NCBI GenBank assembly: GCA_015057515.1
Contig: SVED01000002.1
Coordinates: forward strand, 1 to 64,000
Direction of reading: 5' to 3'
Origin: Lachnospiraceae bacterium
GTDB lineage: Bacteria > Bacillota > Clostridia > Lachnospirales > Lachnospiraceae
DNA: 64,000 bases
The notes beneath the pieces are model-generated. The model was not told the DNA's origin. It saw only the letters and a list, made by a program, of their open reading frames with translations, and searched no databases. Below are positions 1 to 64,000 of this stretch, one piece after another (the first letter of the stretch is position 1; each line of letters opens with the position of its first letter). Both the position numbers and the translations under genes were made by a program.

Positions 1-1875
1 GTTACTGCTGAAAAGCATGATAGTTTTATTTCACCTACAGGTGATGGCCAGATTATTATGGATTTTTCAGGCAAAGAGCTTGTAAAGGGTGAGCCGGATG
101 CGTCCAGCTTTCCATCAGGTGGACTTAGAGCAACCTTCGAGGCTAGAGGATATACAGCCTGGGATCCTACTTCGCCGGCATTTATCAAGGATAAGACACT
201 TTACATACCTACAGCATTTTGTTCCTATAGCGGAGAGGCATTGGACAAAAAGACACCTCTTCTTCGTTCTATGGAAACCTTAAATCGTGCTGCAGTTAAG
301 TTGCTTCACGTTCTTGGTAATAACGAAGTAAAGCACATTTCTATTACTATTGGCGCAGAGCAGGAATACTTCCTTGTAGATAAGGATGTTTATCAGAATC
401 GTAAGGATTTAAAATATACAGGGCGTACTCTTTTTGGTGCACCGGCGCCAAAGGGTCAGGAGATGGAGGACCACTATTTTGGTAATCTTAAGCCACGTAT
501 AGCTGCATATATGCATGAACTTGATATGGAGCTTTGGAAACTTGGTATACCTGCCAAAACAAAGCACAACGAGGCTGCTCCTGCACAGCATGAGCTTGCA
601 CCGGTATTTGAAACAGCCAATGTTGCTGTTGACCACAACCAGCTTACTATGGAGATTATGAAGAAACTTGCCGACAAGCATAATATGGTTTGTCTTCTTC
701 ACGAGAAACCATTTGCAGGCATAAATGGTAGCGGAAAGCATGATAACTGGTCTCTTACAACTGATACAGGGGAAAACCTTTTTAATCCTGGAAAGACTCC
801 GGCAGAGAATACTCAGTTTTTAGTTTTTCTTGCTGCAGTAATTAAAGCAGTAGATGATTATGCAGACCTTCTTAGAATATCTGTAGCCAGTGCAGGAAAT
901 GACCACAGACTTGGTGGACATGAAGCACCTCCTGCCATTGTTTCGGTTTATCTTGGAGATGACCTTTACAAAATTATGCGTTCTATTCAGAAGGATAGAG
1001 AGATTGACCAGCAGGATAAGGTGGAAATGGATATTGCAAAGGTTCTTCCACACTTCCTTCAGGATACATCAGATAGAAATAGAACTTCACCATTTGCCTT
1101 TACCGGTAATAAGTTTGAGTTCAGAATGTTAGGCTCAGCGGCTTCTGTTGCAGATCCTAATGTATTTCTTAACACAGCTATGGCTGAGACTCTCAATGTG
1201 TTTAGAGAAAAGCTTGAGGGTGTTGCTTCTGAGGATATGGAGCAGGCTATTCGTAAGCTGGTGCAGGAGACTATGGCTAACCACAGAAGAGTAATCTTTA
1301 ATGGTAATGGTTACACTGATGAGTGGGTTGAGGAAGCAGGTAATAGAGGTTTGTTCAACTTGGTTTCTACACCAGATGCATTAGAGCAGTTTATCAGTGA
1401 GAAAAACAAAAAACTTCTTATTGAACATAAAATATTTACTGAGCAGGAGCTTTACTCCCGTTATGAAATTATGCTTGATAACTATTCAAAAACTATCAAT
1501 CTCGAGGCTAATACTATGGTGGAGATGATACAGAAGGATTTGCTTCCAGCTATGATTTCTTACACAGAACAGCTTGCGAGAACTGCAAGTTTAAAAAAAT
1601 CAGTTGTGCCTGATGTGACTTTAGTCAGCGAGGAAAGCTTAATTAAAAAGCTTTCTTTAGCTCAGACAAATCTTTATAATGGTATAGAAAAGCTTAAAAC
1701 TGATAATATGTCAGCTAAATCTATAGAAGGAAGTCTTGAAAGTGCAAAGTACTATCAGAGGGTAGTCCTTAAGGATATGGAGGATATACGAGTATTTGCT
1801 GATGAGGCAGAAACTCTTATGCCAGAATCTATGCTTCCATACCCAACCTATGGAGAATTGCTTTTCTCAATATAA
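1..1875 (+). CDS. glnN: Glutamine synthetase type III (GlnN), 5' end outside window
   Basis: Reading frame is open from base 1 through the listed start at 58; GSIII-type motifs ([44 protein letters not shown]). Confidence 0.95.
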
Positions 1876-1882
1876 AAAAATG

Positions 1883-1917
1883 CGGTGTATTCCAGCGATG
1901 GAATACACCGTTTTTTT
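1883..1917 (+). terminator. Rho-independent terminator after glnN
   Basis: cggtgtattcca-gcga-tggaatacaccg followed by ttttttt. Confidence 0.9.
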
Positions 1918-2062
1918 GAACTAAAAAAGTTGAAATTGTTCAATAGACGAATAAATAGGGGGCTGGAATTATTTGTATTTATAGTCGCTAGATGTTATAA
2001 TAGTAAGTGTGTAAAATTATACTCGATATGTGAACATGAAAGGTTTTTGAAGGGAGGTACAT

Positions 2063-2707
2063 ATGGGGAAAAAGGCAAATGAGGACGAGGAAGTAACAAA
2101 GGTAGAAGTGACAGAAAGTAAGCAATCTATCAGTATATTTGGATTAAAGACTATCATAGGATTAATTGCTCTTGCGGTAATTGTAGTAGGTGCGGTTTTG
2201 TTGGTTAAGGCCCTAAAAAAGAAAGAGCCTGTAAAAGAAGTTATTACTGTTTCTACCCTGGAAAAGATTATAGAAGTTAGCGAGTTATCTACCTTTACAG
2301 TTGTATATAACGGTGTTGCAGAGGTTTCTGACTATGAGGGCAAGGAAGATGTAGGTTATTATGTATCCTACGAGGCAAATGTTAAAGCAGGTATTGACTT
2401 TGAGGATATTGAAATAAGTGTGGATCAGGAGAAAAAAGTAGTTAACATAAAACTACCAGAAGTGGAAATTATGGATACATTTGTGGACATAGGATCCCTA
2501 GATTACATATTTGTAAATGATAAGCTGAATACTCCAACTATTTCTGAGGAGGCATTTAAGCTTTGTAAGTATGATGTTATGATGGAGAGCAACAATCAAG
2601 AGGCCATAATTGAGTCTGCCCGTCAAAATGCCGTAAATGTGGTGAATGCTTTGGTTTCGCCTTTTGTTAAGCAGGTGGATCCTGAATTCGAAATAGTAAT
2701 AGAATAG
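2063..2707 (+). CDS. Membrane-anchored DUF4230-like protein
   Basis: N-terminal TM segment followed by a DUF4230-like extracytoplasmic region; RBS gggaggt. Confidence 0.6.
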   Translation: MGKKANEDEEVTKVEVTESKQSISIFGLKTIIGLIALAVIVVGAVLLVKALKKKEPVKEVITVSTLEKIIEVSELSTFTVVYNGVAEVSDYEGKEDVGYYVSYEANVKAGIDFEDIEISVDQEKKVVNIKLPEVEIMDTFVDIGSLDYIFVNDKLNTPTISEEAFKLCKYDVMMESNNQEAIIESARQNAVNVVNALVSPFVKQVDPEFEIVIE

Positions 2708-2718
2708 GAGGGAGATTT

Positions 2719-3330
2719 ATGAAGAAGATACTAATATTTTCACTGTTGTCACTTATGAGTCTCTCCCTGGTTGCATGCGGAAAAAAGGAAGAGCCTAAGG
2801 TAAATACTGAACCGCAAATAACTCAGATGCAGGCCATATGTGAGCTTGCAGTAATGGAGTGCTATTACCACAACGTGGCAAAATATTATGAGGAAGATGC
2901 CAGTGGTGTATGGATTTGGGCAAAGGACAAAAAATTCTGGATAGAGTACAGTGGTATAGTAACTATAGGTGTTGATGCAACCTTGGTTACTATGGAAGTA
3001 GAGGATACGAATGTTACTATAACTATTCCGGAAGCAAAGGTATTAGAGTGTGAGGTTGACGCGGACACGCTTAATGAGAATTCTTTTATAATCGATGATG
3101 ATTCTGCAAAAATCACAGCGGAAGATCAGACCTATGCTTTTGCAGAAGCGCAGGCACATTTGGAGGAAACTGCATCCAATGATACAGCCCTTCTCACAGA
3201 AGCGAGAGAACGCACAAAGGATCTTTTGGAAGAATATGTAAACAACATAGGAGAGGCCTTTGGAATTGAGTATACTATTACCTGGGTATATCTGGATGAA
3301 AATGGAAATAGTGGCCAAACAGAGGAGTAA
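2719..3330 (+). CDS. Lipoprotein, DUF4230-like
   Basis: Lipobox LSLVACG; related architecture to the preceding ORF; RBS ggaggga. Confidence 0.55.
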   Translation: MKKILIFSLLSLMSLSLVACGKKEEPKVNTEPQITQMQAICELAVMECYYHNVAKYYEEDASGVWIWAKDKKFWIEYSGIVTIGVDATLVTMEVEDTNVTITIPEAKVLECEVDADTLNENSFIIDDDSAKITAEDQTYAFAEAQAHLEETASNDTALLTEARERTKDLLEEYVNNIGEAFGIEYTITWVYLDENGNSGQTEE

Positions 3331-3336
3331 ATAAAA

Positions 3337-3384
3337 AAACAATGACATATTTTCTTGTTTAAGAAAAAATGTCATTGTTTTTTT
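3337..3384 (+). terminator. Rho-independent terminator
   Basis: aaacaatgacat ... atgtcattgttt followed by T tract. Confidence 0.85.
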
Positions 3385-3636
3385 ATATTTGAAGAGGTTA
3401 TTTTACTATTTTATGCGAGGGTCCGATAACAAAATTGCATTTATGGCAAATATTATATTCACAAATGTTAAAAAATGCTTGTTATTCTTTGATGTATGAG
3501 TGTATAATATATTAGTTTTAGAATAGCTATTATTGTGTCCCAAAATGTGTTGATATACATTTCAAGATTTTATATATAGATGTTTATAGATGCAGGAAAC
3601 CCAGATGAATTAAACTATACAGAAAGTGAGGCACTT

Positions 3637-4821
3637 ATGTCAAAGGGAAGATATGGTATTCACGGTGGACAGTACATACCTGAATCACTGATGAATGAAG
3701 TAAACAAGTTAGAAGAGGCTTACGAGTTTTACAAGAATGATGAGGATTTTATAAATGAGCTGAATAATCTTTCAAGAGAGTATGCAGGCAGACCATCACT
3801 TCTTTACTATGCAGAGAAGATGACCAAGGATCTTGGCGGTGCTAAGATATATTTTAAACGTGAGGATTTAAATCACACTGGCTCCCACAAGATTAATAAT
3901 GTATTAGGTCAGGCTCTTCTTGCAAAGAAAATGGGTAAGACCAGAATTATAGCTGAGACTGGTGCAGGACAGCACGGTGTTGCAACTGCAACTGCAGCTG
4001 CACTTTTAGGGCTTGAGTGTGAAATATTTATGGGTAAAGAGGATACCATCAGACAGGCTTTAAATGTTTACCGTATGGAGCTTTTAGGTGCCAAGGTGCA
4101 TGCTGTTGAGTCAGGAACCATGACTCTTAAGGATGCAGTAAATGAGTGTATGGGTGAGTGGGCTAGAAGAACAGAAGATACACTTTATGTGCTTGGTTCA
4201 GTTATGGGTCCACATCCATTTCCTATGATAGTTAGAGATTTCCAGAGTGTTATAAGCCGTGAGGCAAGAGCCCAGATACTTGAGAAGGAAGGTAAGCTTC
4301 CGGATGTGGTTATGGCTTGTGTAGGTGGTGGAAGTAATGCTATGGGAATGTTCTATGAGTTTATAAAGGACGAAGACGTTAAGCTTATTGGTTGTGAGGC
4401 AGCAGGTAAGGGTATTGATACTACAGAGACGGCAGCTACAGTAAATACAGGCTCTCTTGGAATCTTCCATGGTATGAAATCATATTTCTGTCAGGACGAG
4501 TATGGACAGATTGCTCCTGTATATTCTATCTCAGCAGGACTTGATTATCCTGGAGTTGGACCAGAACACGCAAACCTTTACGATTCGGGCAGAGCATCTT
4601 ATGTTCCTGTTACAGATGATGAGGCGGTAAATGCATTCGAATACATTGCAAGAACAGAGGGTATTATAGCAGCTATAGAGAGCTCCCACGCAGTGGCGCA
4701 TCTTATGAAGATTGCTCCTACTATGGACAAGGATCAGATTATTATTTGTTGTCTGTCCGGTCGTGGTGATAAGGACGTTGCAGCTATAGCAAGATATAGA
4801 GGAGTGGATTTACATGAGTAG
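3637..4821 (+). CDS. trpB: Tryptophan synthase beta chain
   Basis: [19 protein letters not shown] (PLP lysine), [24 protein letters not shown]. Likely start is the internal ATG at 3637. Confidence 0.95.
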
Positions 4822-5584
4822 AGTTAAAGAAGCCTTAGTAGGCAAGAAATCATTTATAGGATTTTTGACAGCAGGAGATCCTTGTATAGAGAAAACAGAA
4901 GATTTTATTGTGGAGATTGCCAATGCAGGGGCAGCTGTAGTAGAGATAGGTATTCCTTTCTCTGATCCTATTGCAGAGGGACCTGTAGTTCAGGAGGCAA
5001 ATGTAAGAGCCTTATCAGCACCAGGTGGATGTACCACAGATATGGTGTTTGATATGGTGGCAAAGGCCAGCAAAAGAGTGGATGTACCACTTGTGCTTCT
5101 TACATATCTCAATCCGGTTTACAAGTATGGATATGATAGATTTTGTGCAAAATGTAAAGAGACCGGAGTTGATGCAATCATTATCCCTGACCTTTCCTAC
5201 GAGGAAAAGGGGGAGCTGGTGGAAGAGGCAAAGAAGTATGATATAGATATTATTTCTCTTATATCCACTAACAGTGGTGACAGAATCAAAATGATAGCTG
5301 AGGATTCAACAGGCTATATATACATACTTCCATCTGCGGAGCATGTGGCAGAGGGTGAAATTAGCAGTAAGCTGGTTGAGACCGTGGCCCGTATCAGAAA
5401 AATAACAGATACACCTGTGGTTATTGAGTTTGGTGCAAATACCCCAGAACAGATTGCAAGATACAGCGATATAGCAGATGGTATTATTATTGAGACCCGT
5501 ATAGTTAAGCTTATCGAGAAGTATGGAAATGACGCAGGTAGCCATATATATGACTATGTTAAAAAGATGGTAGACAGCATTTAA
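4814..5584 (+). CDS. trpA: Tryptophan synthase alpha chain-like protein (divergent active-site loops)
   Basis: TIM barrel with [23 protein letters not shown]; overlaps trpB by 8 nt. Confidence 0.85.
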
Positions 5585-5644
5585 TGCTGAAACATATATA
5601 GATGTGATATAGATAGTGTAGATTCACAGATAAGGAGCGAGGAT

Positions 5645-7036
5645 ATGGAACTTATTGAAGTAAGAGAGATATTTAGAAACAAGGAAGCATATTTTGACAA
5701 GGAGATAGAGATTGGTGGTTGGGTAAGAAGCAACCGTGACTCCAAAACTTTTGGATTTCTGGTACTTAACGACGGTACATTTTTTGAGCCAATACAAGTA
5801 GTGTACAACGATACAATGTCAAACTTTGACAAGATTGCCAAGGTAAATGTAGGTACTGCTCTTATAGTAAAGGGTACACTTATAGCTACACCAGATGCAA
5901 AGCAGCCATTTGAGATTCAGGCAACTAATATAGAGGTGGAGGGTGAGTCAACACCAGATTATCCATTGCAGAAGAAGAGACACACTATGGAGTATCTTCG
6001 TACAATACCACACCTTCGTGCAAGAACTAATACCTTCCAGGCAGTGTTCAGAATACGTTCACTTGTAGCCTATGCTATTCACAAGTTCTTCCAGGAGAGA
6101 GACTTCGTATATGTGCACACTCCAATTATCACTGGTAGTGACTGTGAGGGTGCGGGTGAGATGTTCACTGTTACAACTATGGATATGAATAACCTTCCTC
6201 TTACTGATGATGGCAAGGTTGATTTCAAAGAGGATTTCTTCAACAAGCAGACTAACCTTACAGTTAGTGGTCAGTTAAATGGCGAGACATATGCGATGGC
6301 ATTTAGAAACATTTATACTTTTGGACCAACATTTAGAGCAGAGAATTCAAATACAACCCGTCATGCAGCAGAGTTTTGGATGATTGAGCCGGAGATAGCA
6401 TTTGCAGACCTTAAGGATGATATGATGCTTGCAGAGAGCATGATAAAGTATATTATTCGTTACGTTCTTGAAAATGCACCAGAGGAAATGAAGTTCTTCA
6501 ACAGCTTTATTGACAAGGGTCTTATTGAGAGACTTGAGGGTGTTATGAACTCAGAGTTTGGTCATGTGACTTACACTGAGGCTATTGAGATATTAGAGAA
6601 GAATAACGATAAATTTGAGTTTAAAGCATACTGGGGTTGTGACCTTCAGACTGAACATGAGAGATACCTTACTGAAGAGGTATTTAAGCGTCCTGTATTC
6701 GTAACAGACTATCCAAAGGATATTAAGGCATTCTATATGAAGCTTAACGAGGATGGAAAGACAGTTGCCGCTATGGACTGTCTTGTACCTGGTATCGGAG
6801 AGATTATTGGCGGTAGCCAGAGAGAAGATGACTATGAGAAGCTTTCTGCACGTATGGCGGAGCTTGGTCTTAAGGCAGAGGATTATGATTTCTACCTCGA
6901 CCTTAGAAAGTTTGGTTCAACTCGTCACGCAGGCTTTGGACTTGGCTTCGAAAGAATGATAATGTACGTTACCGGTATGGGCAACATCAGAGATGTTATT
7001 CCATTCCCAAGAACAGTTAATAATTGCGAACTCTAA
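5645..7036 (+). CDS. asnS: Asparaginyl-tRNA synthetase
   Basis: Class II aaRS motifs: [64 protein letters not shown]. Confidence 0.95.
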
Positions 7037-7112
7037 TGAGCCATGCACATAATGAGCGGAATTGGATGGTGGGAGCTTGCTCACATCCAGACATATTACG
7101 GTCATTATGTAT

Positions 7113-7168
7113 ACGGCGAATGCCGTAGCCCCTTAACAGCGAAGCTGTTAAGGGCGCCATGGCGAATG
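7113..7168. repeat. 56-bp palindromic repeat unit, copy 1
   Basis: acggcgaatgccgtagccccttaacagcgaagctgttaagggcgccatggcgaatg; perfect inner dyad ccttaacagc/gctgttaagg. Confidence 0.9.
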
Positions 7169-7192
7169 TAAGTATGGCCTACAGCATGGAAA

Positions 7193-7248
7193 ACGGCGAA
7201 TGCCGTAGCTCCTTACCGGCGAAGCAGGTAAGGGCGCCATGGCGAATG
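7193..7248. repeat. 56-bp palindromic repeat unit, copy 2 (80 bp after copy 1)
   Basis: acggcgaatgccgtagctccttaccggcgaagcaggtaagggcgccatggcgaatg; same flanks, changed stem sequence. Confidence 0.9.
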
Positions 7249-7263
7249 AAAGGAAACGGTACT

Positions 7264-7824
7264 ATGAAGAAGAAAAAACTGGCAATCATCTTAGTTATTT
7301 TTGTATTTCTGGTAGCAGGCGTTGCCTTAGCTATAGTATTATTAAACAGAACTGAGAAATACTATGTTCCATTAGAACTTTTGCTAGGAGAAAATAGTAG
7401 TACTGTTGATGAAAATGAAATAGAAGAATTTGAAAAATATCAGCTTAAGCCAATGGTTGCAAAAGGAGTTTGTGAAAGTGTATATATCAATTCAAATGAT
7501 GAAATTGTATTTGAGTATACAAAGGAGCAAAAAGAGGCGGAAATAGATGGCTTGGTAGAAATTATGACTGATAATATGATGATGATTACTTTCATAGGTA
7601 CATCATATTATAAATATAATGATGATTATACCAAAATAACAGTATCTATCGCCAGTGAGGATAATTTGGATAACCTGATTAGCTTTTCCATTTCATCTAT
7701 GCTTTTGTATCAAATATATAATGATGTACCGGCAGATGAAGCAAGTGTTGTTGCTGAGATAACCTATCTTGATTCTGGCAAGAAAGAAACAGTAACCTAT
7801 AACTGTTATAACTTGCATGAATAA
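7264..7824 (+). CDS. Small membrane-anchored hypothetical protein
   Basis: N-terminal KKKK plus TM; the ORF-track start at 7159 lies inside the repeat, so the ATG at 7264 is preferred. Confidence 0.7.
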   Translation: MKKKKLAIILVIFVFLVAGVALAIVLLNRTEKYYVPLELLLGENSSTVDENEIEEFEKYQLKPMVAKGVCESVYINSNDEIVFEYTKEQKEAEIDGLVEIMTDNMMMITFIGTSYYKYNDDYTKITVSIASEDNLDNLISFSISSMLLYQIYNDVPADEASVVAEITYLDSGKKETVTYNCYNLHE

Positions 7825-7878
7825 ATTAGAGGCAAAAGGCAATTATTTGCCAAATTAATATAATAGGAGGCAATATAT

Positions 7879-8889
7879 ATGGGAACTATATATATTCCAG
7901 AGGGCTATAAAAGCCCACAGTCCATCAAGGACACAGAAATTGCAATAAAAGAAGTTAAGGATTATTTTGAGCGAGCTCTGGCATCGGCTCTTAAGCTTAC
8001 CAGAGTATCTGCACCACTTTTTGTTAAGCCTGAATCAGGTCTTAATGACAACTTAAATGGTGTTGAGCGTCCGGTTTCATTTGGTGTAAAGGAGCAAAAT
8101 GATGCACCAGTGGAGATAGTTCACTCTCTTGCCAAGTGGAAGAGACTTGCCCTTGCAAACTATGGTTTTTCTGTAGGAGAGGGACTTTATACAGATATGA
8201 GTGCTATCCGTCGTGATGAGGATACAGATAACATTCATTCAATCTACGTTGACCAGTGGGACTGGGAGAAGATTATTAATAAAGAAGACAGAAATATCGA
8301 AACCTTAAAGGAAACGGTATTCCGTATATATATGGCTATTAAGCAGACTGAGTATTACATATGTGGAAGATACCATTTTATGGATCCATTTCTTCCAAAT
8401 GAAATTGCATTTATTACTACTCAGGAGCTTGAGGATATGTATCCAGACAAGACTCCAAAGGAGAGAGAAAACCTTATAGCTAAGGAAAAGGGTGCAGTAT
8501 TCCTCATGGGCATTGGTGACAAGCTTGCTTCAGGTGAGCGCCACGATGGTAGAGCACCAGACTATGACGATTGGACTCTGAATGGAGATATTTTAGTATA
8601 CTATCCAGTTCTTGATATATCACTTGAGCTTTCATCTATGGGAATTCGTGTTGATGAAGACGCATTAGATGCTCAGCTCAAAAAATCAGGCTGTGAGGAT
8701 AGGGCTACCCTCCCATTCCAGAAAGCAGTGCTTGATAAGGAACTTCCATACACTATTGGTGGTGGTATAGGACAATCTCGTATATGTATGTTCTTCCTTC
8801 AAAGAGCACATATCGGAGAGGTACAGTCTTCAATCTGGCCGGAGGATGTTTTAGAAACCGCAAAGGCTCACGGAGTAAATATATTATAA
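7879..8889 (+). CDS. asnA: Aspartate-ammonia ligase
   Basis: [44 protein letters not shown]. Confidence 0.95.
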
Positions 8890-8924
8890 ATATACATGGG
8901 AGATATTATCCATATAAAAATGAG

Positions 8925-8979
8925 AAAGCTATTGTATTTGAAGGTGTGTATACAACATCTTTAAATGTAATAGCTTTTT
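8925..8979 (+). terminator. Probable rho-independent terminator after asnA
   Basis: aaagctattgtattt ... aaatgtaatagcttttt. Confidence 0.6.
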
Positions 8980-9119
8980 GTTTGGAGATGATTATTTTGA
9001 TAAACTTATGTTTCTGTGGTATGATGAAGCAAATTAAAAGTATTTTGAATCAGATACTGTGCTGACGCTGAATAATCACTAGAAAATAGAGTAAGATTTA
9101 ACAACAAGGAGGGTAAAGA

Positions 9120-9704
9120 ATGATTTACGACATTTCACAGGAAGTGTTTTCCTGTACAGTGTTTCCGGGAGATCCATCACCTATTGGAAGAAAAATGGAG
9201 ACTATAGAAGGTGGGGGTATATGCAACCTTACAGAGCTTACTATGTGTGCCCATAACGGAACGCATGTGGATGCACCATATCATTTTTTAGATGAGGGGA
9301 AGACCATAGATGAGTTATCACTTGATGCCTTTGTTGGGGATTGCTATGTGGTTCATCACACTGGTGATGTAACTGCTGAAGATGCGAGAAATATATTAGA
9401 CAAAGCAGGCAAATGCAAGGCAGATAAACGAATTTTGATTGGTGGAAAAGCCACTGTTACTGCTGATGCTGCCAAAGTTTTTGCGAGGGCTAAAATCAAG
9501 CTTATAGGTAATGAAAGTCAGACTGTGGGACCTGAAAATGCACCTAAAGAGGTACATTTGATATTACTAGGTGAGGAAATCATTTTACTTGAGGGTATAG
9601 TTCTTAAGGCTGTGCCAGATGGAAAATATTTATTAAATGCAGCACCGCTGAATTTAGGTGGTTGTGACGGAGCACCTTGTAGGGCTATATTGATAGAACA
9701 GTAG
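9120..9704 (+). CDS. Cyclase family protein (kynurenine formamidase-like)
   Basis: HNGTHVDAPYHF metal-binding motif; MIYDISQ start. Confidence 0.85.
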   Translation: MIYDISQEVFSCTVFPGDPSPIGRKMETIEGGGICNLTELTMCAHNGTHVDAPYHFLDEGKTIDELSLDAFVGDCYVVHHTGDVTAEDARNILDKAGKCKADKRILIGGKATVTADAAKVFARAKIKLIGNESQTVGPENAPKEVHLILLGEEIILLEGIVLKAVPDGKYLLNAAPLNLGGCDGAPCRAILIEQ

Positions 9705-9743
9705 AATGATTAGCGGAGCACCGAGAAAAAAGGAGAATACTAG

Positions 9744-10442
9744 ATGAACAACCAAGAAATAAGACAACGTCTAGAGGCTATGGCAGAAGCTAAATACAAG
9801 GAATTTTCCCAGTCGCTTATACCGGGTAGCCGACCTATACTGGGAGTGAGAATCCCGGCTCTTAGAAATCTGGCTAAGGAAATTGCCAAAGGAGATTGGA
9901 AGACTTACTTAGACAATGCGTTGGATGATACATTTGAGGAGGTAAATCTTCAGGGCTTCGTTATAGGATATGCAAAGGCGGACCTGGATACTTTGTTACC
10001 ATACATAGCCAGATATGTCAGGAAGATAAATGACTGGTCACTTTGCGATGGTTTCTGTGCTACTTTAAAAATAGTTGAAAAAAACCGAGAAGAATTTTTG
10101 CGCTTTTTAGAAACCTATTCCCATGAAAACAGTGAGTTTAAACAGCGTTTCGTGGCGGTTATGCTTATGGATTATTATCTTACTGATGAATATATTGATA
10201 GAACCTTGTCAATCCTTGATTATATGAAGCATGATGGCTACTATCGCAAAATGGGAGTGGCATGGGCTCTTGCTACCGCATTTGCCAAACAACGAGAAAA
10301 AACACTTGCATATATGCAAATTGGGGAAAATACATTAGATGATTTTACATACAACAAAGCTATTCAAAAAATGCGGGAATCCTATCGTGTAGCTAAGGAA
10401 GACAAGGAAATGCTGAACAATATGAAGAGAAAAGATATATAG
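9744..10442 (+). CDS. DNA alkylation repair protein (AlkD-like HEAT repeat)
   Basis: PILGVRIPALRNLAKEI, WSLCDGFC, AWALATAFAK. Confidence 0.85.
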   Translation: MNNQEIRQRLEAMAEAKYKEFSQSLIPGSRPILGVRIPALRNLAKEIAKGDWKTYLDNALDDTFEEVNLQGFVIGYAKADLDTLLPYIARYVRKINDWSLCDGFCATLKIVEKNREEFLRFLETYSHENSEFKQRFVAVMLMDYYLTDEYIDRTLSILDYMKHDGYYRKMGVAWALATAFAKQREKTLAYMQIGENTLDDFTYNKAIQKMRESYRVAKEDKEMLNNMKRKDI

Positions 10443-10601
10443 GATATATGTATATAAATTTACCTTAATCATATATAAATACAAAATGTATAAAAAACAA
10501 ATGTGATATTTTGGAAAACTCCTTGACATAATAAAGGAAAATGTATAACATAGTATTGAAAACTACATGTGATAGTAAAGATAATTTTGTGAGGTGTTAA
10601 A

Positions 10602-11489
10602 ATGGCAGATTTTATTATTAGTGCATGCTCTACAGCAGATTTGACAAAGGAGCAGTTTGAGGAACACGATATTAAGTATATTTACTTTCATTATACATTA
10701 GATGGGGTTTCATATCTTGATGACTTAGGTCAATCTATGAACTTTGATGATTTTTACAAGAAGATGGAAGAGGGGGCTGACACAGCAACTTCTCAGATTA
10801 ATCCAGATGAGTTTGTGGAGTTCTTCACTCCGTTTTTAGAGGAGGGAAAGGATATTATTCATCTTTCATTGTCATCTGGTATTTCAGGAGTTTATAACTC
10901 TGCAACTATAGCTAAGGATATGCTTTTGGAAAAATATCCTGATCGCAAGATTATTATCATTGATTCTCTTGCTGCTTCAGCAGGCTATGGACTTTTCATG
11001 GTAGAAATCAGCGAGAAAAAGAAGAATGGTGCCACTATAGATGAGATAGCTGCTTGGGTTGAAGATGTTAAGCTTAAGATGAATCACTGGATATTAGTTA
11101 CAGACCTTAAGTACCTTGTTAGGGGTGGTCGTGTTTCTAAGGCGTCTGGAACAATTGGAAATATGCTTAATATATGCCCTATTATTGAGGTCAACAACGA
11201 GGGAAAGCTTATTCCTAGAGAAAAGGTAAGAGGTAAGAAAAAGGGCATCAAACGTATGGCTGAGCTTATGGAGCAGCACGCAGAGGGTGGAGTAGATTAT
11301 TCTGGAAAATGCTATATTTCTATGTCTGCATGTCCGGAGGACGCTGAAGCCGTTGCTGCTGCTATAAAGGAGAAGTTCCATAAGATAGACGGTGAGATTA
11401 TCATAAATTATATTGGAACTACTATAGGTAGTCATACAGGTCCAGGAACAACAGCACTCTTTTTCTGGGGAGATGAAAGACAGGTATAG
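10602..11489 (+). CDS. DegV family protein
   Basis: ISACSTADL, TSQINPDEF, LSLSSGISGVYNSA, HTGPGTTALFFWG. Confidence 0.9.
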   Translation: MADFIISACSTADLTKEQFEEHDIKYIYFHYTLDGVSYLDDLGQSMNFDDFYKKMEEGADTATSQINPDEFVEFFTPFLEEGKDIIHLSLSSGISGVYNSATIAKDMLLEKYPDRKIIIIDSLAASAGYGLFMVEISEKKKNGATIDEIAAWVEDVKLKMNHWILVTDLKYLVRGGRVSKASGTIGNMLNICPIIEVNNEGKLIPREKVRGKKKGIKRMAELMEQHAEGGVDYSGKCYISMSACPEDAEAVAAAIKEKFHKIDGEIIINYIGTTIGSHTGPGTTALFFWGDERQV

Positions 11490-11580
11490 ACATTTATTTG
11501 TTCCATATGTATAATTTTAGTATGGTGGGCTTATGCTATAGCTAAGGAAGTACCATAGATATAACTTAGGGAGGGATATT

Positions 11581-11889
11581 ATGGCAGTTATAGAGATTAC
11601 AGCTGAGAATTTCCAAAGTGAAGTTTTAGAAAGTTCAGTTCCGGTATTACTTGACTTTTGGGCTGATTGGTGTGGTCCTTGTAAGATGATGGCTCCTGTG
11701 GTTGATGCAGTAGCAGAGGAGAGAGCAGACATCAAGGTTGGAAAGGTAAATGTAGATGCTGAGGGAGATTTAGCAGCCAAATACGGTATTATGAGTATAC
11801 CAACACTTGTAGTTATCAAAAATGGCGAAGAAGTAAAAAGGACATCTGGTGCAATACCGAAGAGTCTTGTGCTGGAGCTACTTCAGTAA
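11581..11889 (+). CDS. trxA: Thioredoxin
   Basis: DFWADWCGPCKMMAP, GIMSIPTLVV. Confidence 0.95.
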   Translation: MAVIEITAENFQSEVLESSVPVLLDFWADWCGPCKMMAPVVDAVAEERADIKVGKVNVDAEGDLAAKYGIMSIPTLVVIKNGEEVKRTSGAIPKSLVLELLQ

Positions 11890-11902
11890 TATAGTGGATT
11901 TA

Positions 11903-11940
11903 AAAAAGAGTCGGTGCGACAAAGCACTGACTCTTTTTTT
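11903..11940 (+). terminator. Rho-independent terminator after trxA
   Basis: aaaagagtcggtgc ... gcactgactcttttttt. Confidence 0.85.
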
Positions 11941-12080
11941 GTAAACCACATTTAACATATATTTCACAGTTAAATATATTTCCCTTTTTACCGAAATCGT
12001 GATAAAATCTAATCATATTTTGTGATGGTTGGGACTTATGGTAGGGAAGTTAGTATATATTCACAGTGGAGATGTAATCC

Positions 12081-13916
12081 ATGATTAAGATAGAAGATTT
12101 GGCATTTGAATATTTTGAAAGAGATGAAGAGGGCTATCTCACAGATATGATTAACGCTATCCGTGGGATTAATTTTGATGCAAAAAAAGGTGAGATTGTA
12201 GGTATTGTAGGTAAAAATGGTTCGGGGAAAAGTACCCTTGCTAAGATATTAAACCGCCTCCTTTTACCTATAGAGGGCACAGTTATTATAGGTGGAAGGG
12301 ATGCACTGGATGAAAATAACGAGCTTCAGGTTAGAAAGGATGTGGGAATGGTTTTCCAAAATCCCGACGACCAGCTTATAGGAAGTATTGTGGCGGAGGA
12401 TGTGGCCTTTGGCGCAGAAAATATAGGCGTTCCTCAATACAAGCTTTGGGAAAGAGTTTTAAAGGCTATAGACCGAGCAGGCCTAACAACTTATATCAAG
12501 GATACAACCAAGGATAGCTCTAAAGATAAGACAGAAAAAAAGAGGAAGTACGCTTACGCGAAGGATTTTTCGGATAGAAGAATAAATGAGCTTTCAGGTG
12601 GGGAGAAACAAAAGGTAGCCATTGCAGGAGTGCTAGCTATGGAACCTAAATGCATAGTTTTAGATGAGGCTACCAGCATGCTTGATCCAAAATCCAGGTG
12701 GGATATTATAGCTCTTATGAAGAAGCTAAAAGATGAACTTGGCATTACAGTGATTATGATTACCCACATGATGGAGGAACTTATTGTTGCTGATAAAATA
12801 TATGTGATGCATATGGGAAAGATTGTTATGAAGGGTAGGCGTGAGGCTATTTTTTCACGTGGTGAGGAGCTTCGCGACTACGGCCTTGATTGCCCTAAAT
12901 CAGTAGTAATAAAAAGTAAACTTGTAGATGAGGGTATTATAAATGATAGTAGCATATATACAGTAGATGGCATAGTAAATCGTATCAAGATGGAATATCC
13001 TATGGCCTTTGAAAAGAGTGTGCCTTTGCCAGAGCTGGTGGAGGATAGTAGGAAGGTTGACCCGGTAAATGCTATACTTTTTGATAAAGTATCTTTTTCT
13101 TACGGCAGGAAAAAGGTTCTTGATAAGGTATCGCTAACGGTTGCCAAGGGAGAGTACGTTGCTATTGTTGGTTCCACAGGTTCCGGCAAATCAACTCTTT
13201 TATCTCATATTCCAAGACTTATTTCGCCATCCTTAGGTTCAGTGTATGTAGATGGCATGGATATTGGTGATAGAAGTACTGATATAAGAAAACTAAGATG
13301 TAAGATAGGATATGTTTTTCAATATCCGGAACAGCAGCTTTTTGCAAAAAATGTATACGAGGACGTTGTGTTTGGACCAAGAAATGTAGGGATTTCAGAG
13401 GTGGAAGCGGAAAAACGTGCTTATGAGGCCATCAGTCTGGTAGGACTTTCTGAGGATATGTATGATATGCCTTTAAGCAAGCTTTCCGGTGGTCAACGAA
13501 GACGAGTGGCTTTGGCAGGAGTACTTGCCATGAAGCCAGAGTATCTTATATTAGATGAACCGGTGGCGGGTCTTGATCCTGCCGGCAAGGAAGAAATGCT
13601 TGCTATAATTGACATTCTACATCGTGAGGTAGGCATAACTATTCTTATGGTTAGCCATGATATAGAAAGTGTTGCTAAGTACGCAGACAAAGTTATAGTT
13701 ATGGAAAAGGGCAACGTGGTATATAACGGCAGTCCTGCCAATGCTTTTTACACAATTTGGAAGGAAACGGGAGAAATGCATCAGCTACCAGTTATGATGC
13801 AGATACTTATAAAGCTACGGGAGGCTGGTCTTCCTGTAGAGTGTTTTGTCACTGAGGAAGAGGCAGGCATAGCTGCAATAAAAAAGGCATTAGGCTGGCA
13901 TTATAGCAAAGAATAA
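12081..13916 (+). CDS. ECF transporter ATPase, EcfA and EcfA' fused in one polypeptide
   Basis: Two complete ABC ATPase domains: GKNGSGKST/LSGGEKQK and GSTGSGKST/LSGGQRRR. Confidence 0.9.
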   Translation: MIKIEDLAFEYFERDEEGYLTDMINAIRGINFDAKKGEIVGIVGKNGSGKSTLAKILNRLLLPIEGTVIIGGRDALDENNELQVRKDVGMVFQNPDDQLIGSIVAEDVAFGAENIGVPQYKLWERVLKAIDRAGLTTYIKDTTKDSSKDKTEKKRKYAYAKDFSDRRINELSGGEKQKVAIAGVLAMEPKCIVLDEATSMLDPKSRWDIIALMKKLKDELGITVIMITHMMEELIVADKIYVMHMGKIVMKGRREAIFSRGEELRDYGLDCPKSVVIKSKLVDEGIINDSSIYTVDGIVNRIKMEYPMAFEKSVPLPELVEDSRKVDPVNAILFDKVSFSYGRKKVLDKVSLTVAKGEYVAIVGSTGSGKSTLLSHIPRLISPSLGSVYVDGMDIGDRSTDIRKLRCKIGYVFQYPEQQLFAKNVYEDVVFGPRNVGISEVEAEKRAYEAISLVGLSEDMYDMPLSKLSGGQRRRVALAGVLAMKPEYLILDEPVAGLDPAGKEEMLAIIDILHREVGITILMVSHDIESVAKYADKVIVMEKGNVVYNGSPANAFYTIWKETGEMHQLPVMMQILIKLREAGLPVECFVTEEEAGIAAIKKALGWHYSKE

Positions 13917-13930
13917 TTAGGAGAAAAAAC

Positions 13931-14710
13931 ATGCTAAAGGACATTACTCTGGGCCAGTATTACAGCACAGATTCCACTGTGCACAGGCTGGACCCGAGGG
14001 TTAAAATCAGATTTACAATTGCATATATTATCCTTTTACTTATAGATAGAAATCTGGTTCTGTTCGGCATGCTTTCAGTAGTTTTATTAGGAACCATTTT
14101 ACTCAGTAAGGTTCCTGTCACTCATATGATAAAGGGGACAAGAGGCATATTTATTTTTGTGGTTATATGCTCATCTATTAGTATGTTCACTACTATGGGA
14201 GACATGGTGGTTAAAGCAGGACCATTTACAATAACTGATGCCGGGCTTGTAAAGTTTGGATTTTTGGTGTGGAGAATGGTGTTGATGATTTTTATGTCAT
14301 CAATTATAATGTACACAACCACTCCTACAGAACTTACTGACGGTCTGGAAAAATGCTTTCACTTAAAGGGAAGTGTTGCTATGGGAATAACCATTGCTCT
14401 TAGATTTTTGTCAGTGCTTTTTGAGGAGCTTCACCGTATTATTAAGGCTCAGGAAGCAAGAGGTGCCCAGTTTCATAAGGGTGGTCCTATTAGAAGGCTT
14501 AAGAGCATGAAGACAGTTGTGGTACCTCTTTTTCAAAATGCTATAGACCGAGCATCAAACCTGGGGGAGGCTATGGATGCCAGATGCTATACAGGAGGAG
14601 AGGGTAGGACAAAATTAAAACCATTATCCTATGATATGAGGGATGTGGTGGCGTATATTATTTTGATTGTACTGATAGTTGTAGCTATATGGATGGCTAT
14701 AACATTCTAA
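13931..14710 (+). CDS. ecfT: ECF transporter transmembrane component EcfT
   Basis: HRLDPRVKI, EEARG-type motif (QEARGAQ), multiple TM segments; follows the fused EcfAA'. Confidence 0.9.
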   Translation: MLKDITLGQYYSTDSTVHRLDPRVKIRFTIAYIILLLIDRNLVLFGMLSVVLLGTILLSKVPVTHMIKGTRGIFIFVVICSSISMFTTMGDMVVKAGPFTITDAGLVKFGFLVWRMVLMIFMSSIIMYTTTPTELTDGLEKCFHLKGSVAMGITIALRFLSVLFEELHRIIKAQEARGAQFHKGGPIRRLKSMKTVVVPLFQNAIDRASNLGEAMDARCYTGGEGRTKLKPLSYDMRDVVAYIILIVLIVVAIWMAITF

Positions 14711-14741
14711 AGAGAAGGTTTTGTAGAACAAGGGGGATAGT

Positions 14742-15836
14742 ATGAGTTGGAATATGACGGATGAGAATACAACAGAGCTTGATACCATCGCTGAGAGATT
14801 GAATGCATGCAGAGAAAGAAGAGAGCTTTTGATCTTGGAACTGGATAATGAGAAATTTAAGAATAAATATATAGGTAAGAGAGAAAAACTGGCAAAGGAA
14901 AAGCTTAGAACTCATATGTATATATGTATACCACTTACTATCATCGCAATAGGCAGTATAGCTGCATGTATTAATTTTTTATACCTTGCTACACATGGTA
15001 GGTATGATGAACAAGTAGGTTTGGGTATGCTGTTTTCCTGTTTGATCGCTCTGGGTTCGGGAGCATTAGACCTAAGTATTTTGGTTCCAGCCCTTAAGAT
15101 GGGCAATAAGTTTAATCCCATAGGCAAAAAGAAAAATGGCAACCGCGATGAGCAGACCTTTGATATGGAGAGGGAAAACGCTGACGAGAAAATCACTCTT
15201 CTTGAAAAACAGGTGGAAGATATTGATGACGAAATTGAAAAGCTACAGATAAGAAAAAATGAGTGTGAGATAATTATTGCTAGCAAAAAAGATGCGATAA
15301 CAGACGACACGTCCACAATGAAAACTTCAGTCGGTAAATTTGCTTTTAAAACTGAGACTCAAAGTGGTACACAGATAGAGGAGCTTACAGCCTTCTATAA
15401 CAGGGAGATAGATTCCCTTCAGCGAAAAAAGGAAAAACTTGAGTCTGAAAGGGATATGCTGCAGAGAAATATTCTGCAGGTTTCAGAAGATTTTAAGATG
15501 GCAAAAAATCGTATTTTTATATTTGTTATAGTGACAGCGGTAGTTACATTTATGCACGGAGTTTTTTCGGGTGTAACTTATCATCTATTATCTTTTGTGA
15601 TATGTATTGTGTTAGTTTCATATTTGCTGTGGGTTATATCAGTTTGCAAAAAACCTATAATATTATATATGGTGGAACAAAAAAGTCCCCATATACAAGA
15701 CTATGCATTTGTAAATGATTTAAAGCCTATTAGTGAAAAAAGAAAACAGGTAATCGAAGAAATACAGGAGTGCAAGACTCGTATAATGGAATATGAGGAA
15801 AAGATACAAAAACTGACAAATGGAGGGACATTATGA
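14742..15836 (+). CDS. Hypothetical coiled-coil membrane protein
   Basis: Two pairs of TM segments separated by a long charged coiled-coil-like region; RBS aagggggat. Confidence 0.8.
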   Translation: MSWNMTDENTTELDTIAERLNACRERRELLILELDNEKFKNKYIGKREKLAKEKLRTHMYICIPLTIIAIGSIAACINFLYLATHGRYDEQVGLGMLFSCLIALGSGALDLSILVPALKMGNKFNPIGKKKNGNRDEQTFDMERENADEKITLLEKQVEDIDDEIEKLQIRKNECEIIIASKKDAITDDTSTMKTSVGKFAFKTETQSGTQIEELTAFYNREIDSLQRKKEKLESERDMLQRNILQVSEDFKMAKNRIFIFVIVTAVVTFMHGVFSGVTYHLLSFVICIVLVSYLLWVISVCKKPIILYMVEQKSPHIQDYAFVNDLKPISEKRKQVIEEIQECKTRIMEYEEKIQKLTNGGTL

Positions 15837-16393
15837 ATAACTTTTTAAATGATAAGAAAATGAAAATAGCATTATCTGTAATTGTAATAGCCGCTATGGC
15901 TATTATAGGTGTGTTGGCTCTTGGGTCAGGTGAGCCGGAGGAAAGTAATACTGAATTAACAACAGTAAGTGTTGAGGGAAATGATGCTTCGGACATAGAA
16001 GATGTAGAGGTTAATTCTGACAGTCAAAATTCGGTTAGTGAAGAAAGTGCTGCCACAACAGAAAATGTGGTTTTGGATAATGAAGACGAGGTCATAATTG
16101 ATGACGCTGCTGTAAGAGATGAAGTATCTTTGACTTTTAGATATGATAATCAGCTTGACAGTCATTATGAAAAGCATGGCATAGATATGGGGTTTGCATC
16201 TGCAGAGGAGTACCTTGAAGCGGCTAACGCCGTAATAAATAATCCAAAAGCACTTCACAAGATTGAGGCAGAGGATGGAGATGATGTTTATTACGTAGAG
16301 GAAACTAACGAGTTTGTGGTTGTTTCAACAGATGGATATATTCGTACATATTTCCTTCCAGATGATGGATTAGATTACTATAACAGACAGTAG
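15833..16393 (+). CDS. Single-TM protein with C-terminal toxin-RNase-like (BECR-type) domain
   Basis: N-terminal TM, acidic linker, then HYEKHGIDMGFASAEEYLEAANAVIN...DGYIRTYFLPDDGLDYYNRQ. Confidence 0.6.
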   Translation: MNNFLNDKKMKIALSVIVIAAMAIIGVLALGSGEPEESNTELTTVSVEGNDASDIEDVEVNSDSQNSVSEESAATTENVVLDNEDEVIIDDAAVRDEVSLTFRYDNQLDSHYEKHGIDMGFASAEEYLEAANAVINNPKALHKIEAEDGDDVYYVEETNEFVVVSTDGYIRTYFLPDDGLDYYNRQ

Positions 16394-16409
16394 ATAGCAG
16401 GAAAATGAT

Positions 16410-17147
16410 ATGATTAGAGTTAAACTAATTGTTGCCTATGATGGCACCAACTATTGTGGGTGGCAGATACAGGACAACGGAATTACAATTGAAGAAATTC
16501 TTAACCGTGAATTATCCGCCTTGTTAAAGGAGGATATAAAGGTTATTGGTGCCAGTCGTACAGACTCAGGAGTTCACGCTATGGGTAATGTGGCAGTATT
16601 CGACACAGAGACAAGAATTCCTGCTGAGAAGATATCCTTTGCCCTTAATCAGCGACTACCTGAGGATATTCGTATACAGGAGTCCTGCCAGGTGGCGGAT
16701 GATTTTCATCCAAGGTTTTGTGATACAATTAAAACTTACGAGTACAGGATTTGGAATTCCCGATTTCCTAACCCCATGGTACGACTTTACTCTAAGTTTG
16801 TGTACTACAACATAGATGTGGAAAAGATGCAAAGGGCAGCAGATTATCTGGTGGGAGAGCATGATTTCAAATCTTTTTGTTCTACCAGGACTCAGGTGGA
16901 GAACACTGTGAGAACTATTACAGAGATAACTTTTAGCAAAGAGGGTAATATGATTATTATGAAGATTTGCGGAACAGGCTTTTTGTACAATATGGTTCGT
17001 ATTATTATGGGTACATTACTTAAGTGTGGTATGGATATGTATGAGCCGGAGCATGTAAAGGAAATCCTTGAGGCCTGTGACAGAGCAAAAGCTGGTCCTA
17101 AAGCAGAGGCTTGTGGTCTTACCCTAGTTGGTATTGAATATCTCTAA
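16410..17147 (+). CDS. truA: tRNA pseudouridine synthase A
   Basis: YDGTNYCGWQIQ, GASRTDSGVHAMGN, FLYNMVRIIMGTL. Confidence 0.95.
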   Translation: MIRVKLIVAYDGTNYCGWQIQDNGITIEEILNRELSALLKEDIKVIGASRTDSGVHAMGNVAVFDTETRIPAEKISFALNQRLPEDIRIQESCQVADDFHPRFCDTIKTYEYRIWNSRFPNPMVRLYSKFVYYNIDVEKMQRAADYLVGEHDFKSFCSTRTQVENTVRTITEITFSKEGNMIIMKICGTGFLYNMVRIIMGTLLKCGMDMYEPEHVKEILEACDRAKAGPKAEACGLTLVGIEYL

Positions 17148-17240
17148 ATACTATATTTTGTGATTTTATTTTTGATTACACTCTATATGGTTTATATATA
17201 ATGAGCTTGGAAAAATACGTAAAAAATATTTAAAAATTCG

Positions 17241-17269
17241 TTGACACAGGCGGACCCGTGTAATATAAT
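17241..17269 (+). promoter_or_regulatory. Sigma-70/A consensus promoter for rplM-rpsI
   Basis: TTGACA (17241-17246), 17-bp spacer, TATAAT (17264-17269). Confidence 0.85.
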
Positions 17270-17275
17270 ATGAAA

Positions 17276-17395
17276 TTGTTGACGTGTCTTTTTAAGCCGA
17301 AGTGCGCGCTTTTTTAGACATTCTATGTAAGCAATATGCTTTCGCCAATGCCCCGGAGGAAGTATATTAAGATACAATGTACATTTTAGATTTAT
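17276..17395 (+). ncRNA. Possible L13-type ribosomal protein leader in rplM 5'UTR
   Basis: About 130-nt GC-richer, structured-looking 5'UTR between promoter and rplM; position matches the Firmicutes L13 leader. Covariance model not run. Confidence 0.4.
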
Positions 17396-17410
17396 TAAGG
17401 AGGAACCACA

Positions 17411-17845
17411 ATGAAGAGCTTTATGGCAAGCCCATCAAACATTGAAAGAAAGTGGTATGTAGTTGATGCTACAGGACATACATTAGGTCGTTTATCATCA
17501 GAGATCGCAAGCATCTTAAGAGGTAAGAACAAGCCAACATTTACTCCACATATCGACACTGGCGATTATGTAGTAGTAGTTAATGCAGAGAAGATTAAGG
17601 TAACTGGTAAGAAGATGGATCAGAAGATTTACTACCATCATTCAGACTACGTTGGAGGCATGAAGGAGCAGACTCTTAAGGAGAAACTCGCTAAGAAGCC
17701 TGAGGACGTTATCTACCTTGCAGTTAAGGGAATGCTTCCAAAGGGACCTCTTGGAAGACAGATGATCAAGAAGCTTCACGTATACGCTGGACCTGAGCAC
17801 AAGCAGCAGGCACAGAAGCCAGAAGCATTAGAGATTAAGTATTAG
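17411..17845 (+). CDS. rplM: 50S ribosomal protein L13
   Basis: [43 protein letters not shown]. Confidence 0.98.
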
Positions 17846-17856
17846 TAAGGGAGGAA

Positions 17857-18258
17857 ATGTTCGTGGCTAAGAGTACAAGATTTTACGGAACAGGTAGAAG
17901 AAAAAGCAGTATCGCAAGAGTTTATCTCGTACCAGGTACTGGCAAGATTACTATAAACAAGAAGGACATGGAAGAGTACTTCGGACTTGAGACACTTAAG
18001 GTTATCGTTAGACAGCCATTCGTTGCTACAGGTACAGTTGGTAAGTATGACGTACTTGTAAATGTACAGGGTGGTGGCTTCACTGGCCAGGCTGGTGCAA
18101 TCAGACACGGTATCTCAAGAGCATTACTTCAGGCAGATCCTGAGAACAGACCAGCATTAAAGAAGGCTGGATATTTAACAAGAGATCCTCGTATGAAGGA
18201 GAGAAAGAAGTACGGCTTAAAGGCAGCAAGACGTGCTCCACAGTTCTCAAAGAGATAA
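17857..18258 (+). CDS. rpsI: 30S ribosomal protein S9
   Basis: [32 protein letters not shown], terminal APQFSKR. Confidence 0.98.
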
Positions 18259-18278
18259 TAAAAATATCGCAATTTCTC

Positions 18279-18312
18279 AAAAGCCTCGATTTTCGAGGCT
18301 TTTGTTTTTTTA
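18279..18312 (+). terminator. Rho-independent terminator after rpsI
   Basis: aaaagcctcg-attt-cgaggctttt gtttttt. Confidence 0.9.
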
Positions 18313-18399
18313 TTGTGCGGATGGGGAAATGGAGATATAATGAAAGCAAGATATTATTTGAAGTTGGTGTTGCTTTTACCAGTACTGTGGTTAAGTTTT

Positions 18400-18649
18400 G
18401 GGCATATATAAAATTATTGACTTATATTGCCCTGTAAAAGTAATTTTAACCTAATGGATTAGGGGAATATTGGGCATATAGGATAAAAAATGAGTGCTAT
18501 TGCCCAGCAAAGTCAATTATAACGTAGAAGAAGGAGTGATTATTGGGCATATAGGAAAAAGTTTAGCTATATTGCCCGAAAATAGCCTAAGTGATACGGA
18601 AAGATGATTAATTTATGGGCATATATGAGAACTATTAGCACAGTTGCCC
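18400..18649. repeat. Four dyad units (GGGCATATA...TTGCCC) at 72-73 bp period
   Basis: Units at 18400-18432, 18472-18505, 18545-18577, 18617-18649; start-to-start 72, 73, 72 bp. Confidence 0.9.
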
Positions 18650-18932
18650 ATTTGTATGAACTCTGACGTTAAAATGTATGTAAAAACTTGCAGAGATATC
18701 GCAGTTAAACCCTGCGTAGAGTTACTGAAGTAGTAAATTTCTGGCAGGTAAACGATGCGTCGGTTGATTTTGAGACTTGATACTTAAAGGCTTACTTGCA
18801 GGATAGCAGATATCATCAGCTCTCTAGAACACCTCAACTCCCAGTTGAATTACTACCTCAAACTCCCTTCCCCAGTTATTGCCATACACCTACTTACCAA
18901 GCTATTATAAAAGAAAAAGGTCGGTGATTAAA

Positions 18933-20183
18933 ATGCTTAACAGTATTAAAATTGGAAACTTTATAATGGCAAAGCGCAAGGCTCTTGGTATGACACAACA
19001 ACAGCTGGCGGAGAAGTTAAACGTTTCATTTCAGGCTATATCGAAATGGGAGTGTGGAACAACATATCCTAATATCGAGATATTGAGAGACTTGGCCACC
19101 CTGCTTGATGTGTCTGTTGACGAAATTCTTGCTGGAAGTGAAAAGGAAGTAGAGGGTCTATCCTACAGCAAAGCCGGAATTGACATTACCTATACAGATA
19201 CCATCAAGAAAGAAATGTCTAAACACTTAGAAACCAAAGATAATCGCGTTCTAAATGGCCTGGGTCCATTTGCTTCACTCTACGACATAAAATTTCCTAA
19301 TATCGAGAATCCAGTCCTGGTGCTAAAATCGGAAGAACCAGGTTCAAAACAAAAGCTCGCCATGGAATATGGATACACCGAATCCATTTGCCACGATATG
19401 ATTAATCATCTAGTTAATGATATTGTGGTTATGGGAGCAAAGCCATTGGCAGTATTAGACACTATTGTCTGTGGAAACGCAGAGAAAGACACCATAAGTG
19501 CATTGGTTAAAGGTATATCAGATGCTTGTAAAGAAAATGAATGTTCCTTAGTAGGAGGCGAAACATCCATACAACCCCTTGTTGTAGAATCGGGGGTATA
19601 TGTTCTAACCTCCAGTATTGCAGGTATTGTTGAAAAATCCAAGGTTATAGATGGCTCTGCAACTAAGGAAGGAGATGCAGTACTAGCCATTGCGTCAAAT
19701 GGTTTGCATACAAATGGATACTCTTTATTGCGATTACTCATGGATAAGATGCCACAGATTAAGCTGGATAAAATAGATGGATTAACATTTATAGAGCAGA
19801 TTATGAAGCCACACACACCATATTACAAAGCTATCAAGGGATTGTTTAATAAAGATATTATTCACGGAATGGCACATATCACAGGTGGTGGTATAGAAGG
19901 AAATCTCTGCAGGGTTATTCCTGATAGTCTCTGTGCTAAGATTGATTTATCCAAGATAAAAACATTAAATATATTTAAGTATATCAAACATAATGGCAAT
20001 ATAAGTGATGAAGAAATGCTGCGAACCTTTAACTGTGGAGTGGGCTTTAATGTTGTGGTGGATCAGAAGGATAAGGAGGCAGTTATGAGACATATCAATC
20101 AGTTCTACGATTGCTATGAGATTGGAGTCATAGAAAAGGGAGATAGGAAGGTAGAATTTGAGAACAAGATATATTGGTTGTAG
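18933..20183 (+). CDS. XRE-family HTH fused to PurM-like (AIR synthase-related) domain
   Basis: HTH: IMAKRKALGMTQQQLAEKLNVSFQAISKWE; PurM-like: NDIVVMGAKPLAVLD, LVGGETS, NGLHTNGYSLLR, HITGGGIEGNL, RTFNCGVGF. ATG at 18933 preferred. Confidence 0.85.
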   Translation: MLNSIKIGNFIMAKRKALGMTQQQLAEKLNVSFQAISKWECGTTYPNIEILRDLATLLDVSVDEILAGSEKEVEGLSYSKAGIDITYTDTIKKEMSKHLETKDNRVLNGLGPFASLYDIKFPNIENPVLVLKSEEPGSKQKLAMEYGYTESICHDMINHLVNDIVVMGAKPLAVLDTIVCGNAEKDTISALVKGISDACKENECSLVGGETSIQPLVVESGVYVLTSSIAGIVEKSKVIDGSATKEGDAVLAIASNGLHTNGYSLLRLLMDKMPQIKLDKIDGLTFIEQIMKPHTPYYKAIKGLFNKDIIHGMAHITGGGIEGNLCRVIPDSLCAKIDLSKIKTLNIFKYIKHNGNISDEEMLRTFNCGVGFNVVVDQKDKEAVMRHINQFYDCYEIGVIEKGDRKVEFENKIYWL

Positions 20184-20234
20184 TTTTATAAAATGTATGT
20201 TATTTTTAGAACATAATTATTAAGGAGAAAAACA

Positions 20235-20273
20235 ATGGTACTTAATCGAATTAACCTCTCGGTGCAGCTCTAA
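20235..20273 (+). promoter_or_regulatory. Putative leader peptide MVLNRINLSVQL
   Basis: AAGGAG 7 nt upstream of ATG; the stop lies inside the following stem-loop region. Confidence 0.5.
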
Positions 20274-20323
20274 ATCTGGCAACAGATGCATCGAGTAACA
20301 AAGCTGTTGTCAGTTGCTGCACC
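20261..20323 (+). promoter_or_regulatory. Long two-tier stem-loop upstream of methyltransferase gene
   Basis: Outer GGTGCAGC/GCTGCACC (8 bp); inner CTGGCAACAG/CTGTTGTCAG (10 bp, one G-U). Confidence 0.75.
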
Positions 20324-20372
20324 ATTTTCGTGTAACTATAAATATTAATTTAAGCACAAAGGAGCAGTTAAT

Positions 20373-21134
20373 ATGAACAAAGAAGAATTAAAGAAAATAT
20401 GGCAATCAGAAGAAAATATTGCCCACATAAAGGGCTGGGATTTTTCTCACATAGAGGGAAGATTCAAATCTTATGAGGATGAACTTACTTGGGACTATGA
20501 GGCCATAGTAAAATCCTATCTTAAACCAGACTCAAGAATCTTAGACATAGACACTGGTGGAGGAGAGGTATTATTATCCTTTGGTCACCCATATCACTTA
20601 ACCACAGCAACTGAGGGCTATCCACCAAATGTAAAGCTGTGTCAGGAAACCTTAGGTGCTGAGGGCATAAGGGTAATAGGGCTTACAGATTACGCTAATA
20701 CACCATTTGAGGATAATGAATTTGACATAATCATCAATCGTCATGGCTCTTATGATGCGTATGAGCTTTACCGTATATTAAAACCAGGTGGAGTATTTAT
20801 AACCCAGCAGGTGGGAGAGGATAATGACAGAGAACTGGTGGAATATCTGCTGCCAGACTGTGAAACTCCATTTCCGGGTATGAATCTAACTACACAAAGG
20901 AAAATATTTCAGCAAGCAGGCTTTACAATTCTTGAAAGTGGTGAGGAGTACAAGCCTATAGAATTCTATGATGTGGGAGCACTGGTTTGGTTTGCAAGGA
21001 TCATACAGTGGGAGTTTAAGGGCTTCTCTGTAGATGGATGCTTTGACAGATTGTTGGAGGCAGAAAGACAAATCCAGCAAGCGGGTGTCATTAAGGGGAA
21101 TGTACATAGATATCTGATTGTAGCAAGAAAATAA
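20373..21134 (+). CDS. Class I SAM-dependent methyltransferase
   Basis: ILDIDTGGGEVLLSF (motif I), FDIIINRHG, RILKPGGVFITQQVG; RBS aaaggag. Confidence 0.85.
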   Translation: MNKEELKKIWQSEENIAHIKGWDFSHIEGRFKSYEDELTWDYEAIVKSYLKPDSRILDIDTGGGEVLLSFGHPYHLTTATEGYPPNVKLCQETLGAEGIRVIGLTDYANTPFEDNEFDIIINRHGSYDAYELYRILKPGGVFITQQVGEDNDRELVEYLLPDCETPFPGMNLTTQRKIFQQAGFTILESGEEYKPIEFYDVGALVWFARIIQWEFKGFSVDGCFDRLLEAERQIQQAGVIKGNVHRYLIVARK

Positions 21135-21201
21135 ATACACATAACAAATGCGCAGGAATAATGATATGATTCCTGCGCATTATTCATATAACCTAAATCG
21201 A

Positions 21202-22002
21202 CTACGGTCTCATTCCAAGTCCGCCCTCAAGAGTAAGTGTCTCACCTGTCATATACTTGAAGTCTGGAGATGCAAGCTGTACACATACACGTCCAATCTC
21301 AAGCTCAGAATCACCAAAGTGACCAACTGGAGGAGTGTGTACGTTTTTGTCGAATGCATCTGGATAAGCATTCTTAAACTGCTCAAGCTGTGAAGTCCAA
21401 GCAAGAGGACAAACAACATTTACATTGATATTGTCTTTAGCCCACTCAGTAGCAGCAACTCTTGAAAGACCACGGATACCTTCCTTAGCTGCAGCGTATG
21501 CGCACTGACCAAAGTTACCAAATAAACCTGCACCTGAAGCGAAGTTGATAACGCTACCCTGTGACTCCTTTAAGTATGGATAACAAGCCTTCATATAGTA
21601 GAATGCTGCGTAAAGACCTGAGTACATAGCAAGATTGAATTGCTCTGTAGTGTGGTCAGCAAGTGTAACACCTGAAGCTGAAGCCTGTGCATTGTTGATA
21701 AGTACGTCGATTCTTCCAAATGCATCCATAGTCTGCTTAACAACCTCACCTACAACTGCTTCATTGTCTGAATTCTCGTTAACGTCTGCCTGTACGATGA
21801 GAACCTTAATTCCGTATAATCTTTCAAGCTCTTCTTTTGCATCCTCAAGCTTTTTTACATTACGTCCTGTAATAACGATATTTGCGCCTTCCTTAGCGTA
21901 TGCAGTAGCGATACCATAACCAATAGAACCGCATCTTCCATCGCTTAAAACTGCACGACCTGCGCCTGTAATAATAACTGTTTTACCTGTTAAAAATCCC
22001 AT
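21202..22002 (-). CDS. SDR family oxidoreductase
   Basis: TVIITGAGR...GIGYGIA, NNA, YAAAKEG, LEGGLGMRP; start at 22002 with AGGAGG upstream. Confidence 0.85.
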   Translation of the reverse strand: MGFLTGKTVIITGAGRAVLSDGRCGSIGYGIATAYAKEGANIVITGRNVKKLEDAKEELERLYGIKVLIVQADVNENSDNEAVVGEVVKQTMDAFGRIDVLINNAQASASGVTLADHTTEQFNLAMYSGLYAAFYYMKACYPYLKESQGSVINFASGAGLFGNFGQCAYAAAKEGIRGLSRVAATEWAKDNINVNVVCPLAWTSQLEQFKNAYPDAFDKNVHTPPVGHFGDSELEIGRVCVQLASPDFKYMTGETLTLEGGLGMRP

Positions 22003-22206
22003 ATTGTCCTCCTGTGAAATTAAATTAGTAGTTTCAACTATGTTCACTATTATAACATACTGAAATAAAAAAATAAGTACTATTAATATTAGTTTACAAA
22101 TTGTTCAAATAAGGGCGATAGAACATAGACAAAAGTCAATTATTCTATTGTATAATTTATGCGAAAATGGTAAAATAATCTTATGATTTTTACTGGAGAG
22201 GGACAT

Positions 22207-23400
22207 ATGAAGAAAAATATTAAAGTGCTAGTTGCGTTTGCGGTTTTTTTTGTATTGATACAGGTTGGTTTTTGGCAAGTAGATAAAGCCGTGGAAAAGC
22301 ATAACAATACTCAAGTTGAGATAGACATAGTAGATGGTAAATCCTCTCACGAGAGTATTAATATGACCATGGAGGTTACCAAATACTGGACAGATTATGA
22401 TGTGAACAAGAACCTGCTCACAGGTGCTCAGTATGATGCGAAGATTCTGAATACTGGAAAATATGTTTTCAAAGATTGGACAATAATTGTTTATATGCCT
22501 GATGAAGGTGTTGTAGATAGCTTATGGAACGGTGAGTATGTGGTTGAAGGTGATACCATAACCCTTACACCTATGGATTACAACGTTATCGTCGAAGCAG
22601 GCAAGGATCAGCCATATGGTTTTGTGTGTACATCTAAGAACATTTTGCATTTTAATACCTATAAGGTTTATGGATATTTTGAAAAAACAAAGCAGGATAT
22701 GCCATTTTACTGGGTATTACAGATTATTAGAATTATATGGGCGGTTGCTTTGGTGTGTTTCATTGTAGTCCAGATATGTCTTATTGGCTACAAGAAAAGA
22801 CAGAGAAGAGACGAGAAAATTATCTTCCAAACAATGGATACATTTATATCCTTTATCGATGCTAAAGATCCATATACTCATGGTCATTCTCAACGCGTGG
22901 CAAATTATACCAGGGAGATTGCAAAGCGCATAGATCTTGACGAAGAAACAGTCAGAAACTATTATTATATAGCTTTGATGCACGATTGTGGCAAGCTTCT
23001 TGTTCCTGACAGTATCCTGAAGAAACCGGCTAAGCTCACAGCAGATGAGAGAAAGGTTATAGAATCCCATACTGTTATAGGAGCGGATATTCTCAAAGAT
23101 TTTACTGCTATATCAGGTATTCAAGATGGTGCATTGCATCATCACGAGAGATATGATGGTGCAGGGTATCCTAACAAGTTAAAGGGTGAGGATATACCAT
23201 TGGTAGCCAGAATATTATGCGTAGCAGATGCCTTCGATGCTATGAACAGCGACAGATGTTATCGTAAAAAATTACCACAGGATGAGATTATCAAAGAGTT
23301 AAAAGAAAACTCTGACAAACAGTTTGATTCAAAAATAGTTCAATATATGTTAGATATTGTGGCAGATGGTCAGGTTGAAGGCTGGGCTTTAAGTGAATAA
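22207..23400 (+). CDS. Membrane HD-GYP protein with N-terminal extracytoplasmic CBM2-like domain
   Basis: HDCGK, HHERYDGAGYPN (HD-GYP); DWTIIVYMP...LWNGEYVVEGDTITLTPMDYNVIVEAGKDQPYGFVC resembles CBM2; TM between them. Confidence 0.85.
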   Translation: MKKNIKVLVAFAVFFVLIQVGFWQVDKAVEKHNNTQVEIDIVDGKSSHESINMTMEVTKYWTDYDVNKNLLTGAQYDAKILNTGKYVFKDWTIIVYMPDEGVVDSLWNGEYVVEGDTITLTPMDYNVIVEAGKDQPYGFVCTSKNILHFNTYKVYGYFEKTKQDMPFYWVLQIIRIIWAVALVCFIVVQICLIGYKKRQRRDEKIIFQTMDTFISFIDAKDPYTHGHSQRVANYTREIAKRIDLDEETVRNYYYIALMHDCGKLLVPDSILKKPAKLTADERKVIESHTVIGADILKDFTAISGIQDGALHHHERYDGAGYPNKLKGEDIPLVARILCVADAFDAMNSDRCYRKKLPQDEIIKELKENSDKQFDSKIVQYMLDIVADGQVEGWALSE

Positions 23401-23410
23401 GTAAATCATA

Positions 23411-23447
23411 GCAGGATTAAATACAAAATATTTAATCCTGCTTTTTT
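23411..23447 (+). terminator. Rho-independent terminator
   Basis: gcaggattaaata ... tatttaatcctgc tttttt. Confidence 0.85.
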
Positions 23448-23525
23448 AGGGGTTAAGTATGTGTCGTAAACTGTCGATAAAGAGTTGATAATTAATAAAC
23501 AAAACCCCACAAAAAAGATGAAATT

Positions 23526-24740
23526 ATGCTAAGAACAATAGAACTTTTTGTGTTCTGGTATCCGGCCATAATGTCTATGGCATGGGTTGTAGGCGGCATT
23601 ATGTTTTACTTTTGCAATGAAAGAAGAAAACCATTACCCCTTTATGAAACACCCATGGTATCAATACTGGTACCCTGCTTTAACGAAGCAGAGACAATTG
23701 AACACACTGTAAGACAGCTTTCCAATCTTCAGTATCCAAACTATGAGATTATTGCCATTAACGATGGAAGTAGTGACAATACCTCGGAAGTTATTATGGG
23801 CTTACTGGATAAGTATGAAAAGCTCAGATTTGTTGATTTAAAAGAAAATAACGGAAAGGCAAATGCCTTGTATTTGGGATTGTTAGCATCTAAGGGAGAA
23901 ATTCTCATGGGTGTTGATTCTGATGCCTATATAATGCCGGATGCGTTGAATTACATTGTTCCTCATTTTACTAACCCATATAACGGGGAACGTGTCGGTG
24001 CAGTAACCGGCAATCCACGTGTGAGAAACAGAAGCTCACTTCTTGCAAAATTACAGCTTTGTGAGTATGCCAGTATAGTGAGTCTTATTAAGAGAACCCA
24101 GAGAATATGGGGCAAGGTTATGACTGTATCAGGAGTTGTTGTAGCCTTTCGCAAGAGGGCACTTCTTGATTGCAAGCTTTGGGATAGAGATATGATAACT
24201 GAGGATATTGGTGTAACATGGAAACTGGAAAAGAAATTCTGGGACGTTAGATATGAGCCTAATGCCCTTTGTATGATGCTCGTGCCAGAAACCATAAAGG
24301 GTCTATTCAAACAACGTAAGAGATGGACTCAGGGTGGTATGGAGATACTTCGAAGACACTATGACATCTTTGGTGATTGGAAAACCAGAAGAATGTTTTT
24401 AGTATATTTGGAACAGATAGTTTCTATTGTATGGGCGCTTTGCTGGTTGCTTATGCTTATTATTCTTCTTATAGGTTGGTTTACTTTTGGTGAGTGGATG
24501 GCATTACCATACATATGGAAAAGCTTGTTCTTATCAACAGTTTGTATAATACAATTTGCAGTGGCTATGATACTTGATAGTCGCTATGATAAGCATCTGT
24601 TTAGAAACGCAGTAACAGCAATTTGGTATCCATTTTTATACTGGTATGTAAATGCTCTTATAGTTATTGCATCCATACCATCACTGTTTAAGCGCAGAAA
24701 GAAAATGGCTACTTGGGATAGTCCGGACAGGGGGTTATAA
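23526..24740 (+). CDS. Processive family 2 glycosyltransferase, PgaC/IcaA-like
   Basis: NDGSSDNT, DSDA, TEDIGVTWKL, QRKRW, TM segments. Confidence 0.85.
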   Translation: MLRTIELFVFWYPAIMSMAWVVGGIMFYFCNERRKPLPLYETPMVSILVPCFNEAETIEHTVRQLSNLQYPNYEIIAINDGSSDNTSEVIMGLLDKYEKLRFVDLKENNGKANALYLGLLASKGEILMGVDSDAYIMPDALNYIVPHFTNPYNGERVGAVTGNPRVRNRSSLLAKLQLCEYASIVSLIKRTQRIWGKVMTVSGVVVAFRKRALLDCKLWDRDMITEDIGVTWKLEKKFWDVRYEPNALCMMLVPETIKGLFKQRKRWTQGGMEILRRHYDIFGDWKTRRMFLVYLEQIVSIVWALCWLLMLIILLIGWFTFGEWMALPYIWKSLFLSTVCIIQFAVAMILDSRYDKHLFRNAVTAIWYPFLYWYVNALIVIASIPSLFKRRKKMATWDSPDRGL

Positions 24741-24742
24741 TC

Positions 24743-25270
24743 ATGAGAGAATTAGATGAGAATTTTACAAATCCCCTTCCACAGAAGGCAGAGTATGATA
24801 TAGGCGACCATTTGATATATGGCAATCAGAAGAAATGGAAAAAGGTTATTGAATGGATACTAACTATTGTAGCCTGGGCAATACTTGTGTCCTATGTGCT
24901 GTATCTTATATATGGTAGTCTTGCCATAAAGTATGGCTGGTATCTGCCTGAGTTTACCATATACACTCGTGAAATGGTGCTAGAGATACAGAAGTATTTT
25001 TTCATACTTTTCATTGCGTTACTTATACTTACAGTACTGCTTATCTTCTGGAAGAATTATAATTTGCGAAGATTTGGAAAGTTACACAGAAGAAAGTTCA
25101 GACCCCCTGTAGATGAGGAAGAGCTTGCAAAGCTTTTTGAGCTTGATATAGAGTATGTTAAGGACTTTAGAGAACAAAGAGTTGTCGTGTTAGAAACTAA
25201 TATTGTTCCTCCAGAGTTGGGTATGGGACGAGATGACGACGATGAAGATGAAGACGAAAACCGACAGTAA
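24743..25270 (+). CDS. PgaD-like two-TM protein
   Basis: Two TM segments then WKNYNLRRFGKLHRRKFRPP; immediately downstream of the PgaC-like gene. Confidence 0.6.
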   Translation: MRELDENFTNPLPQKAEYDIGDHLIYGNQKKWKKVIEWILTIVAWAILVSYVLYLIYGSLAIKYGWYLPEFTIYTREMVLEIQKYFFILFIALLILTVLLIFWKNYNLRRFGKLHRRKFRPPVDEEELAKLFELDIEYVKDFREQRVVVLETNIVPPELGMGRDDDDEDEDENRQ

Positions 25271-25288
25271 TATAGCTGTCGGTTTTTT
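25259..25288 (+). terminator. Rho-independent terminator overlapping 3' end of CDS
   Basis: aaccgacag taatatag ctgtcgg tttttt; stop codon lies in the loop. Confidence 0.85.
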
Positions 25289-25424
25289 ATACAAAAAATA
25301 TATAATGGCAGGACTAGAACCACCTGTTAAGGGTCACATTAAAATTGTATTGGGACGCTTTATGTTTGGTGGATATTATGCTACAATATTATATTAAGGT
25401 ATTTTCTTTTGCGGAGGAATTATT

Positions 25425-26042
25425 ATGACTGAAAAAGAAAAGATGCTTCAGGGAAAGATTTATGATGCTTCAGACAAGGAACTGGTAAGGTTAAGAGGTA
25501 TTGCTCATAGACTTTCTGCTGAGTACAATAATACATTTGAAGATGAAGAAGACAGGCGAAAGGATATATTATCAAAGCTACTTCCTAATATGGGGGAAGG
25601 AACCTATCTTCAAGGGCCTATTCAGTTTGACTATGGTGTATTTACTAAAATTGGTAAGAGAAGCTATGCCAACTTTAATTTAACCATTCTAGACTGTGCA
25701 CCTGTAACTATAGGTGACAATGTATTTTTTGGCCCTAACTGTACATTAGCCACTCCTATGCATCCGTATCTCCCAGAGGAAAGAGCCATGTATGATAATG
25801 GTGATGGAGTTTTACGAGACAGAGAGTATGCGAAGCCAATTACCATTGGAAATGATTGCTGGATAGCTGCAAACGTGGTTATATGCGGAGGAGTAACTAT
25901 AGGTGAGGGCTGTGTTATAGGTGCAGGAAGTGTAGTTACAAGGGATATTCCATCAGGGGTGATTGCGGCTGGCAATCCATGCAAGATTATTAGAAAGGTT
26001 ACAGAGGAAGATTCTATATACAATAAAGAAGCGTTATTCTAA
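25425..26042 (+). CDS. Maltose/galactoside O-acetyltransferase-like (LbH)
   Basis: FDYGVFTKIGKRSYANFNLTILD, hexapeptide repeats, AAGNPCKIIRK. Confidence 0.9.
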   Translation: MTEKEKMLQGKIYDASDKELVRLRGIAHRLSAEYNNTFEDEEDRRKDILSKLLPNMGEGTYLQGPIQFDYGVFTKIGKRSYANFNLTILDCAPVTIGDNVFFGPNCTLATPMHPYLPEERAMYDNGDGVLRDREYAKPITIGNDCWIAANVVICGGVTIGEGCVIGAGSVVTRDIPSGVIAAGNPCKIIRKVTEEDSIYNKEALF

Positions 26043-26056
26043 CAGGAGGAAGAGTT

Positions 26057-27574
26057 TTGCTATTACAGGATTTAGAAGAATTTAATCCAATAACCATACA
26101 GTGTCATGACAATCCGGATGCTGATACAATGGCCTCTGGCTATGGCTTGTACTGTTACTTTAAGGATAAGGGTAAAGACGTAAGATTAATTTACAGTGGT
26201 AAAAATAAAATAAAAAAGTCAAATCTTCGTATGATGGTTGATACTTTGGGGATTCCTATTGAGTATGTCAAACCTTTGGAGGAAGGATATAATAGGGTAG
26301 AAGGTCTTCTTATTACTGTAGACTGTCAGTATGGTGAAGGAAATGTAACTCGTATTGATGCGGATGAGGTGGCAATAATTGACCACCATCAGGTGGAAGT
26401 AGAGGGTGTGGAACTCACAAACATTTTTCCGGGACTGGGTAGTTGTTCAACCCTGGTATGGAAAATGATTACTGATGGGGGCTACAAGATTACTGATGAA
26501 AATGGCCTGGGGACAGCTCTTTATTACGGATTGTACACAGATACAGCCCAGATGTCAGAAATCTACAATCCTTTAGACAAGGATATGCGAGAGAGTCTTG
26601 AGTTTGACAATAGTTATATAACTATGTTTAGGAACTCAAACATTACTTTGAAAGAGCTAGAGATAGCTGGTATTGCTATGCTTAGATATAGCTACAACGA
26701 GGAACACGAATTTGCCGTTATTCGTTCGCAGCCTTGCGACCCCAATATATTAGGTCTTATAAGTGATTTTCTTTTACAGGTAGATCAGATAAAGACTTGT
26801 CTTGTATTTAATGAAACAGAAGATGGATATAAGATATCTGTGAGAAGCTGTATAAAAGAAGTAAATGCCAGTGAGTTAGCAGCATACATAACAGAGGGTA
26901 TTGGCTCTGGTGGCGGACACTATGAAAAAGCAGGTGGATTTGTCAGCAAAAAGCTCTATAACAAAAAGTATGATTGTATTCACGCAGAAGCTTATTTTAA
27001 CAATAGAATGAATGATTATTTTCATGAATATGATATTATTTATTCAAAGGATTACGAGGCTGATTTGGACTCTATGAAGTTGTATCAGAAGGAAAAACTT
27101 CCACTGGGATATGTGAATATTTGGGAGCTGTTGCCAGTGGGCACACCTATTACAGTAAGAACTCTTGAAGGAGATATGGATTTAGTTGTTCATGAGGGCT
27201 TAGTTATAATGATAGGCATAGAGGGAGAGGTTTATCCTAATCGTTTAGATAAGTTTGAAAAGGCACATATGAGGCTGGAGAGTTCTTTTAAGGCAGAATA
27301 CACAGTGGATTGGGATTATGTTCCAATTATAAAGATAAGAAGCACTGGTCAGAATATGCCATTACTTAGGTATGCTAAGATGTGTCTTCCAAATGGAACG
27401 GTGCAGATATATGCCAAGCCTCTTGAAAGAGGCGTGAAAGTATTTACATCATGGGATAAGGGCAAATATATGTTGGGCAAACCGGGGGATTATCTGGCAG
27501 TCAGAAGCGATGATTTACATGATGTTTATATAGTTGAGAAGGATATATTTGGAAGAACCTATAGGGAGGTTTAA
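26057..27574 (+). CDS. DHH family phosphoesterase with C-terminal extension
   Basis: CHDNPDADTMASGYGL, DHHQ, GSGGGHYEKAGG (DHHA1). Confidence 0.85.
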   Translation: MLLQDLEEFNPITIQCHDNPDADTMASGYGLYCYFKDKGKDVRLIYSGKNKIKKSNLRMMVDTLGIPIEYVKPLEEGYNRVEGLLITVDCQYGEGNVTRIDADEVAIIDHHQVEVEGVELTNIFPGLGSCSTLVWKMITDGGYKITDENGLGTALYYGLYTDTAQMSEIYNPLDKDMRESLEFDNSYITMFRNSNITLKELEIAGIAMLRYSYNEEHEFAVIRSQPCDPNILGLISDFLLQVDQIKTCLVFNETEDGYKISVRSCIKEVNASELAAYITEGIGSGGGHYEKAGGFVSKKLYNKKYDCIHAEAYFNNRMNDYFHEYDIIYSKDYEADLDSMKLYQKEKLPLGYVNIWELLPVGTPITVRTLEGDMDLVVHEGLVIMIGIEGEVYPNRLDKFEKAHMRLESSFKAEYTVDWDYVPIIKIRSTGQNMPLLRYAKMCLPNGTVQIYAKPLERGVKVFTSWDKGKYMLGKPGDYLAVRSDDLHDVYIVEKDIFGRTYREV

Positions 27575-27637
27575 GATACAGGCTTGGTATGACCTGCTCT
27601 TACTCAATTAGGAAAAAATTGGTTAATGTCAAGAAAA

Positions 27638-27676
27638 AAGGACTGTTTTGTAATTACAAAACAGTCCTTGATGTTT
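27638..27676. terminator. Bidirectional terminator between convergent genes
   Basis: aaggactgttttgtaa/ttacaaaacagtcctt. Confidence 0.85.
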
Positions 27677-27683
27677 TTGTTGA

Positions 27684-28367
27684 TTATCTGTTGTTGATAT
27701 ACTTAGTTAACTCAACTGGGTCAACAATCTTTCCATCCTTGTAAACTCTCATGTTACCAGATGCAATCTCGTCGATTAAGATAACTTCGTCATTGTTGTA
27801 ACCAAACTCAAACTTAATATCCCATAAGTCAAGTCCGATAGACTTTAAGTCATCAGCAACAATCTTAGTAATCTTAAGAGTCTGCTCTTTCATGCTCTCA
27901 AACATAGCAGGAGTCATGATACCAAGTGCTGCAAGTCCCTCGCTTGTTACAAGTGGATCGCCTAAAGCATCGTTCTTAAATGTACACTCTACATATCCAC
28001 CCTCAAGTACAGTACCATCCTGTATGTACTCGCCATATCTACGGATAAAGCTTCCTGTTGCTACGAGACGACAGATAACTTCAAGGCCGTGACCGAAAAC
28101 AGTTGCTGGAAGAACTTCCATAGTAGCCTCGTCAAGGTTAGCGCTTACATAGTGAGTCTTGATACCAGCTTCCTTTAATAACTCAAAGTAGTGGATAGAA
28201 GACTGTAAGTTAGCCTTACCGATACCGTCGATAGTAAGTCCTACAGAGTTCTCGCCTGGATCGAATACTCCGTCCTTACCTGTACAATCGTCCTTGAACT
28301 TAAGCATAACGTTGCCATTGTCAAGGCTATAAACGTCTTTTGTCTTACCTTCGTAAATCTTCTTCAT
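27684..28367 (-). CDS. purC: Phosphoribosylaminoimidazole-succinocarboxamide synthase
   Basis: [19 protein letters not shown]-like [29 protein letters not shown]. Confidence 0.95.
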
Positions 28368-28703
28368 TGACTTTGTCTCCCTTATATTATTTAAAATTTG
28401 CATATTAAATACAGTAATCAATTTATCACAAATTTCTTCTCTTGTAAATTTATTTTTTGTTAAAATGTAATATTTTATGATTTGACTAGGATGGGTTGTC
28501 AATTTCTTTGAAATGTAGTCATATTAACGAAAATAGTATGGGGTTTTGGTGTTTTAACATTAGTACCTAAACTGCGAAATTGGTTTATTTGGAATGAAAA
28601 ATATGATAAAATAGATTTATATGGTATACAGACTAGAAAGCTTTGTATGAATTAGGCTAATACTAAGGAATCTGGTCATAGATATATGTGAAAGGAGATA
28701 CGT

Positions 28704-30023
28704 ATGGAAGAATATGTTACAGAGAAAAATACGGATAAGCAGGTGAAAGGTCGTGCTATTGCCCTACTGCCTATAGGTGTGTTTTTGGTTATATTTTTAG
28801 GATCGGGTATAATTACAGGAGACTTTTATGTAATGCCTGCTATAGTGGCATTTCTTATTGCTCTTGCCGTAGCTTTTATGCAAAATAGAAGCTTATCCTT
28901 TAACGATAAGATTGGAGTTATAGCAAAGGGCGTTGGGGATGAGAATATTATAACTATGTGTCTTATATTCCTCTGTGCAGGTGCTTTTTCTGGAGCGGTT
29001 ACCGCAGCAGGAGGTGTGGAGAGTACAGTTAATCTGGGTCTTTCCGTACTGCCACCAAGTGTAGCTGTCGTGGGTCTTTTTGTTATTGCCTGTTTTATAT
29101 CCATTTCTATGGGTACATCTATGGGTACAATAGCGGCTCTTGCGCCTATAGCTGTTGGCATTAGTGATAAGACAGGCTTTGAGATGGCTATATGTATAGG
29201 TGCTGTTATGTGTGGTGCCATGTTTGGAGACAACCTTTCTATGATTTCTGATACCACTATTGCAGCTGTTAAAACTCAGGGCTGTGAGATGAAGGACAAG
29301 TTCAAGGAAAACTTCTTTATTGTACTTCCGGCGGCTGTTATTACCATAGGAATATTGTTTTTTATGACTATGGATGGAAATTTTGAATTGGCAGAGGACT
29401 TACCATATCAGGCTGTGAGAGTATTGCCATACATATTGGTTTTATTTGGTGCCCTTGCGGGTATAAATGTTTTTGTTGTTCTTTTAGGAGGAACAGTTAT
29501 TTCGCTTATTGTTGGTGTGGCTACCGATGCTCTTGCTGCAAAGGACATATTTACAGCTGTAGGTGGTGGCGTAACAGGTATGTATGATATTACAGTTATA
29601 TCCATAGTTGTTGCATGTATTGTGTCTTTGGTGAAGGAGTATGGTGGAATACAGTTTATTTTAAACATCATTAGAAAGCTCACAAAGGGAGAAAAGGGAG
29701 CTGAGGTAGGTATCGCTACCCTTGCTCTTGCTGTAGACGCTTGTACGGCAAATAACACCGTTGCCATAGTTATGGCTGGTCCTATTGCAAAGGAAATCAG
29801 TACTGAGTACAATGTGGACCCTAAACGTTCCGCATCCCTTCTTGATATATTCAGCTCTGTTGGTCAGGGACTTATCCCTTATGGTGCTCAGATGCTTTCT
29901 GCGGCGTCCCTTACGGGGCTTACTCCATACGATATACTACCATATATGTATTATCCAATACTTATGGCTGTGAGTGCATTTTTATTTATTGCATTTAGAG
30001 GAAAAAAAACCGCTAAAGCTTGA
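28704..30023 (+). CDS. NhaC family Na+/H+ antiporter
   Basis: GTSMGTIAALAPIA, GAMFGDNLSMISDTTIAA, polytopic. Confidence 0.85.
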   Translation: MEEYVTEKNTDKQVKGRAIALLPIGVFLVIFLGSGIITGDFYVMPAIVAFLIALAVAFMQNRSLSFNDKIGVIAKGVGDENIITMCLIFLCAGAFSGAVTAAGGVESTVNLGLSVLPPSVAVVGLFVIACFISISMGTSMGTIAALAPIAVGISDKTGFEMAICIGAVMCGAMFGDNLSMISDTTIAAVKTQGCEMKDKFKENFFIVLPAAVITIGILFFMTMDGNFELAEDLPYQAVRVLPYILVLFGALAGINVFVVLLGGTVISLIVGVATDALAAKDIFTAVGGGVTGMYDITVISIVVACIVSLVKEYGGIQFILNIIRKLTKGEKGAEVGIATLALAVDACTANNTVAIVMAGPIAKEISTEYNVDPKRSASLLDIFSSVGQGLIPYGAQMLSAASLTGLTPYDILPYMYYPILMAVSAFLFIAFRGKKTAKA

Positions 30024-30095
30024 AATGGATTTTGTGAGGAAAAAGAGTAAAATATATAAAAAGACATTCAGTTTTTGCTAAGGAGGTACAATGCT

Positions 30096-32498
30096 ATGAG
30101 AGAGATAAAAGAGTTGGATTACACTCAATTAAAAAGTTTTTGTAGCCCTTCAAGCTTTGATTTTAAATCAACAGCTGATGTGGAGCCATGGGAGGGAATT
30201 ATAGGTCAGGAAAGAGCTGTTAAGGCTTTTGATTTTGGCTTGGCTGTTAAGATGAAGGGTTATAACATATATATGTCCGGTGCTTCTGGAACAGGCAAAA
30301 CCACCTATGCAAAGGTAAATATAGAAAAACTTGCGGCTAAAGAGCCGGTTCCAAAGGATTGGTGTTACGTTTACAATTTTGACAAACCAAAGGAGCCTAT
30401 TGCATTAAGCTTTGAACCGGGAGTGGGCAAGCTCTTTAGAGATAATATGTCAGATATGATGAGTGATATTCAAAAGGAGCTGCTTAAGACGTTTTCATCT
30501 GAGGAGTATGATGCTAAGAAAAATGAGCTCTTTGCAGAATTCGAGGATAAGCAGGATGAGCTTATTGACAAGATAAATGAAATCGCTATTAAGCATGATT
30601 TTAAGCTTAAGCATACTAAGACCGGCGTATATTTCCAGCCTATTATTGATGGCAAGCCAGTAGAGGAAGAAGCCTACGAAACTCTCTTAGATGAACAGAT
30701 TGCTATGATTGAAGAAAAATCTGGGTTAATACAGGATGAAGTAAGTGCATTTATGCGAGAACTTCATGAGATGGAGAAGGCAGCAGAAACCAAGCTTGAT
30801 GAGTTGGATAAGGCTGTGGGAGAGGCTGCTATCGGACAATACATAGAAAAGATTACAGAAAAGTTTAGTGAGTATACCAGAACAGTTGCTTATATTCAGT
30901 CAGTTAAAGAAGATATTCTAGATAATTTAGATTTCTTTATGGAAGAGGAGGAGTCGCAGCAAGATGTGTTATCATCTTTAATGCCTTTATTGGGAAAGAA
31001 ACAGGATGAAGACATTATGCACCGATATGAGGTTAATTTAATGGTGGATCACTCAGAGAGCAAAGGTGCTCCTGTGGTTGTTACCTTTAACCCAACTTAT
31101 ACTAACCTTATGGGTGAGACTGAATATGATACTGAGTACGGTAGCCTTACTACGGATTTTATGAAGATAAAACCAGGATTGTTTCATCAGGCGAATGGGG
31201 GATACCTGATTGTTCAGGCTCAGGACATTTGCACTATACCACATGCCTGGGATTCTCTTAGACGTGTTATCAAGACAAAGGAGATAAATCTTGATTCCAT
31301 CAGAGAAATGCTTAGCGCAGTTACTGCACCATCTCTTAAACCGGAACCTATTCCTGCTCAGTTAAAGGTGATTATGGTAGGTAGTGATTATTTTTATAGT
31401 CTTCTTAGTCAGGGAGATGAGGAGTTTGACAAATTTTTTAAGATTAGGGCAGACTTTGACGATGAAATGGATCGCACCGAAGAAAATATATCAAAAATAG
31501 TTGGATTTATAAAAAGCTTTGTAGAAAGAGAGCATACCTTAGATTTTGATGTAAGTGCTGTATGTGCTATTATAGAGTATTCCTCTAGGGAAGCGGCGAG
31601 ACAGGACAAACTGTCTACCCATTTTAATTATCTGTCAGAGATTTTGTGTGAGGCTCACACCTGGGCAAAGCTTGAGGGTGCCGATATAATTACTGCGGAA
31701 CATATTCACAAAACTATTTACGAAAAAGAAGACAGACTTAAGCTCTATGAAGAAAAATTAGACGAGATGCTTGAGGAAGATGTCATAATGGTAGACACAG
31801 ATGGCGCAAAGATAGGTCAGATTAATGGTCTCGCAGTGTTGGATATGGGTAGCTATGCCTTTGGTACTCCTGCCAGAATTACAGCAACCACTTATGTGGG
31901 CAAGTCTGGGATAGTAAATATAGAAAAGGAAGCCAGAATGAGCGGACAGACTCATGACAAAGGTGTTCAAATCATAACAGGTTTTCTTGGACAAACCTAT
32001 GCTCAAAGTTTTCCTATGACATTGTCCTGTCGTGTTTGTTTCGAGCAAAATTATAATGGAATTGACGGGGACAGTGCATCCAGTACAGAGCTTTATTGCA
32101 TCATTTCTTCTCTGGCGGAGATGCCTATACGTCAGGATCTTGCGGTTACAGGTTCTGTAAATCAAAGAGGTGAGGTACAGGCTATTGGAGGTGTAACCCA
32201 GAAGATAGAAGGTTTCTTTGATTTGTGTAAGAAACGTGGACTTACAGGTAAGCAGGGAGTTTTAATACCGACTTCTAACATTAAAGAACTGGTGCTTAAA
32301 GAAGAGGTAGTAGAGGCTGTTAAGGATGGTGTATTTCACATTTATCCGATTGAACATATAGATCAGGGTATTGAGCTTTTGATGGGATGTCCTGCAGGAA
32401 AAAAAGATGAAAAAGGAGTATTTCCAGCAGATACTGTTCATGGAAAAGTATATGAGAAGCTTAAATGCTTTGCTAAACTATCAAAGATTGATGACTAG
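30096..32498 (+). CDS. ATP-dependent Lon-like (S16) protease, AAA_32 type
   Basis: SGASGTGKTTYAKVN; GDSASSTELYCIISSLAEMPIRQDLAVTGSVNQRGEVQAIGGVTQKIEGFF. Confidence 0.9.
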   Translation: MREIKELDYTQLKSFCSPSSFDFKSTADVEPWEGIIGQERAVKAFDFGLAVKMKGYNIYMSGASGTGKTTYAKVNIEKLAAKEPVPKDWCYVYNFDKPKEPIALSFEPGVGKLFRDNMSDMMSDIQKELLKTFSSEEYDAKKNELFAEFEDKQDELIDKINEIAIKHDFKLKHTKTGVYFQPIIDGKPVEEEAYETLLDEQIAMIEEKSGLIQDEVSAFMRELHEMEKAAETKLDELDKAVGEAAIGQYIEKITEKFSEYTRTVAYIQSVKEDILDNLDFFMEEEESQQDVLSSLMPLLGKKQDEDIMHRYEVNLMVDHSESKGAPVVVTFNPTYTNLMGETEYDTEYGSLTTDFMKIKPGLFHQANGGYLIVQAQDICTIPHAWDSLRRVIKTKEINLDSIREMLSAVTAPSLKPEPIPAQLKVIMVGSDYFYSLLSQGDEEFDKFFKIRADFDDEMDRTEENISKIVGFIKSFVEREHTLDFDVSAVCAIIEYSSREAARQDKLSTHFNYLSEILCEAHTWAKLEGADIITAEHIHKTIYEKEDRLKLYEEKLDEMLEEDVIMVDTDGAKIGQINGLAVLDMGSYAFGTPARITATTYVGKSGIVNIEKEARMSGQTHDKGVQIITGFLGQTYAQSFPMTLSCRVCFEQNYNGIDGDSASSTELYCIISSLAEMPIRQDLAVTGSVNQRGEVQAIGGVTQKIEGFFDLCKKRGLTGKQGVLIPTSNIKELVLKEEVVEAVKDGVFHIYPIEHIDQGIELLMGCPAGKKDEKGVFPADTVHGKVYEKLKCFAKLSKIDD

Positions 32499-32532
32499 AT
32501 AAAAAACGTTCCTTGTATATTTAATATGATGT

Positions 32533-32577
32533 AAAAAAGGATAGATTCAACCAGGTGGGTTGTATCTATCCTTTTTT
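32533..32577. terminator. Terminator hairpin between convergent genes
   Basis: aaaaaaggatagattcaacc ... gggttgtatctatcctttttt. Confidence 0.8.
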
Positions 32578-32606
32578 AATATGTTTAAATGTTCTTTTTT
32601 AACAAA

Positions 32607-35600
32607 TTATTTATCTGTTATTTCAGCGTGAAGCTCCTGTAAGCTCTTAACTTCATTTGCCTCGTGAGTTCTTACATACTGAATACCTGATGCTGTAGCC
32701 TTAGCAGCTGCAATGGTAGTCATATAAGGAACTCTGGCTTTGATAGCGGCCTTTCTAAGGTAGCTATCGTCATGGATACTGTCCTTGCCAACTGGTGAGT
32801 TGATGATAAGGTCAATCTCGCCATTTGTGATGGCATCAAGAGTATTTGGTCTACCCTCTGAAACTTTCTTGATTTTTTCAGCAGGAATACCGGCAGCAGT
32901 AATTACCTCGTAAGTATTACCAGTTGCTTTAATCTTAAATCCATTGTCAGCAAGCTTTTTAGCAACATCTACAACCTCAGCTTTATCCTTGCGGTTAACT
33001 GAGATAAGAACTGTACCCTCAAGTGGAAGCTTTGAACCAACACCTTCCTGAGCCTTGAAGAATGCTTCACCATATGAAGGAGAAAGTCCAAGTACCTCAC
33101 CGGTTGAACGCATCTCTGGTCCGAGAACTGGGTCAACTTCCTGGAACATATTGAATGGGAATGCAGCTTCCTTAACACCGTAGTTAGGAATGTTTTGTTC
33201 CTTAAGTGCAGGCACTGGTGATGGGTTACCAGTAAGCTCTGAAGTGATAATCTCAGTAGCAAGTGGCACCATACGGATGTTACATACCTTTGAAACAAGA
33301 GGTACAGTACGTGATGCTCTAGGATTTGCCTCAAGAACGTAAACCTTATCATTCTCAATTGCATACTGCATATTCATAAGACCCTTAACATGCATTTCTT
33401 CTGCAATCTTTCTTGTGTATTCTTTTATAGTCTTAACATTTTCCTCAGTGATGTGTACTGAAGGAATGATACAAGCTGAGTCACCAGAGTGAACACCTGC
33501 AAGCTCGATATGCTCCATAACAGCTGGAACAAATGCGTGAGTACCATCGCTTATAGCGTCAGCCTCACACTCGAGAGCGTGATTGAGGAATCTGTCAATA
33601 AGGATAGGTCTGTCAGGAGTTACTCCAACTGCAGCTGCCATATATCCAGAAAGTGCTTCCTCGTCGTACACAACCTCCATACCACGTCCGCCTAAAACGT
33701 ATGAAGGACGAACCATAACAGGGTAACCAATCTTATTTGCAATATCTCTAGCTTCCTCGAAGTTAACTGCCATGCCTGACTCTGGCATAGGGATTTCAAG
33801 CTTCTCCATCATCTCACGGAATAAGTCTCTATCCTCTGCAAGGTCGATAACAGAAGGTGAAGTTCCAAGAATCTTAACACCATTTTTCTCAAGGTCTGCT
33901 GCAAGATTAAGTGGAGTCTGACCACCGAACTGTGCGATAACACCAAGTGGCTTCTCCTTATTGTAAATACTAAGAACATCCTCAAGTGTAAGAGGCTCAA
34001 AGTATAACTTGTCTGAAGTATCATAGTCAGTTGAAACTGTCTCTGGGTTACAGTTTACAATGATTGTTTCAAAACCAAGCTTCTTTAACGCAAGTGCTGC
34101 GTGAACGCAACAGTAGTCGAACTCGATACCCTGACCGATACGGTTAGGACCACCGCCAAGAATCATAATCTTCTTATTATCTGATACTGGATTTTTGTCC
34201 TCTGCGTTATAAGTTGAGTAGTAGTAAGCACTGTTTTCCGTACCGCTTACGTGAACACCTTCCCAAGCTTCCTCTACGCCAAGTGCAATACGTTTATTTC
34301 TGATATCATCCTCTGAAACCTCGAGAAGCTGACTTAAATACTTGTCTGAGAAACCATCCTTCTTAGCCTGAATAAGAAGCTCGTCTGCTGGTAAGCTGCC
34401 CTTAGACTTAAGAATTTCTTCCTCTAACATAACAAGCTCTCTCATCTGGTCGATGAAGTAATGCTTAACCTTAGTGAGCTCATGAATTTCTTCGTTAGTT
34501 GCTCCCTTTCTTAATGCCTCGTACATAACGAAATGTCTTTCGCTTGAAGGAGTGATAAGGAGCTTAAGTAATTCTTCCTTAGAAAGTGTATCAAAGTTCT
34601 TTGCGTGACCGAGACCATAACGGCCAATCTCAAGACTTCTGATTGCCTTCTGGAAAGCTTCCTTATAGTTCTTACCGATACTCATAACTTCACCAACGGC
34701 GCGCATCTGAGTACCAAGCTTATCCTGAACACCCTTGAACTTCTCGAAAGCCCAACGAGCAAACTTAATTACGACATAATCACCATCTGGAACGTACTTA
34801 TCAAGAGTACCATACTTACCACAAGGGATATCCTTAAGAGTAAGTCCGGCAGCGAGCATTGCTGATACAAGAGCAATAGGGAAACCTGTTGCCTTTGATG
34901 CAAGTGCTGATGAACGGGAAGTACGTGGGTTAATCTCTATAACAATAATTCTATCTGAAACTGGGTCATGGGCGAACTGAACATTAGTACCACCGATAAC
35001 CTGAACGGACTCTACGATTTTATATGCCTGCTCCTGAAGTCTTGCCTGACACTCTTTAGAGATGGTGAGCATAGGTGCTGAACAGAATGAATCACCTGTG
35101 TGAACTCCAAGTGGGTCAATGTTCTCAATGAAACATACAGTAATCATATTACCTTCTGCATCACGAACGATTTCAAGCTCAAGCTCTTCCCAGCCAAGGA
35201 TAGACTCCTCAACAAGAACCTGACCAACAAGTGAAGCCTGAAGACCTCTAGCACATACAGTCTTTAACTCTTCTTTATTATATACGAGACCGCCGCCGGC
35301 ACCACCCATAGTGTATGCTGGACGAAGAACAACTGGGTAACCAAGCTTGTCCGCAATAGCGAGAGCCTCGTCTACTGTGTAAGCAACTTCACTACGAGCC
35401 ATCTCAATACCAAGCTCGTCCATAGTCTTCTTAAATTCTATACGGTCTTCACCACGCTCGATAGCGTCTACCTGTACACCAATAACCTGTACGTTATATT
35501 TATCTAAAACTCCTGCCTTGTATAACTCCTCACAAAGATTCAATCCAGACTGTCCGCCTAAGTTAGGTAAGAGAGCATCTGGTCTCTCCTTTGCAATAAT

Positions 35601-35828
35601 CTGCTCAAGTCTATCTACATTGAGTGGCTCGATGTAAGTCACATCAGCAGTTTCTGGGTCGGTCATAATAGTAGCAGGGTTTGAATTAACTAAAACGATT
35701 TCGTATCCAAGCTTACGAAGTGCTTTACAAGCCTGAGTACCGGAATAGTCAAATTCACATGCCTGTCCAATTATGATAGGACCTGAACCAATAATGAGTA
35801 TTTTGTTAATATCTGTTCTTTTTGGCAT
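32607..35828 (-). CDS. carB: Carbamoyl-phosphate synthase large subunit
   Basis: PKRTDINKILIIGSGPIIIGQACEFDYSGTQACKAL, duplicated ATP-grasp halves; start at 35828. Confidence 0.97.
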   Translation of the reverse strand: MPKRTDINKILIIGSGPIIIGQACEFDYSGTQACKALRKLGYEIVLVNSNPATIMTDPETADVTYIEPLNVDRLEQIIAKERPDALLPNLGGQSGLNLCEELYKAGVLDKYNVQVIGVQVDAIERGEDRIEFKKTMDELGIEMARSEVAYTVDEALAIADKLGYPVVLRPAYTMGGAGGGLVYNKEELKTVCARGLQASLVGQVLVEESILGWEELELEIVRDAEGNMITVCFIENIDPLGVHTGDSFCSAPMLTISKECQARLQEQAYKIVESVQVIGGTNVQFAHDPVSDRIIVIEINPRTSRSSALASKATGFPIALVSAMLAAGLTLKDIPCGKYGTLDKYVPDGDYVVIKFARWAFEKFKGVQDKLGTQMRAVGEVMSIGKNYKEAFQKAIRSLEIGRYGLGHAKNFDTLSKEELLKLLITPSSERHFVMYEALRKGATNEEIHELTKVKHYFIDQMRELVMLEEEILKSKGSLPADELLIQAKKDGFSDKYLSQLLEVSEDDIRNKRIALGVEEAWEGVHVSGTENSAYYYSTYNAEDKNPVSDNKKIMILGGGPNRIGQGIEFDYCCVHAALALKKLGFETIIVNCNPETVSTDYDTSDKLYFEPLTLEDVLSIYNKEKPLGVIAQFGGQTPLNLAADLEKNGVKILGTSPSVIDLAEDRDLFREMMEKLEIPMPESGMAVNFEEARDIANKIGYPVMVRPSYVLGGRGMEVVYDEEALSGYMAAAVGVTPDRPILIDRFLNHALECEADAISDGTHAFVPAVMEHIELAGVHSGDSACIIPSVHITEENVKTIKEYTRKIAEEMHVKGLMNMQYAIENDKVYVLEANPRASRTVPLVSKVCNIRMVPLATEIITSELTGNPSPVPALKEQNIPNYGVKEAAFPFNMFQEVDPVLGPEMRSTGEVLGLSPSYGEAFFKAQEGVGSKLPLEGTVLISVNRKDKAEVVDVAKKLADNGFKIKATGNTYEVITAAGIPAEKIKKVSEGRPNTLDAITNGEIDLIINSPVGKDSIHDDSYLRKAAIKARVPYMTTIAAAKATASGIQYVRTHEANEVKSLQELHAEITDK

Positions 35829-36066
35829 AGTATTGTCCTCCTTACATTCTCTAAATATTATATAGAAAAATGAAAAAATAACAAGTTCTTTTTTGGGGTT
35901 TTTAAAAAAAATTTTCTTATGTAAAGTTAAAAAAAATTTTAGGTTACATAACGTCACAAAAAATATTGGAAAATGTTGTTTTTTGTTGAAAATAATTGCT
36001 ATATGATATAAGATAAGTTGGAAATGTTTAGCAGCGTCTACCTGCACATTATAAGGAGGTACTACA

Positions 36067-36369
36067 ATGATAAAACACGTAATACTATGGCAATTAAAGG
36101 ATGAATATTCAGAAGAGGAAAAAGCTACCATAAAGACTGGTATCAAAGAAGGCTTGGAAGAACTTAAGGGTAAAATACCAGGACTTTTGGAGATTAAGGT
36201 TCGTATAGAGTATCTTCCTTCATCAAACGTAGATGTGATGTTAGATTCCACATTTGACAGTGAGGAGTCTTTGAAAGCTTATGCTATTCATCCAGCTCAT
36301 GTAGAGGTGGCAGATACTAAAGTGAGACCATATACTAAGTCAAGGGCATGTATGGATTACGTCGTATAA
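36067..36369 (+). CDS. Dabb (stress-responsive A/B barrel) family protein
   Basis: MIKHVILWQLKD, SYAIHPAHVEV-like AYAIHPAHVEV. Confidence 0.85.
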   Translation: MIKHVILWQLKDEYSEEEKATIKTGIKEGLEELKGKIPGLLEIKVRIEYLPSSNVDVMLDSTFDSEESLKAYAIHPAHVEVADTKVRPYTKSRACMDYVV

Positions 36370-36425
36370 TACATATGTAGAAGGAAATAACAAAAATTAT
36401 CTGGTTATGGGGGAAATCTAATTAT

Positions 36426-37304
36426 ATGGATACAATGCAAACAGTTGCTTATATGGAACAACTGCGAAAAAAGTGTAATACATATTCATTATTTAGTGGC
36501 ATAGGCGTAGGTGTCATGATGATTGGATACATAATGGCTGATGCATCAGGAGATCTAAGTGGAATGCTTATAGGTTTTTTGGCTATGATAGCTATGGGTG
36601 TTTTTGCCGTAATGTCCAGTAAAGAAAAAAAACAATTAAAAATGGTATACAAAAACACATTTGTTGGGAATGTACTTAATCAGTATTTTACAAATGTTCA
36701 GTTTAATTGGGAACATGGTTACAGTGAAGATGCAGTGACCAATATAGGTCTTACCAGATGGGGTAATAGATTTAAATCTGAGGATTACATTCGTGGAGTT
36801 TATAAGGGCGTAGCCTTTTCCCAGTCAGATGTTGTTGTAAAACATGTTGTAAGAAGTGGAAAAAATACTCACACCTATACATATTTTGAGGGAAGAATGT
36901 TTGAATTTGACTGCCCTAAGACAGATTATATGTCTACAGTACTATTTTCAAAAAGCTTTGGTTATAAAGGCAAGGGTGGTAAATTTAATTACCAGAAAGT
37001 AAATATGGAAAGTGTTGGATTTAACAAAGACTTTGATATAAAGGCAGTCAGGCCTCACGATGCATTTTATATATTGACTCCACAGATGATGGAGTGTATA
37101 ACATCGCTTTACTACAACTATGGAAATGTTGCTATGCATTATGCTTTTGGAAAACTATATCTGGCTATTAATATGAAGGGAAATGCCTTCGATCCCGTTA
37201 TGAGCAGACCTATAGTATATGCTCAGGAGGTACAAAAAATAAGGCAAGATACAGAAGTAATATGTAGGCTTATTGACTGTTTGGAATTAAGTCCGATACA
37301 ATAG
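36426..37304 (+). CDS. DUF3137-like membrane protein
   Basis: Two TM segments then a beta-rich domain; next to a LemA gene as is typical. Confidence 0.6.
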   Translation: MDTMQTVAYMEQLRKKCNTYSLFSGIGVGVMMIGYIMADASGDLSGMLIGFLAMIAMGVFAVMSSKEKKQLKMVYKNTFVGNVLNQYFTNVQFNWEHGYSEDAVTNIGLTRWGNRFKSEDYIRGVYKGVAFSQSDVVVKHVVRSGKNTHTYTYFEGRMFEFDCPKTDYMSTVLFSKSFGYKGKGGKFNYQKVNMESVGFNKDFDIKAVRPHDAFYILTPQMMECITSLYYNYGNVAMHYAFGKLYLAINMKGNAFDPVMSRPIVYAQEVQKIRQDTEVICRLIDCLELSPIQ

Positions 37305-37480
37305 TTATTTTAGAAAAGATTAATTATTGTGCTGGTAATGAACGAAATATTGTGATATTATTTACAAGAACATCTAGAAGGAATATACATTTTATGATAT
37401 ATATTAAGTACCTTCAATGAGGTTTATACATAAAAGGGTGAATAAAAACTTATAATTTACAAAAAAGAGGAGGAGCAAAC

Positions 37481-38020
37481 ATGCCATTTTTAATTGGAAT
37501 TTTAGCAGTTGTAGTTATTGTAATTATATGGTACATTTCTACTTCAAATAGCATCAAGGTTTTAGATCTTAAGGTGCAGGAAGGTGAATCAGGAATTGAT
37601 GTAGCACTCACAAAAAGATATGACGTACTTACTAAGATGCTCGACGCTGTAAAGGGTTATATGACTCATGAGCAGAAAATGTTAACTGAGATAGTTAGAC
37701 TTAGAAGCGGAATGTCTATGCAGGAAAAGAACATGGCAAATCAGCAGATGGATGAGATGGCAAAGCAGATAAATATTCTTGCTGAGAACTATCCAGAGCT
37801 TAAGTCAAGTAATAACTTCCTTGAGCTTCAGAGATCAATCACAGACGTTGAGGAGCATCTTCAGGCAGCAAGACGTTTATACAATGCAAATGTAAATGCT
37901 TACAATGCTAAGATAGTTGTATTCCCTAACAGTATAGTTGCTGGCAATATGGGCGCTGTAACAAAGGTTTATTTCGAGGCAGAAGAATCTAAGCGTCAAG
38001 ATGTACAGATGACATTCTAA
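37481..38020 (+). CDS. LemA family protein
   Basis: N-terminal TM, VALTKRYDVLTKMLDAVKGYM, LQRSITDVEEHLQAARRLYNANVNAYN. Confidence 0.9.
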   Translation: MPFLIGILAVVVIVIIWYISTSNSIKVLDLKVQEGESGIDVALTKRYDVLTKMLDAVKGYMTHEQKMLTEIVRLRSGMSMQEKNMANQQMDEMAKQINILAENYPELKSSNNFLELQRSITDVEEHLQAARRLYNANVNAYNAKIVVFPNSIVAGNMGAVTKVYFEAEESKRQDVQMTF

Positions 38021-38032
38021 TTTATATAATTG

Positions 38033-38063
38033 GACCGTTTCTTTTGGGAGAAACGGTCTTTTT
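38033..38063 (+). terminator. Rho-independent terminator after lemA
   Basis: gaccgtttct tttggg agaaacggtc ttttt. Confidence 0.85.
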
Positions 38064-38231
38064 ATATATAAAAATTCTTAGAAATTATTGTTTTATGAAA
38101 AGATATCTTGCAAGCAAGGTTAATATTATCATATTATATATTTAACTCGAATAAATTGTTATAACGTAGATAAAACCTAATTAGTTGGAACATAATAAAA
38201 ATTGTTCAAAAAAGTGGAAGGAGGAGATAGT

Positions 38232-39017
38232 TTGAAAGAAGTTATGCTTGCAATATGGGTTCCTTTCCTGGGTACTACACTTGGCTCTGCCTGTGTGTTT
38301 TTTATGAAGGGACAACTTAAAGAAAAAGTTCAAAAGGTTCTCTCCGGATTTGCAGGGGGAGTAATGATTGCTGCATCGGTGTGGTCACTGCTTATACCTG
38401 CTATGGAAATGTCTGAGGAAAGCGGTTTGGGTAAGCTTGCCTTTGGGCCGGCTGCTATAGGTTTAATGCTAGGTGTATTATTTTTGCTTTTACTGGATAA
38501 ACTTATACCACACCTTCATGTAAATGAGGATGTGTCAGAAGGACCTAAGGTAAATCTTCAAAAGTCTACAATGCTTATACTTGCGGTGGCGCTCCACAAT
38601 ATTCCGGAAGGAATGGCCGTAGGTGTAACCTTCGCCGGAATGTTATCTGGGGATACAAGTATTACTTTTATGGGTGCTATGGCCCTTACCATAGGTATCG
38701 CCATTCAGAATTTTCCTGAAGGAGCCATTATATCAATGCCCGTTTGTGCAGCTGGTGTTAGTAAAAAAAGAGCATTTTTGTACGGTACCTTATCAGGTGT
38801 GGTTGAGCCTTTAGGGGCATTGGTTACAATATGGTTATCGCACTATTTATTGGGTGTCATGCCGTATTTATTGGCTTTTGCAGCAGGTGCAATGATATAT
38901 GTTGTAGTAGAGGAACTCATACCAGAATCTGCAGCAGGTGAGCATTCAAATATAGGTACTGTTGGATTTGCGGTAGGCTTTGTTATTATGATGATATTAG
39001 ATGTTGCTTTGGGATAG
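38232..39017 (+). CDS. ZIP family metal transporter
   Basis: LHNIPEGMAVG, IQNFPEGAIISMP; TTG start after ggaggag. Confidence 0.9.
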   Translation: MKEVMLAIWVPFLGTTLGSACVFFMKGQLKEKVQKVLSGFAGGVMIAASVWSLLIPAMEMSEESGLGKLAFGPAAIGLMLGVLFLLLLDKLIPHLHVNEDVSEGPKVNLQKSTMLILAVALHNIPEGMAVGVTFAGMLSGDTSITFMGAMALTIGIAIQNFPEGAIISMPVCAAGVSKKRAFLYGTLSGVVEPLGALVTIWLSHYLLGVMPYLLAFAAGAMIYVVVEELIPESAAGEHSNIGTVGFAVGFVIMMILDVALG

Positions 39018-39032
39018 GAAAGGAGAATACTT

Positions 39033-39689
39033 ATGGACAAAAAAGTAATGGAGAAGCTTAGCTACGGGCTATTTGTATGTACAGCTAAAGAAGGTAATAA
39101 GGATAATGGTTGCATAATAAACACAGCCATACAGGTAACAAACACACCAAATCGCGTAGCTGTGGCTATTAACAAATCTAATTTTACCCATGATATGGTG
39201 GTTAAAACTAAGGTAATGAATGTGTGTGTTATCAGTAAAAAGGCTGATTTTGATATGTTTAAACATTTTGGTTTTCAATCGGGAAAGGATGTTGACAAAT
39301 TTAATGTGGCATCCAGTCAGTGGATGAAAGAGAACATTAATAATTGCAAGAGAGCCGAAAATGGACTTATGTATATTGCTGCCGGAACTAATTCATATAT
39401 TTCTCTTGCGGTACAGGATATGATAGACTTAGATTCCCATACACTTTTTATATGTGCAGTTACTGATGGGGCTATAATTGATGATTCACCATCAGCTACT
39501 TATCAGTTCTACCATCAGAATATTAAAACACAGGCTGAAAAAATAGGTACTACACCAGAAGGTAAAACCATATGGAAATGTAAAATATGTGGCTATGTTT
39601 ATGAGGGAGAAGACCTACCGGAGGACTTCATCTGTCCTTGGTGTAAACATCCTGCATCAGATTTCGAAAAAGTATCAGTGACAGCCTAA
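39033..39689 (+). CDS. Flavin reductase domain fused to rubredoxin (high-molecular-weight rubredoxin type)
   Basis: N-terminal flavin reductase-like; C-terminal WKCKICGYVYEGEDLPEDFICPWCKHP. Confidence 0.9.
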   Translation: MDKKVMEKLSYGLFVCTAKEGNKDNGCIINTAIQVTNTPNRVAVAINKSNFTHDMVVKTKVMNVCVISKKADFDMFKHFGFQSGKDVDKFNVASSQWMKENINNCKRAENGLMYIAAGTNSYISLAVQDMIDLDSHTLFICAVTDGAIIDDSPSATYQFYHQNIKTQAEKIGTTPEGKTIWKCKICGYVYEGEDLPEDFICPWCKHPASDFEKVSVTA

Positions 39690-39702
39690 CACTTTTCATA
39701 GG

Positions 39703-40818
39703 TTAGTGAATTAGAGCGTATAGGATTAGGAGAGCGACCAGAAAGAGTATGTTTAACAGAGTAAAGGTTAACATATATTCTATTGAGTTGCTCTCTTTTG
39801 TTTTGTTGTAGAATTTAAATGATATTAGACTTGCCATAGAGGCAATAAGGGTACCAAGACCACCTAAATTGGTACCTATTATTAGCTGGCTGAAGTTTTT
39901 TGTGAAACCGGAGAGAAGCATGGCAGCAGGAACGTTGCTGACCACTTGGCTAGCGGCGACAGATATATAACACTCTCTGCCTTGAACTAAATTCTCCAAG
40001 AGCTGGTTTACCTGTGGAATATTTTTTATATTACCTATAAATACGAAAAAGGCAATAAAGGTAAGTAAAAGCACATAATCAGCTTTTGAGATAAGTTTTA
40101 TGTTAACCAAAGCCACAAAAACAAGTACAATACTTAACATAATTCTATAATCTATAACAGATAAGACAGTGAAAATGCAAACCACAAATAGTGTTATGTA
40201 AACAAGCAAAGATTTGTAATTAAGCACTGAATTAACTTCTGCCAGGTTGTCTTCTTTGTCTATTGCTTTTGGTTTAATAATCATAATGGCAAGGATAAGT
40301 AACACAAATGATGCAAAAGTGTAAGGCAGCATAAGTTTAATAAAAGCAATAATGTCCATGCCAGATAGGGAAAATAAGTATAGATTCTGCGGATTACCTA
40401 TAGGTGTGAACATACTGCCAAGGTTAGCTGCTATGGTTTCTAATACAATAAGATAAACGCTGTACTGTTTGTCTCTTATATAGTCAAGAAGAATTAATGT
40501 GAAAGGAACAAAGGTTATAAGTGCTACGTCATTTGTTATGAGCATGCTGGTGAAAAAACATAGTAGAACCATGGTTAGAGCAAGCTGACGACGATTGTTT
40601 ACCTTAATGATAAGCTTTTTTACCAATATATCAAAAAGACCACAGCTACTGAGTCCTGAAACTACTAACATAAGAGCTAGTAACAAGGCTAAAGTTCTGA
40701 AATCAATATACCCAAGATATTCTTTGGTCGGATGAATAATAAACATAGATGCAATTGCTAATACAGTTGCAACTGTGAACACAACTTCTCTTTTGAAAAA
40801 ATTAATAATTGTTTTCAT
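39703..40818 (-). CDS. SLC13/ArsB-type anion transporter
   Basis: Polytopic; TNDVALITFVPF, NLGSMFTPIGNPQNLYLF. Confidence 0.8.
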   Translation of the reverse strand: MKTIINFFKREVVFTVATVLAIASMFIIHPTKEYLGYIDFRTLALLLALMLVVSGLSSCGLFDILVKKLIIKVNNRRQLALTMVLLCFFTSMLITNDVALITFVPFTLILLDYIRDKQYSVYLIVLETIAANLGSMFTPIGNPQNLYLFSLSGMDIIAFIKLMLPYTFASFVLLILAIMIIKPKAIDKEDNLAEVNSVLNYKSLLVYITLFVVCIFTVLSVIDYRIMLSIVLVFVALVNIKLISKADYVLLLTFIAFFVFIGNIKNIPQVNQLLENLVQGRECYISVAASQVVSNVPAAMLLSGFTKNFSQLIIGTNLGGLGTLIASMASLISFKFYNKTKESNSIEYMLTFTLLNILFLVALLILYALIH

Positions 40819-41091
40819 AACAGTCTCCTATATGATGGAAATCTTTTGCTTCATATTAGTAGTAAGCTATAGTAATGGAATCAATATATCATAGGAAAAA
40901 TTCAATTTCAATACAAGGGGCCATATGAAAATTGTCTGTAAAATGTATATACTATGTACATCTTTTTAAATTCAAAGAAAAATTTCAGGTAAAAATTAGG
41001 AAAGATGCACATATACCTTTATAAGGTGGAGTGCTAAGATTGAATATGTGCGTTGATGTTAAGATAAAGTGACTTAAAAGGAGGAGATAGT

Positions 41092-42450
41092 GTGAATGTA
41101 GCTCAGATATTGGCGGTACTTATTTTTGTGGCTATGTTTGTTCTGATTGTAATTGACAAGATAGAACGACATATAGTTACACTGGTTTGTGGAGGAGCGA
41201 CATTATTGTTGGTTTTTTGTGTTGCAATGAAAGATTTTGATGCAGTGATGCATACACTGAATTTTAAAAGTATATTTACATCAGAATTTTGGTATGCAGC
41301 AGGTGAAAATGCTGAATCTTCATCAGGAATCAACTGGGCAACCATAATTTTTATCGCAGGAATGATGATTATGGTAGAAGGTATGGCTAAAGCAGGCTTT
41401 TTTAGATGGTTATGTATGAAACTGGCAAAGCTTGTTAATTATAAAACGATACCATTGTTTATTGCATTTATGCTTATGTCAGCGATGCTTGCTATGTTTA
41501 TAGACAGTATAACAGTAATATTGTTTTTGGCTGCTGTAACAGTGGAGTTGGCAAAATTGTTAAAATTCGATCCGATACCTATGATTTTGGCAGAAATATT
41601 TTGTGCCAATTTAGGTGGCTCGGCTACAATGTGTGGAGACCCGCCTAATATTATAGTGGGCACTTCTTTGGGTTATTCTTTTGCAGATTTTATAACAAAT
41701 ACAGGCTTGATAGCTGGTATAAGTGTTATTTGTGTGGTAGTATACTTTTATATGGTATACCGTAAAGAGTTGGCTATGGCAGATGGTAGCAACATAGATT
41801 TCACAACTATTCCGGAACCAAAAGAAGCTATAACCAACATTAAGGATTTTACAATTAGTGTTATTATATTTATTACCGCTATCGTTCTTCTGGTAACTCA
41901 TGCAATGACTCATCTCACAGTGGCTTTTATAGGTGGTTTGATTGCAATTGTCACACTTATTACTTCTGGAAAATATGCAATAAGTCTCCTTAAAAAGGTT
42001 GATTATAAAACACTACTTTTTTTCATTGGTTTATTTATTGTCGTCGGTGGCTTGGAGGAAACAGGTGTGCTGGAGATCATATCTAAGTTAATTAGTGATG
42101 TTAGTGGCGGTAATATATATATTATGGTGGCAATAATACTTTGGGTATCTGCTATTGCCAGCGCATTTGTGGACAATATACCTTTTGCAGCAACTATGAT
42201 ACCGGTTATACAAAGTCTTTCAGCAACAACGGGTGTCGATTTAGATATTCTTGCCTGGACACTTTCGATGGGAACTGACGTAGGCGGAAGTGCAACACCT
42301 ATAGGTGCATCTGCAAATGTTGTTGGTACGTCTGTCGCGGCAAAGAGCGGACATCCGATAGGATGGGGTAAATATTGTAAGAGTGCTGTCCCTGCCACTT
42401 TAATTGTAGTAACTATATCTATGATAGTGATTTTTGTTAGATACTGCTAA
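41092..42450 (+). CDS. SLC13/ArsB-type anion transporter
   Basis: MFIDSITVILFLAAV, NLGGSATMCGDPPNIIVG, GTDVGGSATPIGASANVV. Confidence 0.85.
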   Translation: MNVAQILAVLIFVAMFVLIVIDKIERHIVTLVCGGATLLLVFCVAMKDFDAVMHTLNFKSIFTSEFWYAAGENAESSSGINWATIIFIAGMMIMVEGMAKAGFFRWLCMKLAKLVNYKTIPLFIAFMLMSAMLAMFIDSITVILFLAAVTVELAKLLKFDPIPMILAEIFCANLGGSATMCGDPPNIIVGTSLGYSFADFITNTGLIAGISVICVVVYFYMVYRKELAMADGSNIDFTTIPEPKEAITNIKDFTISVIIFITAIVLLVTHAMTHLTVAFIGGLIAIVTLITSGKYAISLLKKVDYKTLLFFIGLFIVVGGLEETGVLEIISKLISDVSGGNIYIMVAIILWVSAIASAFVDNIPFAATMIPVIQSLSATTGVDLDILAWTLSMGTDVGGSATPIGASANVVGTSVAAKSGHPIGWGKYCKSAVPATLIVVTISMIVIFVRYC

Positions 42451-42464
42451 GGAGGAAATAGTTT

Positions 42465-43064
42465 ATGGATAAGCAGGTAATCATTTCAATCAGTAGAGAG
42501 TTTGGAAGTCAAGGTCATCACATTGCTAACCAGATTGCTAAAGATATGAATCTAAAATTATATGATCGAAATATATTAGATATGATGGCTACAGAAAAAA
42601 ATATTAAATTAGAATATCTTGAAAAATATGACGAAAGACCTAAAAATGTAATGCTTTCACGTAGAGTTGGCAAGTTCTCAAACTCATTGGAAGAGGTTTT
42701 CGCTGAGCTTCAGTTCGATTTTCTTAGAGAAAAGGCTGAAAGTGGAGAAAGCTTTATTATAGTTGGTCGTTGTGGAGAAACAGTGTTCAAAGACCATGAC
42801 GGGCTTATATCCATATTTGTTACCGGAGACTATGAAGATAAGCTAAGAAATGTTATGGAACATTTCAATCTCAATGAAAAACAGGCTATGGATAAAATGA
42901 GTCGTCATGATAAGAGTAGAAAGAGATACCATAACTATCATTCAGAGTTTAAATGGGGTGATTCCAGATATTACGATTTATGTATTAATAGCAGTAAATT
43001 GGGTGTTGAGGAAACATCTCAAATATTAGAAAGATACATCAAATTAAGAATGGATAAAATGTGA
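42465..43064 (+). CDS. Cytidylate kinase-like family protein
   Basis: ISISREFGSQGHHIANQIAKDMNLKLYDRNIL; FIIVGRCGE. Confidence 0.85.
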   Translation: MDKQVIISISREFGSQGHHIANQIAKDMNLKLYDRNILDMMATEKNIKLEYLEKYDERPKNVMLSRRVGKFSNSLEEVFAELQFDFLREKAESGESFIIVGRCGETVFKDHDGLISIFVTGDYEDKLRNVMEHFNLNEKQAMDKMSRHDKSRKRYHNYHSEFKWGDSRYYDLCINSSKLGVEETSQILERYIKLRMDKM

Positions 43065-43156
43065 CACACGCCACTATAATCCTTGCTTTTTCTACTTTAC
43101 TATGATAAACTAACATTGTATTATGCAAATTATTGTCAAATAAGGGAGGAAAAACT

Positions 43157-43666
43157 ATGTTTTGTAACAATTGTGGTAACGAAGTACCTGTAGGACAGCC
43201 AGCATGTCCATATTGTGGAGCACCAGTTGATATGGGTCAGCCTATGAATATGGGAGCACAGCCTTATCAGGCAGCACCAGTTTATGCTGCACCAAAGAAG
43301 AATAATACAGGTTTAATTATTGGTATAGTTGCTGCTGTTGTAGCGGTTGTAGCTATTGTTCTTGTGTTAAAGTTCTTTGTGTTTGGTGCAAAGGTAGACG
43401 GTAAGTACGTTTATGATGATATGGCTTCATGGGGAATGAAGATTGAATTAGAGATTGATGGTGATGAATTTACTATGACTTCACTTGTATCTTACGATCT
43501 TACCACTTGGGAAGAGGAAGAAGTAGTAGAGGGTTCTGTTAAGGTAGATGGTGACGAAGTAATTCTTACTTCAGAGGGAGAAGATGTTGTCCTTAATTAC
43601 GACAAGGGCGATGAGACTCTTTCTATGAGTGAAGGTGGATTTGCTATCGTTTTTGAAAAGGAATAG
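43157..43666 (+). CDS. Zinc-ribbon membrane protein
   Basis: MFCNNCGNEVPVGQPACPYCGAPV, TM, C-terminal beta-rich domain. Confidence 0.8.
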   Translation: MFCNNCGNEVPVGQPACPYCGAPVDMGQPMNMGAQPYQAAPVYAAPKKNNTGLIIGIVAAVVAVVAIVLVLKFFVFGAKVDGKYVYDDMASWGMKIELEIDGDEFTMTSLVSYDLTTWEEEEVVEGSVKVDGDEVILTSEGEDVVLNYDKGDETLSMSEGGFAIVFEKE

Positions 43667-43680
43667 TTACTTATACATAA

Positions 43681-43709
43681 AAAAGCAGACGTGTGCGTCT
43701 GCTTTTTTA
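43681..43709. terminator. Terminator between convergent genes
   Basis: gcagacg tgtg cgtctgc tttttt. Confidence 0.85.
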
Positions 43710-43725
43710 TTGCTTTATTTACCTG

Positions 43726-44100
43726 TTAATTGTTGCTGTGTCGTTGATAATATGCTTTTAAAGCATAGAAACTCTCATCACTTATAGCATGCTCAAGCTT
43801 GCAAGCGTCTTCGTAGGCCACACCCTCTGAAACGCCTAGTTTTATTAGTACCTGGGCCAGTATTTCATGGCGTTCAGAAATTTTTGAGGCAATAGTAAGG
43901 CCGGAATCGGTTAAAGTGATATAACCGTTGGTATCGATTTGTATGTATCCGTTATTTTTTAGATTTTTGAGGTATACACTTACACTTGGTTTTGAAAGGT
44001 TTAAGTGATGAACCACATCTATAGAACGCACATGCTCTAAGCGTCGGCTTAGATGCAATATAGCTTCTAAATAATCTTCAGCTGATTCTTGAATCTTCAT
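43726..44100 (-). CDS. DtxR/MntR-family metal-dependent regulator
   Basis: ESAEDYLEAILHLS, VSVYLKNLKNNGYI, RHEILAQVLIKLGVSEGVAYEDACKLEHAISDE. Confidence 0.9.
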   Translation of the reverse strand: MKIQESAEDYLEAILHLSRRLEHVRSIDVVHHLNLSKPSVSVYLKNLKNNGYIQIDTNGYITLTDSGLTIASKISERHEILAQVLIKLGVSEGVAYEDACKLEHAISDESFYALKAYYQRHSNN

Positions 44101-44331
44101 ATAGTTAACTCACTTTCTAAAAACATAATACTCTCCATATAGATGATATTATAGTTTGGTTATGTGGGAACATAAATATACTCTAATAATACTATCATAA
44201 AATGATAGAGATTGTAAATAAAAAAGAAGTTAGCAAGAGCCTGTATTACTCTATATAAATGGGTTTTTCTTGACTTTTTTTCCTTGTAGTTTAAAATACT
44301 TATAGTGATTAAGTTAAAAGGGGAAAGATAT

Positions 44332-45060
44332 ATGTTAAAAGCACTTATTCTTGCTGCAGGCAAGGGAACAAGAATGAAATCAGATTTACCTAAGGTTGTT
44401 CATAAATGTATGGGTCAGCCAATGGTACATTACGTAATAGAAGCATCTAAGAATGCTGGTGCAAACCAAGTATGCGTTATAGTTGGATATAAGGCAGAGG
44501 AGGTTCAGGCTGCTATAGAAGAAAAGGTGGAGTATGCATTCCAAACTGAACAGCTGGGAACAGGTCATGCAGTAAAGTGTGCCAAGGACTTTATTGGAGA
44601 GGAAGGAGATGTGATAATTCTCTGTGGAGATACTCCACTCATTACATCAGATACCTTGACTAGACTTTATGAGATGCACAAAAATGGCGGATATGGTGTT
44701 ACTGTCCTTTCAGCAATATTGGAGGATGCTACAGGTTATGGACGAATTGTCCGTGATGCTTCTGGTGATTTCGCCAGAATAGTTGAACATAAAGACGCAA
44801 CAGAGGAAGAAAGATTAGTTAAAGAAATTAACTCCGGTATGTATGTATTTAATGCAAAAGCATTATCAGAGGCTTTGGGAAGATTAAATAACAACAATGT
44901 TGCAGGTGAGTATTATCTCACAGACACAATTGAAATTATCAAAACCATGGGGCTTAAAGTGGCTGCCATGCCCCTTACGGGAGCTAATGTAGATGAGATT
45001 CGTGGTGTAAATACCTTAGAGCAATTGGCAGAAGCTGAGGAAATTATGAAAACTCGCTAG
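44332..45060 (+). CDS. GlmU-type N-acetylglucosamine-1-phosphate uridyltransferase domain only
   Basis: ILAAGKGTRMKSDLPKVVHK, LGTGHA, GDTPLI; ends after the nucleotidyltransferase domain. Confidence 0.85.
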   Translation: MLKALILAAGKGTRMKSDLPKVVHKCMGQPMVHYVIEASKNAGANQVCVIVGYKAEEVQAAIEEKVEYAFQTEQLGTGHAVKCAKDFIGEEGDVIILCGDTPLITSDTLTRLYEMHKNGGYGVTVLSAILEDATGYGRIVRDASGDFARIVEHKDATEEERLVKEINSGMYVFNAKALSEALGRLNNNNVAGEYYLTDTIEIIKTMGLKVAAMPLTGANVDEIRGVNTLEQLAEAEEIMKTR

Positions 45061-45075
45061 AGTCTGGAGGATGTT

Positions 45076-45633
45076 ATGAAGATTATAGTTGGTTTGGGAA
45101 ATCCTACCAGAGAGTATCAGGGTACAAGACATAATGTAGGATTTTCTGTAATATATAATATAGGAGATAAGTACAATATAACGGTAGACACTAAAAAACA
45201 TAAGGCACTTATTGGTAAGGGTATTATTGAGGGTGAAAAGGTAATTCTTGCTATGCCTCAGACCTATATGAATTTGAGCGGTGAAAGTGTTAGAGAGTTG
45301 TTAGACTATTATAAGTGTACTCCTGAGGACATTATTGTTATATATGACGATATCAGTCTGGATGTTGGTAAACTGCGCATAAGGGCTAAGGGTAGTGCTG
45401 GAGGACATAATGGCATAAAAAATATTATTGCCCACCTTGGAACACAAGATTTTCCGCGAATTAAGGTAGGTGTAGGAGAAAAACCAGCCAGAATGGATTT
45501 GGCAGATTATGTACTTGGGCATTTTACTAAGGAAGAACAGCCGGTTATAAGAGAAACAGCCAATATGGCTTGTGAAGCAGTGGCTGTTATGATAAAAGAG
45601 GACATTGCAACAGCTATGAATAAATTTAATTAA
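45076..45633 (+). CDS. pth: Peptidyl-tRNA hydrolase
   Basis: VGLGNPTREYQGTRHNVGF, PQTYMNLSGESV, GSAGGHNGIKNI. Confidence 0.97.
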   Translation: MKIIVGLGNPTREYQGTRHNVGFSVIYNIGDKYNITVDTKKHKALIGKGIIEGEKVILAMPQTYMNLSGESVRELLDYYKCTPEDIIVIYDDISLDVGKLRIRAKGSAGGHNGIKNIIAHLGTQDFPRIKVGVGEKPARMDLADYVLGHFTKEEQPVIRETANMACEAVAVMIKEDIATAMNKFN

Positions 45634-45654
45634 TGGATTTTGGAGGTTCTTTAT

Positions 45655-48600
45655 ATGCAGGCTTTACAGGCAGCATTTAGGGAAGATTCAAGATTTGAAA
45701 AGCTTACACAATATATCGATGAGAACAAATTTCCTATTCACATCTGGGGATTGGACAAGAGAGTTGCGCCTCTTTTAATGGAGAGCGTTCCTAGAAAATG
45801 TCCCATTAGGTTAATCGTAACCTACGATGAAAAAAGGGCAAGACAAATAGTGGATGATTATAGATTCTATGATAGAGAGGTCTATTACTACCCTGCAAAG
45901 GATGCCCTTTTTTACTATGCAGATGTGCATAACAATACAACTGTAAAAAGTCGTCTGGAGATATTTAAAAGGATAGTTGAAAAGGAAAGAATTACAGTTG
46001 TTACCACTATAGAGGGTCTTATGGATAAGATTCCGGATAAGTCCCATATAGTTAAAAATGTTATAGATATTGAGGTTGGAGATACTCTCGTTATAAAAAG
46101 GTTTTCCAAAAAGCTTACAACTCTTGGATATGAAAAGGTTACAATGGTAGAAACTCCAGGGCAGTTTTCTGTGCGTGGCGGTATAATTGATATATATCCC
46201 CTTACAGAAGAGTGCCCTTATCGTGTTGAGCTTTGGGGGGATGAGGTTGATTCCATAAGAAGCTTTGATGTGGAAAGTCAGCGTTCCATTGAGGAGGTTA
46301 CTGCGGTAAAAATATATCCTTCATGTGAGATGGTACTTACGGAGGATAGAATTGAAAAGGGGCTTGCTCTTGTAAAAAAGGAACATAAAAAGCAGGCGGA
46401 AAAGCTAAAGAAAGAATTTAGAACAGAGCAATATGCAAGATTAAATAAAATGGTAGATAGCTTAAAGGAGGAGCTCAAGGAATTTAATTCCACTATGGGT
46501 ATAGACAGTATGGTGGAATATTTCTACGAGGATACAGTATCCTTTTTGGATTATATACCATTAGAATCTGAGATATTTGTGGATGATCCAGAGAGGGTAC
46601 ATCGTCAGGCGGTGGTCTATACACAGGAATTTGCAGCATCTATGGAAGGAAGATTAGAAGGTGGATATGTTCTTCCTACTCAGGCAAATGTTTTGTACGA
46701 TGGAAAAGCCATTGTGGGTAGACTTGCTCTTAGAAGATTGTGTATTTTTTCTGAAATATATGCAAAACAACCTGCTTGGGGTGAAAAAACAAACCTTACT
46801 ATATCTTCAAAAGGTTTGGTTAGCTATAACAATAGCTTCGAGGCTCTTCTTGCGGATATAAAGAAGTGGAATAGCAAAAAATATAAGGTGGTAATTTTAT
46901 CTCCATCAGGTACAAGAGGAAAAAGAATTGCAGCTGACCTTAGAGAAAACGAGGTAATGGCTCATTTTTCGGAGGATAGAGATAAGGTATTAAAACCAGG
47001 TGAGATAACAGTTTTTGTAGGTAGAATGGAAACCGGATTTGAAATACCAGAATGTAAACTGGCGGTTATCAGTGAAGCAGACATATTTACCTCAAAAGAG
47101 CTTAAAAAGAGAAAAAAACTTCCAAAGTATAAGGGAGATAAGATAAATAGTTATGCAGATATTTCTGTGGGAGATTACGTTGTCCACGAACGACATGGTG
47201 TAGGTATATACCATGGAATTGAGAAGGTGGAAACTGACGGCAGACTTAAAGACTATATTAGTATTGAGTATGCAAAGGGAAGTAAGCTTTTTGTTCCAGT
47301 GGAACAGTTAGAGGTAATTGGTAAGCTTTCCGAAAAAGATGGTGCTAAGCCTAAACTTAATCGACTAGGTGGAGGCGATTGGGAAAAAGTTAGAAATAGG
47401 GTTAAAGGTCATGTGGCAGATATTGCCAAAGAACTGGTTGAGCTTTATGCTATCAGAGAAACCAGTAAAGGATTTTCCTATGGAGAGGATACTCAGTGGC
47501 AAAAGGAATTTGAAGAATTATTCCCTTATGAGGAAACTCTTGACCAGCAAAAAGCCATAGAGGATACAAAACGGGATATGGAAAGTCCGCATATTATGGA
47601 TAGACTTATCTGTGGTGATGTTGGATTTGGAAAAACAGAGGTTGCTATACGTGCTGCTTTTAAAGCAGTGCAGGATAATCGTCAGGTGGCATACCTTGTT
47701 CCGACAACAATTTTGGCCGAACAGCATTACCAGACTTTTTCTCAGCGTATGAAGGACTACCCAATAAATATCAGATTATTATCCAGATTTAAGACACCTA
47801 AGGAGATTAAAGAGACTTTGGCGGAGTTAAAGTCAGGTATGGTTGATATTGTTATAGGTACTCACAGACTTTTGTCAAAGGATGTGGAATTTAAAAATCT
47901 TGGTCTTCTCGTAATAGACGAGGAACAAAGATTTGGTGTGAAACATAAAGAGCAGATAAAACAGATGAAAAAGAATGTAGATGTGCTTACCCTTACTGCT
48001 ACACCTATTCCGAGAACTTTGCATATGAGTTTAGTGGGACTTAGGGATATAAGTCTTTTGGAAGAACCGCCGGTTGATCGTATGCCTATACAGACATATA
48101 TTATGGAATATGATATTGAATTTGTTAAGGAAGCCATTAACAGAGAGTTGAATAGAAACGGACAGGTATACTATGTATATAATCGCGTAAATACAATAGA
48201 GGATATTACAACCCAGTTAAGAAGTGTTTTACCGGGGGCAAGAATAGAATTCGCTCATGGTAAGATGAATGAGAGAGAATTAGAAACTATTATGCGTGAT
48301 TTTACCAATAAAGAGATTGATGTGTTGGTTTCCACGACTATAATTGAAACAGGTCTTGATATTCCTAATGTAAATACAATGATAATCCATGATGCAGATA
48401 TTTTTGGACTATCACAGTTGTATCAGCTAAGAGGAAGAGTTGGACGTTCAAACAGAAGCGCTTATGCTTTCCTAATGTATAAAAGGGATAAAATGATAAA
48501 AGAAGTGGCTGAAAAACGACTTAAAGCAATTAGGGAGTTTACAGAGCTTGGTTCAGGATATAAAATATCTATGAAGGATTTGGAAATAAGAGGCGCAGGT

Positions 48601-49188
48601 AATCTTTTAGGACAGGAGCAGTCGGGTAACATTGAAGCAGTTGGCTATGATTTGTATTGTAAAATGTTGAACGATGCCATTAAGAGGTTGTCGGGTGAAA
48701 GCGAAGAAGTTGACTTTGTATCTTCCATTGAACTTCCTTTGGATGCATATATACCAGATACTTATGTAAAGAATGAATTTATGAAGCTGGATTTATATAA
48801 GCGTATATCTAAATGCGAAAGTCGAGAAGAAAATGACGCTATTTTAGAGGAAGTGAAGGATAGATTTGGAGAGGTTCCAAAACCTTTCTACCGATTATTA
48901 GATGTAGCATATCTTAAGGCAATAGCAAAGAAAGCATATATAACAGATGTGAAGTATTTACAGGGTGAGCTTCGCTTTATAATGTATCCTGAAGCACCTG
49001 TAGTACCGGAGCGTATGGATAAGCTTTTGAAGAGGTATAAGGGGACTTTGAAGTTCGTTCCAGGTAAAAATGCAGGATTTACTATGAAGGCATCCAAAAC
49101 AATTCAGGAAGAACTTATCGCTGTTGCTGAGCAAGCTATATTGGATATTATGAGTCTTACAAAGAAGGAGGAAAACGGTGAAAAATAA
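45655..49188 (+). CDS. mfd: Transcription-repair coupling factor Mfd
   Basis: GDVGFGKTEVAIRAAF, DEEQRFGV, TLTATPIPRTLHMSL, LRGRVGRSNRSAYAF. Confidence 0.97.
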   Translation: MQALQAAFREDSRFEKLTQYIDENKFPIHIWGLDKRVAPLLMESVPRKCPIRLIVTYDEKRARQIVDDYRFYDREVYYYPAKDALFYYADVHNNTTVKSRLEIFKRIVEKERITVVTTIEGLMDKIPDKSHIVKNVIDIEVGDTLVIKRFSKKLTTLGYEKVTMVETPGQFSVRGGIIDIYPLTEECPYRVELWGDEVDSIRSFDVESQRSIEEVTAVKIYPSCEMVLTEDRIEKGLALVKKEHKKQAEKLKKEFRTEQYARLNKMVDSLKEELKEFNSTMGIDSMVEYFYEDTVSFLDYIPLESEIFVDDPERVHRQAVVYTQEFAASMEGRLEGGYVLPTQANVLYDGKAIVGRLALRRLCIFSEIYAKQPAWGEKTNLTISSKGLVSYNNSFEALLADIKKWNSKKYKVVILSPSGTRGKRIAADLRENEVMAHFSEDRDKVLKPGEITVFVGRMETGFEIPECKLAVISEADIFTSKELKKRKKLPKYKGDKINSYADISVGDYVVHERHGVGIYHGIEKVETDGRLKDYISIEYAKGSKLFVPVEQLEVIGKLSEKDGAKPKLNRLGGGDWEKVRNRVKGHVADIAKELVELYAIRETSKGFSYGEDTQWQKEFEELFPYEETLDQQKAIEDTKRDMESPHIMDRLICGDVGFGKTEVAIRAAFKAVQDNRQVAYLVPTTILAEQHYQTFSQRMKDYPINIRLLSRFKTPKEIKETLAELKSGMVDIVIGTHRLLSKDVEFKNLGLLVIDEEQRFGVKHKEQIKQMKKNVDVLTLTATPIPRTLHMSLVGLRDISLLEEPPVDRMPIQTYIMEYDIEFVKEAINRELNRNGQVYYVYNRVNTIEDITTQLRSVLPGARIEFAHGKMNERELETIMRDFTNKEIDVLVSTTIIETGLDIPNVNTMIIHDADIFGLSQLYQLRGRVGRSNRSAYAFLMYKRDKMIKEVAEKRLKAIREFTELGSGYKISMKDLEIRGAGNLLGQEQSGNIEAVGYDLYCKMLNDAIKRLSGESEEVDFVSSIELPLDAYIPDTYVKNEFMKLDLYKRISKCESREENDAILEEVKDRFGEVPKPFYRLLDVAYLKAIAKKAYITDVKYLQGELRFIMYPEAPVVPERMDKLLKRYKGTLKFVPGKNAGFTMKASKTIQEELIAVAEQAILDIMSLTKKEENGEK

Positions 49189-50254
49189 CCAAAACAAAAA
49201 AACTAGATTTAAAATACTATTCCTTGTGATGACGCTGTTGTTTTCTCTAAATCTTTCTGCGTGTGGAGAAAAGAAGGTTAAGACGGATGAAATAAAAGAT
49301 CCTACAGCAGTATTCACCTATGGTGAAGAGGCGGTATCTAAGGGAGAAGTATATATATATGTGAATACCATAAAAGAACGCTATGAAACCCAGTATGGGG
49401 AGGATGTGTGGGACATTGCTCTGCCACAGAGTGAAAATTCAGAGGAACAGCTCACTATGGTGGATTTTACCAAGGAAGAGGTTGTCAATGAGATAGTAAG
49501 GGTAAAAACCCTTTATGCACAGGCAGAAAATATGGGCGTTTTCCTTACAGAAGAGCAAAAGCAGGAAATATTAGACGAGGCCCAAAGCTTTTATGATGGA
49601 CTTACCGATGTAGATATAGAGTCTTTGGAGCTTACAGTTGATATTGTCAATAAAGTAATGGTTGAAAATAAGATTGCAAAGTTGGTGCAAGATAAACTTT
49701 TAGAAGATAATCCTATTGAAATTTCCGATGAGGAAGCCAGGATGACAACATTTTATGATATGTATTTCAATTGCTATTCAATAGATGAAAATGGGGTTAT
49801 GGTACCATATACAGAGGAACAGTGTAGCATCCAGTACGAAAATGCACTTACAGCCTGTAGTACTTTAGCTACAGCTGTTATTGACGAAAATTCTGACGCG
49901 GAGAATATAGAGAATCTGGCGGCTTATTACAAATTAGACTATGCAGCTGAATACACTATTTCGCCGGAAGAGATTATGAATATCTATGGCGAGGATATAT
50001 ATAACACATTATATTCTATGGAAAATGGTGACTATAGCAGTGTTATAAAGAGCGAATACGGATATCATGTTTTCCAGATGGTGGCACTAACAGACAAAAA
50101 AGCCACCCAATCTAAAAAAGATATTATGACTAAGGCGGCTATTGAGGAGTATCTTCGGGAAACGCTTAACGGGTGGCAAAAAGAAATAGACCCAGAATTT
50201 TCATATCCTGAGTCTATCAACATGGATGTATATAATACAATTACAATAGAATAA
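49178..50254 (+). CDS. Secreted lipoprotein, SurA/PrsA-like peptidylprolyl isomerase
   Basis: Lipobox LNLSACG; C-terminal ENGDYSSVIKSEYGYHVFQMV (parvulin-like). Confidence 0.75.
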   Translation: MKNNQNKKTRFKILFLVMTLLFSLNLSACGEKKVKTDEIKDPTAVFTYGEEAVSKGEVYIYVNTIKERYETQYGEDVWDIALPQSENSEEQLTMVDFTKEEVVNEIVRVKTLYAQAENMGVFLTEEQKQEILDEAQSFYDGLTDVDIESLELTVDIVNKVMVENKIAKLVQDKLLEDNPIEISDEEARMTTFYDMYFNCYSIDENGVMVPYTEEQCSIQYENALTACSTLATAVIDENSDAENIENLAAYYKLDYAAEYTISPEEIMNIYGEDIYNTLYSMENGDYSSVIKSEYGYHVFQMVALTDKKATQSKKDIMTKAAIEEYLRETLNGWQKEIDPEFSYPESINMDVYNTITIE

Positions 50255-50704
50255 CTAATGTGTACCTGTTGAACCGAAACCACCAGCACCTCTTTCGGTG
50301 CTGTCAAGTTCATCAACAGTGTTAAAAGCAGCGGCAATGTATGGTGTAATAACCAACTGGGCGATTCTTTCTTGAGGCTCAATTGTTGCTGCTTTTTCGC
50401 TGTGGTTATGAAGAGCAACCATAACCTCACCACGATAATCGGAATCTACAACACCAACCTTATTTGCGGGTGCAAGTCCTTTTTTGGAGGCAAGACCGCT
50501 TCTTGCATATATAAGTCCAGCATAGCCCTCTGGAAGCTCCATAGCAACTCCGGTAGGAACAAGAAATGTTTCGTGTGGAGCAATAGTAAGTGCCTCGTCA
50601 AGACAGGCATATAAGTCTGCACCGGCAGCGTTAGCTGAACCGTAGGTTGGAATAGTTGCATTATTTCTAAGTTTTTTGATATTTACAGGTATATTGGTAA
50701 CCAT
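50255..50704 (-). CDS. dut: dUTP diphosphatase
   Basis: NAAGADLYACLDE, ARSGLASKKGL, VGVVDSDYRGEV, RIAQLVI, GGFGSTG. Confidence 0.95.
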   Translation of the reverse strand: MVTNIPVNIKKLRNNATIPTYGSANAAGADLYACLDEALTIAPHETFLVPTGVAMELPEGYAGLIYARSGLASKKGLAPANKVGVVDSDYRGEVMVALHNHSEKAATIEPQERIAQLVITPYIAAAFNTVDELDSTERGAGGFGSTGTH

Positions 50705-51237
50705 TATATAGTTCCTTTCTCTTCCCAGAGAATCACTTCGCCGGATTCTAGGGATTTTTTAACGTCAATTATTCGTTGGTTTGAAGAACCGCGAAATCTT
50801 AAGGATAAATTCTTTAGTTCTTCAATGAATTTGCCATCAACCAGAATGTCTATATAGGAAATCATTTCTCGGGTTTCTTCCCAGTTAAGCATCATTTTTG
50901 CCTTTATATCTTTTTCAAAGTCATAACCAGTGTAGCACCAGATAGTCTTTTCCGGCAATTCTTCTCGGACCCTTCGAAGAAGCGGAAGAAGACCTTGCTG
51001 GTTGCTATATTCAAAGGGTTCACCACCGAGAAGTGATAAACCCTTGATATGACTAGGACTAAGATATTCTAAGATGTCATCAATTTGCTTTTCGGTGAAA
51101 GGTTCTCCAAAGTTGAAGTCCCATGTTTCCGGGTTGAAGCAGTTTTTACAGTGGTGTGTGCATCCTGAAACAAAGAGAGAAACTCTTATGCCAGGGCCGT
51201 TAGCCACGTCAATCATCTTGATATCTGCATAGTTCAT
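50704..51237 (-). CDS. nrdG: Anaerobic ribonucleotide reductase activating protein
   Basis: FVSGCTHHCKNCFNPETWDF radical-SAM motif; LLGGEPFEYSN. Confidence 0.95.
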   Translation of the reverse strand: MNYADIKMIDVANGPGIRVSLFVSGCTHHCKNCFNPETWDFNFGEPFTEKQIDDILEYLSPSHIKGLSLLGGEPFEYSNQQGLLPLLRRVREELPEKTIWCYTGYDFEKDIKAKMMLNWEETREMISYIDILVDGKFIEELKNLSLRFRGSSNQRIIDVKKSLESGEVILWEEKGTI

Positions 51238-51264
51238 ATAGAAGCTCCTTTCTGTAAAAAAGAT

Positions 51265-53391
51265 TTACAGGTGGAGTGTACGCTGCTTGATTTCTTTGGT
51301 TTTACCAACGTTCCAGAAGTTCTCACCAAGGTAACCACAGGTACGTCTTGTAACGTTCATCTTAGAGTGATCCTTGTTGCCACACTGAGGGCAAACCCAC
51401 TCGTTATCATCGTTTACAATTATTTCGCCGTCGTAGTCACAGATGTGACAGTAATCTGACTTAGTATTAAATTCAGCATATTGGATGTTATCGTATATAA
51501 ATCTGACTACTTCCTCAAGTGCATCTAAGTTATGTCTCATATTTGGTATTTCAACATAAGAGATAGCACCGCCAGATGAAATTGTCTGGAATTGACTTTC
51601 AAATCTAAACTTGCTGAAAGCATCAATTTTTTCACGGACATCAACATGGTAAGAGTTAGTGTAGTAGCCCTTGTCAGTAACATCTTCAACAGTACCAAAT
51701 TTCTCCTGATCAATACGAGCAAATCTGTAGCAGAGTGACTCAGCAGGAGTACCATAAAGTCCGAATCCAAGACCGGTTTCCGCTTTCCACTTGTCACAGG
51801 AAGCCTTAAGCTTTTTCATAACCTTAAGAGCAAATTCTTCACCCTTAGGGTCAGTGTGGCTTACGCCCTTCATAAGCTTAGTTACCTCGTACAAACCGAT
51901 ATATCCAAGAGAAATAGTTGAATAGCCGTCATGTAAAAGCTTATCAATCTTTTCACCCTTCTTGAGTCGTGCAATAGCACCATACTGCCAGTGAACAGGG
52001 CTTACATCAGATGTAATACCGTGAAGTGCATGGTGACGGCAGATGAGTGCATCATAGCAAAGCTGAAGTCTCTCGTCTAAGAGCTTCCAGAATTTGTCCT
52101 CGTCACCTTTGGCAATAAGACCAATCTGAGGAAGGTTAAGACTTACAACACCTTGGTTGAAACGACCTTCCCATTTGTAGTTGCCATCTTCGTCCTTCCA
52201 AGTAGAGAGGAAAGAACGGCATCCCATACAGGAGAATACATTACCTTCATAGTTTTCACGCATCTTCTTTGCTGAGATGTAATCCGGATAAAGTCTCTTA
52301 GCTGAACATTTAACTGCAAGCTTTGTGATATAGTCATATTTGCCACCCTTAAGGCAGTTGTGTTCATCTAATACATATATAAGCTTAGGGAAGGCTGGTG
52401 TAACATATACACCCTTTTCATTTTTAATACCTTCAAGTCGTTGTCTTAAAATCTCCTCAATAATAGTAGCATTTTCTTCCACATACTCATCCTTTGGATC
52501 AAGGTTAAGGAATAGTGTAACGAATGGAGACTGACCGTTAGTAGTCATCAAAGTATTAATCTGATATTGGATGGTCTGTACACCTGAGCGTAGCTCGTCA
52601 TTGAGACGATCCTGAGCCATTTTTTCTAATATAGTATCTTCGATTGTGTCACCAAAGTCTTCGATAAGCTTGCTTTTATATTTGTTATAGCTCTTGCGTA
52701 GATATTTGCCTAAGTGTCTTACATCAACTGACTGACCGCCGTACTGACTGCTGGCAACAGAAGATATAATCTGAGTCATAACAGTACATGCAACCTGGAA
52801 ACTTTTTGGACTCTCGATAAGCTTTCCGTTCATAACTGTTCCGTTGTCAAGCATGTCACCGATGTTGATAAGGCAGCAGTTAAATATAGGCTGGAGGAAG
52901 TAGTCGGCATCGTGGAAATGCAAAACTCCTTCGTCGTGAGCTTTAGATATCTTCTCTGGGAGAAGTATTCTTCTGGTAAGGTCTTTTGATACCTCGCCTG
53001 CGATGAGGTCTCTTTGAGTGGAGGCTACAGTTGCGTTTTTGTTGGAGTTTTCCTCCATAACATCCTTGTTTCGGTTTTGAATGAGACTTAAAATAGAATC
53101 GTCTGTTGTATTAGCTTTACGGACAAGCTCTCTGGTATAACGATAAATAATGTAAGTTTTAGCAAGTACAAACTTGCGATCGTCCATAAGCTTTTGCTCT
53201 ATAATATCCTGAATATCTTCAACTAACATTCTGGAACGGTTTTTAGCTTCAATTCCCTGTACAATCTCTTCAATCTTTTCGTCAGAAATTTTCTCGCATG
53301 GTTCAACTTCTGCGTTAGCCTTCTGGATGGCTATAACGATTTTTGAACGGTCATAGGTGACGGTATGACCATCTCGTTTGATAACTTTCAT
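51265..53391 (-). CDS. nrdD: Anaerobic ribonucleoside-triphosphate reductase
   Basis: N-terminal ATP-cone, class III core, zinc Cys pairs, glycyl-radical site RTCGYLGENFWN. Confidence 0.97.
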   Translation of the reverse strand: MKVIKRDGHTVTYDRSKIVIAIQKANAEVEPCEKISDEKIEEIVQGIEAKNRSRMLVEDIQDIIEQKLMDDRKFVLAKTYIIYRYTRELVRKANTTDDSILSLIQNRNKDVMEENSNKNATVASTQRDLIAGEVSKDLTRRILLPEKISKAHDEGVLHFHDADYFLQPIFNCCLINIGDMLDNGTVMNGKLIESPKSFQVACTVMTQIISSVASSQYGGQSVDVRHLGKYLRKSYNKYKSKLIEDFGDTIEDTILEKMAQDRLNDELRSGVQTIQYQINTLMTTNGQSPFVTLFLNLDPKDEYVEENATIIEEILRQRLEGIKNEKGVYVTPAFPKLIYVLDEHNCLKGGKYDYITKLAVKCSAKRLYPDYISAKKMRENYEGNVFSCMGCRSFLSTWKDEDGNYKWEGRFNQGVVSLNLPQIGLIAKGDEDKFWKLLDERLQLCYDALICRHHALHGITSDVSPVHWQYGAIARLKKGEKIDKLLHDGYSTISLGYIGLYEVTKLMKGVSHTDPKGEEFALKVMKKLKASCDKWKAETGLGFGLYGTPAESLCYRFARIDQEKFGTVEDVTDKGYYTNSYHVDVREKIDAFSKFRFESQFQTISSGGAISYVEIPNMRHNLDALEEVVRFIYDNIQYAEFNTKSDYCHICDYDGEIIVNDDNEWVCPQCGNKDHSKMNVTRRTCGYLGENFWNVGKTKEIKQRTLHL

Positions 53392-53465
53392 AATACCTCT
53401 CCTAACTAAATGTAGCTTTTTCTTGTGGGAAATAGCGCAAACTACCCCTATGGATTGTTATTATA

Positions 53466-53480
53466 ACACCAAATACAAGG
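53466..53480 (-). promoter_or_regulatory. Weak NrdR-box-like half of tandem site
   Basis: ACACCAAATACAAGG; 21 bp from the better box. Confidence 0.4.
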
Positions 53481-53485
53481 TTTGT

Positions 53486-53501
53486 CCACAAAATATAGTG
53501 C
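53486..53501 (-). promoter_or_regulatory. NrdR-box-like site overlapping nrdD promoter -35
   Basis: cCACAAAATATAGTGc; minus-strand promoter TGGACA-17 bp-TATAAT overlaps these sites. Confidence 0.6.
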
Positions 53502-53638
53502 TAAAAATTAAAAAAATTACAAGATGTTGTGATTTTGTGAGCGAAAATTTACTAGTGAAAATGTGTAAAAACACGTATTTGCAATGGTTTAAGGGAATAT
53601 AGTTGACATAAAAAACGAACATAATGATGGTTGTTCAA

Positions 53639-53654
53639 ACACAATATATAGTGT
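53639..53654. promoter_or_regulatory. Consensus-matching NrdR box
   Basis: ACACAATATATAGTGT matches ACACWATATATWGTGT. Confidence 0.65.
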
Positions 53655-53767
53655 TTTGTATGTATAAAGTGTGAAAAAAAGAAAAGTATCTTTATTTTTA
53701 TATGGATTTGTGGTATAAAAGTTTATGGAAAATAAATAAATTATTTTTATAGAAGGGATTATTTGAT

Positions 53768-54841
53768 ATGAAAAAAGGTTTTAAGAAGCTTGGGGTGGCT
53801 ATGTCTTTTGTATTGTGTGCTACCATGGCTGTAGGATGTTCAAAATCAACTAAGAAGATGCAGGAGGATATGATTGATAAGTATGCTTCCTATTGTCAGC
53901 TTGGAGAGTATAAGGATATTGCATATGAGAAAACAGAGACTGAGATAACAGATGAGGTTATATCATCTCAGGTAAATTACTATTTATCCAGCTATGCTGT
54001 TACTGAAAGTGTAACAACAGGAACAACAAAAAATGGCGATACTGTAAATATAGATTTTCTTGGTACAGTAGACGGTGTTGCTTTTGACGGAGGCTCAACA
54101 GATGGTATGGGATATACTCTTACACTGGGAGCTGGAACAATGATTGATGGTTTTGAGGAACAGATTGTTGGACATGATGTTGGAGAGACATTTGATATAG
54201 AAGTAACCTTCCCAGAAAACTACGGTAATGCTGAGCTTGCCGGAGTAGATGCTGTTTTTGAGATTACTATTAATAGTATTGAAGTTAGTACACTTCCAGA
54301 CTATAATGATGATTTTATTGCTGCAAACACAGATTATGCTACAGTTGCTGAGTTTGAGCAGGCTATAACAGATAGTATTAAGGAAAGTGATGACAGTGCA
54401 AATAAAACCGCTATTATAGATAAAATTATAGCAACAACTACTATTGAGAAATATCCTGAAAAGGAAATGCAGAAACTTATAGATACAACTATTAAGGAAG
54501 TAACTGATGAGGCTTCTTCTTACGGATACGATTTGGCGACTTATGTATCAGCCAGATATGGTATGTCTGAAGAATATTTCAGAAATTATGTAAGTGGTGT
54601 TGCTGAAGACTTCATGCAGGAGAAGATAGTTATCTGTGCCATTGCAGATGCAGAAGGGATTACTGTAACTGAAGATGAGTGTAAGGAATACAAGCAGACA
54701 ATGATGGATACTCTCGGTGTAACTGAGGAGGAGCTTGATAAAACTTATACAGAGGAGGATGTTATATACTATACAGTTGCAGACAAGGTATATGACTTCC
54801 TTTTAGAGAATAATCCTGGTCAGACAGCTACAGCAGAATAA
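53768..54841 (+). CDS. Exported FKBP/trigger-factor-like lipoprotein
   Basis: Lipobox VGCS; FKBP domain NGDTVNIDFLGTVDGVAFDGG, IDGFEEQIVG; trigger-factor-like C-terminal helices. Confidence 0.85.
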   Translation: MKKGFKKLGVAMSFVLCATMAVGCSKSTKKMQEDMIDKYASYCQLGEYKDIAYEKTETEITDEVISSQVNYYLSSYAVTESVTTGTTKNGDTVNIDFLGTVDGVAFDGGSTDGMGYTLTLGAGTMIDGFEEQIVGHDVGETFDIEVTFPENYGNAELAGVDAVFEITINSIEVSTLPDYNDDFIAANTDYATVAEFEQAITDSIKESDDSANKTAIIDKIIATTTIEKYPEKEMQKLIDTTIKEVTDEASSYGYDLATYVSARYGMSEEYFRNYVSGVAEDFMQEKIVICAIADAEGITVTEDECKEYKQTMMDTLGVTEEELDKTYTEEDVIYYTVADKVYDFLLENNPGQTATAE

Positions 54842-54853
54842 ACTCAATAATAA

Positions 54854-54883
54854 TTGACAATAGACAGTCTGTGATGATATTAT
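54854..54883 (+). promoter_or_regulatory. tRNA promoter
   Basis: TTGACA (54854-54859), 18-bp spacer, TATTAT (54878-54883). Confidence 0.7.
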
Positions 54884-54896
54884 ACAGACTGTACTT

Positions 54897-54980
54897 GCAG
54901 TCGTGGCGGAATTGGCATACGCGCATGATTCAGGTTCATGTCCACTTACGTGGGTGTGGGTTCAAGTCCCATCGACTGCA
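54897..54980 (+). tRNA. tRNA-Leu (CAG)
   Basis: GCAGTCG/CGACTGC acceptor stem, anticodon loop TTCAGGT, variable arm, GGTTCAAGTCC T arm; 84 nt, CCA not encoded. Confidence 0.95.
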
Positions 54981-54986
54981 TTTAAT

Positions 54987-55022
54987 AAAAAGCCAAGAAA
55001 ACATTGTTTCTTGGCTTTTTAT
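54987..55022 (+). terminator. Rho-independent terminator after tRNA-Leu
   Basis: aaaagccaagaaa ... tttcttggctttttattt. Confidence 0.85.
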
Positions 55023-55063
55023 TTGTTATAATTTTGATATCTATATGTATAGGAGATTAATCA

Positions 55064-56083
55064 ATGAACATTTTAGTTACTGGTGGTGCAGGATTTATTG
55101 GCAGTCATACCTGCGTAGAACTTATACAGGCTGGATATAACATTGTTGTTTTAGATAACTTGGTTAATTCCAGCAAAGAAGCAATAAAAAGAGTAGAAAA
55201 GATAACTGGTAAAACCATATCTTTTTATCCGGTAGATTTGTTGGATATTGAAGGTGTACATCAGATATTTGATAATGAAAATATACAGGCAGTAATTCAT
55301 TTTGCCGGTCTTAAGGCAGTTGGCGAATCTGTAGCAAAACCATGGGAATATTACAATAATAACATAACAGGAACCTTGAATTTGTGCCGTGTTATGATGG
55401 ATCACAATGTAAAAAATATTATATTTAGTTCCTCTGCTACAGTGTATGGAGACCCAAAGGAGATACCTATTACTGAGGAATGTCCAAAGGGAGAAATTAC
55501 TAACCCTTATGGTCACACTAAAAGTATGTTAGAGCAGATTCTTATAGATATCCAAAAAGCAGACCCGGAGTGGAATGTTGTTTTGCTCAGATATTTTAAT
55601 CCTATTGGTGCTCATGAAAGTGGTCTTATAGGAGAGGATCCTTGTGGGATTCCGAACAATCTGGTTCCTTATATAGCAAAGGTTGCTGTGGGCCAGCTGG
55701 AGAAATTGGGAGTATTTGGAAACGACTACAATACACCAGATGGAACAGGAGTTAGAGATTACATTCATGTTGTAGATTTGGCTGTGGGCCATGTGAAGGC
55801 ATTAAAGAAAATAGAAGAAAAGTCAGGCCTTTCAATATACAATTTAGGAACTGGTCGAGGATACAGCGTGCTTCAGGTAGCAGAGGCTTATGGAAGAGCT
55901 GCAGGTAAAGACATTCCTTATGAAATTAAACCACGTAGAGCAGGGGATATTGCAACCTGTTATGCTGATTGTGCCAAGGCAAAGAAAGAATTGGGCTGGG
56001 AAGCTATGTATGACATAGATAGAATGTGTCAGGATTCCTGGAGATGGCAGAGTACAAATCCAACAGGATATGACAAAAATTAG
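55064..56083 (+). CDS. galE: UDP-glucose 4-epimerase
   Basis: NILVTGGAGFIGSHTCVELI, SSATVYGDP, NPYGHTKSMLE, NPIGAHESGLIGEDP. Confidence 0.96.
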   Translation: MNILVTGGAGFIGSHTCVELIQAGYNIVVLDNLVNSSKEAIKRVEKITGKTISFYPVDLLDIEGVHQIFDNENIQAVIHFAGLKAVGESVAKPWEYYNNNITGTLNLCRVMMDHNVKNIIFSSSATVYGDPKEIPITEECPKGEITNPYGHTKSMLEQILIDIQKADPEWNVVLLRYFNPIGAHESGLIGEDPCGIPNNLVPYIAKVAVGQLEKLGVFGNDYNTPDGTGVRDYIHVVDLAVGHVKALKKIEEKSGLSIYNLGTGRGYSVLQVAEAYGRAAGKDIPYEIKPRRAGDIATCYADCAKAKKELGWEAMYDIDRMCQDSWRWQSTNPTGYDKN

Positions 56084-56091
56084 GAGATTAT

Positions 56092-57798
56092 ATGGGAAAT
56101 AAGATTTCAGCGAGATATTTAAAAATGAATACTGAAGATATCAAAAGAGAAGTCTTGAAGAATCGAAAAAAACACATTCCAAAGATTCCTGCATATTTCA
56201 CTAAAGGTTATGATGTGGATGAGATAGTTGAGAGTGGCTGTAAATGTTATCGTATATTGCCAAAAGATTCCTTCAATGGAACATACATCGTGTATTTGTA
56301 TGGTAGTCATATGTGTAACAATATCCTTGATGAGCAGTGGCAGTTTGTGTATGATTTGTGCAAGGATACAGGTGTAGGTCTCTTTGTTCCTATGTACCCT
56401 CTTGCTCCAGAAAGTAGCTGTAGAGAGCTTTTTAATATGCTGACAAAGGCATATTCTAATTTTGCAAAAAGCTTTGATGTAGGCAAGGTGATTTTGTTGG
56501 GGGATGGTTCAGGTGCAGGCTTGTGCCTTTCTCTTACTATGCTGGCATGGAAGGATGGTTATAGAAAACCAGATCAGATTATTATGTTGTCTCCTGTCAT
56601 TGATACGGAATTTTTTGATCAGGAACTGGAAGAACAATTGAAGGCTGCTAATGGGGTGGATCCATATTGTTTTTACAACGAATCAGTTAAGGATTTTCTT
56701 AATACCCACTGGGTCAAAGACTATGCAGTAAAGACAGAATATACCAGTCCTTATTACGGAGATTACACAGATATATGTGATGATATAGTTGTATTTTCAG
56801 GTGATTCAGATATATACAATTGTTACGCTACAGCCTTTTATAATAAAGCAAAACAGCAGGGTGTAACCATTAGATATTATGAATTTCTTGATGAAGGACA
56901 CAATTTTTTAATTAATTCAAAGTCAGATACAAGAAACGAAGCCATGGAGTATCTGAGAGATGTTTTGAACAAGACATACAATGCATCAATAAAGGATATA
57001 TATCCTTTGTCAAAGATTGCAGAGGTAAGTAAGAGACACCCAGATATTATTAAAGATGAGTGGGCAAGAAAGTTTATATATTCTAATAAGTTCGATTTTG
57101 AAGGCAAATATAAAGAGAGCAAATACAGAGATTTGGTTTTAATGTCAAGGTATATTGCTTGTGATACCATTGTTGGCCAATATATAAAGAAGTTTCCGAA
57201 TTCAACAATTGTCAATGTAGGATGTAAGCTTGATAATATGTTTAAACGTTTGGATAATGGAAGAATACAGTGGTACAGTGTTGATAGTCACAATATTATG
57301 TCTGTAAGAAGGGCAATATACGGAGATATTCCTCGAGAGAAAACTATAGGCAGAAGCATTATGGACTTTACATGGATTGAGGATATTATATGCAACAGAA
57401 GCAAAGGTGTAATGTTTGTTTTTAATGATTCATTGACTACCTTTAAATTACCTCGTATTAAAGAACTGCTTGACAAGATAAGAAATAGATTTCCAGGATG
57501 TGAAATAGTTTTTATCGCAACTACTAAAGACGCGACTTTGTACAATAATATGATAAAAAAGAATTGTATAACTGCCAGAGGAAAGATTAGAATGTCAATT
57601 GATGATGCCTATAATGTGTTGAATGACTGGCGTCCTGATTACAAGGTGTTAGACGAGGTGTCTATCTTAGAATATCGACCACGTATGGGTAAAAACAGTA
57701 TATGGACAAAGCTTGCAATTGCCTATAATCAGACTACTAACAACCATAAAGTAGTACATGCAAAGCTGGGTAGTGAAGCTTACGATATTATTTCATAA
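56092..57798 (+). CDS. Alpha/beta-hydrolase domain fused to leucine carboxyl methyltransferase-like domain
   Basis: N-terminal HSL-like fold (LLGDGSGAGLCLSL, VVFSGDSDIY, DEGHNF); C-terminal LCM-like (RYIACDTIVGQYIKKFPNSTIVNVGCKLDNMFKRL, WYSVDSHNIM). Confidence 0.7.
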   Translation: MGNKISARYLKMNTEDIKREVLKNRKKHIPKIPAYFTKGYDVDEIVESGCKCYRILPKDSFNGTYIVYLYGSHMCNNILDEQWQFVYDLCKDTGVGLFVPMYPLAPESSCRELFNMLTKAYSNFAKSFDVGKVILLGDGSGAGLCLSLTMLAWKDGYRKPDQIIMLSPVIDTEFFDQELEEQLKAANGVDPYCFYNESVKDFLNTHWVKDYAVKTEYTSPYYGDYTDICDDIVVFSGDSDIYNCYATAFYNKAKQQGVTIRYYEFLDEGHNFLINSKSDTRNEAMEYLRDVLNKTYNASIKDIYPLSKIAEVSKRHPDIIKDEWARKFIYSNKFDFEGKYKESKYRDLVLMSRYIACDTIVGQYIKKFPNSTIVNVGCKLDNMFKRLDNGRIQWYSVDSHNIMSVRRAIYGDIPREKTIGRSIMDFTWIEDIICNRSKGVMFVFNDSLTTFKLPRIKELLDKIRNRFPGCEIVFIATTKDATLYNNMIKKNCITARGKIRMSIDDAYNVLNDWRPDYKVLDEVSILEYRPRMGKNSIWTKLAIAYNQTTNNHKVVHAKLGSEAYDIIS

Positions 57799-57836
57799 AC
57801 TATCAGGTGTTTCCAATGGAAACCTTGATAGTTTTT
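57797..57836 (+). terminator. Rho-independent terminator
   Basis: aaactatcaggtgtttcc ... ggaaaccttgatagttttt. Confidence 0.8.
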
Positions 57837-57864
57837 GTGCATAAAACGTATTTTGGGAGGTTAT

Positions 57865-58632
57865 ATGTTAAAAGCAGAGCATTTAATAAAAACATTCGAA
57901 AAAAATGAAAAGAAGGGTAAAAAGATAAGATTTAATGCGGTAGACGATATATCTATGGAAGTAAAGCAAGGTGAGATTGTGGGCGTTCTAGGACCAAATG
58001 GAGCAGGAAAAACAACTCTTCTTCGCATGTTAGGAAGTCTTATGAAACCAACCGCAGGTCAGGTTTTTCTTGAACTTGATGGGGAGGTGTATACGGATGA
58101 GAGATATATCAAACAAAACATAGGATATATTTCCGGTAACACAAAGCTACATGGAAGACTTAGTACAAGAGAGCTGCTTATGCTTATGGGTGATATATAT
58201 GGAATGGACAAGGAAGAGACTAAGGAACGCATAGAAGAAATTGCTAAAGTTTTAAACTTAGGTGAATTCATAGATAATAGAATAGAAAAGCTTTCCACAG
58301 GTCAGACACAGAGAGCGTCTATATCCAGATGTCTAATACATAAGCCGCAAATATATATATTTGATGAGCCTACACTAGGTCTTGATATTATCAGCAGCAG
58401 TGCCATAGTGGATTTCATAAAGAAAGAGAAGGAACAGAAGAAAACAGTTATATATTCAACTCACTATATGGAAGAGGCGGAATACCTTTGTGACAGAGTC
58501 TTTATAATTAATAAGGGAAGCATAATATATGAGGGTACCGTGGCAAACCTTAAAAAGGTTACAGGAGAAGAAAATCTAAGGGATGCATTTAAGGTACTTA
58601 TAGGCAAGGAGGGTATGGACTATGAATTTTAG
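57865..58632 (+). CDS. NatA-type ABC transporter ATPase
   Basis: GPNGAGKTTLLRML, LSTGQTQRASISRCL, YIFDEPTLGLD. Confidence 0.9.
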   Translation: MLKAEHLIKTFEKNEKKGKKIRFNAVDDISMEVKQGEIVGVLGPNGAGKTTLLRMLGSLMKPTAGQVFLELDGEVYTDERYIKQNIGYISGNTKLHGRLSTRELLMLMGDIYGMDKEETKERIEEIAKVLNLGEFIDNRIEKLSTGQTQRASISRCLIHKPQIYIFDEPTLGLDIISSSAIVDFIKKEKEQKKTVIYSTHYMEEAEYLCDRVFIINKGSIIYEGTVANLKKVTGEENLRDAFKVLIGKEGMDYEF

Positions 58633-60639
58633 AATAGTAAAAGCCCTATACAAAAAAGAAATTTTAGATGTATTAAGAGATAAGAAAACTGTTGTAATGA
58701 TGCTGGTAGTACCACTTATACTTTATCCTCTTATGCTGGTTGCAGGTATGTATATTATGACCAGTGTATCTACCAGTATGTCTGAGCAAAATTACAAGGT
58801 GGCCTTGGCTGTTGAAGAAGACACAGAGGATATAGAGAAGTTTTTTTTGGAAAATCAGGATGATGGTTATTCCATATCAATAGTTGATGTAGATGATTTG
58901 GAACAGGCTCTTGCAAGTGGAGATATAGATTTATTTATTGAAAAAAAGGTTGTAGATGGGAAGGATACATTTGTAATAAGCTACTTGTCTGCAATTACAA
59001 ATTCAAACTATGCCACAGATATTGCAATTGATGTGTTGCAAGGTTATTCTATGAGCATTACCGAGAGGATTATTGAGGAAGCGGGATTAAAGGTAAGTGA
59101 TGTGTTAAGCCCTATAAATATTGCCTTGTTGGATAAATCTAGCAACGAAGAATCTGCGGGTAGTTTAATGGGTACTGTGGTTCCTTTATGCTTATAATGA
59201 GCTTGCTTATGGGTACTATGTATCCTGCTATAGATACCACTGCAGGAGAAAGAGAAAGGGGAACTTTGGAAACAGTGCTTACTCTCCCGGTTACCAATCA
59301 AGAAGTGTTTTTTAGCAAATTTTTGACAGTAGCCACTATCGGAACTGTTTCGGCAACTTTAAATATTATATCTATGGGCGGAATAGGTATATATATGTAT
59401 AAACTGATGAAGGGTGTTGGTGCAGATGCTCCGGTAGATATGAGTAGATTTGTGCCTGCCATAGTTGTAAGCGCCTTATGCATACTTGCCTTTGCAGTTT
59501 TTATCAGTGCTATTTCTATGTGTGTATGCGTATTTGCAAAAAGCTTTAAGGAGGCAAATAACTATGTAACACCTTTGGCTTTGGTAGTGGTTTTTGCATC
59601 CATGGTATCTATTATGCCAAATGTGGAACTAACATCAAATATGGCCCTTATTCCAGTGTCAAATATATGTCTTTTGATTAGAGATATGCTGGCTTTTAAA
59701 TTTAATCTGGGAACTATCGGTATAGTTCTTATAAGTAACGTTATATACGGAATGTTATCTGTGGTATTGCTTGGAAAAATATACAATAGCGAGTCTATAC
59801 TTTTCGGTGATGAAGGGGCATCTATGCAGCTTTTTGAAAAGAGAAGTAACATAAAAAAAGGCGGGGTTCCAAGCTTGGGAGATGCCTGGCTGGTGCTGGC
59901 AGTAACCCTATTACTTATGATATACGTAGGTGGTATGGTTCAGATAAAATATGGATATCTGGGTGTTATTGTCACACAGCTCATAGTGGCTGGTGTATCT
60001 GTTTTGGTGGCATTATATACAAAAAAGAGCATGAGAGAAACCTTCAAATTAAACTTGCCTAAGCTTAGACATATATTAGGCGGACTTCTTATGCTTTTTG
60101 GTGGAGTTCTCATAGGCATGATACTTACAGCTATAGCCAGTATTTTCTTTAAAAACAGTGCAGCTGAAATGGGGGATACAATGAGCTATCTTATGGGTGA
60201 TAGCTTCCTTATTTCCCTACTTATGGTAGCAGTTTTGCCGGCTATATGTGAGGAGTTGATGTTTAGAGGATATATATTTGCTTCCTTGGAAAATAAGTTG
60301 AATTACAAGAAAGCTATAATATTTGCAGGCTTATTATTTGGTGCCTACCATATGAATATCACTCAGTTTTTTGCCACTGCATTACTGGGGATTATAATGT
60401 GCTATGTAGCATACAAATCAAGAAGTATTTTGCCGGGTATAATAATGCATTTTACAAATAATGCACTGTCCGTCGTGGTGATGTATTATCCTGACCAGGT
60501 TGCTAAGGTAGCACCTGTATTAGCAAAAGAAACCTTGATGCTTTCTGATGTTTTTCTGATTTTGGCGGTGGGGGTTGCCTTGCTTATGCTGGGTAAATAT
60601 ATCATTCAAAAAAAGAATATAACACAGGAAGAAAGATAA
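58622..60639 (+). pseudogene. NatB-type ABC permease fused to CPBP protease, interrupted by an apparent -1 frameshift near 59185
   Basis: ORFs 58622-59197 and 59188-60639 join into one permease/CPBP protein if one T is added to CCTTTATG; C-terminal EELMFRGY, LLFGAYH, MHFTNN. Confidence 0.75.
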
Positions 60640-60728
60640 AAGAAATTGTCTGAATTCGTTGTTAATAAATTTAAAATGTGTTAGAATAACTATGTATGAT
60701 ATAAGATTGAGAAGGAATTGATGTACTT

Positions 60729-61676
60729 ATGAAAAATGTCATAATAAAAGCTATTTTGTATCTTGCCTGTGGGGGTGTACTGGTAGCTATTGGAGTGATT
60801 ATTGGCATTAACGTTAACTTGTCAAAGGTTACACCTAGATTTGTTAATCCAGAGGGGTATACATGGACAATGTACGAGAGTCAGGAAGGCTCTGCTATAT
60901 ATGATAATTATTGGAGATTTATCTATGCCAGTTATATTCTTGTAGGATCTCCTCCTGACTATGAACTATATAAGATAGTCAAGGAAGTGCCACGACACGA
61001 ATATGATTTGGAGAATTTTTATATTGAAGAGCAGGATGATGTAATGTACTATCATAGTGATGATGGTGCAAGAGAGTCATATGTGGCTATAGATGTTTCT
61101 TCGTTTCAGTCTAGTATAGACTGGGAAGCTGTAAAAGCAGATGGTGTTGATGCTGTTATGATTCGAGTTGGCTACAGGGGCTATGGCTCTGAGGGCAAGC
61201 TGGTTATAGATGACATGTTTGTGGAGCATATAGAAGGTGCTACGGCAGCAGGTTTAAAGGTGGGCGTTTACTTTTTTAGTCAGGCCTTGAACTACAATGA
61301 AGGTGTAGAGGAAGCAAGGTTTGCACTGGCTGCAATCAGAGAGTACAACATTACATGTCCTGTAGTTATTGATACAGAGCTTATAGAGGCTGATGGTGCA
61401 AGAACTGAAGGACTGGATGTAGCGGCTCGTACAGATGGTATAGTTGGTTTTTGCGAGACTGTAAAGGAAGCCGGCTATACACCAATGATATATGCCAATC
61501 GTAATTGGTATGTACAATGCCTTGATATGAGAAGACTTGGTGAGTATAAACTTTGGCTGGCCCACTATGTAAATCAACCTGATTTTCCATATGAGTTTAC
61601 TGGATGGCAGTATACCAATGAGGGAAGCGTTGATGGTATATCAGGTAGTGTTGATATGAACGTTTGGTTTGAGTGA
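60729..61676 (+). CDS. Membrane-anchored glycoside hydrolase family 25 (lysozyme-like)
   Basis: N-terminal TM; VAIDVSSFQSSIDW, MIRVGYRGYG, VVIDTEL, GWQYTNEGSVDGISGSVDMNVW. Confidence 0.9.
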   Translation: MKNVIIKAILYLACGGVLVAIGVIIGINVNLSKVTPRFVNPEGYTWTMYESQEGSAIYDNYWRFIYASYILVGSPPDYELYKIVKEVPRHEYDLENFYIEEQDDVMYYHSDDGARESYVAIDVSSFQSSIDWEAVKADGVDAVMIRVGYRGYGSEGKLVIDDMFVEHIEGATAAGLKVGVYFFSQALNYNEGVEEARFALAAIREYNITCPVVIDTELIEADGARTEGLDVAARTDGIVGFCETVKEAGYTPMIYANRNWYVQCLDMRRLGEYKLWLAHYVNQPDFPYEFTGWQYTNEGSVDGISGSVDMNVWFE

Positions 61677-61692
61677 GTATGGGAGATGGAGT

Positions 61693-63606
61693 ATGACGGA
61701 CTATTCTTTTAATTATGCAACCATATTTTTTCTTGTTATTTTGCTTATATGGTTTTTAACTGAAAAAAGAGTTCCGCTGAAAAGTACCAGCATATTTCTT
61801 GGATTGGTGGTTTTACTTGGTGTGTTTACAGTTACCGAAGTGGTAGCTGGTTATGCAAGTTCACATTTTCCAAATAGGGATAATTTACTTTATACATTGA
61901 TTGTGGTGTTTTACGCTATCACATTTAATGTTATACCGTCCATGTTTGCTTACTATGTATGTAATGTAGTGCATTTGGACAGTAAGGTGCAACAAACAAT
62001 AAGCAAGATATGCGTTGCTGCCATTGTGTTGGTTATAGTTATATTAGGTTTTAATCCTATTTTTGAGTGGACATATCATTACAATGAGGCTGGAGAATAT
62101 ATTGTAGGTTTTGGAACATACATTTTGTATGCTATTAACATACTTATGCTACTTGTTTGTGTGGTATGTATGTTAAAGTTTATGACGCAGATAAGATTTG
62201 TCAGTGCAGCTATTATTATTCTGAATATTCTGATTTGTGTAGTGGCAGATATTATCCGATCCCGTTATAGCATAAACGTAATGTGTTTTGTTATGGCAAT
62301 ATGCTTAACCACCCTATATCATTATCTGCATAACCCAGGAGCGGTTATGGATACTAAGACCAGCTTGTACAACAGAGATTTTATGGGTGAATATGTTAGA
62401 AGTAAATTTTCCTATGGAAAAAGATTTGGTGTGATAGTTTTGGCTATGGATGACTTTAAGTTTATCAACAAAACGTATGGTGTTGATACAGGTGATGAAC
62501 TACTTATTCAGATAGCCAGATATCTTAAAGGTCTTAGCAATAATAATGTTGCATTTAGATTTGGCTCAGACCAGTTCTGTGTTATAGTCAACAAAAATGT
62601 AAGCAAAATGAATGAAGTTGCTGAGACTATCCATGAGAGATTTTTACATCCTTGGTATTGCGAGGCTAAGGCAGGGGCTATGATGTCTGCTTCTATTTGT
62701 TGTATAGAGTGTCCTCATGACGCTGCCTCATATGGTGAGCTTATTGAAGTTATGGATTATTCAATGACTGTTGCGAAGCAAACAAAAAAAGGTGGTATAA
62801 GCTGGGCCGTAGATGTAGAGATAGACAAGATACGAAGTGACAAGGCAGTTGAAAAAGCAGTAAAGCTTGCTATGGATAGAGACGATCTTATGGTATATTA
62901 CCAGCCTATATATTCCATAAGCGATAGCTGCTATAATTCAGCTGAGGCATTGGTAAGACTTAAGGATGATGAACTTGGATGGATATCTCCAGAGAAATTC
63001 ATACCAATTGCTGAAAAGAGCGGTCTCATTATTGAAATGGGTGAAATGATCCTTGAAAAGGTGTGTAAATTCATACACGATAACAACCTCAAGGAAAATG
63101 GAATCGAATACATAGAAGTGAACATAAGTCCAATACAGCTTATCCAAGTGGATTTTGCAGATAGAGTAAAATCCATTATGGAAAAGTATGGGGTAAAACC
63201 AGAGCAGATTAACATTGAGATTACCGAGACTGCAAGTATTACATCTATGAGCGTAGTTAAGTCTAATATTACAAAGCTTGTAGAGTATGGTGTTAATTTC
63301 TCTTTGGATGACTATGGTTCTGGTTCATCCAATATAGATTACATCAACCGTATGCCATTTAAGATTATCAAATTGGACAAGTACATTGTATGGGATGCCT
63401 TTAAGAATGATAAGGCGGGCATTACCTTAGAGTACACTATAGGTATGTTAAATGCATTGAAACTTCTTATTGTTGCGGAGGGTGTAGAAACAGCCGAGAT
63501 GAGAGATAAGCTAACCAGCATAGGATGTCACTATATGCAGGGCTGGTACTACTCAAAAGCGGTATCTGACATAGAGTTTATGGACCTTATTCAAAAAGGA
63601 GCCTAG
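61693..63606 (+). CDS. Membrane protein with degenerate GGDEF and intact EAL domain
   Basis: N-terminal polytopic region; FRFGSDQF replaces GGDEF; EALVRL, NISP, EITE, DDYGSG, KLDK, AEGVE present. Confidence 0.9.
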   Translation: MTDYSFNYATIFFLVILLIWFLTEKRVPLKSTSIFLGLVVLLGVFTVTEVVAGYASSHFPNRDNLLYTLIVVFYAITFNVIPSMFAYYVCNVVHLDSKVQQTISKICVAAIVLVIVILGFNPIFEWTYHYNEAGEYIVGFGTYILYAINILMLLVCVVCMLKFMTQIRFVSAAIIILNILICVVADIIRSRYSINVMCFVMAICLTTLYHYLHNPGAVMDTKTSLYNRDFMGEYVRSKFSYGKRFGVIVLAMDDFKFINKTYGVDTGDELLIQIARYLKGLSNNNVAFRFGSDQFCVIVNKNVSKMNEVAETIHERFLHPWYCEAKAGAMMSASICCIECPHDAASYGELIEVMDYSMTVAKQTKKGGISWAVDVEIDKIRSDKAVEKAVKLAMDRDDLMVYYQPIYSISDSCYNSAEALVRLKDDELGWISPEKFIPIAEKSGLIIEMGEMILEKVCKFIHDNNLKENGIEYIEVNISPIQLIQVDFADRVKSIMEKYGVKPEQINIEITETASITSMSVVKSNITKLVEYGVNFSLDDYGSGSSNIDYINRMPFKIIKLDKYIVWDAFKNDKAGITLEYTIGMLNALKLLIVAEGVETAEMRDKLTSIGCHYMQGWYYSKAVSDIEFMDLIQKGA

Positions 63607-63624
63607 CCATTAGCGATATAAAAA

Positions 63625-63672
63625 TGGAGGATAGGATTTTCGTTTTAGGAAAATCCTATCCTCCGTTTTTTC
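63625..63672. terminator. Terminator between convergent genes
   Basis: ggaggataggatttt ... aaaatcctatcctcc gttttttc. Confidence 0.85.
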
Positions 63673-63697
63673 TATTTAGTAGCAAACTAGGGAAGGG

Positions 63698-64000
63698 CTA
63701 CATATTCCATAAACCGTAGGCAGGAATATTTAAGATGCCTTCAGTAAAGCTAACGGGGTGTAGAGATATTTGTACAGATATGTCTGTATTTGGGTTTTGT
63801 AGCTTGAAGGTTTTGATGTTTTGTGCTTTCTTGTTGGCAGTAAAACGAATGTCTACAGGCACCGCTGTAGATTCACCCTCATAAACAAAAGGAACTCTGG
63901 CAGTGGCCTTAGATATCCAATAGTATAGAAAACCAACCTTGTTGCTAAGTTCCTGGAATATATACTGTTCAGCTACAGCTCCATTTGCTTCAGCAAAGAT
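63698..64000 (-). CDS. C-terminal part of an AAA ATPase/DUF4143-like protein, 5' end outside window
   Basis: Manual translation of the minus strand gives IFAEANGAVAEQYIFQELSNKVGFLYYWISKATARVPFVYEGESTAVPVDIRFTANKKAQNIKTFKL...NIPAYGLWNM*. Confidence 0.65.
   Translation of the reverse strand: MFAEANGAVAEQYIFQELSNKVGFLYYWISKATARVPFVYEGESTAVPVDIRFTANKKAQNIKTFKLQNPNTDISVQISLHPVSFTEGILNIPAYGLWNM

Follow-up and report, generated by a model that had tools for sequence, protein, structure and literature searches.

Trigger enzymes that autoregulate, such as PutA, NadR, and BirA, combine a metabolic enzyme and a DNA-binding function in one protein. In BzdR, an XRE-type helix-turn-helix (HTH) domain is joined to a shikimate kinase-like domain that senses benzoyl-CoA; kinase activity is undetectable in this C-terminal domain, and BzdR controls a catabolic promoter, showing that a fusion of an XRE domain with an enzyme can become a pure sensor (PMC3602430). 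For the AIR synthetase PurM of E. coli, Asp94, His247, Thr249, and Arg259 are the proposed active-site residues (PMC5919458). No description of an XRE-PurM fusion was found in open PMC papers. Here, we analyzed such a fusion, termed HTH-PurM, in a 64,000-nucleotide stretch of a Lachnospiraceae genome (contig SVED01000002.1), referred to as the window. Like BzdR, HTH-PurM carries behind its XRE domain a C-terminal part that descends from a metabolic enzyme; its catalytic residues are kept, and its ligand loop is changed. Unlike BzdR, it has a different enzyme fold and retains these residues, and the sole operator found for it, in its own and near-complete related genomes, is its own. As judged from sequence, it shares with PutA, NadR, and BirA the combination of enzyme-derived and DNA-binding parts, whereas fold, pathway, and mechanism differ. 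The coding features are as follows.

18933..20183, plus strand: HTH-PurM fusion gene, 416 amino acids (open reading frame, Pfam and NCBIfam matches, at least 80 orthologues, dN/dS of 0.03 to 0.1)
18963..19127, plus strand: XRE/HTH_3 DNA-binding domain, residues 11 to 65 (Pfam PF01381, 4.3e-16)
19161..20162, plus strand: PurM-like domain, about residues 77 to 410 (TIGR00878, 274 bits; AlphaFold2 model against 1cli)
19329..19349, plus strand: segment S133-EEPGSK-139 replacing the canonical TDGVGTK, near-invariant in 81 sequences

The reading frame is intact, with an ATG start and a ribosome-binding site, and the position of the start codon is common to the orthologues in the family comparison. 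Pfam places AIRS at residues 150 to 232 (8e-17) and AIRS_C at residues 245 to 406 (9e-22), and the score against the TIGR00878 purM profile (274.2 bits) lies above the curated cutoff of 236.35 bits. The AlphaFold2 model has a mean pLDDT of 82, with residues 70 to 120 weak, and its best Foldseek match is E. coli PurM, 1cli (E value of 3e-34; TM score by target of 0.85). The initial annotation had read an XRE HTH and a full PurM-like domain in a single open reading frame; the Pfam and TIGR00878 matches and the intact 416-residue frame bear this out, and the structural modeling that it had proposed as a check recovered the PurM fold.

A scan of GTDB species genomes returned 166 related stretches, of which the best 80, full length or nearly so, were kept; at least 80 further genomes, nearly all Clostridia, carry HTH-PurM at 72 to 94% identity. 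Its recurrence at 80 loci outside the window's genome shows that the fusion is neither a product of chance nor an assembly artifact. Record names of the carriers include Lachnospiraceae, Oscillospiraceae, Erysipelotrichaceae, and others, many of the carriers being gut Clostridia and one cultured carrier being Blautia parvula NBRC 113351, and within the window's genus the gene is present in 9 of 37 genomes. In a tree of PurM-like domains, the 81 HTH-PurM sequences form one group, connected by a very long branch to 23 canonical PurM sequences. Among close HTH-PurM pairs, dN/dS is 0.03 to 0.1 in both domains, which indicates that purifying selection acts on each of them.

A canonical purM, the gene whose presence the initial annotation had suggested checking, adjoins purN on contig C3 of the same genome, and canonical purM was found in all 15 of the HTH-PurM carrier genomes checked. 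By this gene content, HTH-PurM is not the cell's AIR synthase, and the earlier view that it derives from a biosynthetic enzyme holds for a PurM-like fusion distinct from the cell's canonical PurM. It could instead be a second AIR synthase, a PurM isoenzyme with its own inducible promoter that is, for example, inhibitor resistant or used in another growth state. Its TIGR00878 score, its retained catalytic residues, and the accessory purC copies under the same type of operator, described below, would fit such a role, which we nevertheless consider unlikely in view of the changes to all of the TDGVGTK, GGFxG, and AEMP motifs, the 33% identity between HTH-PurM and its own genome's canonical PurM, and the very long branch between the two groups.

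HTH-PurM resembles AIR synthetase PurM (TIGR00878; E. coli 1CLI) in its fold, its proposed catalytic residues, and the NDI, HITGGG, and RTFNxGxG motifs. It differs in its N-terminal XRE domain, in the replacement of TDGVGTK, GGFxG, and AEMP, in being encoded besides a canonical purM, and in having its own operator-like element. All motifs quoted previously are present (LKSEEPGSKQKLA, GLGPFAS, GGETSIQP, NDIVVMGAKPLAVLD, HITGGG, and RTFNCGVG). The PurM signature motifs TDGVGTK, GGFxG, and GGETAEMP are absent, and SEEPGSK, GPFAS, and GGETSIQP are fixed across the family, in which virtually every locus has the EEPGSKQK segment. Columns conserved within both the HTH-PurM and the canonical groups number 176, of which 83 are identical and 93 carry a fixed difference. 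Relative to TDGVGTK, a metal/ATP motif, the key changes in SEEPGSK are conservative (D to E and T to S, with K retained). Moreover, D163, H315, T317, and R327 are invariant and, matched by spacing and motif, equal D94, H247, T249, and R259 of E. coli PurM. The alteration of nucleotide-binding residues in the initial annotation is therefore real at the level of motifs, but the loss of function that it implied was overstated, since all four proposed catalytic residues are kept. The site looks retuned rather than dead. The K-x-E spacing of the SEEPGSK region is also like that of the PurL motif FKNETHNHP from the same genome, a likeness that is suggestive only.

Upstream of the gene lies a conserved two-site candidate operator/promoter element spanning positions 18833 to 18908, with the following parts.

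18833..18851, plus strand: candidate operator site A, palindrome cTCAACtcccaGTTGAATt (kept, with a constant distance to site B, in about 75 of 81 loci)
18860..18881, plus strand: candidate operator site B, AAACTCccttccccaGTTATTG, overlapping the -35 (upstream alignment of orthologues)
18879..18908, plus strand: predicted promoter, with -35 TTGCCA at 18879 to 18884, an 18-bp spacer, and -10 TATTAT at 18903 to 18908 (read from the sequence)

The upstream consensus reads atTCAACc-N3-gGTTGAATt, a spacer, and aaayTC-N9-GTTATTG, mostly followed by the -10 pattern TATnATaAA, which is kept in most orthologues, and by CGGAGGT. In the upstream alignment the element travels with HTH-PurM although the neighboring genes are mostly unrelated, and a 21-letter operator pattern occurs with at most 3 mismatches in 75 of 81 loci, 42 of these 75 having none. 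The initial annotation had placed autoregulation elsewhere, in an upstream dyad array. This array consists of tandem dyads (TTGGGCATATA...TATTGCCC) from 18398 to about 18650 with a period of about 73 bp, comprising three exact pattern matches and a degenerate fourth. The dyad repeat recurs in the same genome, on contigs C34 and C40, and in four related genomes, and it is present in G010, a genome without HTH-PurM. We therefore rejected the array as an operator; it is a dispersed repeat unrelated to HTH-PurM, and the gene-linked element is the one at 18833 to 18908.

Searching the 37 genus genomes with the pattern gave one site in each of the 9 carriers, always before HTH-PurM, and otherwise matches in G022 and G036 and a weak one in G016; the reversed pattern, used as a control, matched once across the same genomes. 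The strong matches outside HTH-PurM (G022 and G036) directly precede two related HTH genes. The pairing of element and HTH domain is itself read from sequence, which would accommodate an element belonging to a different, host-wide regulator and an HTH domain that binds elsewhere. This seems very improbable to us, as the strong matches in the genus are confined to genomes with these HTH genes and lie directly before them, in contexts that otherwise differ. A site profile (R1), scored on the best 150 candidates per genome, gave an E value of 2e-10 at the window's gene; elsewhere among the best 150 candidates of its own genome (85% complete), nothing scored better than an E value of 0.2. A second operator copy was likewise not found among the best 150 candidates of each of four near-complete relatives (G013, G019, G020, and G035). 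HTH-PurM is thus probably autoregulated through the two-site candidate operator. Since XRE proteins commonly autoregulate, other targets with weaker sites are possible.

These searches also bear on whether the PurM-like domain has lost catalysis altogether and acts as a pure sensor, the main rival reading, in which the protein would bind a ligand and regulate purine genes or others in trans from sites that are weaker or of another kind. The precedent of BzdR (PMC3602430), the canonical PurM also present in the cell, and the remodeled TDGVGTK and GGETAEMP motifs fixed across the family all speak for such a sensor; the retention of every proposed catalytic residue and the lack of a second operator copy in the four near-complete relatives speak against it. 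By analogy it may be entertained as a serious, if on balance doubtful, possibility.

The same operator precedes other fusions. It was found before HTH-TehB-like methyltransferase genes (G022 and others), before an HTH-GNAT gene in G721, before a free HTH gene followed by NAD-epimerase and GNAT-like genes in G036, and, elsewhere in the class, before HTH-TPR-like genes in G848, G990, and G790, where the TPR label was assigned by eye and the operator matches in G990 and G790 are weak (E value of about 0.001). The HTH domains of these sister fusions are 40 to 78% identical to that of the window, and its recognition region, SFQAISKWECG, is nearly the same in the HTH-methyltransferase, HTH-GNAT, and HTH-TPR-like relatives. 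The XRE-TehB-like methyltransferases (e.g., G374 and L258) share the operator/promoter architecture and the recognition region, their HTH domains being 42 to 58% identical to that of HTH-PurM; they differ in having a class I SAM methyltransferase C terminus, and in some genomes the next gene is purC or one with a PHP domain. Because operator and recognition region recur together in this way, the operator would appear to be shared by a broader group of autoregulated XRE proteins in which the C-terminal part has been exchanged. In locus L284 (G848; 1400 to 1560, minus strand), the HTH-TPR-like gene is preceded by two copies of site B (AAACTCnCTTnnTCGGTTATTGC), the second of which has its own promoter-like sequence.

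The connection to purine metabolism proposed in the initial annotation is upheld only indirectly, through sister HTH-methyltransferase genes beside purC; purC, purD, purE, purN, and purL were sought in the available flanks of the 80 HTH-PurM loci, and none was found. In six genomes (G048, G374, G384, G307, G721, and G598), purC comes after an HTH-methyltransferase gene; purH and purD lie upstream of the pair in G598, and the copy in G307 is split between two frames. In locus L260 of G043, a genome without HTH-PurM, the operator (about 7436 to 7491) stands directly before purC. In all seven of these genomes, the purC at the locus is an extra copy. A PHP-domain gene comes next after HTH-methyltransferase in G066 and in both copies of G256. 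The purC link is a minority pattern, yet it spans at least two types of purC: within a sample of 299 genomes, 14 carry HTH-methyltransferase, and only 1 of the 14 has purC beside it.

Strong conserved neighbors of HTH-PurM were sought across the loci and not found. The gene lies within a few kilobases downstream of rplM-rpsI in 11 to 12 of 81 loci scattered on the gene tree (positions 17411 to 18258 of the window, and L007, L009, L014, L015, L025, L030, L039, L040, L044, L053, and L063), a pattern that would fit either an ancestral position or repeated insertion at one site. A methyltransferase gene lies about 190 bp downstream of HTH-PurM in the window (20373 to 21134), and its relatives are also downstream of HTH-PurM in L006 and L007. 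Cargo of a mobile element, phage, or plasmid was rejected: no relative was found in viral contigs, and plasmid and phage matches were all below 60% identity, those listed covering essentially the PurM part alone. In phage record MT836161, what had seemed a distant HTH-PurM proved to be a canonical purM on an apparently bacterial contig. A role in antiphage defense was also rejected, the PADLOC matches covering the HTH part.

We propose that HTH-PurM is a bifunctional protein, an autogenously regulated PurM-derived enzyme or a binding protein/sensor, a reading that we hold to be about evenly balanced between right and wrong. An autogenously regulated enzyme or binding protein is favored over a pure transcription factor, because a regulator detectably sited solely at its own promoter needs another use. 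In this model, dimers would occupy both the palindrome and the second site, whose separation is 31 bp (three helical turns), and at the -35 they could either block RNA polymerase or tune it. The PurM-like domain may bind ATP-Mg and a small phosphoribosyl (FGAM- or AIR-like) ligand whose occupancy would alter DNA binding, such that expression would follow ligand supply. Since no other gene with this operator came up in the tested genomes of the genus, what the protein usefully delivers is more probably an activity or binding function of its PurM-like domain than the regulation of many genes. A broader proposal, which we advance tentatively and regard as rather improbable, is that the XRE-operator module, joined to PurM-like, SAM methyltransferase, and GNAT domains and occurring as a free HTH before an epimerase, defines a class of self-regulating clostridial metabolic enzymes with a link to an accessory purine branch. 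The active site of HTH-PurM would then have been adapted to a new ATP-dependent reaction, and the substrate of this reaction would also switch the gene on.

In sum, HTH-PurM may represent a self-regulating enzyme or metabolite sensor of a kind not yet described. With its score above the curated TIGR00878 cutoff, automatic pipelines would be likely to label it purM, and it could be taken for the AIR synthase of the cell. The defined candidate operator opens its target, ligand, and activity to direct testing. Should a purine intermediate be what HTH-PurM senses or uses, the protein would be a regulator or trigger enzyme of the PurM family without description in the open PMC papers searched, and the sister fusions on the same operator suggest that one control module has been joined to several enzymes.
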